Positions 1-57,207 of a DNA stretch of 57,207 bases are shown here, in pieces. This DNA comes from an uncultured Methanobrevibacter sp. (lineage in GTDB: Archaea; Methanobacteriota; Methanobacteria; Methanobacteriales; Methanobacteriaceae). A program made the position numbers and the translations under genes. Positions within the stretch are counted from its first letter, which is position 1. The number at the start of each line of letters is the position of its first letter. The stretch spans positions 1-57,207 of the forward strand of contig NZ_CADAJR010000020.1 of the NCBI RefSeq assembly GCF_902788255.1, read 5' to 3'. The notes below the pieces were generated by a model, which made no database searches, was not told the DNA's origin, and saw only the letters and a program-made list of their open reading frames with translations.

Positions 1-591
1 GACATGATTGATGAAAGTGAAGTGTTGACACCTGCAGATGAAGAATATCACATTAACAAAAAGGAATTTACAATACCATTCGTATGTGGTGCACGTAACC
101 TTGGTGAAGCACTAAGGAGAATTGACGAAGGTGCAGCTATGATTCGTACCAAAGGAGAACCTGGAACAGGAAACATTGTAGAAGCAGTTCGCCACATGAG
201 AATGGTGATGGGAGAAATCAGAACAATACAGGGAATGGAGGAAGAGGAACTCTGGAAATATGCGCGAAACATCGAAGCTCCAATTGAACTTGTAAAGCAA
301 ACTGCAGAATTGGGCAAATTACCTGTTGTCAACTTTGCTGCAGGAGGAATTGCAACACCTGCTGACGCATCACTCATGATGCAGTTAGGTTCCGACGGCA
401 TTTTTGTGGGATCAGGAATATTCAAGTCAAACAATCCTGAAGCATTTGCAAAAGCAATAGTTGAAGCAACTGCAAATTACGACAAGCCTGAAGTATTGGC
501 GGAAGTATCCAAAGGATTGGGCGAGGCCATGAAAGGTCTGGAAATGTCAACTTTGAGCGAATCCGACAGAATGCAGGACAGGGGAATTTAA
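1..591 (+). CDS. pdxS: Pyridoxal 5'-phosphate synthase lyase subunit PdxS (5' end outside window)
   Basis: C-terminal two thirds of PdxS, the (beta/alpha)8 synthase that joins a pentose phosphate, a triose phosphate and ammonia into PLP. The frame is open from base 1, so the ATG at base 4 is not the real start; about 195 residues of a family length near 290-300 are present. Visible family signatures are the [10 protein letters not shown] segment, with its catalytic-site lysine, and the phosphate-binding GGIATPADA and [12 protein letters not shown] loops. Its glutaminase partner PdxT starts 38 bases downstream on the same strand, as expected for the 12+12 PdxST complex, which channels ammonia from PdxT. 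Identification is secure; only the N-terminus is missing. Confidence 0.97.
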
Positions 592-629
592 AATTCCTCA
601 TATTTTTAATTATTTTTTAAGGTGCTTAG

Positions 630-1220
630 ATGGTAAAAATCGGAATCCTAAATCTTCAGGGTGCAGTTTCAGAACACTTTGACATGACAAGAAAAACTGT
701 TGAAAACTTAAAACTCGATATAGAAGTGGAAGAAGTAAGATACAGTGATGATGTTGAAAAATGTGATGGATTAATCATATCTGGTGGGGAAAGTACTGTA
801 ATTGGCAAGCTCATTAAGGAAAGGGGTATTGATAAAGTTATTAAAGAAAATAATATTCCTGTCTTTGGAACTTGTGCTGGAATGGTGCTTCTTGGCAAAA
901 AAACAGATTTCAACCAGCCGCTACTTGAACTTATGGACATAACTGTTAAAAGAAATACCTATGGAAGGCAGAAGGATTCATTTGAAGCGGAAATTGAAAT
1001 ATTAAATCAAAAGTATTCTGGTGTGTTTATTAGAGCACCGGCACTTGAATCTTATGATGGGTCCAAAAATGATATTAAGATATTGTCAGAATTTGATGGT
1101 GAAATAATAGCCATTCAGCAAGGACACAACATTGCAATTTCATTTCATCCAGAATTAACAGAGGACACTTTAATTCATGAATATTTCATTGAAGAAGTTT
1201 TAACAAGTCTGAACCATTGA
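630..1220 (+). CDS. pdxT: Pyridoxal 5'-phosphate synthase glutaminase subunit PdxT
   Basis: A 196-residue class I glutamine amidotransferase that hydrolyses glutamine and feeds ammonia to PdxS. The nucleophile is Cys82 in the FGTCAG motif, and the His173-x-Glu175 pair sits in SFHPE near the C-terminus. The GGESTVIG oxyanion segment is at residues 52-59. Length matches the family (190-200). The ATG is preceded by an AAGGTG ribosome site. It forms a two-gene operon with pdxS. Nothing looks degraded. Confidence 0.97.
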   Translation: MVKIGILNLQGAVSEHFDMTRKTVENLKLDIEVEEVRYSDDVEKCDGLIISGGESTVIGKLIKERGIDKVIKENNIPVFGTCAGMVLLGKKTDFNQPLLELMDITVKRNTYGRQKDSFEAEIEILNQKYSGVFIRAPALESYDGSKNDIKILSEFDGEIIAIQQGHNIAISFHPELTEDTLIHEYFIEEVLTSLNH

Positions 1221-1237
1221 CTGCTTTTAGAAGTTAA

Positions 1238-1360
1238 TCAAATTGTAAACTTATAGACAATTATCCAAAATATGTAATATCAACTGACGAGTTTGACATG
1301 TCAAGAGATGGGATAAAACATATGAATATTTTAGATTTCTTATTGGGTGATGAAATTTAA
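1238..1360 (+). pseudogene. C-terminal remnant of an AAA/DUF4143-type archaeal ATPase
   Basis: An open stretch of about 40 codons with no start codon reads as the extreme C-terminus of the common archaeal AAA ATPases that carry a DUF4143 or PD-(D/E)XK-like tail (LIDNYPKYVISTDEFD, then IKHMNILDFLLGDEI and a stop). A stop codon lies directly upstream and the rest of the gene is absent, so this is a relic. Family assignment rests on recalled sequence resemblance only. Confidence 0.55.
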
Positions 1361-1366
1361 AAATGG

Positions 1367-1765
1367 TTATTTAGGGATTTCTTCAATTAAAATTTTATGG
1401 AATTCCTGTTTAATCTCTTCAGATTCTTCATCTGTAACATCATCAACCAATTCTGATAATCCAAATAAAATCATTTGATATAAGGTGTTATTCATCTTTT
1501 TTCCTTTTTCAGTTAAAGAATACTCTGTTTTATTAGTTTCATTATCAACAATTTTTTTGATGATAAAACCTTCTTTTTCAAGATACTTTAAATTGTTGGA
1601 TAATGATGCATTGCTCATTTCAGGATTTGCTTTTTTAAATTCATTGAAATATTTTTTACCTATGAAAAGGTCCCTTAAAATGTATAGTATCCATTTTCTT
1701 GAAAATAACTCATTTAACTTATTGAATGGACATGAATTGCTTGAAGATTTTTTGTTTGAATCCAT
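1367..1765 (-). CDS. HxlR-family winged-helix transcriptional regulator
   Basis: A 132-residue single-domain HxlR/DUF24 regulator. Diagnostic features are the N-terminal Cys in CPFNKLNELFSRKW, then LRDLFIGKKYFNEF, and the helix-turn-helix segment with SNASLSNNLKYLEKEGFI followed by the TEYSLTEKGKKM wing. HxlR proteins bind as dimers and often use the conserved Cys to sense electrophiles or redox stress. It is divergent from the nitroreductase at 1857 across a 91-bp AT-rich gap, so it probably controls that gene and itself. Its effector is unknown. It is closely similar to the regulator at 2653. Confidence 0.9.
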   Translation of the reverse strand: MDSNKKSSSNSCPFNKLNELFSRKWILYILRDLFIGKKYFNEFKKANPEMSNASLSNNLKYLEKEGFIIKKIVDNETNKTEYSLTEKGKKMNNTLYQMILFGLSELVDDVTDEESEEIKQEFHKILIEEIPK

Positions 1766-1790
1766 AATAAATATTATATCGTGTTTATTA
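1765..1790. promoter_or_regulatory. Inverted repeat in the HxlR/nitroreductase divergent promoter
   Basis: TAATAAA (1765-1771) and TTTATTA (1784-1790) form a perfect 7-bp inverted repeat directly over the HxlR start region. In such AT-rich DNA it could be chance, but the position fits a regulator operator. Confidence 0.3.
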
Positions 1791-1856
1791 TTAAAAATGA
1801 TAGGTCAATTTCGTTTTACTTTTTAATTTAAATATCGGTTATTATATACTATCAAT

Positions 1857-2501
1857 ATGAATTTTAAACAATTAATGGAAAGAAGATATTCTGCTCGTGA
1901 TTTTACATCAAAAGAGATATCTGATATTGATTTAAATGAAATAATTGAAATTGCGAAATTTTCCCCATCTTGGGCTAACTCCCAACCATGGAATGTATAT
2001 ATTGCTGCTGGTGACGCTCTATCTAAAATTCGCAGTAAATGGATAGAACAAAACGCCGATGAAATTGAGGGCAATTCCGATTTGCCATCAGGTCATAGGG
2101 AAGATTTTGGCCAAAGATGTTTAAATAACATGGACCAGTTGGTTGGTGATGTTTTTGGAGTCGTAGATGATCCTTCTGATTTTGCAAAAACTCAACCTGT
2201 TTTGTTCAATGCTCCTGCAGTTGTCTATTTGACTGTACCAAAAACTGCTCCTATGTGGTCTGTTTATGATTTAGGGGCTTTTTCCATGAGTTTGATGTTG
2301 GCTGCTGCTGAAAAGGATATTGATTCCATTCCAGCATATGAGCTTATTAAATATCCTGAAATATTACGTCAAAATTTACTAATTTCTGATGATGAAAGTA
2401 TCATTGCCGGAATTGCTTTAGGATATGCATCAGATGCAAAAATAAATGATTTCAGATCATCTAGATTAGATTTGGATGATATTTTAAAAATTATTAAATA
2501 A
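1857..2501 (+). CDS. Nitroreductase-family FMN oxidoreductase
   Basis: A 214-residue nitroreductase-fold protein. The N-terminal RRYSARDF is the usual FMN-phosphate-binding R-R-S-x-R-x-F signature, and SPSWANSQPWNVYIA is the flavin-contacting S-x-x-N-x-Q-P-W motif. The C-terminal part has the IIAGIALGYAS motif. These enzymes are dimeric and reduce nitro compounds, quinones or related electrophiles with NAD(P)H. It is flanked by two HxlR regulators, one divergent and one downstream, which suggests electrophile- or redox-induced expression. Substrate cannot be predicted. A clear terminator hairpin overlaps its end. Confidence 0.92.
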   Translation: MNFKQLMERRYSARDFTSKEISDIDLNEIIEIAKFSPSWANSQPWNVYIAAGDALSKIRSKWIEQNADEIEGNSDLPSGHREDFGQRCLNNMDQLVGDVFGVVDDPSDFAKTQPVLFNAPAVVYLTVPKTAPMWSVYDLGAFSMSLMLAAAEKDIDSIPAYELIKYPEILRQNLLISDDESIIAGIALGYASDAKINDFRSSRLDLDDILKIIK

Positions 2502-2530
2502 GAATTTCTTAAATTCTTTACTTTTTCTTC
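2500..2530 (+). terminator. Hairpin terminator of the nitroreductase gene
   Basis: AAGAATTT (2500-2507), loop CTT, AAATTCTT (2511-2518) form a perfect 8-bp stem followed by a T-rich run. The stem starts within the TAA stop codon. Confidence 0.7.
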
Positions 2531-2652
2531 TATTAAAATGGTATTCATCAAGTTAAATTTGGAAGTGTGGTATTCCAGGTAATTTGTTTATTTTTTGAAT
2601 TATTAATAAGGTTAAATAGTTTATCTTACAAATTATGTACTAGGTTTTTTAC

Positions 2653-3042
2653 ATGAAGAATAATGTTATCTATCAAAGTGATGCATGTCCTATTAATTGT
2701 GTTAATGATTTGTTAAGTAGAAAATGGGTTTTTGGAATTATGAAAGACCTTTTTGCGGGTAAGAAACACTTCAATGAATTTAAAGAGGATAAACCAGAAT
2801 TAAGCAATGTTGTTTTGTCTAAAACATTAAAGTATCTTGAAGACCAAGGAATGATTTCAAAAGAAATATGTGAAGATGAAGCGATAAGAAATACCGGATA
2901 TTATCTCACTGAAAAAGGAAAGAAAATGAATAAAATATTATATGAGATGGTAATTTTCGGATTATATGAAATGGAAGGGGACTTAAGGACTGATGAATAT
3001 AAAGATGAAATAAAAAAAGGATATGAGGAAATATTATTCTAG
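2653..3042 (+). CDS. HxlR-family winged-helix transcriptional regulator (second copy)
   Basis: A 129-residue paralogue of the regulator at 1367-1765, sharing CPINCVNDLLSRKW, MKDLFAGKKHFNEFK and SNVVLSKTLKYLEDQGMI. The conserved N-terminal Cys is present. It is encoded 150 bp downstream of the nitroreductase, after a terminator, so it is probably transcribed alone. Its target could be the nitroreductase or the convergent radical SAM gene. Its stop codon overlaps that of the convergent gene within one CTAG tetranucleotide. Confidence 0.9.
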   Translation: MKNNVIYQSDACPINCVNDLLSRKWVFGIMKDLFAGKKHFNEFKEDKPELSNVVLSKTLKYLEDQGMISKEICEDEAIRNTGYYLTEKGKKMNKILYEMVIFGLYEMEGDLRTDEYKDEIKKGYEEILF

Positions 3043-3929
3043 AGATGTCCTCTTGAAAGAACACCATCAAGTAATCCCGGTTTTTCCACATCAATTTTCC
3101 TGATAGCCTCTTTAAGTTTTTTCACCATGTCATCTTTATATTTAAGATATTGTGTGAATCCTATAAGATTATGAGGATGTGATCCGAAGAACAGACAGTC
3201 ATCATCCATTTCCAAATTTTCCAATAACATCAATTCCTCTTCAAGAATTTCCCTTTCTGTCGCTTCAACAAATTCGCCGGCATCCCTCATGTCTGAAAGG
3301 GGAGTGTTTTCCTGAAGGGATGTTGAAGTAACTAGAATTCGTTTAGGCTTAAATCTGTTTAATAATTTCAAAGTTTCTTCAATATGTGCTTTGCAGTTTC
3401 CTCTTCCTGCAACACCTAACATTATAAGGGAATTATATTCCATATTAACATCTTCAAGTCTTTTTAATTGGACATATTCATCTTTTGCAGTGTATCCTTT
3501 TTTCATTTGCTCAAGTGCAGGGTCATATGCTGTTTCAAGCCCAATATATAATGAATCAAATTTCGCCTCTTTCAGTTTTCTTAAATCCTCATCTGATTTT
3601 GATTTGATATTTCTAACAGATGCATAACATGAGATGCACTCTATTTCCGGGAAATATTTATGGATCAATTCGGATATTTCCAATAATTTTCTTGCAGGCA
3701 ATACAAATGCATCTCCATTGACGAGAAAAATTCTTTTTAAGTTTTTAGGATATTGCTCAGACATTTCCTTCAAATCACTTTCAATATCTTCAATTGGTGA
3801 TATTCCAAATTTCTGCTCATGATACATTGTGCAAAAGGAACATTTCCTCCATGAACAGCCATATGTGACTTCTAGAAGGGGGGTGTATGCTTCCAATGGT
3901 GGTCTGTAAACCGGTCCTGTATAATGCAT
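3039..3929 (-). CDS. Radical SAM protein of unknown substrate
   Basis: A 296-residue radical SAM protein. The cluster motif in TYGCSWRKCSFCTMYHEQKFG near residues 25-40 is C-x4-C-x2-C rather than the usual C-x3-C-x2-C. The GDAF segment and RIFLVNGDAFVLPARKL match the SAM/TIM-barrel core of COG1032-type enzymes. No B12-binding or TRAM domain is present. The start has a weak AGGAGCT site. It is monocistronic and convergent with an HxlR regulator. Related proteins are widespread in anaerobes, but I do not know an assigned reaction. Confidence 0.85.
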   Translation of the reverse strand: MHYTGPVYRPPLEAYTPLLEVTYGCSWRKCSFCTMYHEQKFGISPIEDIESDLKEMSEQYPKNLKRIFLVNGDAFVLPARKLLEISELIHKYFPEIECISCYASVRNIKSKSDEDLRKLKEAKFDSLYIGLETAYDPALEQMKKGYTAKDEYVQLKRLEDVNMEYNSLIMLGVAGRGNCKAHIEETLKLLNRFKPKRILVTSTSLQENTPLSDMRDAGEFVEATEREILEEELMLLENLEMDDDCLFFGSHPHNLIGFTQYLKYKDDMVKKLKEAIRKIDVEKPGLLDGVLSRGHL

Positions 3930-4240
3930 TATTTCAGCTCCTATTTTTGTTTTATATAATATAATTTCATTGAGGTGTCATATAAAATAAAAAGTAACCT
4001 CAAGATAACTGGTAATTTCAAACTTACTTATTTTATTTTTTTCAGTGAATGTAATCTATCAAATAATCAATGCTGCTGTCATTAAAATGAATGTATTGTG
4101 ATTGTTTACAATTTAATAATGTATGTATCTCATTAAATGCAAGGTTTCTAAAAATTAATTCACTTTTCAACTCTGCATATACATTAACTACTTTTCAAAA
4201 ACAAGTTTCAAATAAGAAATGGTGATAGTTGATGTTATAA
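3930..4240. other. Intergenic region with a possible protein remnant
   Basis: This is 311 bp of AT-rich sequence between two minus-strand genes. On the minus strand, bases 4194 to 4042 are open for about 50 codons without a start and read as plausible protein (for example VNVYAELKSELIFRNLAF). It may be a relic of an unknown gene or may be chance. No RNA gene or strong hairpin was seen. Confidence 0.3.
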
Positions 4241-5047
4241 TCAAGACAGTTTGGCTTTTAGTTTTTTGTATTTTTTAAAAACATGTTCATAGCCTTTTTT
4301 ATAGAATGGGCATGCTTTAATGCATTCAACACAACCTTTAGTGCAGCCAATGCATAAATCTGCAATAAACTCCACATTTTTATTTTTTCTGTTTATGATA
4401 AGTGCTTCTTGTGGGCATGCTTTAACGCAGGAATTACAGTAGTTGCAGTATCTTGAAATCCATTCATGTTTATTACAATTTAATAAAGGCAAGTTTTCAA
4501 TGTTCACCAATATTGCAGCTATCTTTTGATTAGGTCCTTTTTTTGGACTTATTAATAATCCGCTTTTTCCAATTGCCCCCATTCCTGCTTTTTGAGCCAA
4601 ATGAGAGAAATCAATTGTTTCCTCTCTTGGATGAGCAACCATTGTTTCAAAACCATGGGATCTTAAGTAATCTGAAATTTCATACGTGATGTTTCCAAAA
4701 CTTTCATATAATTCATTATTGAACGCTTGTGCCTTATCTCCAGCTCCTTCATCATGAATACTTTTGCTGATTTCATATGAAATCACAATTGCTGAATCAA
4801 AGTCAAAATTCAAGCCGTGTAAAAAATAATCATTAATTCCATTCACATAGGCCACTTCGATAATTCCCAATTCCTGAAGATATTTTTCAAACTCATTAAG
4901 TAAATCATTTGAAATTGTTGATTGAGGATTAGAAGGATTATCTAATTTATGGGTGTCTGGAAATGAAATATCTCCACAGCAGGATTTATTACCTGATTTT
5001 ACTAATACATCCTGAACTAGTCCGTCAAAATTCCAATTGTCACTCAT
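4241..5047 (-). CDS. QueG-like iron-sulfur reductase with two C-terminal [4Fe-4S] clusters
   Basis: A 268-residue protein when started at MSDNW, because that ATG overlaps the preceding stop codon (TGATG) and implies translational coupling. The middle matches epoxyqueuosine-reductase-type proteins (AHPREETIDFSHLAQ, then AGMGAIGKSGLLISP). The C-terminus carries two ferredoxin clusters: CNYCNSCVKACP and CIGCTKGCVECIKACP. An extra CC pair lies near the N-terminus (KSCCGD). It is the last gene of an ArsR-led operon of cysteine-rich proteins. It is unlikely to be true QueG, because archaea make archaeosine. An electron-transfer or corrinoid-reductase-like role in metal(loid) chemistry is inference. 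Confidence 0.8.
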   Translation of the reverse strand: MSDNWNFDGLVQDVLVKSGNKSCCGDISFPDTHKLDNPSNPQSTISNDLLNEFEKYLQELGIIEVAYVNGINDYFLHGLNFDFDSAIVISYEISKSIHDEGAGDKAQAFNNELYESFGNITYEISDYLRSHGFETMVAHPREETIDFSHLAQKAGMGAIGKSGLLISPKKGPNQKIAAILVNIENLPLLNCNKHEWISRYCNYCNSCVKACPQEALIINRKNKNVEFIADLCIGCTKGCVECIKACPFYKKGYEHVFKKYKKLKAKLS

Positions 5048-5436
5048 CAGCAACACCCACATGAACAACTTGAGTTAATTTCATAACCAAATTTTTTTAG
5101 GAAAATATTGAATTTGTAATATCTTAATTCATTTTCATTTACAAAAGATAATATTCTAATTTCATCCTTTTTGGTTAAATTTTTCAAAGTATTAAATGAC
5201 CAATTTTCGTTAAGTTTGTCGGCAGATTCTTCTGAGAATTGTAGTGCGATTTGGGCAAAAGGAAAATCAAATTCATCTGCATGTCCACTATGGATTAACA
5301 TTTTATCTTCTGATTTTTCAAGGATTATCATTTTATCTGTATCTGGAAGCAGCAGCGCTATTTTTGCTTTATCTTTTAATGCGGAGAATTCGTAATAATT
5401 ATCATTTACAAATGATTTCCATATTTCTAAATCCAT
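5047..5436 (-). CDS. Small unknown protein with C-terminal CSCGCC metal-binding-like tail
   Basis: The start was set at MDLEIWKSF because a GGAG site lies a few bases upstream, giving 129 residues; a longer frame would run into the previous gene. The body is soluble, acidic and without cysteine. The last residues end SCSCGCC, a dense soft-metal or Fe-S-ligand-like tail. I do not recognise the family. Its stop codon overlaps the start of the QueG-like gene, so the two are coupled and probably interact. It may deliver metal, sulfur or electrons through the tail, but this is inference. Confidence 0.7.
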   Translation of the reverse strand: MDLEIWKSFVNDNYYEFSALKDKAKIALLLPDTDKMIILEKSEDKMLIHSGHADEFDFPFAQIALQFSEESADKLNENWSFNTLKNLTKKDEIRILSFVNENELRYYKFNIFLKKFGYEINSSCSCGCC

Positions 5437-5443
5437 TTTAATC

Positions 5444-5818
5444 CTACTCCATTCTTTTGTTAATTTCCTTTTTAATGATTTCAACACATTTTTCTCCCTC
5501 ATCATCTAGTCTGAAAGGATCTTTGCTTGAAATGTTATGTGGTTCTAGGATTTCTCCTACTTCTATTGTTTGTTTCACGGTTATTCCTTTGTTTTTTAGA
5601 ATTTTATTTACACAATTATTTGAACATCCATTTATTGCTATTATTGGGTATTTTTTTAGCATTGGATTATTTTTACCTTCTATATCTGCAGAAGTTGAAC
5701 CCATACAGATCGATATGATATTTTCGTTTTCTTTTTTACAATCTCCTACTGCAACACGTGATACTAGTCCATTGGGACTCATACCATTGCATGAGGCTAA
5801 TGCTATTTTTTCAACCAT
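5444..5818 (-). CDS. Putative zinc-binding protein, DGC-domain type
   Basis: A 124-residue protein opening with MVEKIALASCNGMSPNGLVSR and containing GDCKKEN, ISICMGSTSAD and AINGCSNNCVNKIL. This pattern of conserved cysteines matches the DGC putative zinc-binding family, whose central D-G-C motif appears here as N-G-C. DGC proteins often sit beside metal-responsive regulators or redox proteins, and no enzymatic function is established. It lies 6 bp after the arsR stop and 7 bp before the next start, so it is in the operon. Family call is by motif recall. Confidence 0.75.
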   Translation of the reverse strand: MVEKIALASCNGMSPNGLVSRVAVGDCKKENENIISICMGSTSADIEGKNNPMLKKYPIIAINGCSNNCVNKILKNKGITVKQTIEVGEILEPHNISSKDPFRLDDEGEKCVEIIKKEINKRME

Positions 5819-5824
5819 ACTTCA

Positions 5825-6175
5825 TCATTCCACTATATTGAATAAGTTTTCCAAGATTTCAATAATATTTTCATCAGCTAACCGGTAATAAATCCATTTT
5901 CCTTCTTTTCTTGTTAAAAGAATATTTTCTTTCTTCATCATGTTTAGATGATGTGAAATTGTGGATTGGGATCTGTCCATGGCTTCCAATATTTCACAGA
6001 CACATAATTCACCGTTTTTTAATAAATATATCATTTTTAATCTTGTAGGATCAGCTAAAGATTTCAATAATGTTGCATTGTTTTCTAGTTTTTTAGGGGA
6101 GGGAGTATTTTTTAGTAATTCTTCAACTGAACATTCTCTGCAACAGTCCTCCTTGTTTTCAGATACCATATACAT
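5825..6175 (-). CDS. ArsR-family metal/redox-sensing repressor
   Basis: A 116-residue ArsR/SmtB winged-helix repressor; a start two codons later (MVSENK) is equally possible. The recognition region contains GELCVCEILEAM, the classic ELCVC-D/E-L metal site in helix alpha-3, followed by RSQSTISHHLNMMKK and a KEGKWIYYRL wing. It also has an N-terminal CCREC cluster, as in CadC-type proteins that bind soft metals through N-terminal plus alpha-3 cysteines. It heads a four-gene operon whose other products are also cysteine-rich. Two ATCGAT palindromes flank its TATA box, so autoregulation is likely. Arsenic, cadmium/lead or a redox signal are all possible. Confidence 0.93.
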   Translation of the reverse strand: MYMVSENKEDCCRECSVEELLKNTPSPKKLENNATLLKSLADPTRLKMIYLLKNGELCVCEILEAMDRSQSTISHHLNMMKKENILLTRKEGKWIYYRLADENIIEILENLFNIVE

Positions 6176-6200
6176 AATTATAATTTCGACATATTTAAGA

Positions 6201-6260
6201 ATATCGATATGATATTTGTAATTCCTAATTTATATATCCATATATTTAAATCTATCGATA
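6201..6260 (-). promoter_or_regulatory. Promoter of the arsR operon with two palindromic operator candidates
   Basis: Read on the minus strand, a TATA box (ATATATAAA, about 6230-6238) lies between two near-identical palindromes: ATATCGATAT (6201-6210), where transcription should start, and TATCGATA (6253-6260), just upstream of the TATA box. Placement on both sides of the TATA box is consistent with repression by the ArsR protein encoded immediately downstream. Confidence 0.55.
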
Positions 6261-6542
6261 TGTTTTTTTCATGATAAGTTATGTAAAATTTTCAATATTT
6301 AACGTTACATTAAAACAATAGCTATTTATTTTAGCTTTAATCAGAGGGATTTAATTTCATATTAATGGTCTGATTGTTAGTGTTGTTTTTTCAATACCTA
6401 ATGTATATTTCAGTGCAAGATGGGCACTTTTGAAATCAGAAACATTAATGTTAATATTACTATATTTATTATATAATTTATATAAAAAGGATAATAAAAT
6501 ATTATTTATGACATTGATAAAAGAATTGCAGATTAACATTGT
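6261..6542. other. Intergenic region upstream of arsR
   Basis: AT-rich sequence between the arsR operator region and a decayed gene. A short minus-strand open frame (6357-6539) has no convincing protein character. Nothing else was recognised. Confidence 0.4.
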
Positions 6543-7294
6543 AATGAGTAATTACAATCAGAGAAGCAGTAGCTATTCATCCAACTATGATTATTTGTTC
6601 TTGGATAATTTGGAGGATAGTTCTTTTGCTAATTTATTCAGAAACGATTTAAAAATCTTAAAATCAAAACATTGGATGGAACAGCATGTTCAGTAATGTA
6701 CATTCCAGCTTATGGATCTCAACGTGCAGCAATACTTGTCAGAATTCCAGTTGGAAAAATTTCTGAAACTACAAAGCTGATCCTTGAAGTTCATGACACC
6801 ACCTTCTCAAGCACTTTATCAACAGGTGGCGATCTGTTAATGTTTGATGCAAACTCTGATACATCTCAAACTTTTTCATGGAATACTCAGTATTAAGTAT
6901 CAACAATGACTCAACAGATGGCTGGAAATTTCTACGTGCTAGATTCGCCCCAAGCTTTGATAGTTGAGTTCCAAACGATTTATTTACAACATTTGCTTCA
7001 GGTCAAGACTTAAGCAATAATCGTGTTACAGTAATCAGATTTAAACATATTGATGGTAATGTTGCCGTTAATGATAATGGAACATATCCTGGTACAACTG
7101 TTGGAAGTTACATGATGCAATCAGATTTTAATCTCACAACGTGCATTGTTGAAACAGATATACCTGAAGAGATTAACGAAATAGATTATCTTAAAGAAGT
7201 GGACTATAACACATTAGAAGTTAAAGGCGAGATAAAATACTTTGTAGCTATTGTTAGTGATAAATATCATGAGATAGCTAGTGAATTTCCATAA
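6543..7294 (+). pseudogene. Decayed gene of unknown function
   Basis: Three consecutive open segments in different frames read as one protein: MSNYNQRSSS... up to about 6675, then LKIKTLDGTACSVMYIPAYG... to 6896, then SVLSINNDSTDGWKFLRARF... to 7294. The last segment is interrupted by an in-frame TGA at 6965-6967. Two frameshifts plus a stop make this a pseudogene of roughly 250 codons. The serine/tyrosine/asparagine-rich start and the beta-rich remainder suggest a surface or stress-related beta-sandwich protein, but I do not recognise the family. Codon use resembles the neighbours. Confidence 0.6.
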
Positions 7295-7419
7295 AACATT
7301 AACACCCACCATCACCAATTCAAAACTTAATTTCTGAAATCCGTTCAGTATATCATCATATATAATATACATTAGAAAATTTAATAGAAACATATTTAAT
7401 AGTTTTTTAACTAATATAT

Positions 7420-10400
7420 GTGTGTATGAAAATAAATAAATTAATTGTTTTAAGTTTGATTTTGCTGATATTATTCACATTATCAGCAGTATCTGCAGAA
7501 AAAAACATAACGAACTTTACAAGTAATGGGGATTTATTAACCTCAGATTCACCAAATGCTAATTTCAATGATTTAAATAAAGACATAAATAAAAGTACAA
7601 ATGAATTAAAACTTACTCGTGACTATGTCTACGATGAAGGCAATGACATCAATTTCACAGATGGAATTAATGTCTCCAAAAGCAACTTCCTTTTGGACGG
7701 TAACGGATATAGTATTGACGGGAACGGAAAAGCGAGAATATTTAATATAATTGGCAACAATGTCACTCTAAAAAATTTGATAATCAAAAATGCATTAAAT
7801 GGTGCTGTGTCTTTCGTTCAGCCAAATGCAGAGTATTATCTGGACAATGTCACCATTCAAAACTCATCCTCCAAATATTCTTATGGTGGAATTGAATTAA
7901 ATGCTACTAATTTGGTTGTAAACAATTCAAAATTTATTTCAAATACTGGTACTGACAGTTCAGACATTTTTTTCAACGAAAAGTGTAATGTGATTGTTGT
8001 AAATTCCACTTTTGAAGGTGGAATTGAGTCAAAATGGTCACATATTTATTTTTCTGGCGGAGCATTGATTGTTGACGGTTCCACTTTTGCAAATTCACGT
8101 TCAAGCTATGCCAATGCAATTTATGGTGAAGATGGTAGGGTGACTGTACGTAACACTAAATTCAGAAATCTTACTGTTTTGAATAGTGCTGGTGCAATTG
8201 GCGTTAAATATGCGGTTAATTTAACTGTTGAGGATTGTGAATTTACAAATATCACTTCAGGTAAGGATGGTGGGGTGATTTTTGCTGATATTGATCAGGG
8301 TTATGTGACAATCGCCAACTCAAAATTCCATGGTTGTTTTGCGGCATTTGGAGGTGCCGTAATGCAGCTTAGAGCTGAGTTAAATATCATTAACTCAACT
8401 TTCGAAGATAATATTGCAATGTATGATGGTGGAGTATTATGGACATCATATGCTAACGTATCCATTGAAAATTCCACATTCAAGAGAAATAATGTTGTTA
8501 AAGAAGATTTGGAAATTGGGGGAGTATTGTACTTTGATAAAGGAAACATATTAATCAAGGGTTCAACTTTCATTGACAATCACGGATCAAACAAAGGGGA
8601 TGCGGTATTCACCTATGATTCCAAACTCACATTACAAAACAACACCTTCAAGGACAACGGAAATGCCTTATACTCAGTATTCTCAACACAAGACATTGCC
8701 GAAGACAATAAATTCAATAATGATTTGGTTTCTGTTAACAACACATTTTATGCAACAATTGTGGTAAACGACGGAATAGAATTAACACTGATTAATAACA
8801 CTCCTTATAAATTTGACACATTGCCGGATAAATTCAATTTAAAGGATTATGGATTAGTGGGTCCTGTCAGAGACCAGGGTTATATGGGTGCCTGCTGGAC
8901 ATTTGCAACATCCGGTGCTTTAGAATCAGCATTGCTTAAAGCAACCGGAAAATTATATAATTTTTCACAGGACAATATTCAAAATACAATGCTTCAATAT
9001 TCAATTTATGGAGTTGATGGAATTTTAGAAGGTGCACAACAATCCACAGGTGTCGGATATCTTGTAAACTGGTACGGTCCATATCCAACCGATCTGGATA
9101 GATATGATGAGCTTGGAAAAGTATCCACTCATATCAACATGGCAAATGAAAGCATACATGTTCAGGACGTAGTGTTCTTCCCGGCTCGTCAAAATGCAAC
9201 AGACAATTATATCTTTAAAAAAGCATTAATGGACTACGGAGCATTTCTAGTGGCAATTTATTCAGGTGAGAGTTCAAAATATTATAACGAAACATCTGCT
9301 GCACGTTATTACAATGGGACTAAAGGTATAAATCATGCGGTAACTCTTGTTGGTTGGGATGATAATTATCTTGCAAGTAATTTCCTAAATCCTCCTTCTG
9401 GTGATGGTGCATGGATTATTAAAAACAGCTGGGGTACAGACTGGGGAGATGAAGGCTATTTCTACCTGTCATATTATGATACCTCATTCAATACTCAAAA
9501 CCCTTGGCAGTATCCATACTATGCGGCTTACTTATTTAACAACACTGTTCCATACAATAAGAATTATCAAGCAGATGCAGGACAGTTAAATAACTTTGTA
9601 GGTCAATACAAGTACTTCTCAAATACCTACACTGCTCTTGAAGATGATTTAATTGCAGCCGTGGGTACTTACTTTGATAGTGAGGGAGTTGATTATGAAT
9701 TTGATATTTATGTTAATGGAGTGTTAAAACACACACAAAATGGTGTAAGCCCATTTGCAGGTTATCATACCATCAAATTAACACAATACATTCCAATTTC
9801 AGCAAATGATACTTTTAAAGTTGTATTCAAAAATAGTTCTCTACCTTTCGAATCTAATTCAAGACATCATCATAAGGAAAACGTTTCATTTGGAAGTGTG
9901 GATGGTGTCAATTGGGAGGATTGCTAAAAATAATGTAACAGCAATATTGAAAGTCTACACTGTCGCTAAACCTGTAGTTCCACCAACACCAGTAGTTCCA
10001 TCAAAACCGGTTATCACAGGCAATAAGGATGTTGTCATGCTTTACTCCGCTGGCACCGCTTATAAGGTTAGTGTAACTATCGACGGCAGGGCGGTAGTCG
10101 GTGAATACGTAACCTTCAAATTCAACGGTGTCACCAAAAAGGTTAAAACCGACAGCAAAGGTTATGCAACTTATAAAATACCTACTGTTAAACCAAAATC
10201 AAGTAAATATGCAATCACTGCAACATATAAAGATGTAACTGTTAAAAACAAGGTTAAAGTGAACAGCATTGTTGTTGCTAAAAACCTTAAGGCTAAAAAA
10301 TCTGCAAAAGTCCTTAAAATCAAAGTGACCTTGAAAAAGGTTAACAAGAAATACATTAAAGGTAAATACGTAACCTTGAAATTCAAAGGCAAAACCTATA

Positions 10401-10543
10401 AGGTAAAAACCAGCAAGAAAGGTGTTGCAATTTTCAAAATCAAAAAGAATGTGCTTAAAAAACTTAAAGTTGGTAAAAAATACTCCTATAAGGTTTCTTA
10501 TGGTAAAGATGCTGTAAGCAAAAAAATAACCGTTAAAAAATAG
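7420..10543 (+). pseudogene. Adhesin-like secreted protein: beta-helix, papain-type peptidase and Ig-like/Lys-rich tail, frameshifted
   Basis: The frame starts at GTG 7420, with ATG at 7426 more likely. It opens with a signal peptide (KINKLIVLSLILLILF, ending SAVSA). Asn-rich right-handed beta-helix repeats follow at about residues 80-460. Next is a C1A papain-like peptidase with the full triad: Cys492 in GACWTFA, His639 in INHAVTLVGW and Asn669 in KNSWGTDW. Frame 1 stops at 9927, but homology continues in the +1 frame (IAKNNVTAILKVYT) through a Pro linker, an Ig-like domain and a lysine-rich tail ending at 10543. A single +1 change near GGAGG (about 9917-9923) explains it. The intact form would be about 1040 residues. 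It could be a pseudogene, a sequencing error, or a secreted enzyme that lost its wall-binding tail. Confidence 0.85.
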
Positions 10544-10575
10544 GGATTATATTTTTCCCTATTTCTTTTTTTACT
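10538..10575 (+). terminator. Hairpin terminator after the papain-domain protein
   Basis: AAATAGGGA (10538-10546) pairs perfectly with TCCCTATTT (10556-10564), followed by a T-run. The TAG stop codon is inside the stem. Confidence 0.8.
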
Positions 10576-10644
10576 AGGGGTTTTCAGATAATCTCTATTT
10601 CATATTCAAAGCCATCGATTAAAAGATGGATGATGTATCTCAAT

Positions 10645-11526
10645 TTAAGAATCATCCTCCTGAAGGGTTTCCGGAATCTCGCCAAACCAGTTGCTTCTCT
10701 TTCCGATGTAATAAAGTAAGATACCGAAAATTACAGAGCCCATGGTTGAAATTATTAAATCAGCCATTTGTATTGTTGAGGTTGAGGATTGAATTCCGAA
10801 CATGACCAGTAAGCTGAAGGATAAGTTATTTGCAGTATGGAATGCGGAACTGACTTCCAGACCATTGGCTTTCCATGCTAAAAATCCCATTACTAAACCT
10901 GAAATTATTATCCCAATGTTTCCTATACCATTGTATCCGTGGGTGAATCCAAAGATTATGGCTTGGAGAATGATTGCCAATAATGGTATGTTAAACCATG
11001 ACCCTAAGGTTTGCATAAGAAGTCCACGGAACACGTATTCTTCAGCAATACATTGTAGCGGCACTACAATTAGGAGGATTATAAAAAACAGTATTGTAAA
11101 ATGATAATTTCCCCCATTACCCAGTATTACGGATTCAATAATTCCAACGACAAGGAATAAAATAAACGGGATTATAAATGCCTTGAGATAGAGTTGGGTG
11201 TTCCATCCTCCACGTGAAGAGGAGTATGAGGAAAACGGTCTATCCTTAACAATTTTACTTGCAAGGTACAAAGATGGAAGCATGATGACCACTCCCAAAT
11301 GAGAATAGATTTCGCCTATCTCGGAGTTCATGACTTCATATCCTCCCTGCAGGAGTTGGACCATAATGTTTTCTCCACATATTGCATAGAAAACGGCAAT
11401 TAATAGTAGGTTGAGTATTAAAAATATTATTGCACCTATTATGAAAACCAGTATTGGCTTGTACCATCTGTATTTTTCAAAAGTTTTTGGAAATGTTATG
11501 TATTCTGAAATCTCTTTACCTGTCAT
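10645..11526 (-). CDS. CPBP-family intramembrane metalloprotease
   Basis: A 293-residue multi-pass membrane protein with about eight hydrophobic segments. It carries the CPBP/Abi (Rce1-like) motifs: AEEYVFRG (E-E-x-x-x-R) in the middle, FGFTHG with the second metal-ligand histidine, and a later AFHTANN. These glutamates and histidines form the intramembrane glutamate-protease site. Roles in prokaryotes range from CAAX-like processing to bacteriocin immunity; none can be assigned here. It is monocistronic and convergent with the papain-domain gene. Confidence 0.88.
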   Translation of the reverse strand: MTGKEISEYITFPKTFEKYRWYKPILVFIIGAIIFLILNLLLIAVFYAICGENIMVQLLQGGYEVMNSEIGEIYSHLGVVIMLPSLYLASKIVKDRPFSSYSSSRGGWNTQLYLKAFIIPFILFLVVGIIESVILGNGGNYHFTILFFIILLIVVPLQCIAEEYVFRGLLMQTLGSWFNIPLLAIILQAIIFGFTHGYNGIGNIGIIISGLVMGFLAWKANGLEVSSAFHTANNLSFSLLVMFGIQSSTSTIQMADLIISTMGSVIFGILLYYIGKRSNWFGEIPETLQEDDS

Positions 11527-11637
11527 ATGGACATATTTCTATTTATTTGCATATAATGTTATAGGAATATGTTTTATAGGTGTTTTTTGTGAAAATTATT
11601 CGTTAGATAAAATCTGATTTTTCAAGAATTTCAGTGA

Positions 11638-12000
11638 CTGCCAAATATTAGATTATATCTCAAGTATTTCGATTCACAAAAGACAGACAAGAAAACAATA
11701 ACAGATGCTAAAGCCAGTAAAGGTTCCAACTGTGTGGACTGGGGACAAGTATATTACAGAATAGCTAAATCATTAGGTTATGACGTGCAGTTTGTCCATG
11801 TCAAATGCAGAGTTTCAGGAACGGGCCACATCAGATTAAGATTAAGACATAAGAAACATACTGGAGGAAAATGGATTAACCGTGATCCTGCTGCAGTAGC
11901 AGATATAACTTCAGGAAATGTAAAATCAATCTGGTGTGAAGATGGAAATGTAATAGCTATTGATCCATCCTGGATATTTACAGATTTGTACAGTAGTTAA
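11638..12000 (+). pseudogene. C-terminal remnant of a transglutaminase-like wall protein
   Basis: A frame open from 11638 with no usable start reads KASKGSNCVDWGQVYYRIAK, then VKCRVSGTGHIRLRL and WINRDPAAVADI, ending DPSWIFTDLYSS. These match the Cys, His and Asp positions of transglutaminase-like domains found at the end of large Methanobrevibacter adhesin-like proteins. The N-terminal signal and repeat regions are missing, so this is a 5'-deleted relic of a long surface protein. All three catalytic positions survive, suggesting fairly recent truncation. Confidence 0.75.
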
Positions 12001-12025
12001 CGTTAATGTTAACTATTATTCTTTT
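11995..12025 (+). terminator. Hairpin with T-run after the transglutaminase remnant
   Basis: AGTTAAC (11995-12001) and GTTAACT (12008-12014) form a perfect 7-bp stem with loop GTTAAT and a downstream T-run. The TAA stop lies inside the stem. Confidence 0.6.
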
Positions 12026-12317
12026 TTTAACATTAATATCAACTGTTAACTATTCATAAATTGCTTTCCGAAACTCTTGTATATCACATTTTAAAATCAT
12101 ATTTGATTCTCAATAGGGCATTCGTTAATGTTAATGTTATTTCATTAAATTAAAAGAAAAAAAGTAACTATTAATTTAATAGACTGTAACCTTCATTATT
12201 CTATAGGCAACAATAACTATTAAAAATTAATAATTTTGCTTATGAGAAAATTGATAATTTTATATAATTGAAATAATAAAATATTATATTAATTATTATA
12301 TACAGGTTGTAATAGCT
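12026..12317. other. Intergenic region rich in TTAAC/GTTAA words
   Basis: AT-rich sequence between the transglutaminase relic and a small gene. Several GTTAAC/GTTAAT words recur (near 12050 and 12130) without a regular array. A TATA-like stretch precedes the gene at 12318. Confidence 0.35.
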
Positions 12318-12509
12318 ATGGCCAATGTTAATAATACCTCATCCTACATGGATGAAGACAAAAAGCAAATTATTAAAGAGTCCAATTATACCTATAGAGA
12401 TGCTCTTGAAGTTTCAGCATATCTTATCGAAACAGGTAAGTTCGAAAGATTCTACAAGGAAATGCAAATCCACGACCTTCAAAAAGAACTTGACGAAATG
12501 GATGAATAA
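12318..12509 (+). CDS. Small helical protein, possible RHH/antitoxin-like family
   Basis: A 63-residue acidic protein (MANVNNTSSYMDEDKKQII...). The core reads KESNYTYRDALEVSAYLIETG followed by a charged helix, KFERFYKEMQIHDLQKELDEMDE. The layout resembles small ribbon-helix-helix or antitoxin proteins that match an 'ARVD-x-x-T-x-x-I-V-E' start. A degenerate relative lies at 12650-12780, suggesting a small multi-copy family. No toxin-like partner is visible next to it. Function unknown; it could also be a remnant of a larger family. Confidence 0.55.
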   Translation: MANVNNTSSYMDEDKKQIIKESNYTYRDALEVSAYLIETGKFERFYKEMQIHDLQKELDEMDE

Positions 12510-12649
12510 AACTTCAAAACAAAAATCTCAGGTAATAACTCTAAAAAGAAACTATTTTTAATTGCAAAGGTAATAATAAAAATTATTATTACTTTTATAT
12601 TTTTTAAATAATATAATTTTATATATAATACATAATAAATTAATATATT

Positions 12650-12780
12650 ATGATACCTGAAAAAACCAACATCAGCGCAAGAGTGGATTTAATACTCAAA
12701 AAATAGTAGAAGAATTAACCTTCAACCATAAGGATTCTTAGGAGCTGGAGCAAAAACTGATAGATAATTTCGATTTTTAG
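12650..12780 (+). pseudogene. Degenerate relative of the small helical protein at 12318
   Basis: It starts ATG with MIPEKTNISARVD, then needs a frameshift to continue NTQKIVEELTFNHKDS, a stop, and ELEQKLIDNFDF. The N-S-A-R-V-D start and the IVEE...KDS...LID spacing parallel KESNYTYRDALE...LIETG of the upstream gene. At least one frameshift and one internal stop show it is dead. Confidence 0.5.
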
Positions 12781-13117
12781 TAGATAATTTATATACTGAT
12801 ATGCAACAGCAAATATGTAGTTAATTAAAAGGAATCAAAAGTTACATAATCATGACTCACCATTTCTAATAGGTGATGCTGTAAAGGAAATTTCAGAGCC
12901 AAGTTATATTGATGCTCAAATTAGCTTAGGCCTTGGATAATTTAAAGTTAATCAGAATGCATTGAAAATCAATCTTACAGAATTGCGGTATTCTCGCAGT
13001 ATTATGATAAAAATCCAATCCAAAAATTTAATCGATGGGAAAGCAAATATAAACTCATGCTCATGTTTAAAAGTTAGCATGTAAAAATATTTTTTAAAAT
13101 TAGGAGGATTAATAAAT
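12781..13117. other. Intergenic region before the first DHA2 exporter
   Basis: A short plus-strand stretch around 12870-12935 reads IGDAVKEISEPSYIDAQISL and may be another relic, but it is too short to assign. The exporter gene has a strong AGGAGG site at about 13103. Confidence 0.35.
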
Positions 13118-14635
13118 ATGAATGAAAAGGCTAACGAGAGTTCTTGGTTTCCGTTAATAGTTGTGGCTTGTGCTTCCTTTATTATAGTGTTGGACTCTTT
13201 CTTCATGAATGTTAGCATTTCTCGAATTGTTGTTGATTTGAATGCTGATGTTAGTACTATTCAAATGATTGTGTCGTTTTGTACTCTTATCACTGCTGCG
13301 TTGATACTGTTCAGTACCAAACTTCAGGACATAGTTGGTAAAAAGAAACTGTTTGTAATTGGTGCTGCACTTTTTGGTATAGGAATATTTGCTGCAGTAT
13401 TAAGTTCAAGTGTTACAATGTTTTTTGTCGGATGGGCAGCGATTAAAGGTGTTGCTGCGGCATTAATGCTGCCTGCCATAGTTTCAATAATAAGCGGAAT
13501 ATATTCCGGCAGAAAGCGTACAATTGCTTTGGCAACTCTCGGTGTAATGGCAGGACTTGCAGATATTTTAGCTCCACTCCTTGGTGGGCTTATTACAACT
13601 TATCTCAGCTGGAGATACACTTTTGCATTTGAATTAATATTCATTTTATTTATTTTAGTAATGCAAAATAAAATACCTGATTTTAAACCTACTGAATCTA
13701 AAAGCGATCTTGATATTATTGGTGCTATACTTTCCGGTATATGTCTTCTTTTGCTTGTGCTTGGTATTTTGACTCTGACTAAGGATGTTGCTACCAGCAT
13801 AATTGAGATAATTTTGGGATTGATAGTCTTGGCAATCTTTATATGGTTTGAACTCAAAAGAAAAAGGTCAGGCAAGGTGCCATTGCTTGATGTTGAATTA
13901 TTTAGAGACAAAAATTTGCGTATAGGTACATCTATTAAGTTATTATATAATATTGTAATATCAGGAACATTTTTTGTAATGGTTCTGTTTTTCCAAAGTG
14001 TATTGCAGTTAAATCCATTCGATACGGGGTTGGCTTCACTTCCGTTTGTTATGGCTTTGTTTATTTTTTCATTGACCGCTCCAAAACTAATGGGAAAACT
14101 GAATCACAAGACACTCATGGCAGTAGGATGTATAATATCTATTGTAGGATGTCTGATTTTAAGTTATCAATTTAAATTAAATGTAAATATGCTGGATTTA
14201 ATTCCGGGGCAGTTTTTACTTGGGGCAGGTATTGGTTTTATGATGGCTTTAGCTGCGGATGTTGCATTATTTGATGTTCCTGCTGAAGGCCAAAATAATG
14301 CATCTGGTATTATTACAACTGGTGAGACATTAGGTTCCTCATTGGGTACAGCAATCATTGGAATAATTCTAATTCTTGGAGTTATGGGTGGTATTAGTAC
14401 TGCAGTCGATACCTATGCGCCTGATTATTCAGGAGATGAACAATTCCATCAGGAGGTCTATGACTACTTCCAAAAATTAGATACTATAGAGGGACAAGAC
14501 AGTATTGTTGTGGATACTGCGGATATAATTATTCAGAATGCAATGGCCTCCGTAATGTATGGATTAGCCATCGTGTTAGCAACTATGTTAATTATAACGC
14601 TGAGGATAAAAAATAAAAATATTAAAAAACAATGA
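13118..14635 (+). CDS. DHA2-family MFS multidrug exporter (paralogue 1)
   Basis: A 505-residue major facilitator with about 14 hydrophobic helices, the DHA2 (EmrB/QacA) topology. TM1 reads VLDSFFMNVSIS; the loop 2-3 motif is KLQDIVGKKKLFVIGA, and an antiporter-like LAPLLGGLITTYLSWRYTF follows. It would expel drugs or toxic organics using the proton or sodium gradient. It is one of three close paralogues in the window (with 26971 and 29053), all opening with N-E/K-x-x-x-x-SW-PL and ending over an AATGAG/CTCATT terminator. This copy is the most diverged (IKGVAAALM versus IEGVAGALM). AGGAGG supports the start. Confidence 0.93.
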   Translation: MNEKANESSWFPLIVVACASFIIVLDSFFMNVSISRIVVDLNADVSTIQMIVSFCTLITAALILFSTKLQDIVGKKKLFVIGAALFGIGIFAAVLSSSVTMFFVGWAAIKGVAAALMLPAIVSIISGIYSGRKRTIALATLGVMAGLADILAPLLGGLITTYLSWRYTFAFELIFILFILVMQNKIPDFKPTESKSDLDIIGAILSGICLLLLVLGILTLTKDVATSIIEIILGLIVLAIFIWFELKRKRSGKVPLLDVELFRDKNLRIGTSIKLLYNIVISGTFFVMVLFFQSVLQLNPFDTGLASLPFVMALFIFSLTAPKLMGKLNHKTLMAVGCIISIVGCLILSYQFKLNVNMLDLIPGQFLLGAGIGFMMALAADVALFDVPAEGQNNASGIITTGETLGSSLGTAIIGIILILGVMGGISTAVDTYAPDYSGDEQFHQEVYDYFQKLDTIEGQDSIVVDTADIIIQNAMASVMYGLAIVLATMLIITLRIKNKNIKKQ

Positions 14636-14672
14636 GAGGCAATCTCTCATTTGCCTTTTTTTTTAAAATTGT
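14631..14672 (+). terminator. Terminator of DHA2 exporter 1
   Basis: AATGAGAG (14631-14638) pairs with CTCTCATT (14644-14651), followed by a T-run. The TGA stop codon lies inside the stem. The same stem recurs after the other two DHA2 paralogues. Confidence 0.85.
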
Positions 14673-14770
14673 TTGGGTGTTGGCAGAAATTATTGAATTT
14701 TGATTTTATTTTTTTTCATTTTTCACAGATTGTGTAATAATATATATTATTTAAAAACTAAATTACTAAT

Positions 14771-16759
14771 ATGAAAAAATTTTTGAGTTTTTCACTAAAA
14801 CACCAATGGAAAACAGTGCTGATTATTTTCGCGCTAATAGCCGTTCAGACATTCTTTCAAATGGAAATTATTGACCTGTTTGGTGCTGCTTTGACTGGAG
14901 TTAAACAGCAGAATGTTGATTTGCTTTTCAAATCCGGATTGAATATGGTAGGGTATACAATCCTTTCAATGATTGCCCTTTATGCGGTTTCTTTACTCTC
15001 AACAAGAGTGGCTTCAAATGCAGCATATAAAATTCGTGAGAAAATATTTCATATTCTGATGAACCTGCCTGATGAGGAAATTGCTCAATTTAAAATTTCA
15101 GGGCTAACTACTAGGTCAACTAGAGGTATGTCTTCAGAACAGGGATTTTTAGTGATAATACTCGAACAATTAATTCTGATTCCCGTTACATTCATAGCAG
15201 TCGTATATGAAATAGCATTGATTGATACGTCTTATGCGATATTTTTCTTGGTATTGATTGCTATTATTTCCATGATTATAATTTTGAGAATGAAAAAAAT
15301 TGTAGAAATATTTTTCAGAGCTAAAAAGACATACGGAATGCTAAACCAGTTATTCCTATCTAAAATCAGTGATATAGCTGATAAAATCCCATATAACAAA
15401 CAGGAGTATGAGGCTGAATTTGAAAAGGCATGTGAGAATTCATATGATAAAAACGTTAAGTATATTTCTAGTCAATATTACCTGGGGCCGCTGTTAATGT
15501 GGGGTTTATATTTCATTGTTTTGATTACCTTGGCAATGGTTAATTCCGGATACACAATCGGCTTTGAAACAGACAGCGTATTTGACTCATTCATTATTTT
15601 AATGTATATTGCCTACTTCATTGGTACCTTGGGTCCTATTCCAGCATTGATTGACAGGTGGCCACGTGCATATGCCACTTCAGTGCGTTTAGAGGAAGTC
15701 CTGACTATTGAAGATAAAATCATAGACTCCAAAAATACAAATGATATTCCAAAAGAAATAGAAATTGTTGAGGAGGATATTGCCTGGGAGGATAAGGGCA
15801 TATGGGCTGAAAGAAACGAAATCTTGGACAAATTCACTGACATATTAAAAGACGACCGGACCAAAATAACAATATCAATGATTTTGCTTACGGTATCTAC
15901 CTTGTGTATGGTTTATGCCCCTAAAGTTGCAGGAAAGACTGCTGATTTATTGCTTTCTAATTCAAATACATTCAACGACCCTACTGTCTACACTAATCTT
16001 GCCATATTGATTTTATTATATTCAGGAGGATATCTCTTAACAATACCTACAAAGAAAATCATGGGAACTATTGGCGAAAAGGTGGCATATAATTTAAGAA
16101 TGAAATTATTTGATAAGATCGATGCTATTGGTTCACAATACATTAAAGAAAATTCAAAGGGTCTCATCTTTTCTAGATTAAACAACGACGTGATGAACAT
16201 CCGTGAGTTTGTCTCTTCCCGCTTTTCTGATATTTATGCGCAAATCCTATCAATAATCCTTGTAATTGTATTGATGTTGATGACAGACTTTAGATTGAGC
16301 CTGGTATATATTGCGATATTGCCGATTTATGCCATTGCATTCTATTTATGTGACTATAAATCTAGAAATTACTACGACGGTCATCAAAAGCATTTAGGAA
16401 GATTGATGGGCAATTTTGAAAGGGGTCTCTCAAATCGTGATTCATTCCATGAAAAAGGATTTGAAAAACTCAATCAGACTGTAATTGACTATTATACTAA
16501 ATCCAAAAATGTCACTAATGTCATGGTGCCTGTTACAACCTTTTTAACAAATATAAGTACCATAACTGTTTATATGGCAGGGATTTACTTCTTATCAGTT
16601 AATGAGATTCAGCTGGGAACTCTATTGGCAGTTATCATGTATGGACAATTACTGAATAAGCCTATTAAAAAACTAAGTACCTCTATGGCCTCCATTGAAA
16701 CTTCATTTTCAAGCATCAAAAGGATATTTGCGATTATTGACTATCAAAAGGATGAATAA
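14771..16759 (+). CDS. Tandem ABC-exporter membrane domains lacking nucleotide-binding domains
   Basis: A 662-residue protein built from two successive type IV ABC-exporter membrane domains. Domain 1 (about residues 1-315) ends RLEEVLTIEDKI, and domain 2 (about 365-655) ends SIETSFSSIKRIFAIID. These ends are exactly where an ATPase domain normally begins. No Walker A, LSGGQ or Walker B motif exists anywhere, and the gene stops cleanly after domain 2. The linker keeps only a short stub (IEIVEEDIAWEDKG) resembling the first strand of an ATPase domain. It could use an ATPase from another locus, act as a non-transporting membrane protein, or be a fused, deleted relic of two half-transporters. The frame is intact over 2 kb, which argues against simple decay. 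Confidence 0.85.
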   Translation: MKKFLSFSLKHQWKTVLIIFALIAVQTFFQMEIIDLFGAALTGVKQQNVDLLFKSGLNMVGYTILSMIALYAVSLLSTRVASNAAYKIREKIFHILMNLPDEEIAQFKISGLTTRSTRGMSSEQGFLVIILEQLILIPVTFIAVVYEIALIDTSYAIFFLVLIAIISMIIILRMKKIVEIFFRAKKTYGMLNQLFLSKISDIADKIPYNKQEYEAEFEKACENSYDKNVKYISSQYYLGPLLMWGLYFIVLITLAMVNSGYTIGFETDSVFDSFIILMYIAYFIGTLGPIPALIDRWPRAYATSVRLEEVLTIEDKIIDSKNTNDIPKEIEIVEEDIAWEDKGIWAERNEILDKFTDILKDDRTKITISMILLTVSTLCMVYAPKVAGKTADLLLSNSNTFNDPTVYTNLAILILLYSGGYLLTIPTKKIMGTIGEKVAYNLRMKLFDKIDAIGSQYIKENSKGLIFSRLNNDVMNIREFVSSRFSDIYAQILSIILVIVLMLMTDFRLSLVYIAILPIYAIAFYLCDYKSRNYYDGHQKHLGRLMGNFERGLSNRDSFHEKGFEKLNQTVIDYYTKSKNVTNVMVPVTTFLTNISTITVYMAGIYFLSVNEIQLGTLLAVIMYGQLLNKPIKKLSTSMASIETSFSSIKRIFAIIDYQKDE

Positions 16760-16808
16760 TTGCATATCTGCCAAGTCATTTCATTCAAATAGGTTATAGA
16801 ATTCTTTC

Positions 16809-17193
16809 ATGATATATAATCGTATTGCAGTTCCCACTATTTTGGTATGGAATGCCTTCCATCATGAACAAATGGATGGAAGACACATTCGAGCACGGAT
16901 GGTCACACGGATCAACCGGTGATAAACTCCAAGGAAAAAAATTAATCGCTTCATTTACCGCAGGTGCACCTGAAGAAGCCTATCAAAAGGATGGAATAAT
17001 GGGTTATGAGATTGAAGAATATCTCCCACCAATCAAATCAATGTGTGGACTTTGCGGGATGGAATTTGCGGATTACGTATTTACAGGTGGTGTTTCATTC
17101 GAATTAAGGACCAATCCTGATGAGATTGACAAAATTAAAGAAAAAGCAAAAAGTCATGCAACAAAACTGGTTTCAATAATTGAAAAAATATAA
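16809..17193 (+). pseudogene. 5'-truncated NAD(P)H oxidoreductase (flavodoxin-fold, KefF/KefG-like) remnant
   Basis: From 16825 the frame reads LQFPLFWYGMPSIMNKWMEDTFEHGWSHGS, typical of the second half of NQO1/KefF-type flavoproteins. A tail about 100 residues long follows (ASFTAGAPEEAY, KSMCGLCGMEF). The preceding YNRI is one base out of frame, and the FMN-binding N-terminus is absent. The full family length is about 180-200 residues, against 122 here, so this is a pseudogene. Confidence 0.75.
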
Positions 17194-17395
17194 CCTCCTA
17201 ATTATGCATTTAAGTTTAAATATTTGAAATCAATTATAAACCATCACCTAACCAACTTAAAGTTCATTATTTTGAATTAGTCATTATTAATTCGTTAGAT
17301 GTTATATTTTTTCCAAAACATTTAAATTTTAAAAATAATAAATTTTTTGTCTAGATAATAATTTTTAGATTACTGGTTTCACAAGGAAAAATTAT

Positions 17396-18784
17396 ATGGA
17401 ATTTGAAAATAAAAACGGATTAGTAACATTAATTATACTCATAATGGCTTCTGCAGTCACATTGATATCGCAAAGCATTGTAACAACAAGTCTACCATAT
17501 TATATGGCGGATTTCTCAGTATCTTCTGCAACTGTACAATGGACATACTCCGTGTTTCTGCTGGTGCTTGGAGTGATGATTCCACCAACTGCATATATCA
17601 CAAAAAGATTCAAGATTAAAACGATACTGACAACATCACTTGTGTTATTCATAATCGGGTCAGTACTTTGTTTTTTATCAAAAAGCTTTGAAATGTTGAT
17701 TGTTGGAAGAATCCTGGAAGCTATGGGAACAGGTATTCTAATGCCGATAGGTCAGATATTGATTTTCAGAATCATGCCTGAAGAAAAATGGGCATTTTTC
17801 ATGGGATTGATGGGATTTCTTGTAGGAATAGTGCCTGCAATGGGTCCGACAATGGGAGGAATCATAATTGATTTGTATAATTGGAGAGTTATTTTTGAAT
17901 TTTTAGCTATAATAACATTTGTAATCTTAATTTTAGCAGTCCTGTTTGTCAAATTTGAACTTGAAACCCAAGATTATCCATTGGATTTTACATCTTTGAT
18001 ATTGTCAATACTGTTCTGTGCAGGTTTGATGATAGGCTTTTCAAATATTGCCGAATTCGCATTCAGCTTAACTCATGTAATTTTGCCGATTGTTATTGGT
18101 GTTATCACATTGGGGATATTTGTCAAACGTCAAAACAAAATTGAAAAGCCGCTGATTAACTTGAATGTTCTTAAAAATAAGTATTTTGTCTCTGGGACTG
18201 TTTTTGCAGCATTACTTTACTTTGTAATGTGTGGAATCAATGTGATGGTACCTCTGTTTGTTCAAAGTGTAGCATATTACTCCCCAACAGAATCAGGACT
18301 CATTTTGTTTCCGTCAGCATTAATCATGATAGTGTTCAATTTCTTAAGTCCGGTAATGGCAGATAAGATTGGAATAAAACCTGTTTTGATAGCTTCATCA
18401 GTTTTAAATATAATCGGATTTGCCGCTATGATGACATATAATATGAACTCAACATTTGAATATCTTTTAATCACTCAGTTAATCAGGGGAATTGGCTGCG
18501 GACTCGGATTATCTCCGGCAATCACATGGGCAATGAGTGTTGTGGCAGGTGATGTTGAGGATGCAACTGCAATCAACAATACTGCAAGACAGGTTATAGG
18601 TGCAATCGGTTCATCAGTTACGGTTGTTATAATGCAAATCTTGGCAAACGGAAACATTACCCATAATCAGATTTCCGTTAATTCATTTAGCATGACTTCT
18701 TTGATGATGATAATAATAACAGTGATTCTATTGACAATAACTATACTGTTTATTAAGAATAAGAAGGATATTGTGGATGTATAA
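17396..18784 (+). CDS. MFS multidrug exporter, DHA2/LmrB-like
   Basis: A 462-residue MFS transporter with about 14 hydrophobic segments (IVTTSLPYYMADFSVSSATVQW, then TAYITKRFKIKTIL, then PAMGPTMGGIIIDLYNWRVIF). The antiporter motif is preserved. It belongs to a different subgroup from the three DHA2 paralogues of this window: it lacks their terminator, and TM1 has SLPYYMADF instead of MNVSIS. It sits among gene relics in the accessory region. Substrate unknown. Confidence 0.9.
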   Translation: MEFENKNGLVTLIILIMASAVTLISQSIVTTSLPYYMADFSVSSATVQWTYSVFLLVLGVMIPPTAYITKRFKIKTILTTSLVLFIIGSVLCFLSKSFEMLIVGRILEAMGTGILMPIGQILIFRIMPEEKWAFFMGLMGFLVGIVPAMGPTMGGIIIDLYNWRVIFEFLAIITFVILILAVLFVKFELETQDYPLDFTSLILSILFCAGLMIGFSNIAEFAFSLTHVILPIVIGVITLGIFVKRQNKIEKPLINLNVLKNKYFVSGTVFAALLYFVMCGINVMVPLFVQSVAYYSPTESGLILFPSALIMIVFNFLSPVMADKIGIKPVLIASSVLNIIGFAAMMTYNMNSTFEYLLITQLIRGIGCGLGLSPAITWAMSVVAGDVEDATAINNTARQVIGAIGSSVTVVIMQILANGNITHNQISVNSFSMTSLMMIIITVILLTITILFIKNKKDIVDV

Positions 18785-18945
18785 TAAATAAAATGAAATA
18801 ATTTTGGCACTGCCTTAAACTGTTCTCCATTTATTCCCTTTTTAAGTTATTTTCATTGAATTGAAGTTTCAAGAAAGTAAAACTATTAAAATTAAATATT
18901 GTGTCATTATAAACTATATTTTACATTATAAAAAGAGTATTGAAA

Positions 18946-19019
<74 letters not shown>

Positions 19020-19310
19020 ATTGAATTTTATTTAATTAAAAATAATTATTTGTACTTTACCATATTTAACTATTTTGTTTTGATAATAATATTCTCCAAT
19101 AATGGAAATTTGAATCATTGAAATTAAATTTGAATGAACTCCTGTTTAAATAGAAAATTTAGCTTAAGATTGTTGCTTTTCAACTGACCGCTCATTTGAT
19201 TTAAATATGAGTAAAAATAAAATAATAGATGACGATAATGTTATTTCATTAAATTTTCAGCAAAAGCTGTAAACTAAAAACAGATCAAGCAATTTTTTTG
19301 GTAAATTAAG

Positions 19311-19671
19311 TATGGGGAAATTGAATTTAAACCGGTCAGTGAATTTAAAAATATTCATGAATGGAATAATTACGTTGAAAATAAGAAGAAAAACATTGAA
19401 GATAATCAATATTTTGGTTGAACCAATGAAAAGGGATGAGGAACCTATTGCGAACTTGTCATGTATTCCATGGCTTGATTTTGATGCAATGACAAACATT
19501 ATTGCAAGTCCAAATCAAATCATGCCTGTAATTAGTTGGGGAAGATTGACTGACGGTAAAATTCCAATTTCATTAACTGCCAGTCATGTTTTCATCTTCG
19601 GATGGCATTTCAAACTGTTTTATGAAAAAGTTGAAAAATATTTAAACAATCCTGAAAAATTGTTTAAGTAA
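19311..19671 (+). pseudogene. Chloramphenicol acetyltransferase-like pseudogene
   Basis: One frame reads EFKPVSEFKNIHEWNNY...IEDNQYFG, then a stop. The next frame continues KRDEEPIANLSCIPWLDFDAM and PVISWGRLTDG...ISLTASHVFIFGWHFKLF to the end. This is the CAT C-terminal half (P-W-x-x-F, W-G-x-x-x-x-x-x-x-x-P, and the H-x-x-x-D-G-x-H box). The catalytic box is changed: SHVFIFGWH lacks the conserved Asp. The N-terminus is missing or scrambled. It is a dead xenobiotic acetyltransferase of the CAT superfamily. Confidence 0.75.
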
Positions 19672-21057
19672 TTATTTATATTTTTTGAGAAATGCTGCCG
19701 TAACAATGGCAGTTAAAATAACGGATATCACATTAGCAATCATTGAAGGCAGTCTTAAGCCTTCAGGTGCCTGCAGTATGTATCCAAATGCAATTAATGT
19801 ACAAACAGTTGCTGGAAGTAATGCAATAATGTATGGTTTTTCTTTTTGGATTAAATAAACGCTTGCAGCATATAATACTATCATCGCCACTATCAGTTGA
19901 GACCATGCAAAATATCTCCAGATCAAACTGAAATCAATAAAAGTCAAAGCAAAGGAAATTAAAAATAACGGAATTGCTGTTTTCAGTCTTGAAATAAGTT
20001 TTTCATGATTAAGATGGAGTTCATCGGCAATAGTTATTCTTGAGCTTCTAAGTGAAGTGTCTCCTGATGTAATTGGACAGATAACTATTCCAATTATTGT
20101 TAAAACCAAACCTATTGGTCCGACTAATGTTTGTGCCATTTCATAGACGGCCACTGAAGGTGTGGCACTATATATTGCTGCCAGCTGTGGCTGACCGTGG
20201 AAGAATGCCATTGCAATTGCCGCCCAACAGAGTGCAACAAGACCTTCCAGAACCATTGAACCGAAAAACACCGGTCGGGCATCCAATTCATTTTCAATGC
20301 ATCTTGCAACAATCGGTGACTGGGATGCATGAAAACCTGAAATGGCTCCGCATGCAATGGTTACAAATAGATACGGGAAAATGCTTTTATCAGTTAGGTA
20401 CAGTCCTTGTGTTGTAAACTCTGGGATGGTGTATGCGGGATTTAAAATCAATGCTCCTGTCATCATTATTATCATAATCAGTAGTAACGCTCCAAAAACA
20501 GGATATATCTTTCCAATTATTTTATCAACCGGAAATACTGTTGCAATCAGGAAATAAAGGAATATTATTGCTGTCAATAGGAGTACGTTGATATTGGTTA
20601 AACTGTTAAGTAACTCCGCAGCTCCTTTTGCAAATGTTGCCGCAACAAGAATTCCTGTAATTATGATGACAACTGCCATGAACTTTTGGACTTTACTTCC
20701 CAAATACTTTGAAATAATGTTCGGCAGTGTTAATCCGTCATTTCTGAGGGACAGGTATCCTGAGAAGAAATCATGGACAGAACCAATGAATATTGTACCT
20801 AATGTGATCCATACGAAAGCGGCAGGGCCAAACAGTGCACCTTGAATTGCTCCAAATATCGGTCCCAAACCTGCAATATTTAAGAAATGGACTAAAAAAC
20901 TCTTAATTTTGGGCATTGGCATATAATCGACGCCATCCTGCAGTTTATATGCAGGTGTTTGGCGGGTTTCATCAACACCACTGATCCTTTCAATAAATTT
21001 CCCATAAATGAAATATGATGCAATCAATGCTAAAAAACATATTAAAAAACTGTACAT
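19672..21057 (-). CDS. cstA: Carbon starvation protein CstA family transporter
   Basis: A 461-residue integral membrane protein with more than ten hydrophobic segments. N-terminal hallmarks are DGVDYMPMPKIKSFLVHF, NIAGLGPIFGAIQGALFGP and GSVHDFFSGYLSLRNDG; later come FHASQSPIVARCIENE and GDTSLRSSRI. CstA and its relatives import peptides or pyruvate. This version is shorter than E. coli CstA (about 700 residues), as in clostridial and archaeal forms. In a methanogen it may scavenge peptides or pyruvate for biosynthesis (inference). It is monocistronic. Confidence 0.93.
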   Translation of the reverse strand: MYSFLICFLALIASYFIYGKFIERISGVDETRQTPAYKLQDGVDYMPMPKIKSFLVHFLNIAGLGPIFGAIQGALFGPAAFVWITLGTIFIGSVHDFFSGYLSLRNDGLTLPNIISKYLGSKVQKFMAVVIIITGILVAATFAKGAAELLNSLTNINVLLLTAIIFLYFLIATVFPVDKIIGKIYPVFGALLLIMIIMMTGALILNPAYTIPEFTTQGLYLTDKSIFPYLFVTIACGAISGFHASQSPIVARCIENELDARPVFFGSMVLEGLVALCWAAIAMAFFHGQPQLAAIYSATPSVAVYEMAQTLVGPIGLVLTIIGIVICPITSGDTSLRSSRITIADELHLNHEKLISRLKTAIPLFLISFALTFIDFSLIWRYFAWSQLIVAMIVLYAASVYLIQKEKPYIIALLPATVCTLIAFGYILQAPEGLRLPSMIANVISVILTAIVTAAFLKKYK

Positions 21058-21175
21058 GCTATTATGTTTATATGTTATTCTTTAAAAAATATTGCATGGG
21101 ATATGTTATATTTTAAGTTTTTTTGAATAGTGTATTGGTTTTGTTGGTGTAAAAAAAGAAAAAAAGGTAATTGGA

Positions 21176-21382
21176 TCATTTGCCAATTACTTCTTCGATT
21201 AATTTTTCATTTGGAGCATCTATCTCTACTAGTGTCTCGTTTGCCAGGTATAGAAATACGCATCTTCCGTCATCTTTTTGTTCAAACATACCTTGGGCGT
21301 GTGAGATATTTTTCATTACAGTATTTCCGGCAGGAGATATATATAATAATGTTTCTTTGTTTTTGGTATCAGGGTTTGAATA
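21176..21382 (-). pseudogene. Short C-terminal gene remnant, family unknown
   Basis: Bases 21382 to 21176 on the minus strand are open for 68 codons and read as convincing protein (ETLLYISPAGNTVMKNIS, then EQKDDGRCVFLYLANETL, ending KLIEEVIGK). A stop lies directly upstream and there is no start codon before an internal ATG. The compact beta-strand pattern suggests the end of a globular protein. I do not recognise the family. Confidence 0.5.
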
Positions 21383-21437
21383 TCAAAAAAAGTTACAATT
21401 CTATTAAAAATAAAATAAAAAGAGTTAAAAAAAATAA

Positions 21438-21458
21438 AAGCAATCGAAAAGATTGCTT
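21438..21458 (-). terminator. Hairpin terminator of the DUF308-like gene
   Basis: AAGCAATC and GATTGCTT form an 8-bp stem with a 5-nt loop, followed on the minus strand by a T-run. It lies just after the stop codon at 21464. Confidence 0.8.
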
Positions 21459-21463
21459 AATGT

Positions 21464-21916
21464 TTATTCTGCAATGTATAAGCTTATACCTTCAACTATT
21501 AAAGTTATACCTATTAGTATTGCTGCGAATAATGGAGTAGCTAATGATAATGCTCCAAGGATGAATGGCACAATACCTAAGATTATTATAAATATTGAAA
21601 GGATTTTTGATGAGCCGCTTGTAAACAGACCTGAAATACCTAATAACACAATAATAATTCCAATGATATAGAACTGTATTCCTAATAGGAATGATAATGC
21701 GCTGATGTTGAATATAAATAATAATCCAAATATGATAGCAAGAATTCCAACAATAACATTAAATGCTGAAAATCCGGATAATAAGGATGCTATTCCTAAG
21801 AATACTAAACTTACTCCAATCAGTATGGAAACTAATCCGGTACTAATAACAGGGAAAATTATAAAAATTAATCCTAAAATTATGGATAATATTCCTGCGA
21901 TTTTATTTTGTTCCAT
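21464..21916 (-). CDS. Small HdeD/DUF308-like integral membrane protein
   Basis: A 150-residue protein consisting almost wholly of five or six hydrophobic helices with repeating G-I-x-x-I-x-x-G patterns (KIAGILSIILGLIFIIFP, SILIGVSLVFLGIASLLSG). This is the HdeD/DUF308 repeat architecture. HdeD is linked to acid resistance in enterobacteria; no function is known for archaeal forms. A strong AGGAGG site precedes the ATG. It is monocistronic with a clear terminator. Confidence 0.8.
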   Translation of the reverse strand: MEQNKIAGILSIILGLIFIIFPVISTGLVSILIGVSLVFLGIASLLSGFSAFNVIVGILAIIFGLLFIFNISALSFLLGIQFYIIGIIIVLLGISGLFTSGSSKILSIFIIILGIVPFILGALSLATPLFAAILIGITLIVEGISLYIAE

Positions 21917-22105
21917 GTTTTTTCCTCCTAAAAATTGTTTTGCTCACTTTTTCAAGTGAAAAATGTTAAAACCTAAAAAGCAAAATACTTTTTACAATAT
22001 AGGTTTTTATTGTTTTCAGTATTTATTTTTATGGTTAAATTCATTTGAAATTAAGAATTTCTAAAATTCTGCAAAAAAAATAAAAAAAATAAAAAATAGA
22101 AAAAA

Positions 22106-22131
22106 ATATAGCTTAAAAAATTAAGCTATAT
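22106..22131 (-). terminator. Terminator containing the stop codon of the DUF4013 gene
   Basis: ATATAGCTTAA and TTAAGCTATAT form a perfect 11-bp stem with an AAAA loop, followed on the minus strand by a T-rich tract. The last codons and stop of the gene are the 5' arm of the hairpin. Confidence 0.85.
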
Positions 22132-22945
22132 CAGAATATAACAATCCAACGGCTCTTTGAGCAAAGATTGCCATGTATGGTGTTACGAAAACTGAAAGAA
22201 TTGATAAAATCGGTACAAGGTTAGTGATAGCTGATAAAACAGCACCAACGATTCCGACAATTATAATGACCAATATGATCACTGCTACTACTTTAAGTAT
22301 ACCAATTCTTTTTATGTCTTTTGCAGCTTCGAAAACGTTTAATGCTTCACCTAAACTGCCTGTATTAGCCAATCTTGCTTCAGCCATGCATTGGATGAAT
22401 GAAAAGATTACAAATACCACCACTGCAACAGTTAAAGTGAATGTTAAACCAATCAACAGATTTACAAGTGCATGTGATAATGCATCGGTTATGACAATTG
22501 TAGATCCTAAATAAGTTAACCATGCTTGTGAACTGATTTCATGTGCAATTATTGCTAGGTTTTCGAAAATGTGTGAAAGATAACCCACAACCACAACAAT
22601 GAAAGCCGGAATTAAAAAATAGACGATTGCAACAATGAAACTGTCAAAACCTGTGATGAAATTATCCCACCATACGAATTGGGGAACATTTTCATCCATT
22701 TCAATACCTGACTTGATGACGGTTATCAGATAACCTGACAGTACCCATCCGATTAACAGTGAAATCACAATCGCAATTCCACCCCACATGAAAAGCTCAG
22801 GAACAGCAATTCCCATTGCATACATTATTGTTCCAAAAATACAAAATGCCGCTGCCACCACAGATAACACGACATAAATTAAAAGTGTCTTTATATCGGT
22901 TGATGGAAATACAAAGGAGTCCTTAATTATTTCTATTATATCCAT
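22121..22945 (-). CDS. DUF4013-like membrane protein
   Basis: A 274-residue protein with six or more membrane segments. It begins MDIIEIIKDSFVFPSTDIKTLL, then has GGIAIVISLLIGWVLSGYLI, VWWDNFITGFDSFIV and C-terminal AITNLVPILSILSVFVTPYM. This 'D-x-F-x-F-P ... W-x-x-x-F-x-x-G' layout is typical of DUF4013 membrane proteins, which are abundant and often multi-copy in Methanobacteriales. Function unknown. It is probably monocistronic, with an 11-bp terminator stem over its stop codon. Confidence 0.8.
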   Translation of the reverse strand: MDIIEIIKDSFVFPSTDIKTLLIYVVLSVVAAAFCIFGTIMYAMGIAVPELFMWGGIAIVISLLIGWVLSGYLITVIKSGIEMDENVPQFVWWDNFITGFDSFIVAIVYFLIPAFIVVVVGYLSHIFENLAIIAHEISSQAWLTYLGSTIVITDALSHALVNLLIGLTFTLTVAVVVFVIFSFIQCMAEARLANTGSLGEALNVFEAAKDIKRIGILKVVAVIILVIIIVGIVGAVLSAITNLVPILSILSVFVTPYMAIFAQRAVGLLYSDIA

Positions 22946-23187
22946 ATTTTCACCTATAATTTTTTTTTTAAAATACTCTTTAAAGAGACATTAGTAATTT
23001 ATCTAAAAAATACTATTTATATTTGTTTAAATGATTTAAGATTTGAATTTTTAAAATAATTTTCTTTAAATATTATTAAATACAATATTCAATTAAGATT
23101 TGGGTGTTTCATTCATTTGAAATATGTGAATATTTTATGGCAAAATCTGAAAATTAATTATTAATCTTAAACATTGAGGTACGATAA

Positions 23188-23889
23188 ATGGATAATAAAA
23201 AAATTATTATAATTGCAATAATTATCTTAATCATTGTGGGAGGAATTCTTTTTGTAGTTCTGACTTCACAGAATTATGAAAGGGTTGAAATAACTCCAAA
23301 TGGAACAACTATAGACATTCCGGCCAATAAAACCAAGTTTGATGGTGATATTGAAAGTGTTAAAGTCTGGAATTGGGACAAGGGATTGCTTGTTACATAC
23401 AACAGTTACGAGGATGACAGTCTCATCAGGGCATCCGAAATGGGGTTCAATTCCCTGAACAAAATTGTAACAAATGGAGAAAAGCAGAATATTGACGGGT
23501 TTACATGCTATGTGATAAATGCTGATGAACTGTTGGAGGTTCATGTATTTAGTCTCATTAAAGTAAATTACAACGGTAAATTCTATTGCATACCGTTATC
23601 CAATCAAACAACTCACGACAATATTCTAATCTGCTGTAAGGACAAGGATATTGCAGTTCATATGGCAAAATCTGTTGAGTACAAAAATGTCTATCATGAA
23701 AAACCTGGTTTAAACAAAACGTTATCCAAAGTGGAAAATATGACTGATGATTTGAAATCAAAAGCAAGTGATTTAGCAAACAACACTAATTTAAGTGGCA
23801 TTCAATCCACAATAGAAGATAAAACCGGATTGAATTTGAATGATGCAAAATCTAAAGTAGAGCAGTACACTGGAAAATTGCCAATATGA
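23188..23889 (+). CDS. Membrane-anchored extracellular protein of unknown function
   Basis: A 233-residue protein with one N-terminal transmembrane segment (KKIIIIAIIILIIVGGILFV) and an extracytoplasmic domain starting ERVEITPNGTTIDIPANKT. A sequence of this kind (V-x-I-P-x-N-x-T, then K-V-W-N-W-D-K-G) recurs in Methanobrevibacter membrane proteins of unknown role. The C-terminus has a helical stretch of Asn- and Lys-rich heptads (LSKVENMTDDLKSKASDL). It lies 19 bp upstream of the phosphodiesterase gene, so the two may form an operon. Function unknown. Confidence 0.7.
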   Translation: MDNKKIIIIAIIILIIVGGILFVVLTSQNYERVEITPNGTTIDIPANKTKFDGDIESVKVWNWDKGLLVTYNSYEDDSLIRASEMGFNSLNKIVTNGEKQNIDGFTCYVINADELLEVHVFSLIKVNYNGKFYCIPLSNQTTHDNILICCKDKDIAVHMAKSVEYKNVYHEKPGLNKTLSKVENMTDDLKSKASDLANNTNLSGIQSTIEDKTGLNLNDAKSKVEQYTGKLPI

Positions 23890-23908
23890 AATAAAGGATG
23901 CGATTACT

Positions 23909-25882
23909 ATGGAAATTATTAATGGAAAACAAATTCCTAAAAGGAGTCTGAAAAGAAGTTTAATTGTATTTATTGGAAATGTCATAGGATTATATCTGAT
24001 AAGCTATTTGGAACTGGGTGTTGAAATCAGCCACTCTGGTGACATAATGCTTTTAGTGATATTTATCAGTTTAGTTAATGCATTGCTCTGGCCAATTCTA
24101 ACAAGAATAGCCATGCCGTTTCTGGTTTTAACATTTGGTGTAGGAACATTAATTCTGAATGGGTTGCTTCTTCAGATTTTTGCACCAATGTTTGGAATTC
24201 AAATTAAGGGGGCTGCACTGATTCTTGCACCAATAGGAATGGCTGCCGTTACTACCATACTGTCTTCATTAATAACAATCAATGATGACAGTTCATATTA
24301 TCGTGCTGTTTTTAATGATGCGGAAAAGAAAAGAAAAAGTGACGTCAAGGATTATCCGGGAGTGATAATTGTTGAAATTGACGGGCTTGCCTATGAAGTT
24401 TTACGTGAAGCGGTCGAAAGAGGGGACATGCCTACCATGAAAGAAATGATTGAGGGCAATGATTACAATCTTAGAATGTGGGAAACAGATCTCTCTTCCC
24501 AAACCGGTGCAAGCCAGGCGGGAATTCTTCATGGAAACAATGAGGGCATTGTTGCATTCAGATGGATAGAAAAAAGCAACGGCAATCAGATGATGCAATG
24601 TTCAGGAATCACTAAAGTGCCGGAATTGGAAAAGAGGATTTCAAATGGAGACGGATTGCTCGTGGATAATGGGGCAAGCAGATCCAATTTGTTCTCAGGG
24701 GATACTGACAATGTGATATTTACATTCAGTAAGATTATGGACTTTGGGAAACTTTACAATAAGGCATGGTATTCAGTATTTTCAAATCCGAGCAATTTTG
24801 CACGTATAATTGCCTTGTTTCTTGCAGATATTGTACGTGAAATCTGGTCACAAATCACACATTCAATAAGAAACGTCAGGCCAAGAATAAAACGTGGAAT
24901 AATGTACATTCCAACAAGGGCAGCTACAAATGTCTTTATGAGGGAAATCAACACTTCCACATTGATTGGGGATATGATGGTAGGGGATGTTGATGTTGCA
25001 TACTCAACATACCTTGGTTATGATGAAATAGCGCACCACTCCGGAGTCCGGGACAGTGACGCATGGATTGCCTTAAGGCAAATGGACGAGCAAATCAGGC
25101 ACCTGACCGAAGCAAACAGGTATTGTCCTAGGGACTATCAATTTGTGATTCAATCAGACCACGGTCAGACAAACGGTGCCACATTCACCCAAAGATACGG
25201 TCAGACCTTTGAGGACTTTGTCAAATCACTGTTGCCGGAAGATATGACTGTGTTTGCAAAAATGACTTCAAATGATGACCACTTCGTAGCGGACTATACT
25301 CCATTTGCAAGAAAAGAGAAAAAAATTGAAAAAGAGAAAAAAGAGGCACAGGAATTAAGTGACTCTGAAGTAATTGTTCTGGCTTCAGGTAACCTTGCAA
25401 TGATTTATCTGACCCAATGGAGTAAAAGACTCACATATGAGGAACTTAACGGTTATTTCCCTGAACTGATTCCGGGAATCGTTAACAATGAGTATGTTGG
25501 TTTTATTTTGGTCAAATCCCAGGAACATGGGGACCTGGCTATAGGTAAAAATGGAACATACTATCTTGACAGTGGTGAAATTGATGGTGAAAATCCTCTT
25601 GAAGGATTTGGGGACAACATCGTCAGACATTTAAAAAGAACCAGCTCCTTTGAACATACACCGGACATCCTGGTTAACAGTTTCTATGATGAGGAAGCTG
25701 ATGAGGTGTGTGCATTTGAGGAATTGGTCGGAAGCCATGGTGGAGCCGGTGGAGACCAGTCCAAACCGTTCATTTTGTACCCTTCAAGCTGGAAGGTCAG
25801 TGATGATGATATTGTCGGTGCGGAAAATATCTATAAACTGTTAAAAGAGAATTTAGCAGAATTAAAAAAAATAAATAAATAA
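23909..25882 (+). CDS. Phage-holin-4-like membrane domain fused to an alkaline-phosphatase-superfamily hydrolase
   Basis: A 657-residue protein. Residues about 15-130 are four hydrophobic segments with the pattern of Phage_holin_4_2 (LVNALLWPILTRIAMPF). From about 150 on, the fold is alkaline phosphatase/phosphodiesterase: VEIDGLAYEVL with metal ligand Asp158, TGASQAG with likely nucleophile Thr199, YDEIAHHSG, QSDHGQTNG and GSHGGAGG supply Asp/His ligands. A catalytic domain on the cytoplasmic or outer face could act on a lipid-linked phosphate or cell-envelope phosphodiester; this is inference. The upstream single-pass protein is probably co-transcribed. Confidence 0.85.
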   Translation: MEIINGKQIPKRSLKRSLIVFIGNVIGLYLISYLELGVEISHSGDIMLLVIFISLVNALLWPILTRIAMPFLVLTFGVGTLILNGLLLQIFAPMFGIQIKGAALILAPIGMAAVTTILSSLITINDDSSYYRAVFNDAEKKRKSDVKDYPGVIIVEIDGLAYEVLREAVERGDMPTMKEMIEGNDYNLRMWETDLSSQTGASQAGILHGNNEGIVAFRWIEKSNGNQMMQCSGITKVPELEKRISNGDGLLVDNGASRSNLFSGDTDNVIFTFSKIMDFGKLYNKAWYSVFSNPSNFARIIALFLADIVREIWSQITHSIRNVRPRIKRGIMYIPTRAATNVFMREINTSTLIGDMMVGDVDVAYSTYLGYDEIAHHSGVRDSDAWIALRQMDEQIRHLTEANRYCPRDYQFVIQSDHGQTNGATFTQRYGQTFEDFVKSLLPEDMTVFAKMTSNDDHFVADYTPFARKEKKIEKEKKEAQELSDSEVIVLASGNLAMIYLTQWSKRLTYEELNGYFPELIPGIVNNEYVGFILVKSQEHGDLAIGKNGTYYLDSGEIDGENPLEGFGDNIVRHLKRTSSFEHTPDILVNSFYDEEADEVCAFEELVGSHGGAGGDQSKPFILYPSSWKVSDDDIVGAENIYKLLKENLAELKKINK

Positions 25883-25904
25883 ACAAAAAAAGATGTGGAA
25901 AATA

Positions 25905-26708
25905 TTAATCCATATCTTTATTATTTTTAATTAGTGATTCCAATTTATCCAAACGTTCGTTTAACTCTTTTTCACGTTTTTTATTACGCCTTAATATAAT
26001 TGCGGCGGTTAATGTTGCAGTACCTACACCTGATATTGTGTATCCGCCCCAAACCAAAAGAATACTTGTCAATTTACCAATGCCTGTGCTACCAAGTACA
26101 GCATAACCGTTACTTGTAAATGCATTTGAAACCATGACTATGGCATCTAATGGTTCAACGCCCTCTGCAAATAGTGTGACAATAAAGCTGAAAACTACTA
26201 TGGAAAATAATAGTATGATTGTAATTCCAAGGCCGTTTGTCTCGGTATATTTTCTGAATTTGCCAAAATATACCTTCATGAAATATGCATAAACGAGAAC
26301 GTGAATTAGATATATCGGCCAAAGTGTAAGGTGACTATTATAAACGAGCAATATTACGGCTTCATAAGGCACCAGCAGGAAGAAAAGTATTCTGTTGTTC
26401 CATGAACTATAATCCAATCTTAAAGCAATATATAAAGATAGGATGATTTGTAAAACCAAAATCGGAAGTAACTGCTCTCCTTCAAATACCATGATGTATA
26501 GTATGAAAATAAAGAAGATCAACATCATCACTAGATAATAAACCTGTCTTAATGTTTCAAGTTCCTGTTCTGGAAAATACTCCTGTGGATTTAAAATTCT
26601 ACTGTTGCTGTTAACTAATTTTTTATAAATAATCTCCCCAACTGCAAATACCGCACCAAAAACTAAAATTGGAATAAGTAACTCGCAGACAATTTCGATA
26701 ATTTGCAT
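25905..26708 (-). CDS. Membrane protein with channel-like pore segment
   Basis: A 267-residue protein with six or seven membrane helices and a C-terminal coiled coil (RRNKKREKELNERLDKLESLIK). The segment MVSNAFTSNGYAVLGSTG followed by TSILLVWGGYTISGVGTATL resembles the re-entrant loop plus helix of Trk/Ktr-type or related potassium channels, which read F-T-x-x-G-Y/F. No RCK domain is present. A cation-channel role is suggestive only. It is convergent with the phosphodiesterase gene, and the 25883-25904 gap is too short for another gene. Confidence 0.6.
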   Translation of the reverse strand: MQIIEIVCELLIPILVFGAVFAVGEIIYKKLVNSNSRILNPQEYFPEQELETLRQVYYLVMMLIFFIFILYIMVFEGEQLLPILVLQIILSLYIALRLDYSSWNNRILFFLLVPYEAVILLVYNSHLTLWPIYLIHVLVYAYFMKVYFGKFRKYTETNGLGITIILLFSIVVFSFIVTLFAEGVEPLDAIVMVSNAFTSNGYAVLGSTGIGKLTSILLVWGGYTISGVGTATLTAAIILRRNKKREKELNERLDKLESLIKNNKDMD

Positions 26709-26923
26709 ATTTATAATTATGTTTTTTCTTATATTATAAATTGTTGTTTAAAAAAAATGTAATATCTATATTGCATTTTTTGAATGTCTTTAATTACTCA
26801 TGGTAATGGTTAAAGTAATCATGATAACATTTTTTTTAAATGACATTAAAATAATGTTTAAATTATGTTTCATTTTGTATAGTTTTCCAAAACTATATTA
26901 AAAAATACAAAGATAAATTTACA

Positions 26924-26941
26924 ATGTATATTATTATACAT
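26924..26941 (+). promoter_or_regulatory. Perfect palindrome at the promoter of DHA2 exporter 2
   Basis: ATGTATA (26924-26930), spacer TTAT, TATACAT (26935-26941) form a perfect inverted repeat 30 bp before the start codon. An AT-rich TATA-like stretch at about 26890-26905 would put the transcription start on the palindrome. This is typical of a repressor operator. AGTTTT/AAAACT (26881-26894) is a second inverted pair. Confidence 0.5.
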
Positions 26942-26970
26942 GATTATCAAAAATTGGAGGATTTATAAAA

Positions 26971-28494
26971 ATGAATGAAACTGTTAAGGAAAACTCTTGG
27001 CTTCCACTGATAGTGATTGCTTTGGCTTCCTTTATTATAGCTTTGGACGCTACATTCATGAATGTAAGTATTTCTCAGGTTGTTGCTGATTTGAATACTG
27101 ATGTTAGTACCATTCAAATGACCATGTCATTCTATACTCTTATCACTGCGGCATTCATGCTTTTAAGTGCAAAGCTTCAGGATATTGTAGGTAAAAAGAA
27201 GCTGTTCTTAATTGGTGCTGCACTTTATGGTGTTGGTACATTTACAGCTGCAGTAAGTACTAGTTCCACAATGTTATTTATTGGATGGGCAGTAATAGAA
27301 GGTGTTGCCGGAGCATTAATGGTGCCTGCTACCGTTTCCCTGGTAAGTGGATCATATTCCGGTGAAAAACGTACTGTTGCTTTGGCGATTGTGGGTGTGA
27401 TGGGTGCAGTTGCGTCTGCAGTAGGTCCGCTCTTCGGAGGGGTCATGACAACATTTTTCAGTTGGAGATACGGATTTGCGGTAGAATTGGTGGTTGTATT
27501 CCTTATTTTGATCTTTAGAAATAGAATACCTGATTTTGCACCTACTGAATCTAGGAGTGATTTGGATATTACTGGTGCTATAATTTCATTAATAGGTCTT
27601 GTATTGTTAGTTCTAGGTATTTTATCATTATCCAAAGATTTTAATACAAGTATTGTTGAAATTGTACTGGCAATAATTATATTGGCAGCATTTGCATACT
27701 TTGAAATTAGAAGGAAAAGGAATGGTCAAGTGCCATTGCTTGATATTGATTTATTCAAAGACAGAAACTTACGTACTGGAACTATTATTTTGTTATTAAG
27801 TTACCTTTCAATGGGAGGGGCATTGTTTGCAGTTTCACTTTATTTACAAAGTGTATTGCAGTTAAATGCTTTCAATACTGGTTTAATCACTCTTCCAATG
27901 ACTATAGGTCTGCTTATTTTTGCAATTTTGGCTCCAAGTTTAACTAGCAAATTTAGCCATAAGGTTGTTATGGCAATAGGATGTATATTGGCAATCGCCG
28001 GTTGTCTGTTTTTAAGCTATCAATTCAGACTGGATACAACAATTTATAATTTAATCCCTGGACTCTTTATATTAGGTTCTGGACTTGGATTCCTCATGGC
28101 TTTATGTACTGATATTTCTCTAGCCAATATCCCTAATGAAAGTCAAAACAATGCATCTGGGGTCAATTCAACAGGTATGTCATTGGGTGAATCAATGGGT
28201 ACAGCAATCATAGGTATTATTCTAATTTTAGGAGTTATGGGTGGTGTTTCCCATGCCGTAGATGTTTATGCACCTGATCACTCAGGAGATGATGCATTCA
28301 AATTACAAGTTTTAGAACAGTTCCAAAAAGTGGGCAATATAAACGATGTTAAATCAGATCATACCGTTGTTCAAATTGTAGATATGATTATCCAGGATGC
28401 TATGGCTTTTGTAATGCAGATTACAGCCGTCATTATGGGTATTATATTCATTTTAACATTACGGTTGCAGAATGCTAATGTTAAAAAACAATGA
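26971..28494 (+). CDS. DHA2-family MFS multidrug exporter (paralogue 2)
   Basis: A 507-residue, 14-helix DHA2 exporter very similar to those at 13118 and 29053 (ALDATFMNVSISQVVADLN, SAKLQDIVGKKKLFLIGAALYG, GVAGALMVPATVSLVSGSYSG). The antiporter signature SAVGPLFGGVMTTFFSWRYG is intact, so it is likely active in drug or toxin export. A perfect GGAGG site precedes the ATG, and a palindrome overlaps the promoter. It ends in the shared AATGAG/CTCATT terminator. Confidence 0.94.
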   Translation: MNETVKENSWLPLIVIALASFIIALDATFMNVSISQVVADLNTDVSTIQMTMSFYTLITAAFMLLSAKLQDIVGKKKLFLIGAALYGVGTFTAAVSTSSTMLFIGWAVIEGVAGALMVPATVSLVSGSYSGEKRTVALAIVGVMGAVASAVGPLFGGVMTTFFSWRYGFAVELVVVFLILIFRNRIPDFAPTESRSDLDITGAIISLIGLVLLVLGILSLSKDFNTSIVEIVLAIIILAAFAYFEIRRKRNGQVPLLDIDLFKDRNLRTGTIILLLSYLSMGGALFAVSLYLQSVLQLNAFNTGLITLPMTIGLLIFAILAPSLTSKFSHKVVMAIGCILAIAGCLFLSYQFRLDTTIYNLIPGLFILGSGLGFLMALCTDISLANIPNESQNNASGVNSTGMSLGESMGTAIIGIILILGVMGGVSHAVDVYAPDHSGDDAFKLQVLEQFQKVGNINDVKSDHTVVQIVDMIIQDAMAFVMQITAVIMGIIFILTLRLQNANVKKQ

Positions 28495-28532
28495 GGGTTT
28501 ATCTCTCATTAATTTTCTTTTTTTCTTTTTTA
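28490..28532 (+). terminator. Terminator of DHA2 exporter 2
   Basis: AATGAG (28490-28495) pairs with CTCATT (28505-28510), followed by a long T-rich run. The TGA stop codon is within the stem. It is homologous to the terminators of the other two DHA2 paralogues. Confidence 0.8.
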
Positions 28533-28933
28533 AAAGTTTCGAATGTATGCCGTTGTCACCATTTTCCAACATGGTATCTGTTAGATATGATGATATGGCC
28601 GCCGTAATTGTTGAAAATATGACTATTCCAATCAGAATCAGAATCATTGTCAGAATTTTTTCATTATATGTCTGAGGGGGTTATGTCCCTATATCCGATA
28701 TTAAGTAGGAACTTTTTCTTTGACGGTGCCTTAAATAAACAAAAAAAGAATTCTCCCAAAAGGATTATACAGACAAAAAGGTCAAAATGTTCAATGTTGG
28801 CCAGTGTAGGTTTTGAAACATCCAGGATAAGTGAAACTGTTATCAGTATGAAGTCCAATAATATCAGATATGGTAAAATTCTATTATACCACAACTGCCA
28901 TCTTCCATTATTTGATTTCATCATTTTCCTCAA
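28530..28933 (-). pseudogene. Potassium channel remnant with internal deletion
   Basis: The N-terminal part reads YNRILPYLILLDFILITVSL...EFFFCLFKAPSKKKFLLNI, the S1-S2 region of a voltage-gated-channel-like protein. It runs directly into GYRDITPSDI, the pore filter region (normally T-V-G-Y-G-D-I-T-P). The last helix continues in another frame (KILTMILILIGIVIFSTITAAISSYL). About 100 codons between S2 and the pore are deleted, GYG has become GYR, and there are stops and a frameshift. It is a dead Kch-type potassium channel. Confidence 0.75.
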
Positions 28934-29037
28934 ACCTCATCAAATGTTAAGTCTCTTTTGAAAGTATATGTTATGTAATTATCTAAATTAACTGATTATT
29001 AAATATTTGATTTTCTTGAAAGTTCAATTAAAAAGTA
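28934..29037. other. Short intergenic region before DHA2 exporter 3 terminator
   Basis: AT-rich sequence between the channel remnant's start and the terminator of the minus-strand exporter. Nothing recognisable. Confidence 0.4.
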
Positions 29038-29057
29038 AATGAGAGATAAATCTCATT
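29038..29057 (-). terminator. Terminator of DHA2 exporter 3
   Basis: On the minus strand, AATGAGA over the TGA stop pairs with TCTCATT seven bases on (plus-strand 29051-29057 and 29038-29044), followed by a T-rich tract. This is the same stem as at 14631 and 28490. Confidence 0.75.
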
Positions 29058-30567
29058 GAATTTTTCTCTCATCAAGCCTGAATGTCAAAGCAAGGATAAT
29101 TCCCATCATGGCAGTCGTTACTACCATTACGAATCCCATTGCATTCTGAACAATGAGGTCTGCAGCATGCACAACAGTGCTATTATATGCTTTTAGGTCA
29201 TCAACATTTCCAACTTTTTGGAAATCTTCATAGATGTCATCATACAGTTGCACATCATCTATATGTTCGGGTGCGTAGGTATCGATTGCATCAATAATTC
29301 CTCCAATAACTCCAAGAACTAGGATTATTCCAATAATTGCGGTACCCATTGATTCACCTAATGTCTGGCCTGTTGTAGTAATACCTGATGCGTTGTTTTG
29401 ACTTTCTTCGGGAATATTGGTTAATGAAATGTCAGTACTTAAAGACATTATAAACCCAAGTCCTGCCCCAAGTATGAACATTCCCGGCATTAATTCTAGC
29501 ATTGTTGTTTCCAGATAAAATTCATTGAGTAAAAACAAACATCCTATTATTGATATTATGCTTCCTATTGCCATTATGGTCTTATGATTCAATTTTGAGG
29601 TCAAACTTGGAGCGGCCATTGCAAAAATAAGCAAACCGACGGTCAACGGGAGTGTGGTCAAACCGGTATCGAATGCATTTAATTTTAAAACGGTTTGTAA
29701 AAACACGGAAACCGCAAACAAACCTCCTCCCATCACAATATAAGATAATAGTATAATGGCGGATCCTACACGTAAGTTTTTGTCTTTGAATAAGTCCATG
29801 TCAAGCAATGGCACTTTGCCGTTTCTTTTTCTTCTGATTTCAAACAGTACAAAGATTGCCAATACAATTAAGCCCAAAATAATTACAATAGTAGTATTAT
29901 AATCACTCAGCATTAAAACACCTAAAACAAATAAGACAAGACCTATGAATGATATTATAGTTCCGGCAATATCCAAATCGTCTTTGGATTCGGTAGGTTC
30001 GAAGTTAGGTATTTTATTTTGCATTGCTAAAATAAATACGACGATGATTAATTCACATGCAAATCCGTACCTCCAGGATAGAAATGTTGTCATGATTCCG
30101 CCGAAAATCGGACCGACAGCCGCTGAAAGTGCAACCATCACACTTTCAATTGCCAAAGCAAATGTACGTCTTTCACCAGAATATGTTCCGCTTATAATGG
30201 AAACTGTGGCAGGGGTCATTAATGCTCCCGCAAGACCTTCTATCACCGCCCATCCTATAAACAGCATTGTGTCACTTGTACTTATTGCGGCAATGGTTGT
30301 GCCTATACCATAAAGTACGGCACCGATTAAAAACAGTCTCTTTTTACCGACTATGTCCTGAAGCTTTGCACTTAAAAGCATGAATGCGGCAGTGATGAGG
30401 GTATAAAAGGACATTATCAGCTGAATAGTGCTGACATTAGTATTCAAATCAGCAACAACCTGAGAGATACTAACGTTCATGAATGTGCTGTCCAATGTTA
30501 TAATGAATGAAGCACAGGCCACCAGTATTAGTGGAATCCATGAGTGTTCCTTAATAGTTTTATTCAT
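29053..30567 (-). CDS. DHA2-family MFS multidrug exporter (paralogue 3)
   Basis: A 504-residue, 14-helix DHA2 transporter. It opens MNKTIKEHSWIPLILVACASF, and shares TLDSTFMNVSISQVVADLN, KLQDIVGKKRLFLIGAVLYG and SAAVGPIFGGIMTTFLSWRYG with paralogue 2. It lies in inverted orientation to paralogue 2, with the channel relic between them. A GGAGG site precedes the start. Three GTTATG/CATAAC half-sites lie in the promoter region. Drug or bile-type compound export is likely for a gut archaeon, but substrate is inference. Confidence 0.94.
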   Translation of the reverse strand: MNKTIKEHSWIPLILVACASFIITLDSTFMNVSISQVVADLNTNVSTIQLIMSFYTLITAAFMLLSAKLQDIVGKKRLFLIGAVLYGIGTTIAAISTSDTMLFIGWAVIEGLAGALMTPATVSIISGTYSGERRTFALAIESVMVALSAAVGPIFGGIMTTFLSWRYGFACELIIVVFILAMQNKIPNFEPTESKDDLDIAGTIISFIGLVLFVLGVLMLSDYNTTIVIILGLIVLAIFVLFEIRRKRNGKVPLLDMDLFKDKNLRVGSAIILLSYIVMGGGLFAVSVFLQTVLKLNAFDTGLTTLPLTVGLLIFAMAAPSLTSKLNHKTIMAIGSIISIIGCLFLLNEFYLETTMLELMPGMFILGAGLGFIMSLSTDISLTNIPEESQNNASGITTTGQTLGESMGTAIIGIILVLGVIGGIIDAIDTYAPEHIDDVQLYDDIYEDFQKVGNVDDLKAYNSTVVHAADLIVQNAMGFVMVVTTAMMGIILALTFRLDERKIQ

Positions 30568-30596
30568 TTATTATTAATCCTCCAGTATATTATGAA

Positions 30597-30634
30597 GTTA
30601 TGCAGTAAGTTACATAACCAACTCTTCTGTTATG
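30597..30634 (-). promoter_or_regulatory. Three alternating GTTATG/CATAAC half-sites upstream of DHA2 exporter 3
   Basis: GTTATG at 30597, CATAAC at 30613 and GTTATG at 30629 lie exactly 16 bp apart with alternating orientation, between the start codon and a TATA-like stretch (about 30648-30658). Two overlapping inverted pairs sharing the middle half-site suggest cooperative regulator binding. Confidence 0.5.
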
Positions 30635-30905
30635 TCTTTATGGATAATCTATATTATTTTTTTTTCTTTTTGTTGTTTTTAATTGTATTTACTGAATTTC
30701 TGCCATGAGGTATTTAGTTGTTGATGTTGGTTATGGCATGTAATAATATTTTTTTGATAATTAATTGGCTAATTGTTCTTATTTTTACAATTTAAAGTGT
30801 AAGTGAGCACTTGCACTCGAAAAACTTTATATACTATCTTTTTCATATAATTAATTGTACTTGTGAGGGGCAAATGTTGATTAACATTTTCTTCTCAATT
30901 ATTAG
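30635..30905. promoter_or_regulatory. Divergent intergenic region with promoter of the secreted protein gene
   Basis: On the plus strand, CTTTATATA (30825-30833) is a good TATA box. Just upstream, AAGTGAGCACTT (30801-30812) is an inverted repeat (AAGTG-AG-CACTT). The transcript would start near 30857. Its leader has a perfect stem AAATGTT (30872-30878)/AACATTT (30883-30889). An 11-codon frame (from ATG 30875) ends at a TGA overlapping the annotated GTG start; it may be chance. Confidence 0.5.
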
Positions 30906-31400
30906 GTGATTACTAGGGATATCAAAAAAATATTATTCGCACTGCTGGTTTCAGCACTTCTCATTGGAGGCGCATGTGCTGCATCAGTAAACAGTTTTGA
31001 CGTAAACAAGGACTACAAGAATTTATACCAAAGCGAGTATTATTCCGTATACGCAAACGGCAATCAGGACAGCGGAATGATGGTCTTCCAAAACGTAAAC
31101 GACGACAGATACGATGACATGGTAAACGACGACATTCTCGACGGACTAATCCACCACGACGGTAGGGAATACCTAATCTGTGACAATGACATGAAAGTTG
31201 ATGTCGGATCCGACAACATCGTAAAATTCACAGACTATGACCACGCAACCCATGGTGTAAGTGAAGTCGTAAAAGCAGATGGAAAAGAATACATCGTAGC
31301 AATCTGGGCAAAAGACTCAAGCAACATAAAAAACAATGACTTAATGTCCAAATTAAACGAATTCAACAAAAACAACAAAGTAGAAGCTGTTGCATTTTAA
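30906..31400 (+). CDS. Secreted or membrane-anchored small protein of unknown function
   Basis: A 164-residue protein with an N-terminal signal (KKILFALLVSALLIGGACA) and a mature acidic domain (VNSFDVNKDYKNLYQSEYYS, later HATHGVSEVVKADGKEYIV). The shortest start is GTG 30906, yet that GTG lies inside an AGGTGAT ribosome-site-like motif, and the expected downstream start position reads AGG, not ATG. The real start is therefore uncertain. The domain pattern (Asp-rich, K-D-S-S-N-I-K) is common in Methanobrevibacter secreted proteins, with no known role. Confidence 0.7.
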   Translation: MITRDIKKILFALLVSALLIGGACAASVNSFDVNKDYKNLYQSEYYSVYANGNQDSGMMVFQNVNDDRYDDMVNDDILDGLIHHDGREYLICDNDMKVDVGSDNIVKFTDYDHATHGVSEVVKADGKEYIVAIWAKDSSNIKNNDLMSKLNEFNKNNKVEAVAF

Positions 31401-31436
31401 GTAGATGTGATGCTTCTACTAAACTTTTTTTTAAAT
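31400..31436 (+). terminator. Terminator of the secreted protein gene
   Basis: AGTAGA (31400-31405) pairs with TCTACT (31415-31420), followed by a T-run. Confidence 0.7.
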
Positions 31437-31453
31437 TTTTCTAAAAATAAGAG

Positions 31454-31500
31454 AAAAAGATTTTAATCCATTAGCTGGATTAAATCTTTAATAGTTTTTT
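31454..31500. terminator. Strong bidirectional hairpin between convergent genes
   Basis: AAGATTTTAATCCA pairs with TGGATTAAATCTTT around a TTAGC loop, with one extra T in one arm. T-runs flank it on both strands. It can end both the secreted-protein transcript and the YhgE fragment. Confidence 0.7.
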
Positions 31501-31501
31501 T

Positions 31502-31862
31502 TTAAAAGAGTCCACTGTCTTCTAAACGGTTTTCGAAGTAGTGGGTAATCCTGTCTGCCCTTTCCTTAACCAGTATTGAAACGATAACTGTTATGATTGC
31601 AATTGCAAACAGTATGACTAATGCCGGAATGTAGTTTGGCCAGATTACTCCCAGTTGTGCTTCACGTATCAATGTTATTGCATATGTCATAGGAAGGTAT
31701 GGATTCATTACATTAAAGAATGGGGCCATGATTTCAACAGGATAGATTCCTCCTGTACCTGATATTTGAATTACCAAAAGAAAAATGGCCACTGCCTTTC
31801 CGACATCTCCCAATGCGGATACGAAGGAGTATACTAGTGTCATAAACACTCCTGATACAATC
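31502..31862 (-). pseudogene. C-terminal fragment of a YhgE/Pip-family membrane protein
   Basis: About 120 residues: VFMTLVYSFVSALGDVGKAVAI, QISGTGGIYPVEIMAPFFNVMNPYLPMTYAITLIREAQLG, and a C-terminal ITHYFENRLEDSGLF. This is the last part of YhgE/Pip membrane proteins (over 600 residues, ABC-2-like fold). The N-terminal 80% is gone; the fragment abuts an aldo/keto reductase fragment on the other strand at about 31860. Confidence 0.8.
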
Positions 31863-32009
31863 ATTGGTGCTACAAAGGTACATCACGTTGAGGATGCAGC
31901 CGATGCTATAAACATCGAGTTAACCGATGATGAAATTAAAACAATGGAAGAATTGGCCGATAAGGCAAATATTAATACAATCAGAGTTTGGGAAAAGGAA
32001 ATGAAATAA
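31857..32009 (+). pseudogene. C-terminal fragment of an aldo/keto reductase
   Basis: The frame TIIGATKVHHVEDAADAINI followed by ELTDDEIKTMEELADKAN and RVWEKEMK matches the last 50 residues of aldo/keto reductases (the complete gene at 32791 reads SPIVGATKPHHVEGAV...). There is no N-terminal part. Its 5' end coincides with that of the divergent YhgE fragment, marking a rearrangement junction. Confidence 0.8.
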
Positions 32010-32054
32010 CCTTTTCCTATACTTTTTAATATTTTTAAATTCAATAATTAAATT

Positions 32055-32789
32055 ATGGAAATACCGCTATATTTTTACATCGCTTATGAGGGTTTGGACA
32101 GACTGTCTCCTGGAAGTGAAGATACGACGCTTGAAGCATTGGATAGAACTGATTTTAATGTTGATGAAGAATTGAACATGTTGGACATTGCCTGTGGTGT
32201 AGGTTCATCAACAATACTTTTGGCAAATCGCTTTAAAAATTCAACTGTTGAAGGATTTGACCTGTTCAAACATTATAAGGATAGTTTGGATGAAAAAATC
32301 AAGGAAAACAATTTGCAGGACAGGGTATTTGCTTATGAAATGGATATGAATGACCCTGATTTTGCCAATGAGGAATTTGATTTGGTTTTTTGTGAAGCGG
32401 GAATTGAAATAATCGGTTTTGAGAAAGGTTTGATTGAGTGGAAAAGACTTTTAAAGTCTAATGGTTATATGATAGTTTCTGATATTTCCTGGCTTAAAAA
32501 ACCGTCTGCTGAAAGTAGGAACTTTTGGAAAAACATCTACTCTGAAGTGGATACTATTGAAAATAAAATTGAAGTGATTGAAAAGTCTGGTTATGAGTTC
32601 ATTGATTATGTAATTGTTCCAAAAAATGATTGGAATAATTATTATAATAAATTGGAGAAAAATTTGAATCAGTTAAGTTCAGATAAATCAGCTAATGATT
32701 TTGTCAAGCAATTGCGAAAGGAAATAAGTTTCTATAGGAATAATAATGAAGATTACAGTTATGTGTTTTATGTGATGAGGAAGGATTAA
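32055..32789 (+). CDS. Class I SAM-dependent methyltransferase
   Basis: A 244-residue Rossmann methyltransferase. Motif I is LDIACGVGSS (residues 43-52), followed by VEGFDLFKH as the acidic motif II and EFDLVFCEAGIEIIGFEKGL as motif IV; then LLKSNGYMIVSDISWL. It has the form of small-molecule methyltransferases of the UbiE/Methyltransf_25 type. It is followed after one base by the aldo/keto reductase gene, so both are co-transcribed. Substrate unknown. Confidence 0.88.
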   Translation: MEIPLYFYIAYEGLDRLSPGSEDTTLEALDRTDFNVDEELNMLDIACGVGSSTILLANRFKNSTVEGFDLFKHYKDSLDEKIKENNLQDRVFAYEMDMNDPDFANEEFDLVFCEAGIEIIGFEKGLIEWKRLLKSNGYMIVSDISWLKKPSAESRNFWKNIYSEVDTIENKIEVIEKSGYEFIDYVIVPKNDWNNYYNKLEKNLNQLSSDKSANDFVKQLRKEISFYRNNNEDYSYVFYVMRKD

Positions 32790-32790
32790 T

Positions 32791-33831
32791 ATGCAATATA
32801 CAAGACTTGGAAACTCAAATTTGAAAGTTAGTAGGATATGTATGGGATGTATGGGATTTGGTGATCCGAATAACGGAATGCACACCTGGACATTGCCTGA
32901 AGAGGAATCAATCGAAATTATCAATAAAGGACTGGATAACGGAATAAACTTCTTTGATACAGCAATCGGTTATCAGAATGGAACATCCGAACAGTATGTT
33001 GGCCGTGCCATACGTGAAAATGCAGCAAGGGATGAGATAGTTGTTGCAACTAAGTTTTTACCACGTTCAGAAGAGGACATTAAGAATAATGTCACCGGAC
33101 AGCAGCATATTCACAACATGGTTGATAAAAGCCTAAGCAATTTGGGATTGGATTATATTGATCTGTATATCTATCATATGTGGGATTATAACACTCCATT
33201 GTATGATATTTTAGAGGGTCTCAATGAAGTGATTGAAGAGGGCAAGGTCAAATATATAGGCATTTCCAATTGTTTTGCATGGCAACTTGCAAAGGCTAAT
33301 GCTTTGGCTGACAGTGAAGGCTTTTCCAGATTCGTATCCATTCAGGGTCATTATAATCTGATTTTCAGGGAAGAGGAACGTGAAATGATTCCATTATGTC
33401 AGGCGGACAATATTGCAACAACCCCATATAGTGCACTTGCATCAGGCAGATTATCAAGGATGCCTGGAAGTGAGTCTAAAAGATTAAAAGAAGATTTTTA
33501 TGCTGATTTAAAATATAAATCAAGTGAATCTCAGGATTTGGAAATTATCAAAAGGGTTAATGAATTGGCCAATGATTATGACGTGTCAATGACTGAAGTT
33601 TCGCTTTCATGGTTACTTACAAAGGTCACCTCTCCAATTGTTGGGGCAACAAAACCCCATCATGTTGAAGGTGCTGTGAATTCAGTAGAATTGACATTAA
33701 CCAGTGATGATATTGCCTACCTTGAGGAACCTTATGTTGCACATGATCTGGTCGGTGTGATGGCTGATAACAAGGTTTCTGCAAGTGACAACGAAAAGGT
33801 TTGGGCAAAGCATACAAAAAATAAGATTTAA
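32791..33831 (+). CDS. Aldo/keto reductase (YajO-like)
   Basis: A 346-residue AKR-fold oxidoreductase using NADPH. The catalytic tetrad is visible: Asp and Tyr in NFFDTAIGYQNGTSE, Lys in VATKFLPR, and His in DLYIYHMWDY. The C-terminal NADPH-binding loop is SPIVGATKPHHVEGA. Length and the LEEPYVAHDLVG tail match the AKR subgroup common in Firmicutes and gut archaea. It is translationally close to the methyltransferase gene. Its C-terminal region is homologous to the fragment at 31857, indicating that two copies once existed. Confidence 0.93.
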   Translation: MQYTRLGNSNLKVSRICMGCMGFGDPNNGMHTWTLPEEESIEIINKGLDNGINFFDTAIGYQNGTSEQYVGRAIRENAARDEIVVATKFLPRSEEDIKNNVTGQQHIHNMVDKSLSNLGLDYIDLYIYHMWDYNTPLYDILEGLNEVIEEGKVKYIGISNCFAWQLAKANALADSEGFSRFVSIQGHYNLIFREEEREMIPLCQADNIATTPYSALASGRLSRMPGSESKRLKEDFYADLKYKSSESQDLEIIKRVNELANDYDVSMTEVSLSWLLTKVTSPIVGATKPHHVEGAVNSVELTLTSDDIAYLEEPYVAHDLVGVMADNKVSASDNEKVWAKHTKNKI

Positions 33832-33833
33832 AC

Positions 33834-35360
33834 CTATTCAAACAATAGTCTGTCAATTGTTTCCATGTCGAGGTGTTCCTCAACGATTTCGGCAAGTCTG
33901 TTTAGGGAATAGTCCTTTTGAGTTTCATAAGGGTCTTCACCGCATTTAGCCTCAAGGCCTTTTTTGACTCGAATATAATTTAAAAATTCCCTTCTGAAGT
34001 TGTAGTTGTGGAATATTCCATGGAAATATGTTGCGAATGCATTTCCATTACTTGCTCCATCAATTAATCCATCATCATTATTTCCCTGACCTTTTGTAAT
34101 GTCTAAAAGGGCACATGATGATTTAAGTTCTGTTGTTCCCTCGTGTATTTCATAACCTGTTACGCTTTCACCAGCTATGTTTTTAAATATTTCTCCTGCA
34201 ATTCCATCGATTTTTGAAGGAATTGTTGCAACGGATTGTGTAACGATTTTACCTGCCCTTGAAAACTCGGATTCAATGTCAAGCAATCCCAGACCTTTGA
34301 CGGTACCGTGCTTTGATTCCCGTTTATCATCATCATGAATGACATTTCCCAGTATCTGCAATCCTCCGCATATTCCAACAATCGGAATTTCAGATGACTT
34401 TTCAATGATTTTGTCGGCAAGTCCGCTTTCACGCAGTGCAAACATGTCCTCTGTTGAGTTACGGGTTCCAGGGATGATTATTGCATCAACATCTCCAATT
34501 TCATCGTTTACACCAATCATTTTGAGGGCCACGTCCTCTTCGTATTCAAAAGGGTCGATATCTGTGAAGTTGGCTATTTTAGGCAGTCTGATAACACCTA
34601 CTGTAATTGGCTTGTCTTCAGCAAATACGTGTGTTGTAAGTGATGCGGAATCCTCTTCGGGAAGTTTCAATGTTTCGTCGTATGGAAGAACTCCCAAAAC
34701 AGGTTCGCCGGTTATCTCTTCTATTCTGTCAAGACCTGGTTTTAGAATGTCGAGGTTTCCCCTGAATTTGTTGATTACGGTTGCCTTCAATCGGGAACGG
34801 TCATAATCGTCAAGCAGTACATAGGTTCCTGCAATTGCCGCAAAGACTCCTCCCATTTCAATGTCTGCGATTAGAATCACGTTTGCATCTGCAAGGTGTG
34901 CGATTTCCATGTTTGCAATGTCCTGGTCACGCATATTGATTTCGGCCGGAGATCCCGCTCCCTCGATGATTATTATGTCGTATTCCTCAGACAGTATTTT
35001 GAAGCTGTCCTTTATTGCATCAAAAGCGGTATCATGGTATTTGTGCTGGTAATCATAGAAGTTCATGTCTCCAATGGATTTTCCCTGGATGATGACATTT
35101 GAGGTAAAGTCTCCTTTTGGTTTGAGCAATACTGGATTCATGTGTATGCTTGGTTCAATCATTGCAGCTTCTGCCTGCAGCATCTGTGCTATTCCAATTT
35201 CACCATTCTCTTTTGTGGTGTATGAGTTTAGTGACATGTTTTGGGATTTGAAGGGCGCTACCTTGTATCCCCTGTTTTTATATATTCTGCATAATGCCGC
35301 CACGAGCATACTTTTTCCAGCATTTGATGATGTTCCCTGAACCATGATACAGTTTGTCAT
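33834..35360 (-). CDS. cobQ: Cobyric acid synthase
   Basis: A 508-residue CobQ/CbiP that amidates cobyrinic acid a,c-diamide with glutamine and ATP in corrinoid synthesis, essential to methanogens for methyl transfer. The N-terminal half has the P-loop-like GTSSNAGKS (9-17) and QNMSLNSYTT. The C-terminal half is a GATase with Cys in IVGICGGLQILG and His in ATYFHGIFHN. Length and domain order match the family. It stands alone, convergent with the aldo/keto reductase gene; a TATA-like stretch lies just upstream of the start, with little leader. Confidence 0.96.
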   Translation of the reverse strand: MTNCIMVQGTSSNAGKSMLVAALCRIYKNRGYKVAPFKSQNMSLNSYTTKENGEIGIAQMLQAEAAMIEPSIHMNPVLLKPKGDFTSNVIIQGKSIGDMNFYDYQHKYHDTAFDAIKDSFKILSEEYDIIIIEGAGSPAEINMRDQDIANMEIAHLADANVILIADIEMGGVFAAIAGTYVLLDDYDRSRLKATVINKFRGNLDILKPGLDRIEEITGEPVLGVLPYDETLKLPEEDSASLTTHVFAEDKPITVGVIRLPKIANFTDIDPFEYEEDVALKMIGVNDEIGDVDAIIIPGTRNSTEDMFALRESGLADKIIEKSSEIPIVGICGGLQILGNVIHDDDKRESKHGTVKGLGLLDIESEFSRAGKIVTQSVATIPSKIDGIAGEIFKNIAGESVTGYEIHEGTTELKSSCALLDITKGQGNNDDGLIDGASNGNAFATYFHGIFHNYNFRREFLNYIRVKKGLEAKCGEDPYETQKDYSLNRLAEIVEEHLDMETIDRLLFE

Positions 35361-35411
35361 AATTGAATATATTTGTGTTAATATTATAAATAATTTAAAA
35401 ATGAGTTTGAA

Positions 35412-35489
35412 TTAATCTAATTTGAGGATGATTTTTTTTACAACGGGGGTTGTAAACTGATGTAAAATCATACTCTCAAATTCGATTAA
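35412..35489. repeat. Nested inverted-repeat element upstream of cobQ
   Basis: An outer imperfect stem of about 22 bp joins TTAATCTAATTTGAG (35412 onward, continuing into GATGATTTT) and its near-complement ending at 35489. Inside is a perfect hairpin TTTACAAC-GGGG-GTTGTAAA (35437-35456). It lies upstream of the predicted cobQ TATA box, so it is not a cobQ leader. It may be an independent RNA, a regulatory site or a small mobile relic. The inner stem has no obvious homologue in this window. Confidence 0.55.
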
Positions 35490-35820
35490 CAAAAATAAAT
35501 CATTGAATAATTCATCTTGTAATCATATATATATTCTATTTTTTTATATTTAATATTAACTATATTATCTTAAAAATATTCATTTATTTTAATTCTTTAT
35601 TAAATTTCTTTAATCAATAAAAAATCTTTTTTATATCAATTAAATTTTAATTGATATTACTATATTTATCATCGATAGATGCAATTGGTAGGAATTATTT
35701 TAGTAACTTTAATTTACTAAAATAGAAAACTTTTTATATATAATACTTATAATAAATATTTAAATAGTATATGAAACTTAATTTTTTAATGATAGATTAA
35801 ATACGAAGTGAGGTTTGTTT
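35490..35820 (+). promoter_or_regulatory. lonB promoter region with inverted repeat
   Basis: A TTTTAGTA (35698-35705) / TACTAAAA (35715-35722) inverted repeat lies just before a TATA box (TTTTTATATA, about 35731-35740). A GTGAGGT ribosome site precedes the ATG at 35821. The repeat overlaps the position where an archaeal TFB/TBP complex would sit. The rest of the region is AT-rich without genes. Confidence 0.55.
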
Positions 35821-37800
35821 ATGAAATTTGAAGAAAACGAGCCAATTGAAGGCTCCTCTGAAGAAGTAATCGTTGAACCAGAAATCGAAGAAGCTGGTGA
35901 TGGTGAAGAAACCAAACTTATGTTAGATTATAATAATATCAAAAGCTCACAGGATATTGAAGTTCCACCTTTATTAATTGATCAGGTTATTGGACATGAA
36001 GAGTCCATTGAAACAATTAAAAAAGCAGCAAAACAAAGAAGGAATGTTTTGCTTATTGGTGATCCTGGTGTTGGAAAATCAATGCTTGCAAAAGGTATGG
36101 CACAGATATTGCCTCATGAAGTTCTTCAAGATGTTTTAGTATACCCTAATATGGAAGACAACAACCACCCATTAATAAGAACAGTCCCTGCTGGTGAAGG
36201 TAAAAAGATTGTAAGAGCAACAAAAGGCTCTGCAAAGGGACATGAAGAAAGAAAAACAATTATAACCATGTTTGCAATTGGGGGAATTTTGGTAATCGGA
36301 TTCATGTATGGAAGATTACTTGAATCAATCATTGCGGCAGCATTAATCTTACTCATATCAATACAAATCAAACCAAAAACCAACAATATGTCTCCAAAGT
36401 TATTGGTAAATAATGAGGAATCAAGATTTGCACCATTTATGGATGCAACAGGTGCTCATGCAGGAGCGCTTTTAGGAGATGTACGTCACGACCCATACCA
36501 ATCTGGAGGATTAGGTACTCCTGCACATGAACGTGTAGAAGCGGGAATGATTCACAAGGCAAATAAGGGAGTTTTATACATTGACGAAATAGGTACAATG
36601 AGCATGAAAACCCAGCAGGAACTATTATCTGCAATGCAGGAAAAACAATATGCCATTACCGGTCAAAGTGAAAACTCAAGTGGTGCTATGGTAAGGTCCC
36701 AGGCAGTACCATGTGACTTTGTACTTGTAGCTTCAGGAAACCTTCAGGTATTGGAAGGAATGCATATAGCAATGAGATCAAGGATAAGAGGATACGGTTA
36801 CGAAGTATTCATGAAGGATTACATGGATGATACAACTGAAAACAGGGAAAAATTAGTCCAATTCGTAGCTCAGGAAGTTAAAAATGATGGAAGAATTCCT
36901 CACTTTGCTCCAGATGCACTGGATGAAATCATTATGGAAGCAAAAAGAAGATCTGGTAAGCAAAATGCATTGACTTTAAGATTACGTGATTTAGGTGGAT
37001 TAGTAAGGTCTGCAGGGGATGTAGCTATTGAAAAAGGTGCTGAAATCGTAACTGCAGAACATGTTGTTGAAGCTAAAAGATTCGCAAGAACCCTTGAACA
37101 GCAAATCGCTGACAGGTCCATAATGCAAAGAAAAGACTACAGTATGGTATCCGCTGAAGGTGGAAGGATTGGTCTTGTGAATGGACTTGCAGTAATCGGT
37201 GACAGAAGCGGTATTGTATCACCTATTGCGGCTGAAGCTGCACCTACCCAATCAAAAAGCGGTGGTCAGATTATAGCTACTGGTAAATTAGGTGAAATCG
37301 CTCAGGAATCTGTTCAAAACGTTAGTGCATTAATTAAAAAATACACCAACAAGGATATCTCTCAATATGATATTCACGTTCAGTTCATACAGACATATGA
37401 TGGGGTTGAGGGTGACTCAGCCAGTGTAAGTATTGCAACTGCGGTTATATCTGCTATTGAGGAAATTCCAATTGACCAGACTGTTGCACTGACTGGATCA
37501 CTTAATGTTCGTGGAGATGTAATGCCTATTGGTGGAGCGACTGCTAAAATTGAAGCGGCTGCAGAAGCTGGAATGAAAAAGGTATTGATTCCTAAATCAA
37601 ACTTAAAAGATGTCATGATTGAGAAAAAATATGAAGACATGATTGAAATCATTCCAACCGAAACCTTAAGTGATGTTTTGGAAAACATTTTGATTAGTGG
37701 ATCAAACAAGGATAAACTGATTGAAAAAATGAAAAACATCGGTTCTAAAGTTGCCGATAAGGTTCCGCAAACAAATATCAATAATCCAACAACCAACTAG
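35821..37800 (+). CDS. lonB: Archaeal membrane-anchored ATP-dependent protease LonB
   Basis: A 659-residue LonB. The start at ATG 35821 was chosen over an upstream TTG because GTGAGGT lies at proper spacing. The ATPase has Walker A GDPGVGKS (80-87) and Walker B LYIDEIGT. Two membrane helices (about residues 145-190) are inserted between, as in all archaeal LonB. The protease domain has the Ser533/Lys576 dyad ([10 protein letters not shown] and [10 protein letters not shown]), 43 residues apart as in Lon. It degrades misfolded and regulatory proteins at the membrane. A 10-bp terminator stem follows, with the stop codon TAG as its loop. Confidence 0.97.
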
Positions 37801-37830
37801 GTTGGTTGTTTTTCCACTATTTTTTATTAT
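37788..37830 (+). terminator. Terminator of lonB with the stop codon as loop
   Basis: AACAACCAAC (37788-37797) and GTTGGTTGTT (37801-37810) pair perfectly, with TAG as the loop, followed by a T-run. Confidence 0.9.
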
Positions 37831-38012
37831 TTTTTTGTTATTTTAATATATGTTAAAAAAATTATATTATTTTTATTAATCTATAATTTTATTGAATCTT
37901 TTTTAATTTTTATCTTTTAGTTTAAACAATATTTGTTTTTTTTGTTTGATGGTGTGTAAAAAAATATATTATTTTTTAAAACATTAAATATGAGTAAAAC
38001 CAATATTAATTT

Positions 38013-39428
38013 ATGGTAGTAAAAGCTAGGTTATTTGTTGCAAAGGTGTCCAGTAAAGTTGCAACCCAACTTTCAAAAATAGGTCCTGGAGCAGGTAAGA
38101 ATATTCCAGGTTATGTATTTTCAAAAGTTGGGGGTAAACAGTCAGTTTCAGATATCGCAAAGGACTTGAAGTTGGGTTCAGTTTTGATAACTGGAACTAA
38201 TGGTAAAACCACTACTACTACGTTACTTATAAAATTAATGTCTAAAGACCTTCAAATTAGAAAAAGTTTTGAAAACAATACTGTACATTCAATTATTACA
38301 GCAATCCTAAACCAAAAAGGAGATTTGGGAATCTTTGAATATGGAATTCGTAATCTGGAATATGGAATTCCTGATACTGTTCAAAAATTAATTGATCCTA
38401 TTGGGGTTGTCTATACAACAATCTCTGAAGAGCACACTGTTGTAAATGGTGTAAAAAATCCATTTTTATCTTATTATCGTGCCAAAATTTTATTGTCAAA
38501 GGAAATGACTGACGGGGTTATTGTTACCAATTGTGACGATCCAAGAACTGCGTTTATCGGCATCAGCAAAAATGATATTCCTATAAACTATTATGGAATC
38601 GAATGTGATGATGTTGTTGACTTGCTTGGAAGTACTGTTAAATGTCCTAACTGTGGTGAACTTTTAGAATATTCTAAACATACCTTGAACCATCGTGGAG
38701 TCTATTCATGTAAATGTGGATTCAAACGCCCGGAACCTGATGTCAAATTGGCCGATATAGAATTTAATGAGGATAATTGGAAATTACATATTGTTGGTGA
38801 TTTATTTAATTATTTTGCATCCAAAAATGTTCAGTTTGATGTGAATGTTGTAGTTCCTCCTTTCGGATTTCATAATATCTACAACATACTGGCTTCAGTC
38901 ACTGCATATGTGACTTTCACTCCAAAGCTTGACAACATTGAAAAGAATATTATGGATGTTTTCAATAATATTGACATGTCCTTTGTTCCGCCTGGAAGAT
39001 TTGAAGTCATTAAATACAATGGCAAAAACATTGGAATGGGACAGGGAGACAATGGGGATGCAGTAAGCATCAACGTCAATCTTATGAACCAGTATATTGA
39101 CGGAGACCTTGAGTTCATCTATACGACTCCTGATGCTGAAGAGGATGATATCTTCAACAGTCATTATGAAGTCATTAAAAAGATTAATCCTAAACATGTT
39201 ATTGTTATTCCGGGAAGAAAATCAGTTGAAAAGGCTGAGGAGTATTGTAACATTATTAAAAAGGATTTTGATTCAGTTGATTTTTATCCTATTTCCTATG
39301 AGAATTTGGATGAAAGAATAAGTAAGGTCGCCGAGTTGGCTAAAAATTCAAGCTATGATAATGTTATTTTAACCGGATGCGGTGAAGAATTCGCATTCTG
39401 GGAAAGTGTGAAAAGGAATTTTGATTAA
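38013..39428 (+). CDS. MurT-like Mur ligase (pseudomurein biosynthesis)
   Basis: A 471-residue Mur ligase of the MurT type. The ATP-binding GTNGKTTTTT is at residues 61-70. A zinc-ribbon insert begins with Cys211/Cys214 (CPNCGELLEYSKH, later SCKCGFKRPEP), and a C-terminal MurT-type domain includes FVPPGRFEVIKYNGK. In Firmicutes MurT pairs with GatD to amidate lipid II; in Methanobacteriales such ligases are linked to pseudomurein peptide assembly. No GatD gene is adjacent here. The exact reaction remains inference. Confidence 0.9.
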   Translation: MVVKARLFVAKVSSKVATQLSKIGPGAGKNIPGYVFSKVGGKQSVSDIAKDLKLGSVLITGTNGKTTTTTLLIKLMSKDLQIRKSFENNTVHSIITAILNQKGDLGIFEYGIRNLEYGIPDTVQKLIDPIGVVYTTISEEHTVVNGVKNPFLSYYRAKILLSKEMTDGVIVTNCDDPRTAFIGISKNDIPINYYGIECDDVVDLLGSTVKCPNCGELLEYSKHTLNHRGVYSCKCGFKRPEPDVKLADIEFNEDNWKLHIVGDLFNYFASKNVQFDVNVVVPPFGFHNIYNILASVTAYVTFTPKLDNIEKNIMDVFNNIDMSFVPPGRFEVIKYNGKNIGMGQGDNGDAVSINVNLMNQYIDGDLEFIYTTPDAEEDDIFNSHYEVIKKINPKHVIVIPGRKSVEKAEEYCNIIKKDFDSVDFYPISYENLDERISKVAELAKNSSYDNVILTGCGEEFAFWESVKRNFD

Positions 39429-39904
39429 ATTACCTTTTCATTTGCTATTTTTTCAATGATTTGGTAAAACTTATCATTGTTTTTTTCTATCTTTTCAAAC
39501 TTGGAATCGATACTGCAGTTGCAGGTATCTGATTTTCCTATTATATATTCATCAGATCCTTTTTTGATTAGAATTCCGAACAGTATTTCCTGTTCATCAG
39601 CATATTTTTCAAATTCTTCCTTGCTTAACTGCAGACTGTAATCCTCATGTGAAAAGATGTCGCATTCATTAATGATAGGCATGAATGTCATCATGCCCAA
39701 TGGAAGATAGATATTCTCCTTTTCATGAATTTTTAAAAGTCTTTCTTCATAGGAGTCCTCGTCACCGATGCCATATCCCTCGATTTCAAGGATGTTGTTG
39801 GTTCCCATGTGTCCGTCATCATCAATCAGAAATGCAAGCAAATTGGGGTCCACATAATTATTGCATGTAGACCTAATATTTTTAATAGTTTCATTAAGAT
39901 TCAT
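39425..39904 (-). CDS. Protein of unknown function coupled to the ADP-ribosylglycohydrolase
   Basis: A 159-residue soluble acidic protein, started at MNLNETIK because that ATG overlaps the stop of the upstream glycohydrolase gene by 11 bases. It has an acidic mid-region (IDDDGHMGTNN...GDEDSYEERLL) and a C-terminal part with CNCSIDSKFEKIEK. I do not recognise a family. Co-translation with the ADP-ribosylglycohydrolase suggests they function together. It is convergent with the MurT-like gene. Confidence 0.65.
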   Translation of the reverse strand: MNLNETIKNIRSTCNNYVDPNLLAFLIDDDGHMGTNNILEIEGYGIGDEDSYEERLLKIHEKENIYLPLGMMTFMPIINECDIFSHEDYSLQLSKEEFEKYADEQEILFGILIKKGSDEYIIGKSDTCNCSIDSKFEKIEKNNDKFYQIIEKIANEKVI

Positions 39905-40799
39905 CACAAAATGCCTCGTATCTTTCACATAATTCAAGTACTTCCTCAATTCTATAAATTTGATTAACCCAATCTATAGGAATTGAATCAAAACCGTAGT
40001 ATATTCCCGCAAGTCCACCACATATTGCAGCTGTGGTGTCTGTATCCAAACCTATATTCACCGCTTCCAGCACCGCATCAGCATAATTGTCTGTGTTTAA
40101 CAGGCTGTGTACTACAACCTCAAAGGTGGAGATGACATATCCCTTGCCGGAAACTCTCTCCAAATCATTGTTGAATATTTTTTCGAAGTGGACGAGTTCG
40201 GGTGAGCCTTTGTAATGCTCCTTGATCTTGTCGCATGCTGAAAAGATGTGCTCCTCCATAGTCAAATCCTCATTTTCAATCATTGACCTGGCCATTTCAA
40301 TGTATAAGACGCATGCAATTTTGGATCTTGGATGGGTATGGGTCAGTCCGGAAACGTTTTCAATGATTTCATAATCAATATCCTTGATGTAGGCCAGCGG
40401 AAGAATTCTCATAAGAGAACCGTTACCGTTGTCCCTCTCTCCACTGCATCCTGATTTTAAAGCAGGAGTTCCAGTGGTATATCTTGATATTGCCCTGCTG
40501 ACGGTGGCGCCACAATCAAAGGTGAAATGTCCTTGCATATATTTTCCATTGTTATACCATTCCACAAACTTGTCCATCATGTCATCATAATCTATGCCCT
40601 GCTTTTGAACGATACTGTGCATTGTAGCGATTGCCATTGCCGAATCATCAGACCAAGTTCCTGGAGGTTGATTATGGGTTCCATAACCTTCCATGCGGGT
40701 AACTGGATGTTCCATGAGTTCGCCTCTGGTTTGGAACTCAACGGGAACACCAAGTGCATCCCCAACAATTAAACCTGTCATTCCGTCTTTAACTTTCAT
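39894..40799 (-). CDS. ADP-ribosylglycohydrolase family protein
   Basis: A 301-residue all-alpha ADP-ribosylglycohydrolase (ARH/DraG family). Visible metal-binding motifs are GDALGVPVEF, GTWSDDSAMAIA and GLDTDTTAAICGGLAG near the C-terminus, which bind two Mg ions. It would cleave ADP-ribose from proteins, or from nucleic acid or small acceptors. The paired protein downstream is unknown. A role with DNA repair, nitrogenase-type control or toxin defence cannot be chosen from the sequence. Confidence 0.9.
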   Translation of the reverse strand: MKVKDGMTGLIVGDALGVPVEFQTRGELMEHPVTRMEGYGTHNQPPGTWSDDSAMAIATMHSIVQKQGIDYDDMMDKFVEWYNNGKYMQGHFTFDCGATVSRAISRYTTGTPALKSGCSGERDNGNGSLMRILPLAYIKDIDYEIIENVSGLTHTHPRSKIACVLYIEMARSMIENEDLTMEEHIFSACDKIKEHYKGSPELVHFEKIFNNDLERVSGKGYVISTFEVVVHSLLNTDNYADAVLEAVNIGLDTDTTAAICGGLAGIYYGFDSIPIDWVNQIYRIEEVLELCERYEAFCDES

Positions 40800-40872
40800 A
40801 ATTATATTTATGTGGCTTATGATAATTAATTGTGTCTATTTTTATTAGGAATCAGTTACAAATTTAACACTG

Positions 40873-41370
40873 ATGAGAGAAATAACACTTCGGCATTGGA
40901 GAGGATCCGATGCGGAATGCCTGTATCACTTTGCTAAGAACCCTAAAATAGGACCTATTGCGGGATGGCCACCTCATCAAAGTGTGGAGGAGAGCCTAAC
41001 TATTATTAAAACCGTATTTTCTCGTCAAGAGTGCTATGCGGTTGTTAAAGGCGAAATTCCTATAGGGTGTGCTGAACTCCTGATTCATCCAAACGGCAAT
41101 CACTGGTGGGGTGAAGGTTCTGCAGAACTCGGATATTGGATTGCGGAGGAATATCAGCTCAGAGGTTATGCAACCGAAGCGTGTGGAATATTGATTGAAA
41201 GGGCATTCAATGATTTAGGTATAAAACGGATTTTTGCAACTTTTAAACAGGAAAATGTTGCTTCTAAAAGAGTATTGGAAAAATTGGGATTTAGGTATTA
41301 TGATGAACTGAATAATGTTGACTATCTAAATCGCCCATTCCGTGAAATCGCAATGATTTTAGAAAAATAA
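40873..41370 (+). CDS. GNAT-family N-acetyltransferase (RimJ/RimL-like)
   Basis: A 165-residue GNAT. The acetyl-CoA-binding motif is YWIAEEYQLRGYATEAC (Q-x-x-G-x-A), followed by IKRIFATFKQENVASKRVLEKLGF, the standard RimJ/Acetyltransf_3 C-terminal part. The N-terminus (MREITLRHWRGSDAECLY) is also typical. It may acetylate proteins, peptides or small amines. It is transcribed apart from the adjacent divergent gene, with 29 bp to the next plus-strand gene, so the two may share a transcript. Confidence 0.9.
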   Translation: MREITLRHWRGSDAECLYHFAKNPKIGPIAGWPPHQSVEESLTIIKTVFSRQECYAVVKGEIPIGCAELLIHPNGNHWWGEGSAELGYWIAEEYQLRGYATEACGILIERAFNDLGIKRIFATFKQENVASKRVLEKLGFRYYDELNNVDYLNRPFREIAMILEK

Positions 41371-41399
41371 TTATATTAAAAAGGTATTAATTTTAACTA

Positions 41400-41768
41400 A
41401 TGACAAGAATATGTAAAAAGTGCGGATTCGAAAACCAGGATGATTATGATTTTTGTGCCAAATGCGGCACTCCTTTGGTTGAAGGCCTACAGCCTAATCA
41501 GGTTTATGTCTATAAGGCTGACCAGCTGCAGATAAACAAAAAGGCAATAGTTGCAGCTTACATCATAACAATATTTTTATCCTGGAGTGGTTTTGTTGTT
41601 GGATTGATTTCAAAACAGACCAATTTGGCAGTTTTTACTTTCTTCGGATTTTTCATGCCGTTTTACCTTGTTCAGTCACGCCATCCAACATTGAGAAAGC
41701 ATGGTTTGGTAATGATGATGATTTCACTTGTAGGTGTGGGTCTTTCATTTTACGTTATGCTTCACTAG
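41400..41768 (+). CDS. Zinc-ribbon membrane protein
   Basis: A 122-residue protein. An N-terminal zinc ribbon (ICKKCGFENQDDYDFCAKCGTPL) is followed by three membrane segments (IVAAYIITIFLSWSGFVVGLI, TFFGFFMPFYLV, VMMMISLVGVGLSFYVM). This layout is common in Methanobacteriales (zinc-ribbon domain-containing proteins) with unknown function. Its stop codon overlaps that of the convergent gene inside a CTAG. Confidence 0.75.
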   Translation: MTRICKKCGFENQDDYDFCAKCGTPLVEGLQPNQVYVYKADQLQINKKAIVAAYIITIFLSWSGFVVGLISKQTNLAVFTFFGFFMPFYLVQSRHPTLRKHGLVMMMISLVGVGLSFYVMLH

Positions 41769-42277
41769 ACAATGAAGAAATTTATTTTTCCGATTAGGAT
41801 TTGTATTGGGATTTGGAAGATGTTCATTCCGTCCTGAGCCATTGCAGTATCTATCGCATCTCCTCTGGACATTGTACCCTGTACATTATCGTTTCCAGCA
41901 TATCCGTTATATGCATCGTTTGCACGAATATCATCCACAATGCTTCCGCCGAATATTGCCTCTGCCGCATCGCTTGTTATTCTGACGACAAGATGTGGTG
42001 AAATGTGGTATGTATACTCCATTATCTCACGGGCTGCGCCATAAGGGTCATCCGGATCGTTGATGTGGACATTATGCAATGTTTGACCCTCTGCATTGAC
42101 GGAATTTCCAGGATAAATCCATTCAAAACCTGCAAGAGAAAATGTTGCGGCCATATCGATACTTGCATCTTCACCAGTGTCCTCACATACGATTAAAACA
42201 GGGCTTACCAATGTTGATGCCAGAAATACAACTATAACTGCCACAATCGCTATAAGTATCAAATGTATTTTATTCAT
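41765..42277 (-). CDS. Single-pass membrane protein of unknown function
   Basis: A 170-residue protein with an N-terminal membrane segment (HLILIAIVAVIVVFLASTLV) and an extracellular domain containing SLAGFEWIYPGNSVNAEGQTL and RITSDAAEAIFGGSIVDDIRAN, then GTMSRGDAIDTAMAQDG. I do not recognise a family. It is monocistronic, divergent from prs, with 90 bp of AT-rich promoter DNA between. Confidence 0.65.
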   Translation of the reverse strand: MNKIHLILIAIVAVIVVFLASTLVSPVLIVCEDTGEDASIDMAATFSLAGFEWIYPGNSVNAEGQTLHNVHINDPDDPYGAAREIMEYTYHISPHLVVRITSDAAEAIFGGSIVDDIRANDAYNGYAGNDNVQGTMSRGDAIDTAMAQDGMNIFQIPIQILIGKINFFIV

Positions 42278-42367
42278 ATTAACATTTTATAATCATTTAA
42301 ATATTAATACTTAACTTTTTTAATTATTAGAAACATATATTATACCATATAAATTTTTGGTGATAAT

Positions 42368-43282
42368 GTGATTATAGGCGGTTCATCTTCTCAAGATTTA
42401 GCGGCTCATGTTGCAAAGGAGCTTTCAGAAGAATTATGTTATGTCGAAACTCGTAAGTTTCCGGATGGAGAAAGATATTTAAGGATTGATGGGGAAATTG
42501 AAGACGAAGTAACCGTCATTCAGTCAACCGGATATCCTCAGGATGAAAATCTGATGGAACTCTTGTTCATCATATCCAACCTTAAGGATTTGGGGGCAAA
42601 GAAGGTCAGAGTTGTTGTTCCTTACCTAGGTTATGCAAGGCAGGAAAAACGCTTCAATCCTGGAGAGACAGTCTCAGCAAAAATTGTTTGTAATTTGATT
42701 CAGGCCGCAGGTGCCGATGAGTTCATTACATTTAACATTCATGAGGAATGTGTACTCAATTTCTTTGACATTCCTGCAAGAAACGTCTCAGCAATGCCTG
42801 CAATTGCGGAATATCTTGACAAGAAATTCTTCAGAAAAGGCGGTGACAAACCATTGATTATTGCACCTGACAAAGGGGCATACGGTTTTGCACAGGAAAT
42901 TTCCGAAATCATCGGCTGTGACTGCACATATCTAACTAAAGTACGTTTAGGACCGGACAAGGTCGAAACCAAAATTGTAGATGTGAGATGCGATAGCGAA
43001 AGTGAAAATACCGTAAATGTTGATAGCGTAAAAGGAATGCATGCTATTATTGTTGATGATATCATAGCTACTGGAGGAACCATTGTAAATGCGATAAACA
43101 TTTTAAAACAGTATGGAGCCTCATCAGTGGATGTATGCTGTGTACACCCAATTCTGACCAACAATGGTGCTACAAGAATCTATGCGGCAGGCGCCAACAA
43201 GATCATTGGTACAAACAGTTTATCATCCGATACTTCACGTGTATCCCTTGCAAAATCAATTGCGGATGCACTGAGGGAATAA
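42368..43282 (+). CDS. prs: Ribose-phosphate pyrophosphokinase (PRPP synthetase)
   Basis: A 304-residue PRPP synthetase making the activated ribose used in nucleotide, histidine and methanopterin synthesis. Recognised motifs: FPDGERYLRI, VPYLGYARQEKRF, the ATP-flap region, and the PRPP loop AIIVDDIIATGGTI. Start is GTG with GGTGAT 6 bases upstream. Length is near the archaeal norm (about 285-305). It is the first gene of an operon with a small unknown gene and uvrB. Confidence 0.96.
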   Translation: MIIGGSSSQDLAAHVAKELSEELCYVETRKFPDGERYLRIDGEIEDEVTVIQSTGYPQDENLMELLFIISNLKDLGAKKVRVVVPYLGYARQEKRFNPGETVSAKIVCNLIQAAGADEFITFNIHEECVLNFFDIPARNVSAMPAIAEYLDKKFFRKGGDKPLIIAPDKGAYGFAQEISEIIGCDCTYLTKVRLGPDKVETKIVDVRCDSESENTVNVDSVKGMHAIIVDDIIATGGTIVNAINILKQYGASSVDVCCVHPILTNNGATRIYAAGANKIIGTNSLSSDTSRVSLAKSIADALRE

Positions 43283-43283
43283 A

Positions 43284-43574
43284 ATGGATAAAGAAGCTAT
43301 TAAAAAGGAACTTGTGGACAAGTCAAACACTATCCTGGAAAAGTATAGTGAACCTGATGTTGTTGATGACGTATCCGTCATGAACATGGCTGGAAAAACC
43401 GTATTTTTAGGTTCTTTGAAGGTTTTCAATACTGAAGTTATTCCAAATGTCATAAAGGATTTGGAAAAGAACCTGAAAGGTTATGGACAGCTTGTTGTAA
43501 GGGACCAGAGGGTCACTCCATGCTGTTCTCCAAGTTATACACACATTAGTTTCAATGTTACAATCTTAAACTAG
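43284..43574 (+). CDS. Small unknown protein between prs and uvrB
   Basis: A 96-residue acidic protein, starting one base after prs stops and ending five bases before uvrB starts. It reads [15 protein letters not shown]...[18 protein letters not shown], then [23 protein letters not shown] and a conserved-looking [19 protein letters not shown] with an adjacent cysteine pair. I do not recognise a family. Tight packing suggests co-translation and a role in nucleotide metabolism or repair, which is inference. Confidence 0.75.
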
Positions 43575-43579
43575 ATATC

Positions 43580-45547
43580 ATGAAGGAATTCAAACTCAAG
43601 TCCCCTTATAAACCATTGGGGGATCAACCAAAAGCCATTAATTCATTAGCCGAAGGCATAAACAATGGTGTGCGTGAACAGACACTTTTGGGAGTAACCG
43701 GTTCAGGTAAGACCTTTACAATGGCAAATGTCATTGAAAAAGTTCAAAAACCTACTCTTGTCATTTCACACAACAAGACTTTGGCTGCACAGCTCTATGA
43801 GGAGTTCAAGGAATTTTTCCCTGACAATGCAGTCGAATATTTTGTCAGCTATTATGATTATTATCAGCCTGAAGCATATGTGCCTCGTACAGACACTTTC
43901 ATCGATAAGGAGGCGTCAATCAACGATGACATTGATATAATGAGGCATTCCGCCACACAGTCCCTGCTTTCAAGGGATGATGTAATTGTTGTCAGTAGTG
44001 TAAGCTGTATCTACGGTATCGGTTCGCCTGACGATTATGGGGAGTTCGCTTTTGGTATTGCGGTTGGAGATATCTACGAACGTTCAGAGATTCTCTCCCG
44101 TTTGGTTTTCATGCAGTATGAACGAAATGATATTGAATTCGACCGTGGTCAGTTCAGGGTTCGTGGTGATGTGATTGAAATCAATCCGGTTCATGGAACT
44201 CCTCCGATAAGGATAGAGCTCTTCGGTGATGAGATCGATGCCATCAGCCTGATTGACAAAGTCACAGGCAAGAAAAAAGAATCACTTCAAAGATACATGA
44301 TTTTCCCTGCAAAACACTTTGTTGTCGGTCAGGACAAGATGGATGTTGCGCTGTCCAATATCAAGGAAGAACTGAATGAAAGGCTGGCCGAACTGAATGC
44401 CACAGGCAAATTGCTGGAAGCCCAGAGACTGGAGCAGAGGACTCGTTTTGATATTGAAATGCTTCAGGAAATGGGATACTGTCCGGGAGTAGAGAACTAT
44501 TCCATGCATCTTTCAGGGCGTAAATGGGGAGAAAAGCCATATTCCCTTTTGAAATATTTCCCTGATGACTTTTTGACAATAATTGATGAATCACACGTGA
44601 CCGTGCCTCAGATTCGTGGAATGTATAATGGGGACAGGGCACGTAAGGAGACTTTGGTTGAGCATGGATTCAGATTGCCTTCCGCAAAGGAAAACAGGCC
44701 TTTAAGATTTGATGAGTTTGAATCATCAGTAAACCAGGTCATCTATGTTTCAGCAACACCTGGTCAGTATGAACTTTCAAAATCTCGAAATGTTGTCGAG
44801 CAGATTATCCGTCCGACCGGTTTGGTGGATCCTGAAGTTTTAATCAGACCTGTTACCGGTCAGGTTGAGGATCTTCTTAAGGAAGTTAAGCTTACTGCCG
44901 AAAAGGATGAGAGGGTGCTTGTCACCACACTGACCAAGAGGATGGCCGAGGATTTAACCGATTACTATGCAAGAATCGGCGTCAAGGTAAGATACATGCA
45001 CTCTGAAATCGATACTTTGGAGCGTATTGACATCGTTGATGACTTGAGACGTGGTAAATTTGACGTGTTGGTTGGTGTAAACCTTTTAAGGGAAGGTTTG
45101 GACCTGCCGGAGGTGTCTCTGGTAGCCATTCTTGATGCAGATAAGGAAGGATTTTTAAGAAACGAAACCTCACTTATACAGACCATCGGACGTGCTGCAA
45201 GAAACGTAAACGGCCGTGTAATCATGTATGTGGATGACATGACAGATTCCGTTAGAAATGCATATGACACCACACTCAAAAGGCGTAAGCTTCAGATGAA
45301 ATACAATGAAGTTCATGGTATCACTCCTAAATCAACCCAAAGAACCTTAAAAGAAAAACTTGCAGAGGAAGAGGAGAAATATAATGGCCTTACTGGTGCT
45401 GAAGTTGAAAAAATGCCTAAAGATGAGCTTCGTCTGTTAATCAAGGACCTTGAAAAGGACATGAAGGAGGCTGCAGCAAGACTTGATTTTGAACGTGCAG
45501 CCGAATTAAGAAACAAACTTTATGCATTGAAAGGTTTTGACAATTAA
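43580..45547 (+). CDS. uvrB: Excinuclease ABC subunit B
   Basis: A 655-residue UvrB. Walker A is GVTGSGKT (38-45), the beta-hairpin is [20 protein letters not shown], Walker B is IIDESHVT, and the C-terminal UvrC-binding UVR motif is [21 protein letters not shown]. Full length and all helicase motifs are intact. With UvrA (encoded at 47617) it performs nucleotide excision repair, a bacterial-type pathway gained by many methanogens. UvrC is not in the window. Confidence 0.98.
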
Positions 45548-45587
45548 TTTCACTAATTTTATATATTTTTTCAGATAAAATTTTTAA

Positions 45588-47505
45588 GTGATGATAGTTT
45601 TTAAAAATCAGGTTAAATTTGCATTGATTCTATCGATATTCACATTATTCTGCATTTCTGCCGTTTGTGCGGGGGATATAAATTCAACTGGCACATTGGC
45701 TGTTGATTATGCAGATGATGAGATTGAATCCAATGTTGATTTGGATGAATCTGGTGAGGGTGAAGTTTTAGGAGATAAGGAAACTCCCTCAATTCAGGTT
45801 AACTCCACAGAAGTCACAACAGGTGGGGAAATTGAAATTTCTCTTAAGGATTCGAATAATGTTTCTTTAGCCAATAAGGATTTAACCGCAATAATTAATG
45901 ATGAAGACCATAAGATTTCTACAAATGATAACGGGATAGCGCTCTTAAAATTGAGTTTGCCTGCAAAATCATACATTTTGCAAGTCATTTTCAAGGGAGA
46001 CGATGTTTATTCCCCGATAAATAAAACATTCAATATAGATGTTTTAAAGATGGACACAATACTTACTCCAATAGGTAGCAGTGTGATTTATGGAAAATAT
46101 TTCTATTCTGATTTAACTGATGTTTATGGTACTTCAATAGATGGGGCTGAACTATCATTTAAAATAAATGGTAAGACTTATACTGTAAAAACCAATGATG
46201 ATGGTCGTGCAAAATTAAAGATCACTTTAGCTTCTGGAAAATATTCTTTGGTCATCGGTTATGATGGAAATGAGTATTACAATTCAATTTCAAAGACAAT
46301 AAATTTGATTGTTCGTGCATCAACTTCCCTTGTGGTTGGAAATTCAATACTTTTAACCAACGGATATTTGAGAATTTATATGAAGAGTAATGAACAGTCT
46401 GCAATTTCCAAAAAAAACTGTAAAAATTACCATCAACAACAAGGTGTATACCAAAAGGACAAATTCAGAGGGAATTATAGTCTTTAAACCGAAACTGGGA
46501 ACCGGAACCCTTAAGATAACTGTTGAATTTGGTGGAACAACATATGTTGGCGAATCTTCAGCTCAAAAACAGGTTAAGGGAATTAAAGGCAATCCTAGAA
46601 ACCCTTTCATATCAAAGATTTCATTAAGGAATGGTGTTCCCAATGTGGATTATATGTTCGGAAGTTATGTGATGGCTGATGGTGATATGAAATATTCCCT
46701 GACCAAAGCCCAATATAAGGCAGTCATTAAAAGGGACAGCTACTGTCTGTATTTGAACAATAAATTAAGCAAATACACAGTTTTCAAATCAAAGGCCGAA
46801 CCGAAACTTAGCCATATCATCAAAAGGGAAAAGTGGAATGTGATTGAAAGGGCCATCAACACCAAGATTGTTAAGAAAAACAAGAATGGCTATTGGCCGG
46901 GTACAATCACCGTTTCTCTAAAGGGAAAATCATACACCTATCCTGAGGTGAGGGATGTGCAGAATACCGGTTACACCTGCGGACCTACAGCAAGCAGCAT
47001 GTGCACACAGGTTTTAAGAAACTATTACTGTGAAAAGTATCTTGCCCAGAATGGGGATGCAACTCCTTCCGAAGGATCCAGTACCAAAGGCCTTAAAAGG
47101 GCTTTGGAAAAGTTTAATTTCAAATGCAGCATCTATTATAAAAGCTCATTCAATAAAGCCTTAAAACAGCTTAAGAAAGGTGGCAGCGCTTTGGTGTTCC
47201 ATACATGGGGACATTTCGTATCCATTCTGGATATCAGTAATGACGGCAAGAAGATACTGGTTGGAAATCCTTCAGGAGACTATGATTATGGAAGTCATGA
47301 CATTCCAACAAAATGGTTGACTGTCAGTTATATGAAAAAGCGTTTCAATAACTATGACACCTCAGGTCTGATTGTCAAATTGAAGTATAACCTGAAAAAG
47401 GCCACCAAAAAGAATGTCAATAATTTCTATTACAGTATGGGAACCAAATGGTCTCGTCAAAATACCAATGAGAGATTGGTTCAAATTCAGGCCAATTTCT
47501 ATTGA
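45588..47505 (+). pseudogene. Secreted adhesin-like protein with C39-like peptidase, frameshifted at an A8 tract
   Basis: A signal peptide (QVKFALILSIFTLFCISAVCAG) is followed by Ig-like repeats (DLTAIINDEDHKISTNDNG, DVYGTSIDGAELSFKINGK). The first frame stops at 46487, but the coding content continues in another frame (TVKITINNKVYTKRTNSEG) to 47505. Dropping one A from the A8 tract at about 46410-46417 restores a single protein of about 640 residues. The C-terminal domain is a C39-like cysteine peptidase (VQNTGYTCGPTASSM with Cys at 46978-46980, and HTWGHFVSIL with His at 47212-47214). Similar domains act on, or bind, pseudomurein. Phase variation, decay or sequencing error are all possible. 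Confidence 0.8.
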
Positions 47506-47616
47506 ATAATTTAAAATTTCTTTCTTTTTTTTTAATTTTTTTTCATTACCAAATGCTCTCTAATACTTTATAAACTAGTTTGTTCTAATATTATATAACA
47601 AAATTAGGAGAGTATT

Positions 47617-50502
47617 ATGGCAAACGACGATAAAAAACAAATAGTCATAAAGGGTGCACGTGAACATAATCTGCAGGATATTGATGTCAGTGTTCCACGT
47701 GACGAATTCATTGTAATTACTGGCCTTAGTGGGTCTGGAAAGTCTTCTCTTGCTTTTGATACAATTTATGCTGAAGGACAGCGTAGATATGTTGAATCAT
47801 TGTCTGCCTATGCAAGACAATTTCTGGGGCAGATGAAAAAACCTGAAATGGAATCCATTGAAGGACTGTCTCCGGCTATTTCAATAGACCAGAAAACAAC
47901 AAGAGAGAATCCAAGATCAACTGTTGGTACAATTACAGAAATCTATGATTATCTGAGATTATTATTTGCAAGAATAGGTATTCCTCACTGTCCGAATTGT
48001 GGACGTGAGATCTCACACCAGACACTTGGTCAAATAGGAGATGCAATCATCGAAGAGGGTGAAGGTGTAAAAATCCAGATACTGGCACCGATTGTCCGTG
48101 ATAAGAAGGGCCAATTCAAGGATGTTCTTGAAGATCTTAGAAACAAGGGATTTGTAAGGGTTCGTGTTGATGGTGAAATCCGTGATTTGGATGAGGACAT
48201 AAGCCTTGCAAAAACCTACAGACATGATATTGATGTCATTGTTGACAGGCTTAAAATCAGAAAGAACGTTGACTTTAAGCGCAGACTGGTTGATTCACTT
48301 GAAACAGCTTCAGAGCTGACCGAAGGATTAATCACAGTTCTGTTTGACAATGGTGAGGAATACGAGAAGAAATATTCCGAACACTTTGCATGTGTTCACT
48401 GCGGAATAAACTTCGAGGAGCTGACTCCAAGGATGTTCTCATTCAATGCTCCACAGGGGGCATGTCCTGAATGTAACGGTATAGGTTCAAAAATGGAAAT
48501 TGACCCCGACTTGGTTGTTCCGGACAAATCATTGTCTTTGAGTGAAGGGGCGATTGTTCCTTGGGCAAGTTCAGCAAAAAGGGAAAACTATTATTTCCAG
48601 ATGCTGGATGCCGTATCAAAGCACTTCAAGTTCAGCATGGACACACCATTCGAGGAACTTTCAAAGGAACACCAGGAAATACTTCTTTTCGGCTGTAACG
48701 AAAAAATACCATTCAATTTCAAAAGAAGAAACAAGTCTTATATGGTGAACCGTAAATTTGAGGGTGTTGTTCCAAGAATGCAAAGGCTATACTTCGAAAC
48801 AAAATCAAGCTATTCAAGAAAATACCTCTCAAGGTTCATGTCTGACAGGAAGTGTCATGTCTGTGACGGTAAACGTCTAAAACCTGAAGTTTTGGCCGTA
48901 ACTGTTGGTGGAAAATCAATCATTGACGTTTGTGACATGGCAATCAAGGATTCCTATCAGTTCTTCCAGGATTTGGAACTGACTGAAAGGGAAAACTTCA
49001 TCGCAAAAGAAGTTTTAAAAGAAATTAAGGAACGTTTAAGCTTTTTGGTGGAAGTGGGACTTGATTATCTGTCTATGTCAAGGGCATCAGGTACATTATC
49101 CGGTGGTGAGGCCCAAAGGATTAGACTGGCCACACAAATCGGTTCTGGTCTTGTCGGTGTATTGTATATTCTTGATGAACCAAGTATCGGTTTGCACCAA
49201 AGAGACAACATCAAACTTATTGAAGCATTGAAAAGACTTAAAGACCTTGGAAATACATTGGTTGTCGTTGAACACGATGAGGAAACCATCTTATCAGCAG
49301 ACCATGTGGTGGATATAGGTCCAGGTGCAGGTGAACATGGTGGTAAGGTCGTAGCTCAGGGAACACCATTGGATATCATGAACAATCCTGACTCCATTAC
49401 TGGCCAATACATTTCAAGAGCACTTAAGATTGATATTCCAAAGGAAAGAAGACCTGGAAATGGTAAATTCATTAAAATCATTGGTGCTGAACAGAACAAT
49501 CTCAAGGATATTGATGTTGAAATACCATTGGGCAAATTCACCTGTGTGACCGGTGTGAGTGGTTCAGGTAAAAGCAGTCTGATTAATGAAATTCTCTATA
49601 AGGGAGCACACGGTAAGCTGTCCAGGAAATTCATGTTTGCAGGCAAGTACAAGGAAATTGAAGGTTTGGAAAATATTGATAAGGTTATTGCAATTGATCA
49701 AAAGCCTATTGGAAGAACTCCTAGGTCAAACCCTGCAACATACACAGGAGTATTCACTGACATCCGTGATCTCTTTGCCAACACTCCAGAGTCAAAGGCA
49801 AGGGGTTACAAGCCTGGAAGATTCTCATTCAACGTTAAGGGTGGAAGATGTGAAGCATGTTCCGGTGACGGTATCGTTCAGATTGAAATGCACTTTTTAG
49901 CTGATGTATATGTGCCGTGTGAAGTCTGTGGCGGTAAAAGATACAACGAGGAGACATTGGATATCCGTTACAAGGGTAAGAATATTTATGAAGTTCTTGA
50001 AATGACTGTTGAGGAAGCATTGGAATTCTTTGAAAACATTCCAAAAATCACCAAAAAGCTTCAGACATTGTATGATGTTGGTTTAGGCTATATGAAGATT
50101 GGACAGCCTGCAACAACATTGTCCGGTGGGGAAGCTCAAAGGATTAAGCTTGCAAAAGAACTGTCAAGAACAAGTACAGGTAAGACTTTATATATTCTTG
50201 ATGAACCGACAACCGGTCTTCACTTTGCAGACATTAAAAGGTTGTTGGAGGTTCTTTCAAGACTTACCGATGCCGGCAATTCCGTTGTTGTCATTGAACA
50301 CAACCTTGATGTCATCAAGACAGCAGACCATATCATTGACCTCGGTCCTGAAGGTGGGGACGGCGGAGGTCAGGTCATTGCTACCGGAACACCTGAAGAG
50401 GTTGCGGAAGCCGGAACATACACCGGTGAGTTTTTAGAGCGTATGCTTAATGAAAACATCACTCCATATGCAAAAGAATTGGTGGAAGATATTGGAAAGT
50501 AA
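47617..50502 (+). CDS. uvrA: Excinuclease ABC subunit A
   Basis: A 961-residue UvrA, the damage-recognition ATPase of nucleotide excision repair. It has two ABC ATPase halves: GLSGSGKS (36-43) and GVSGSGKSS, each with LSGGEAQRI signatures, and zinc fingers ([18 protein letters not shown]...[16 protein letters not shown]...CEVCGGKRY). Length and order are standard. The start has an AGGAGAG-like site. It is monocistronic here, separate from uvrB by the adhesin-like gene. Confidence 0.98.
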
Positions 50503-50629
50503 TATTTTTCACTTTATTTTTTACTTTTTTCAACTATTTTTCTTATCACTAAACGATTAAATGTTCATTTAACTTTTTCAAGGATTATTTAAGCAAATTT
50601 AAATAATATGTTGAATATAATTTATTATT

Positions 50630-50671
50630 AAAGAGTATATTCTCAATGCTCTTTTTACCTAGGTGATTTAA
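50630..50671 (+). promoter_or_regulatory. Leader of the DUF2193 gene with a small hairpin
   Basis: AAAGAG (50630-50635) and CTCTTT (50649-50654) can form a 6-bp stem followed by TT and the AGGTGAT ribosome site. TATA-like AATTTAAATAA lies at about 50598-50608. It could be an attenuator-like element or chance. Confidence 0.35.
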
Positions 50672-52171
50672 ATGAGAGAGTTATATGAAAAGATGATTGA
50701 CGAAGCAATGGCAGCTCAAAAGGCTGACGTTGCTGTTATATCAGAAAACAGATACAATGACTTTAAAATAACTGATGCAAAACCATATGCTGATGCTGTA
50801 TCTGGTATGAAAGCGTTGGACAACCAAGCAGAATCTGTAATTAACTTACACAAGGAATCTGTTAAAAACCATTATGAAATCTTGTCTTCCATTACAGACA
50901 CTTTACAATGTGAAGACGACCCATTCATTGAACACTTCCAAACCCCACCTGTCCTTGAAATCTTATGCGAAGAAGATGGGGACTTTGCTGACAGTGTCGA
51001 TAAATTCATTGCAGAAATTGCAAACAGTGAAGCATTAATCGCTAAAGAATCAATCAGAAGATATGGTGGATTCTACGGACCTACTTGTGTAGTGGACTTT
51101 GCATTGATGCCTGGAAGTACAAGTAATGTTGTAAACCAAATTTTAACCAAAATGGACATTCCAGTACATCACAAACAAGGTATTCTATCTGCAAAATCCT
51201 GGGGTATGAACACATCCTACGGTATCGGTGATGCATTTGCAAATGCTATTGAAGACGGCTTAACTGCTGCTCAAGCAACCGAAAAGGAAATTGAAACATT
51301 ACAAATGATTTACAAAACTCCTATTGAAGGACAAGGTGTATTAATGGATGATGCAAATCATTCCTCCTTTGATGTAAGGGACTACATGAACAAGTATAAA
51401 AAGGCAATGACTCCTGTTGTAAAAGCAGCAATGGATGACGGCGTGCACTACGGTAACATTGTAACCGTGCCAGCATACTGTGTAGGGGACATTGGACACC
51501 ACATCGGTCAATCCACATACAACATGTGTAAAGATGATGTGACAATGGCAATTATCCAAGCAACCGCTGGTGTAATTGAAAACTCACTTAGAAACAACCT
51601 TGACGTATTTAAAACACCATTTGACGTATTGAAACTTTCAACTGGTGCATCTGCTTGTGCAACTGAATTCTTACTTGAATTGGACGGTTTCACAGCTCCT
51701 ATGGTTGTTGACATGTTGAACAAAAGATTCCACAACTACGTACAACAATATCCAAAAAGAGGCGCAGCTGCTGAACTCCACAACTGTGACTTCATGGACA
51801 TGATTTACAGAGGATTCAACGCAATGAGTAACGCAAGGAAAATGAGATCTTCCGCTGGATTTGAAATAATTCCAAGAATCAAAGGTATGGAAGTTGACTT
51901 CACCTCCATCCTAGAAAATGAAGTTCTAATGAATCCACAAAGATACACCTATCCTGCATGTGCAATTACAGTAAGATTCTCATCACTTATGAGATTAGCT
52001 GACTATCCATGTCTTTTAACATCAGAACCAATTACAGCAACCATGATGACAAACATCATTGCGCTTGACAAGGAAACTCCTGGTTCTCCTGTAAGAGGAT
52101 GTAAACAATGTGCTTCTGCATGTCTTGCAGACAACAAACACGAATACTGTCAATGGAGAGAAGCAGTTTAG
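50672..52171 (+). CDS. DUF2193-family protein
   Basis: A 499-residue soluble protein found in methanogens (DUF2193, by recall). It has no signal peptide. Notable segments are IRRYGGFYGPTCVVDFALMPG, PAYCVGDIGHHIGQSTYNMC and KLSTGASACATEF. The C-terminus has four cysteines, GCKQCASACLADNKHEYC, which could hold an Fe-S cluster or zinc. AGGTGAT lies 8 bases upstream of the ATG. The MIP channel gene follows after 8 bases, so the two are one operon. Function unknown; cluster-bearing enzyme acting on a small neutral substrate is inference. Confidence 0.85.
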   Translation: MRELYEKMIDEAMAAQKADVAVISENRYNDFKITDAKPYADAVSGMKALDNQAESVINLHKESVKNHYEILSSITDTLQCEDDPFIEHFQTPPVLEILCEEDGDFADSVDKFIAEIANSEALIAKESIRRYGGFYGPTCVVDFALMPGSTSNVVNQILTKMDIPVHHKQGILSAKSWGMNTSYGIGDAFANAIEDGLTAAQATEKEIETLQMIYKTPIEGQGVLMDDANHSSFDVRDYMNKYKKAMTPVVKAAMDDGVHYGNIVTVPAYCVGDIGHHIGQSTYNMCKDDVTMAIIQATAGVIENSLRNNLDVFKTPFDVLKLSTGASACATEFLLELDGFTAPMVVDMLNKRFHNYVQQYPKRGAAAELHNCDFMDMIYRGFNAMSNARKMRSSAGFEIIPRIKGMEVDFTSILENEVLMNPQRYTYPACAITVRFSSLMRLADYPCLLTSEPITATMMTNIIALDKETPGSPVRGCKQCASACLADNKHEYCQWREAV

Positions 52172-52179
52172 GCGATCAT

Positions 52180-52953
52180 ATGACTTGTAACATTAGAAAA
52201 AAATTTTTTGCTGAACTCTTAGGAACCTTTTTCCTTGTATTTTTCGGTACAGGTTCTGCTGTTGTGACACTTTTGGTTTCACAGAGCATTGACCCTGCAA
52301 ATGTCGGAATCGGTATTCTTGGAGGTTTGGGTGATTGGATTGCAATTGCATTGGTATTTGGTCTTACTGTAATGATATGTATATATGTATTTGGTAAGAT
52401 TTCTGGTGCACATCTGAATCCTGCAGTAACAATAGGGCTGCTAGTCACTAAAAACATCGCTTTAATTGACAGTATTTATTATATTGTTGCTCAAGTTATT
52501 GGTGCATGTTTAGGAAGTATCGCTTTATTCCTATGCTTGGGCGCTCCGGCAGTAACCGTTGGAGGATTGGGTGCAACAGCTCCTGGACTTGGTGTAAGTT
52601 ATATGCAGGCAATGTTTGCTGAATTCCTTGGAACCTTTTTCCTTATGATGGTTGTAATGGGTGTGGCTGTTGATAAAAAAGCAGAACCTGGTTTTGCAGG
52701 AATATCAATTGGTATGACTGTTGCTGCTGTAATTGCTGTTCTTGGAGCATTTACCGGTGCTTCAATTAATCCTGCACGTACATTTGGGCCATACTTGATG
52801 GATATGATTTTAGGAGGTCAAAACCTTTGGGCATACTTCCCAATCTATCTGGTTGGACCGATTTTAGGTGCAATCTGTGCGGCATTTGCATATGCATATC
52901 TTGCAAAAGACAGTGGGGTCTGTGAACTTCCACAACCGTTTAATGATGAATAA
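52180..52953 (+). CDS. MIP-family aquaporin/aquaglyceroporin
   Basis: A 257-residue six-helix MIP channel. The start is MTCNIRKKFFAELLGTFF (ATG 52180), because the longer frame would run into the upstream gene. The two NPA boxes are HLNPAVT (Asn80) and SINPARTFGP (Asn197). Such channels pass water and small neutral solutes; AqpM of methanogens passes water, CO2 and glycerol. Coupling with DUF2193 suggests that this protein's substrate may enter or leave through it, but that is inference. Confidence 0.96.
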   Translation: MTCNIRKKFFAELLGTFFLVFFGTGSAVVTLLVSQSIDPANVGIGILGGLGDWIAIALVFGLTVMICIYVFGKISGAHLNPAVTIGLLVTKNIALIDSIYYIVAQVIGACLGSIALFLCLGAPAVTVGGLGATAPGLGVSYMQAMFAEFLGTFFLMMVVMGVAVDKKAEPGFAGISIGMTVAAVIAVLGAFTGASINPARTFGPYLMDMILGGQNLWAYFPIYLVGPILGAICAAFAYAYLAKDSGVCELPQPFNDE

Positions 52954-52990
52954 TTCATTTTGAATTATTCACTTTTTTTCCTTTTTTTGA
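52948..52990 (+). terminator. Terminator of the DUF2193/MIP operon
   Basis: GAATAATTCA (52948-52957) and TGAATTATTC (52961-52970) form a perfect 10-bp stem with a TTT loop, followed by a T-run. It overlaps the stop codon. Confidence 0.9.
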
Positions 52991-53046
52991 TAAACTTTTT
53001 AATTAAGTAACACTAATATTATAGTAATTACTTTTAAGGTGATATA

Positions 53047-53916
53047 TTGAACTTTAACATTAAGGAAGCTTTTTTAATATTTATTAGAGGACTCTTTATG
53101 GGTTCGGCTGATATTGTTCCAGGAGTATCTGGAGGAACAATCGCACTGATTACTGGAATTTACGGTCATTTGATTGAGGCAATAAGTAACATCAAGTTTG
53201 GATTTGTAAGACCACTACTCAAAGGAAATTTCAGGGGATTCTGGACACAACTGCTTGAAGAAATAGATTTCAAATTTTTCATACCTCTGATTTTGGGTAT
53301 TGGGGTAGCATTCCTGACCCTTGCAAAGGTGGTCACATACTGCATGGACTATCACACTGCAATGACATTCTCATTCTTTTTGGGATTGATTATAGCTTCA
53401 GCAGTAATATTGTTTAGAAAAATAGAAAGAATCAACATCAAACATGTTGTTTTTGCTGTCATCGGTTTGATTTTAACTTATATATTTGTCAGCTTAAACC
53501 CTATATCCGGAAACCACTCTTTAATCGTCATATTCCTTTCAGGAATGATTGCCATTTGTGCAATGATCTTGCCAGGTATTTCAGGTTCATTTTTACTTTT
53601 GCTTTTAGGCCAGTATGAATACATGTTAAATGCGCTTCATCAATTGCATTTTTCAGAAATCATTGTTTTTGTCGTTGGAGCCCTTATTGGAATACTTGGA
53701 TTTTCCAAAATACTGAATTATCTGCTTAAAAACTATGAAGAGTTGACAATGGCATTCCTTATTGGTGTAATGCTTGGATCTCTAAAAGTTCCTGCAGTTG
53801 AGATTGCAAATTCAGTAAGCGTTAACATTGGCGGATTGTTGCCATGTGTAATTGTTGCAGTAATCGGATTTGTATTGATTATTGTTTTGGAAACTAGATT
53901 TGATTATATAGAATAA
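53047..53916 (+). CDS. DUF368 membrane protein (polyprenyl-phosphate translocase family)
   Basis: A 289-residue, about nine-helix membrane protein. The N-terminal SADIVPGVSGGTIALITGIYG and internal MILPGISGSFLLLLLGQYEYML are the two half-repeats that define DUF368, recently linked to undecaprenyl-phosphate recycling in bacteria. In a pseudomurein-walled archaeon it would recycle the wall or glycan lipid carrier (inference). The start is TTG, decided by AAGGTGAT 5-6 bases upstream. It is convergent with a MarR gene. Confidence 0.92.
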   Translation: MNFNIKEAFLIFIRGLFMGSADIVPGVSGGTIALITGIYGHLIEAISNIKFGFVRPLLKGNFRGFWTQLLEEIDFKFFIPLILGIGVAFLTLAKVVTYCMDYHTAMTFSFFLGLIIASAVILFRKIERINIKHVVFAVIGLILTYIFVSLNPISGNHSLIVIFLSGMIAICAMILPGISGSFLLLLLGQYEYMLNALHQLHFSEIIVFVVGALIGILGFSKILNYLLKNYEELTMAFLIGVMLGSLKVPAVEIANSVSVNIGGLLPCVIVAVIGFVLIIVLETRFDYIE

Positions 53917-53935
53917 TCAAATCATTCAATTTCTT
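53897..53935. terminator. Shared terminator of DUF368 and MarR genes
   Basis: GATTTGATTAT (53897-53907) and ATAATCAAATC (53913-53923) form a perfect 11-bp stem overlapping the ends of both convergent genes. A T-rich tract follows on the plus strand. Confidence 0.75.
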
Positions 53936-54479
53936 TTCTAAAAATAGGTATTGAATCGGTTTTATTCACTACTAAAATTAATTTTTTCAGCAATATTCTT
54001 AATATGTGGAGCTCTTCAGGTGACATATGTTCATTTAAATAATCTTCAGATTTTCTTGAGAAGTTCATTGATAAATTGGCTACCGTTTTACCTTTTTCAG
54101 TTAGTTCAACGATTTTTTTCCTTTTATCGTTTTCATCAATTTTTCGTGTAATCAACTCTTTTTTTTCCAAATTATTAATTTCACGAGTGGTTGTAACTTC
54201 ATTTGAGTTTAAAATGGATGCAATTGTTTCCTGATTGAGATTATCTTTATTGTATAGGATTAATATTATATATACTTGTTTTGCAGTCAAATCAAAATCT
54301 TTAAGGTTCATATTTAAGTAGGTGGAATAATGTCGAAAAATGCTTTCTATAAAAAATCCTAAGGGCACTTCATCGATTTCAGTAGTGTCAATATTTGTTA
54401 TATCTTTAATAATTCTATTTGTTTTTTTGTTGGAATGATAATTTTTCTCAGCATTGTTGATTTTTGTATAATTTTCCAT
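53922..54479 (-). CDS. MarR-family transcriptional regulator
   Basis: A 185-residue MarR-type winged-helix protein (start at MENYTKIN, chosen because TATA-like AGTATAAAT lies just upstream). The DNA-binding core is QETIASILNSNEVTTTREINNLEKKELITRKIDENDKRKKIVELTEKGK. The N-terminal extension is charged. It may regulate its own gene or the neighbouring 54.6-kb element: a perfect 26-bp palindrome lies 106 bp upstream. Effector unknown. Confidence 0.9.
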   Translation of the reverse strand: MENYTKINNAEKNYHSNKKTNRIIKDITNIDTTEIDEVPLGFFIESIFRHYSTYLNMNLKDFDLTAKQVYIILILYNKDNLNQETIASILNSNEVTTTREINNLEKKELITRKIDENDKRKKIVELTEKGKTVANLSMNFSRKSEDYLNEHMSPEELHILRILLKKLILVVNKTDSIPIFRKEIE

Positions 54480-54584
54480 ATTATTTATTTTGTAAAATGT
54501 AATATTTATACTAAATAATTTCACATGTAATTAATTAATTTAATAAAAACATTAAAATATAAGGATATAAAAAGATATTATTAT

Positions 54585-54610
54585 AAATTACTTACAATTG
54601 TAAGTAATTT
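54585..54610. promoter_or_regulatory. Perfect 26-bp palindrome, probable operator
   Basis: AAATTACTTACAA is immediately followed by its exact reverse complement, centred between 54597 and 54598. A TATA-like ATTATAAAT lies at its 5' end on the plus strand. The symmetry and position by a MarR gene suggest an operator for a plus-strand transcript starting near 54610. Confidence 0.7.
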
Positions 54611-54620
54611 TTTTCATGAT

Positions 54621-54720
54621 AAAGTGTTTAAAGTGAAGTTTCCAAATAATGCCTATTATTGGGGGAATTGTTTTCATTCACCTATTAGTTCACTTTTAAA
54701 CACTTTATTTTTTTTAAGTA
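54621..54720 (+). ncRNA. Candidate structured RNA with poly-U end
   Basis: A 17-bp outer stem joins AAAGTGTTTAAAGTGAA (54621-54637) with its complement at 54689-54706 (one bulged T). Inside, CCAAATAAT (54641-54649) nearly pairs with ATTATTGG across GCCT, and GAAT/ATTC can form a third short stem. A T-run follows at 54708-54716. A TATA-like box and the 26-bp palindrome lie just upstream. It could be a small RNA, a large terminator or a MITE relic. Confidence 0.45.
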
Positions 54721-54763
54721 TTTTTTAAAATTTATTAATAATTAATTATATAACATTTATACA

Positions 54764-57207
54764 ATGCTAGTTTTGAAGAAAGTTAAAAAACAGTGGAGAT
54801 TATATCCGATTGGTTCACCTAAAGGTGCCCTAAATCATAAACGGGAACCTGAATTTGTTGGAAATATCAAATTCAGTCATGAAGGTGACTCATTATCAAT
54901 TTCAAGATTTGTTGCGGACTATAATTTTAAGGACAACTCCACTTTAACAGAAAAGCTCCTGCCTCCTGGTGAAGTTATAAAGCTTCTGCGCTCACAGGCG
55001 GTGTTTTTGGCTACACATGATGAAAAGGTTGAAAATTACTTAAAATCCCTGAATATTAAGGTTAGGCACACTCAGGTCTGTGATTTCTGTGCATATGATG
55101 GGAATATTACTATTGTAAACTCTGAATATTCTTTTAAACATAACAATCAGCTAATCTGTAAGGACTGTGCATATGATACAATCAAAAATGAAATCAAGCT
55201 GCAAGGGTTTGACAAAAAGATTTTCAGAAACCTTAAAAAGACTCTGGAAAAGACAGGCAGTTTGGAAAAGACCCTGTCTGTTTTAGACCCTCATTTTGAT
55301 CCCCTTAAAAACAGGAAACTGACACTCTTTGATAAGACCAGAAAGCCTAAGCATATCATACCTCCTGTTGATATGAAACGTTTGAAAATTCCTAAAAACT
55401 TTAAAAAGGTGCTTCTGGATTCGGGTAACACCAAACTGTTGCCGGTTCAATACCTTTCCATCAAGGAAGGCCTTCTTAAAGGAGAGGATTTGCTTGTTGT
55501 GAGTGCAACCGGTTCGGGTAAGACCTTGGTTGGGGAACTTGCAGGAATTACAAAGGCATTGAAGGGCAAGAAGTTCATTTTTCTCACCCCTCTTGTCGCA
55601 CTTGCAAATCAGAAATATCGTGATTTTAAAAAGAAATACTCCTCATTGGGTCTTAAGGTTGCAATTAAAGTTGGAAGAAATAGGGTTAAGGCCAAAGGTG
55701 AGCTGAACCTGCCCGACAGTGACATATCCTCAGCAGATATTGTTGTTGCTACCTATGAGGGAATAGACTATCTTTTAAGGAACGGAAATTCAAGCAGTTT
55801 ATCCAATTTGGGCGTTGTTTTGATAGATGAAATCCACATGATTGATGATGAGGACCGTGGAACACGTTTGAACGGACTCATTAAACGTTTAAAACATTTA
55901 TATCCTAAAACACAAATAATCGGCCTATCTGCTACTGTTAAAAATCCTGAATTCCTTGCTGATGAGTTCAATATGAAACTGGTTGAGTATTCCGAGCGTC
56001 CGGTACCCTTGGAGCGACATTTGGTTTATGTTAGAAATGAATCCTCCAAAAGGCACATCATGCAGAAGCTGGCTAAACGGGAGTTCAATACCAAATCCAA
56101 AAAGGGTTATCGTGGACAGACTATTATTTTTACCAATTCAAGACGAAAAACTCACCAGATTGCAAATTACCTGACAAATAAGCATGTCAATGCCCAGGCA
56201 TACCATGCAGGATTGTCATATTATAAAAAGGAAAAGATAGAAAAGGACTTTGATAAGGGTAAGATTTCATGTGTTGTGACAACCGCAGCTCTGGCGGCAG
56301 GTGTGGACTTTCCGGCTTCACAGGTAATATTTGACTCACTGATTATGGGTAACAAGTGGATCAATCCCAATGAATTTGCACAGATGCTTGGACGTGCGGG
56401 AAGGCCTTCATACCATGACCGTGGAATAGTCTATCTTCTGCCTGAAGTGGGCAATGAATTTGAAGGTGAATCTGAAGAGGCAATGGCATTGGATTTACTG
56501 GAGAGCAACAGCGATGATGTCTATATTGAATATGACGAGGATTCTGCCTATGAACAGATACTTGCAGACATTTCATCAACTTCCATCAGCTCCGTTGATG
56601 AGTTGAATAAATTTTACAAAAATATCGATGTTCCAATCAGCATTAAGATAGCAATTGACGAGATGCAGGATTTGGAACTGATAAACCGGATGTCCAACAG
56701 GCTTGAAGTTACAAAATACGGCAGGGCAACATCGGTATCATTCCTCTCGATTGATGAGGCGGAATTCATCAAGAATACATTGAATGACCGCAATTACCTG
56801 AAGCATTATGTGGGACACTCTCCAATGTACAAGAAAAAGGAAAAGTACGACAAGCTGAAGGTCTTGATATTGGCCATGGCAATGGATTTGGAGATGTTTG
56901 AAAATGCATATCTTTCAAGCGTTATCCACAATCAGATATCAAACGCTTTGAAAATAAAGTTTTCAACAAGATTATTTGCCGAATCAACATTGGATATCAT
57001 ATCTTCCGGAGAGGCAATGGACAAGGTTGATAAAAAGTTCCAGGAGGCATTGATTAGGATACAATCTGATTTCCTGCAGTGCAGGTGTCAGGAAAGGCCA
57101 TTCTGTCAGTGCCTGCAGAGGGGAATATCTGAAGTCATCGTCCATGAAAGGCTTAAGGGAAAGGACCCTCAGGACATATCAACAAAGCTATTTAGAAAAT
57201 ATCAGAT
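54764..57207 (+). CDS. Ski2-like DEAD/DEAH-box helicase with zinc motifs (3' end outside window)
   Basis: It starts at ATG 54764 (MLVLKKVKKQWRLYPIGSPK) and is open to the window end, about 814 residues so far. An N-terminal domain carries a zinc ribbon, Cys106/Cys109 (CDFCAYDG) and Cys132/Cys135 (CKDCAYD). Helicase motifs: SATGSGKTLVGEL with Lys253, DEIHMIDDE with Asp355, GLSATVKNP, TTAALAAGVDFPASQV, and QMLGRAGRPSYHD. A C-terminal region has another cysteine cluster (CRCQERPFCQC). It resembles DUF5814-type archaeal helicases. Role in RNA or DNA metabolism is undetermined. Confidence 0.92.
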   Translation, partial: MLVLKKVKKQWRLYPIGSPKGALNHKREPEFVGNIKFSHEGDSLSISRFVADYNFKDNSTLTEKLLPPGEVIKLLRSQAVFLATHDEKVENYLKSLNIKVRHTQVCDFCAYDGNITIVNSEYSFKHNNQLICKDCAYDTIKNEIKLQGFDKKIFRNLKKTLEKTGSLEKTLSVLDPHFDPLKNRKLTLFDKTRKPKHIIPPVDMKRLKIPKNFKKVLLDSGNTKLLPVQYLSIKEGLLKGEDLLVVSATGSGKTLVGELAGITKALKGKKFIFLTPLVALANQKYRDFKKKYSSLGLKVAIKVGRNRVKAKGELNLPDSDISSADIVVATYEGIDYLLRNGNSSSLSNLGVVLIDEIHMIDDEDRGTRLNGLIKRLKHLYPKTQIIGLSATVKNPEFLADEFNMKLVEYSERPVPLERHLVYVRNESSKRHIMQKLAKREFNTKSKKGYRGQTIIFTNSRRKTHQIANYLTNKHVNAQAYHAGLSYYKKEKIEKDFDKGKISCVVTTAALAAGVDFPASQVIFDSLIMGNKWINPNEFAQMLGRAGRPSYHDRGIVYLLPEVGNEFEGESEEAMALDLLESNSDDVYIEYDEDSAYEQILADISSTSISSVDELNKFYKNIDVPISIKIAIDEMQDLELINRMSNRLEVTKYGRATSVSFLSIDEAEFIKNTLNDRNYLKHYVGHSPMYKKKEKYDKLKVLILAMAMDLEMFENAYLSSVIHNQISNALKIKFSTRLFAESTLDIISSGEAMDKVDKKFQEALIRIQSDFLQCRCQERPFCQCLQRGISEVIVHERLKGKDPQDISTKLFRKYQ

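Follow-up and report, generated by a model that had tools for sequence, protein, structure and literature searches.

Our results suggest that the gene at 14771..16759 (+ strand) of the window, by which we mean the whole stretch of 57,207 nucleotides analysed from an uncultured Methanobrevibacter sp., encodes a single-chain pseudo-dimer that derives from a heterodimeric ABC exporter and works alone, without ATP. We propose this tentatively, as a reading that comes close to being probable. Function without ATP is our best guess, while the order in which the protein lost its parts, the purifying selection and the movement of the gene by itself are what the sequences support.

Two fused exporter membrane domains without ATPase domains

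The gene is an open frame of 662 residues with an ATG start, which is also found in 28-30 full-length homologues. Pfam recognised ABC_membrane in two stretches of the protein (E 3.2e-34). In a sequence search against solved structures, residues 9-328 matched TM287 (its residues 18-337) and residues 366-661 matched TM288 (its residues 39-339), which are different subunits of a single heterodimeric exporter. From this, the window protein consists of the membrane domains of such a heterodimer, fused in one chain. Membrane domain 1 (residues 1-312; 14771..15706, + strand) has the six-helix type IV fold and is the counterpart of the N-type subunit of such exporters, as supported by the TM287 match, its own tree and the AF2 helices. 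Note that it is the more divergent half of the protein, and that its sub-segment borders, like the helix borders of the whole protein, are approximate. Membrane domain 2 (residues 353-662; 15827..16756, + strand) corresponds to the C-type subunit, by the TM288 match and its tree, and ends where an NBD would be expected to start. The NBD-start boundaries at which the two halves stop read 'RLEEVLTIEDK' and 'KRIFAIID'. The first NBD is replaced by a linker of 40 residues (313-352; 15707..15826, + strand), which is mostly coil of low confidence in the AF2 model and evolves fast.

No Pfam match to ABC_tran was obtained in the 662-residue protein, even at E 10, and a PF00005 search of the whole genome revealed no ABC ATPase match or remnant on or beside the gene. 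The only PF00005 matches on the window contig belong to UvrA (~47.7-50.2 kb). The original prediction, an intact frame with two type IV membrane domains that each end at the NBD start and with no Walker A, signature or Walker B motif, was thus correct. By descent and by membrane fold (two six-helix domains, according to Pfam, the TM287/288 matches and the fold matches) the window protein is an ABC exporter; it fails the defining test of two NBDs with Walker A, signature and Walker B, which are present neither in the protein nor nearby, and so it should not be classed as an ABC transporter in the functional sense. In support of the fold assignment, an AF2 model of moderate confidence (mean pLDDT 69.7, pTM 0.68) resembled the membrane domains of P-glycoprotein and other ABCB proteins, with SUR1 (ABCC8) also among the matches.

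Retention and loss of the gene

A match at E <= 1e-60 was present in 35 of the 67 Methanobrevibacter genomes, about half of the genus, and most of these matches are NBD-less homologues of 655-665 aa with 57-95% identity; for a more distant NBD-less group the identity is 45%. A profile search across the phylum also recovered full-length copies from G125 and G136, which belong to a second genus, and none outside the family. Most of the relatives come from metagenome-assembled genomes, some of them contaminated. Since the architecture is common to 30 full-length homologues, assembly error is excluded, and these intact frames together with the low dN/dS rule out decay of the window gene.

Measured by NG86, dN/dS was 0.14-0.15 against the two closest relatives and 0.23 when pooled; over 352 pairs of the 30 full-length frames, the pairwise values ranged from ~0.1 to 0.4 with a median of 0.22. 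Judging by these ratios, the membrane part is under purifying selection. Together with the NBD-less architecture kept in about half of the genus, dN/dS values of ~0.14-0.23 and a recent spread between species, this bears out the earlier claim that the protein is retained and not decaying. The dN/dS of the NBD-less gene is several-fold higher than that of the active exporters, although the latter are dS-saturated, which makes comparisons of constraint between the classes rough. Broken copies were found in seven genomes (G006, G008, G022, G024, G044, G048 and G113; in G044 just a short stretch is out of frame, which might reflect an assembly error). Since some lineages carry such broken copies, the gene looks functional but dispensable, an accessory gene that is sometimes lost.

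Both the broken copies and the constraint weaker than on active exporters would fit a relic or near-neutral hitch-hiker, kept by a mobile cassette and without a cellular function. However, this reading is strained by dN/dS values well below 1 in all these frames, the loops and the gene ends are conserved, and the mobile unit carries no mobility function of its own; we regard it as highly improbable.

Catalysis appears to have been lost before the ATPase domains

The motifs of the full-length exporters of the same family were scored on one alignment. Two groups proved ordinary, with Walker A, signature and H-loop present and one degenerate site as in TM287/288. In a third group the frames are intact and the catalytic motifs of the NBDs are destroyed. 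The C-type subunits of these dead-NBD pairs lack the catalytic Glu, the signature and the H-loop, and most of them also Walker A, with DEATS changed to DYNNN, NYPNS or DNVMS; the N-type subunits keep Walker A and have lost the signature and the H-loop. The pairs are located at L061 10039-13288, L062 4976-8180, L072 2130-5428, L073 2804-9668, L075 4149-7353 and in L111-L115. They make up a group of heterodimeric ABC exporters that has itself radiated, with frames still intact and NBDs that are catalytically dead by motif, on which purifying selection continues.

Each membrane domain was given its own tree, and the two trees were congruent. In both, the NBD-less proteins form one clade (support 99/95 for the first domain and 93/76 for the second), which together with its sister, the dead-NBD pair of G031, nests inside the dead-NBD clade (100/99 and 99/94), and the active exporters lie outside as the sister of the latter. 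Note that the tree program flags long branches and that the exact place of the G031 pair is less sure than the nesting itself. In this pair, the N-type subunit (L063 4964-6585) is frameshifted just before Walker A, either in reality or by assembly error.

Alignment of NBD-less, dead-NBD and active proteins showed that the region of coupling helix 1 (ICL1) is well kept in both halves. Coupling helix 2 is rewritten in half 1 and 8 residues shorter in half 2, where the deletion site falls at ~residues 556-561 (16436..16453, + strand) and the missing residues align with 'IVKSYNME' of the active exporters. One NBD-less clade (L064/L065) retains these 8 residues. Because the NBD-less clade is nested in the dead-NBD clade, catalysis would have been lost before the NBDs were deleted and the halves fused. 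The simplest order suggested by the sequences is that catalysis was lost, then both NBDs were deleted and the two halves fused, and then the main clade lost the 8 residues. Close homologues with full ATPase domains, combined with a recent deletion or a high dN/dS, would have pointed to a relic as the original prediction had conceived it; the nearest full-length relatives are only ~27-40% identical to the window protein and, by their motifs, their ATPases are dead.

Within the dead-NBD pairs, the NBDs evolve with a dN/dS of ~0.12-0.34, often slower than the membrane domain. These complexes therefore seem to do something without ATP hydrolysis, and the constraint fits an ATP-independent function that is older than the domain loss.

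An ATPase or a partner exporter in trans

The original prediction had also raised the possibility that the protein pairs with an ATPase encoded elsewhere. A separate ABC ATPase that docks in trans would leave the protein an ATP-driven exporter, and both the good conservation of coupling helix 1 in the two halves and the split TMD and NBD genes reported in the YddA group (PMC13316013) are in line with this. We inspected 12 loci around the ABC-ATPase genes of the genome and found no orphan exporter-type NBD: the ATPases had their own permease beside them, were soluble double-ABC proteins or were of the importer type, the sole exception being an importer-type, peptide/nickel-type D/F pair without an adjacent permease. 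Against this reading, the sister lineages already have dead NBD motifs, erosion or deletion has affected coupling helix 2, and no gene travels with the NBD-less gene. Since neither a co-travelling ATPase or binding protein nor an orphan exporter-type ATPase was found, and since the coupling helices are eroded, a trans-acting ATPase is improbable, and the suggested pairing was not borne out.

Another possibility is that the protein modulates an exporter of the same cell, either dominating it by assembling with one of its subunits or titrating a partner of an active or dead-NBD exporter. Some genomes do hold both types of gene, adjacent to each other in G013 and G022. However, most holders of the NBD-less gene have no dead-NBD pair, the window genome among them, which has just one distant active pair (24-25% identical), and the fused double domain completes the fold without a partner. 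We would scarcely expect such a role, even less than the retention of a functionless relic.

The gene moves between species by itself

The dS of the NBD-less gene was lower than that of uvrA in 230 of 231 genome pairs (medians 0.55 and 1.55). The copies of G104, G106 and G125 are just 0.002 apart in dS, while for uvrA this value is 1.4 or saturated; since G125 belongs to a different GTDB genus, the transfer between genera was recent. A 6.2-kb block is common to G125, G106 and G036 at 99.6-99.98% identity, and its borders, as well as several internal positions, consist of ~130-170 bp repeats that correspond to the 3' end of a DUF1848 gene; this gene also occurs in intact form. A profile search for this repeat found 32 in 350 kb of loci with the NBD-less gene against 0 in 365 kb of control loci, the related loci being non-independent. 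In the window, a decayed copy of the DUF1848 3' end is present at 12788..12918 (+ strand; nhmmer E 3.5e-18; 58% by tblastn to the C-terminal 50 residues of an intact DUF1848 protein); elsewhere this repeat borders mobile cassettes that carry the NBD-less gene.

By blastn against seven other contexts, homology starts at 14687-14740, ~35-85 bp 5' of the ATG (in one context a contig end truncates the start), and stops at 16761-16784, just 3' of the stop codon; it comprises the gene, its promoter and almost nothing else. The promoter-like stretch is A+T-rich (14687..14770, + strand; from the upstream sequences of 16 loci and the blastn borders) and contains TATATATTATTT ~25-30 bp 5' of the ATG. 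Since homology stops at the gene edges, no partner gene travels along, and a conserved operon partner was rejected. On this evidence, the NBD-less gene is moving between species as a single gene. Carriage of the gene by viruses was considered too and found no support; no relative was present among IMG/VR contigs, and one exact pattern detected no border repeat there.

Tandem cassettes with the DUF1848 repeat were observed, besides the window copy, in L110 (4619-14663), L069 (4313-10690), L060 (3898-11870), L039 (851-8641), L053 (33-3607) and L090 (938-4201). Their cargo comprises MFS exporters, SMR efflux genes, flavodoxins, fumarate-reductase-like subunits and candidate phage-defence families. 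With their DUF1848 direct repeats as borders, these cassettes of Methanobrevibacter resemble a system of site-specific islands or cassettes, for which no recombinase was identified. Neither NBD-less exporters in Methanobrevibacter nor DUF1848 islands were the subject of any paper found in the open-licence literature. In G125, a small island is duplicated in tandem (L110 1706-4500 and 11573-14367), with, by eye, an SMR-type efflux gene, an HxlR-like regulator, a CooC-like ATPase, a TauE-like exporter and a ferredoxin; the window's own genome has a single related copy (L090 1130-3688). In G106, the 6.2-kb block is flanked on one side by the gene of a phage-type terminase large subunit and on the other by that of an MCM helicase (L120 2471-13580), and may have been inserted into or beside a provirus. 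Window positions 11661-12766 are 83-86% identical to the region adjoining this provirus (L156, L120), which suggests an integration region in common.

As for the immediate context, an MFS exporter lies upstream of the gene (13118..14635, + strand; Pfam MFS_1), which in L068 forms a repeat-plus-gene cassette (a 92% block, 12783-14666). Downstream there is a truncated flavodoxin-fold reductase gene (16825..17193, + strand), which matches Pfam Flavodoxin_2 at profile positions 83-197 of 198 only and, lacking the first ~80 residues, is probably a remnant; a full-length relative is present at L054 9163-9723. A second MFS exporter follows (17396..18784, + strand; Pfam MFS_1), which is also near the NBD-less gene in several other loci. 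Further upstream, window positions 7420-10543 encode an adhesin-like protein with a papain-like cysteine-protease region (by eye) in two overlapping frames (7420-9927 and 9806-10543), the split being possibly a frameshift.

Constraint along the protein and its possible function

The strongest constraint was found in the cytoplasmic loops and in the segment after TM6 of half 1, and the weakest in TM2-TM4 of half 1 and extracellular loop 1 of half 2. The cytoplasmic loops are better conserved than most helices, and the gene ends are conserved too. These loops may serve to keep the halves joined and as a gate on the cytoplasmic side; alternatively, they may bind something. Few charged residues of the membrane core are invariant and specific to the clade (D35, E123 and K175, near helix ends); the acidic ones, D35 and E123, are in half 1, and none lies clearly within the helices of half 2, the cavity model being unreliable.

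Even with no NBD to dock on them, the cytoplasmic loops and the post-TM6 segment are under the strongest constraint, which favours a non-transport role, in which a receptor, sensor or immunity protein would use the exporter fold to bind a ligand (a bacteriocin-like peptide or a drug) or a partner protein. The presence of the gene in mobile islands with efflux genes and candidate phage-defence families, the purifying selection on the dead NBDs of the sister pairs, often above that on their membrane domains, and the analogy with SUR1 in KATP channels agree with such a role. Nevertheless, receptor and effector domains are absent from the protein, none of its neighbours is conserved, the gene alone forms the mobile unit, and no PADLOC family was matched (0 families), so it belongs to no anti-phage defence system modelled there. 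We consider a non-transport role, which the original prediction had also raised, unlikely, if worth keeping in mind as the strongest competitor of our own reading.

Our preferred reading is that of an ATP-independent transporter. A heterodimeric ABC exporter would have lost the catalytic motifs of its NBDs, both NBDs would then have been deleted and the membrane halves fused into a single chain, and the fused domains would act, by analogy, as a transporter that in principle resembles SbmA. We favour it for the cavity-forming architecture, wholly kept in both halves, and for the SbmA precedent; this protein lost its NBDs with transport retained, and its descent from a full ABC transporter has been proposed (PMC13316013). 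Against a transporter, no SbmA-type glutamate ladder was recognised, invariant charged residues in the core are few, and the conserved cytoplasmic loops, which a pure secondary transporter does not need, could mean a cytoplasmic partner.

More broadly, a primary ABC pump may have been converted a separate time, in archaea, into an ATP-independent membrane transporter. The stages on the way (active exporter, dead-ATPase pair, NBD-less fusion and coupling-helix loss) would all survive within a single family, and the final product would be spreading between species as a one-gene cassette. We think this broader claim possible but somewhat doubtful. To our knowledge, there is essentially one known case of a primary ATP-driven pump becoming ATP-independent, SbmA, and its intermediates have never been found. 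The coexistence of the stages in one archaeal family makes the order of events readable, and each stage can be expressed and assayed. Moreover, the gene is accessory in rumen and gut methanogens, has moved recently and lies close to drug-efflux genes, so that what it does may be relevant to methanogen resistance to inhibitors or peptides.

Comparison with known systems

As occurs with the window protein, SbmA/BacA (SLiPT) proteins have the type IV exporter membrane fold without NBDs. However, SLiPTs are homodimers with extra TM0 helices (TM0a/TM0b), a glutamate ladder and no coupling helices, whereas the window protein is a fused heterodimer, a single chain of unlike halves with only a short elbow before TM1, and keeps the loops and coupling helix 1. 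In addition, its Pfam search, carried to E 10, did not detect SbmA_BacA. Without a family match, a homodimer or TM0 helices, it is not a SLiPT; it has an independent origin and works, at most, like one. SUR1, found among the fold matches, has the ABC exporter fold too and serves a non-transport role with it, but it keeps its NBDs and is a channel subunit, whereas the window protein is NBD-less; we claim no sequence closeness between the two.

TM287/288, BmrCD and MsRv1273c/72c are heterodimeric type IV ABC exporters in which one of the sites is degenerate. Exporters of the TM287/288 type have two different six-helix membrane domains, each matched by one half of the window protein, and active members in the same archaeal family show the standard motif pattern; in contrast, the window protein lacks both NBDs, has its halves fused and is 8 residues short at coupling helix 2 of half 2. 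The dead-NBD pairs of the Methanobacteriaceae (L061, L062, L063, L072, L073, L075 and L111-L115) are sister lineages of the NBD-less clade in both trees and keep as intact frames (one subunit being frameshifted in L063) the NBDs that the window protein no longer has.
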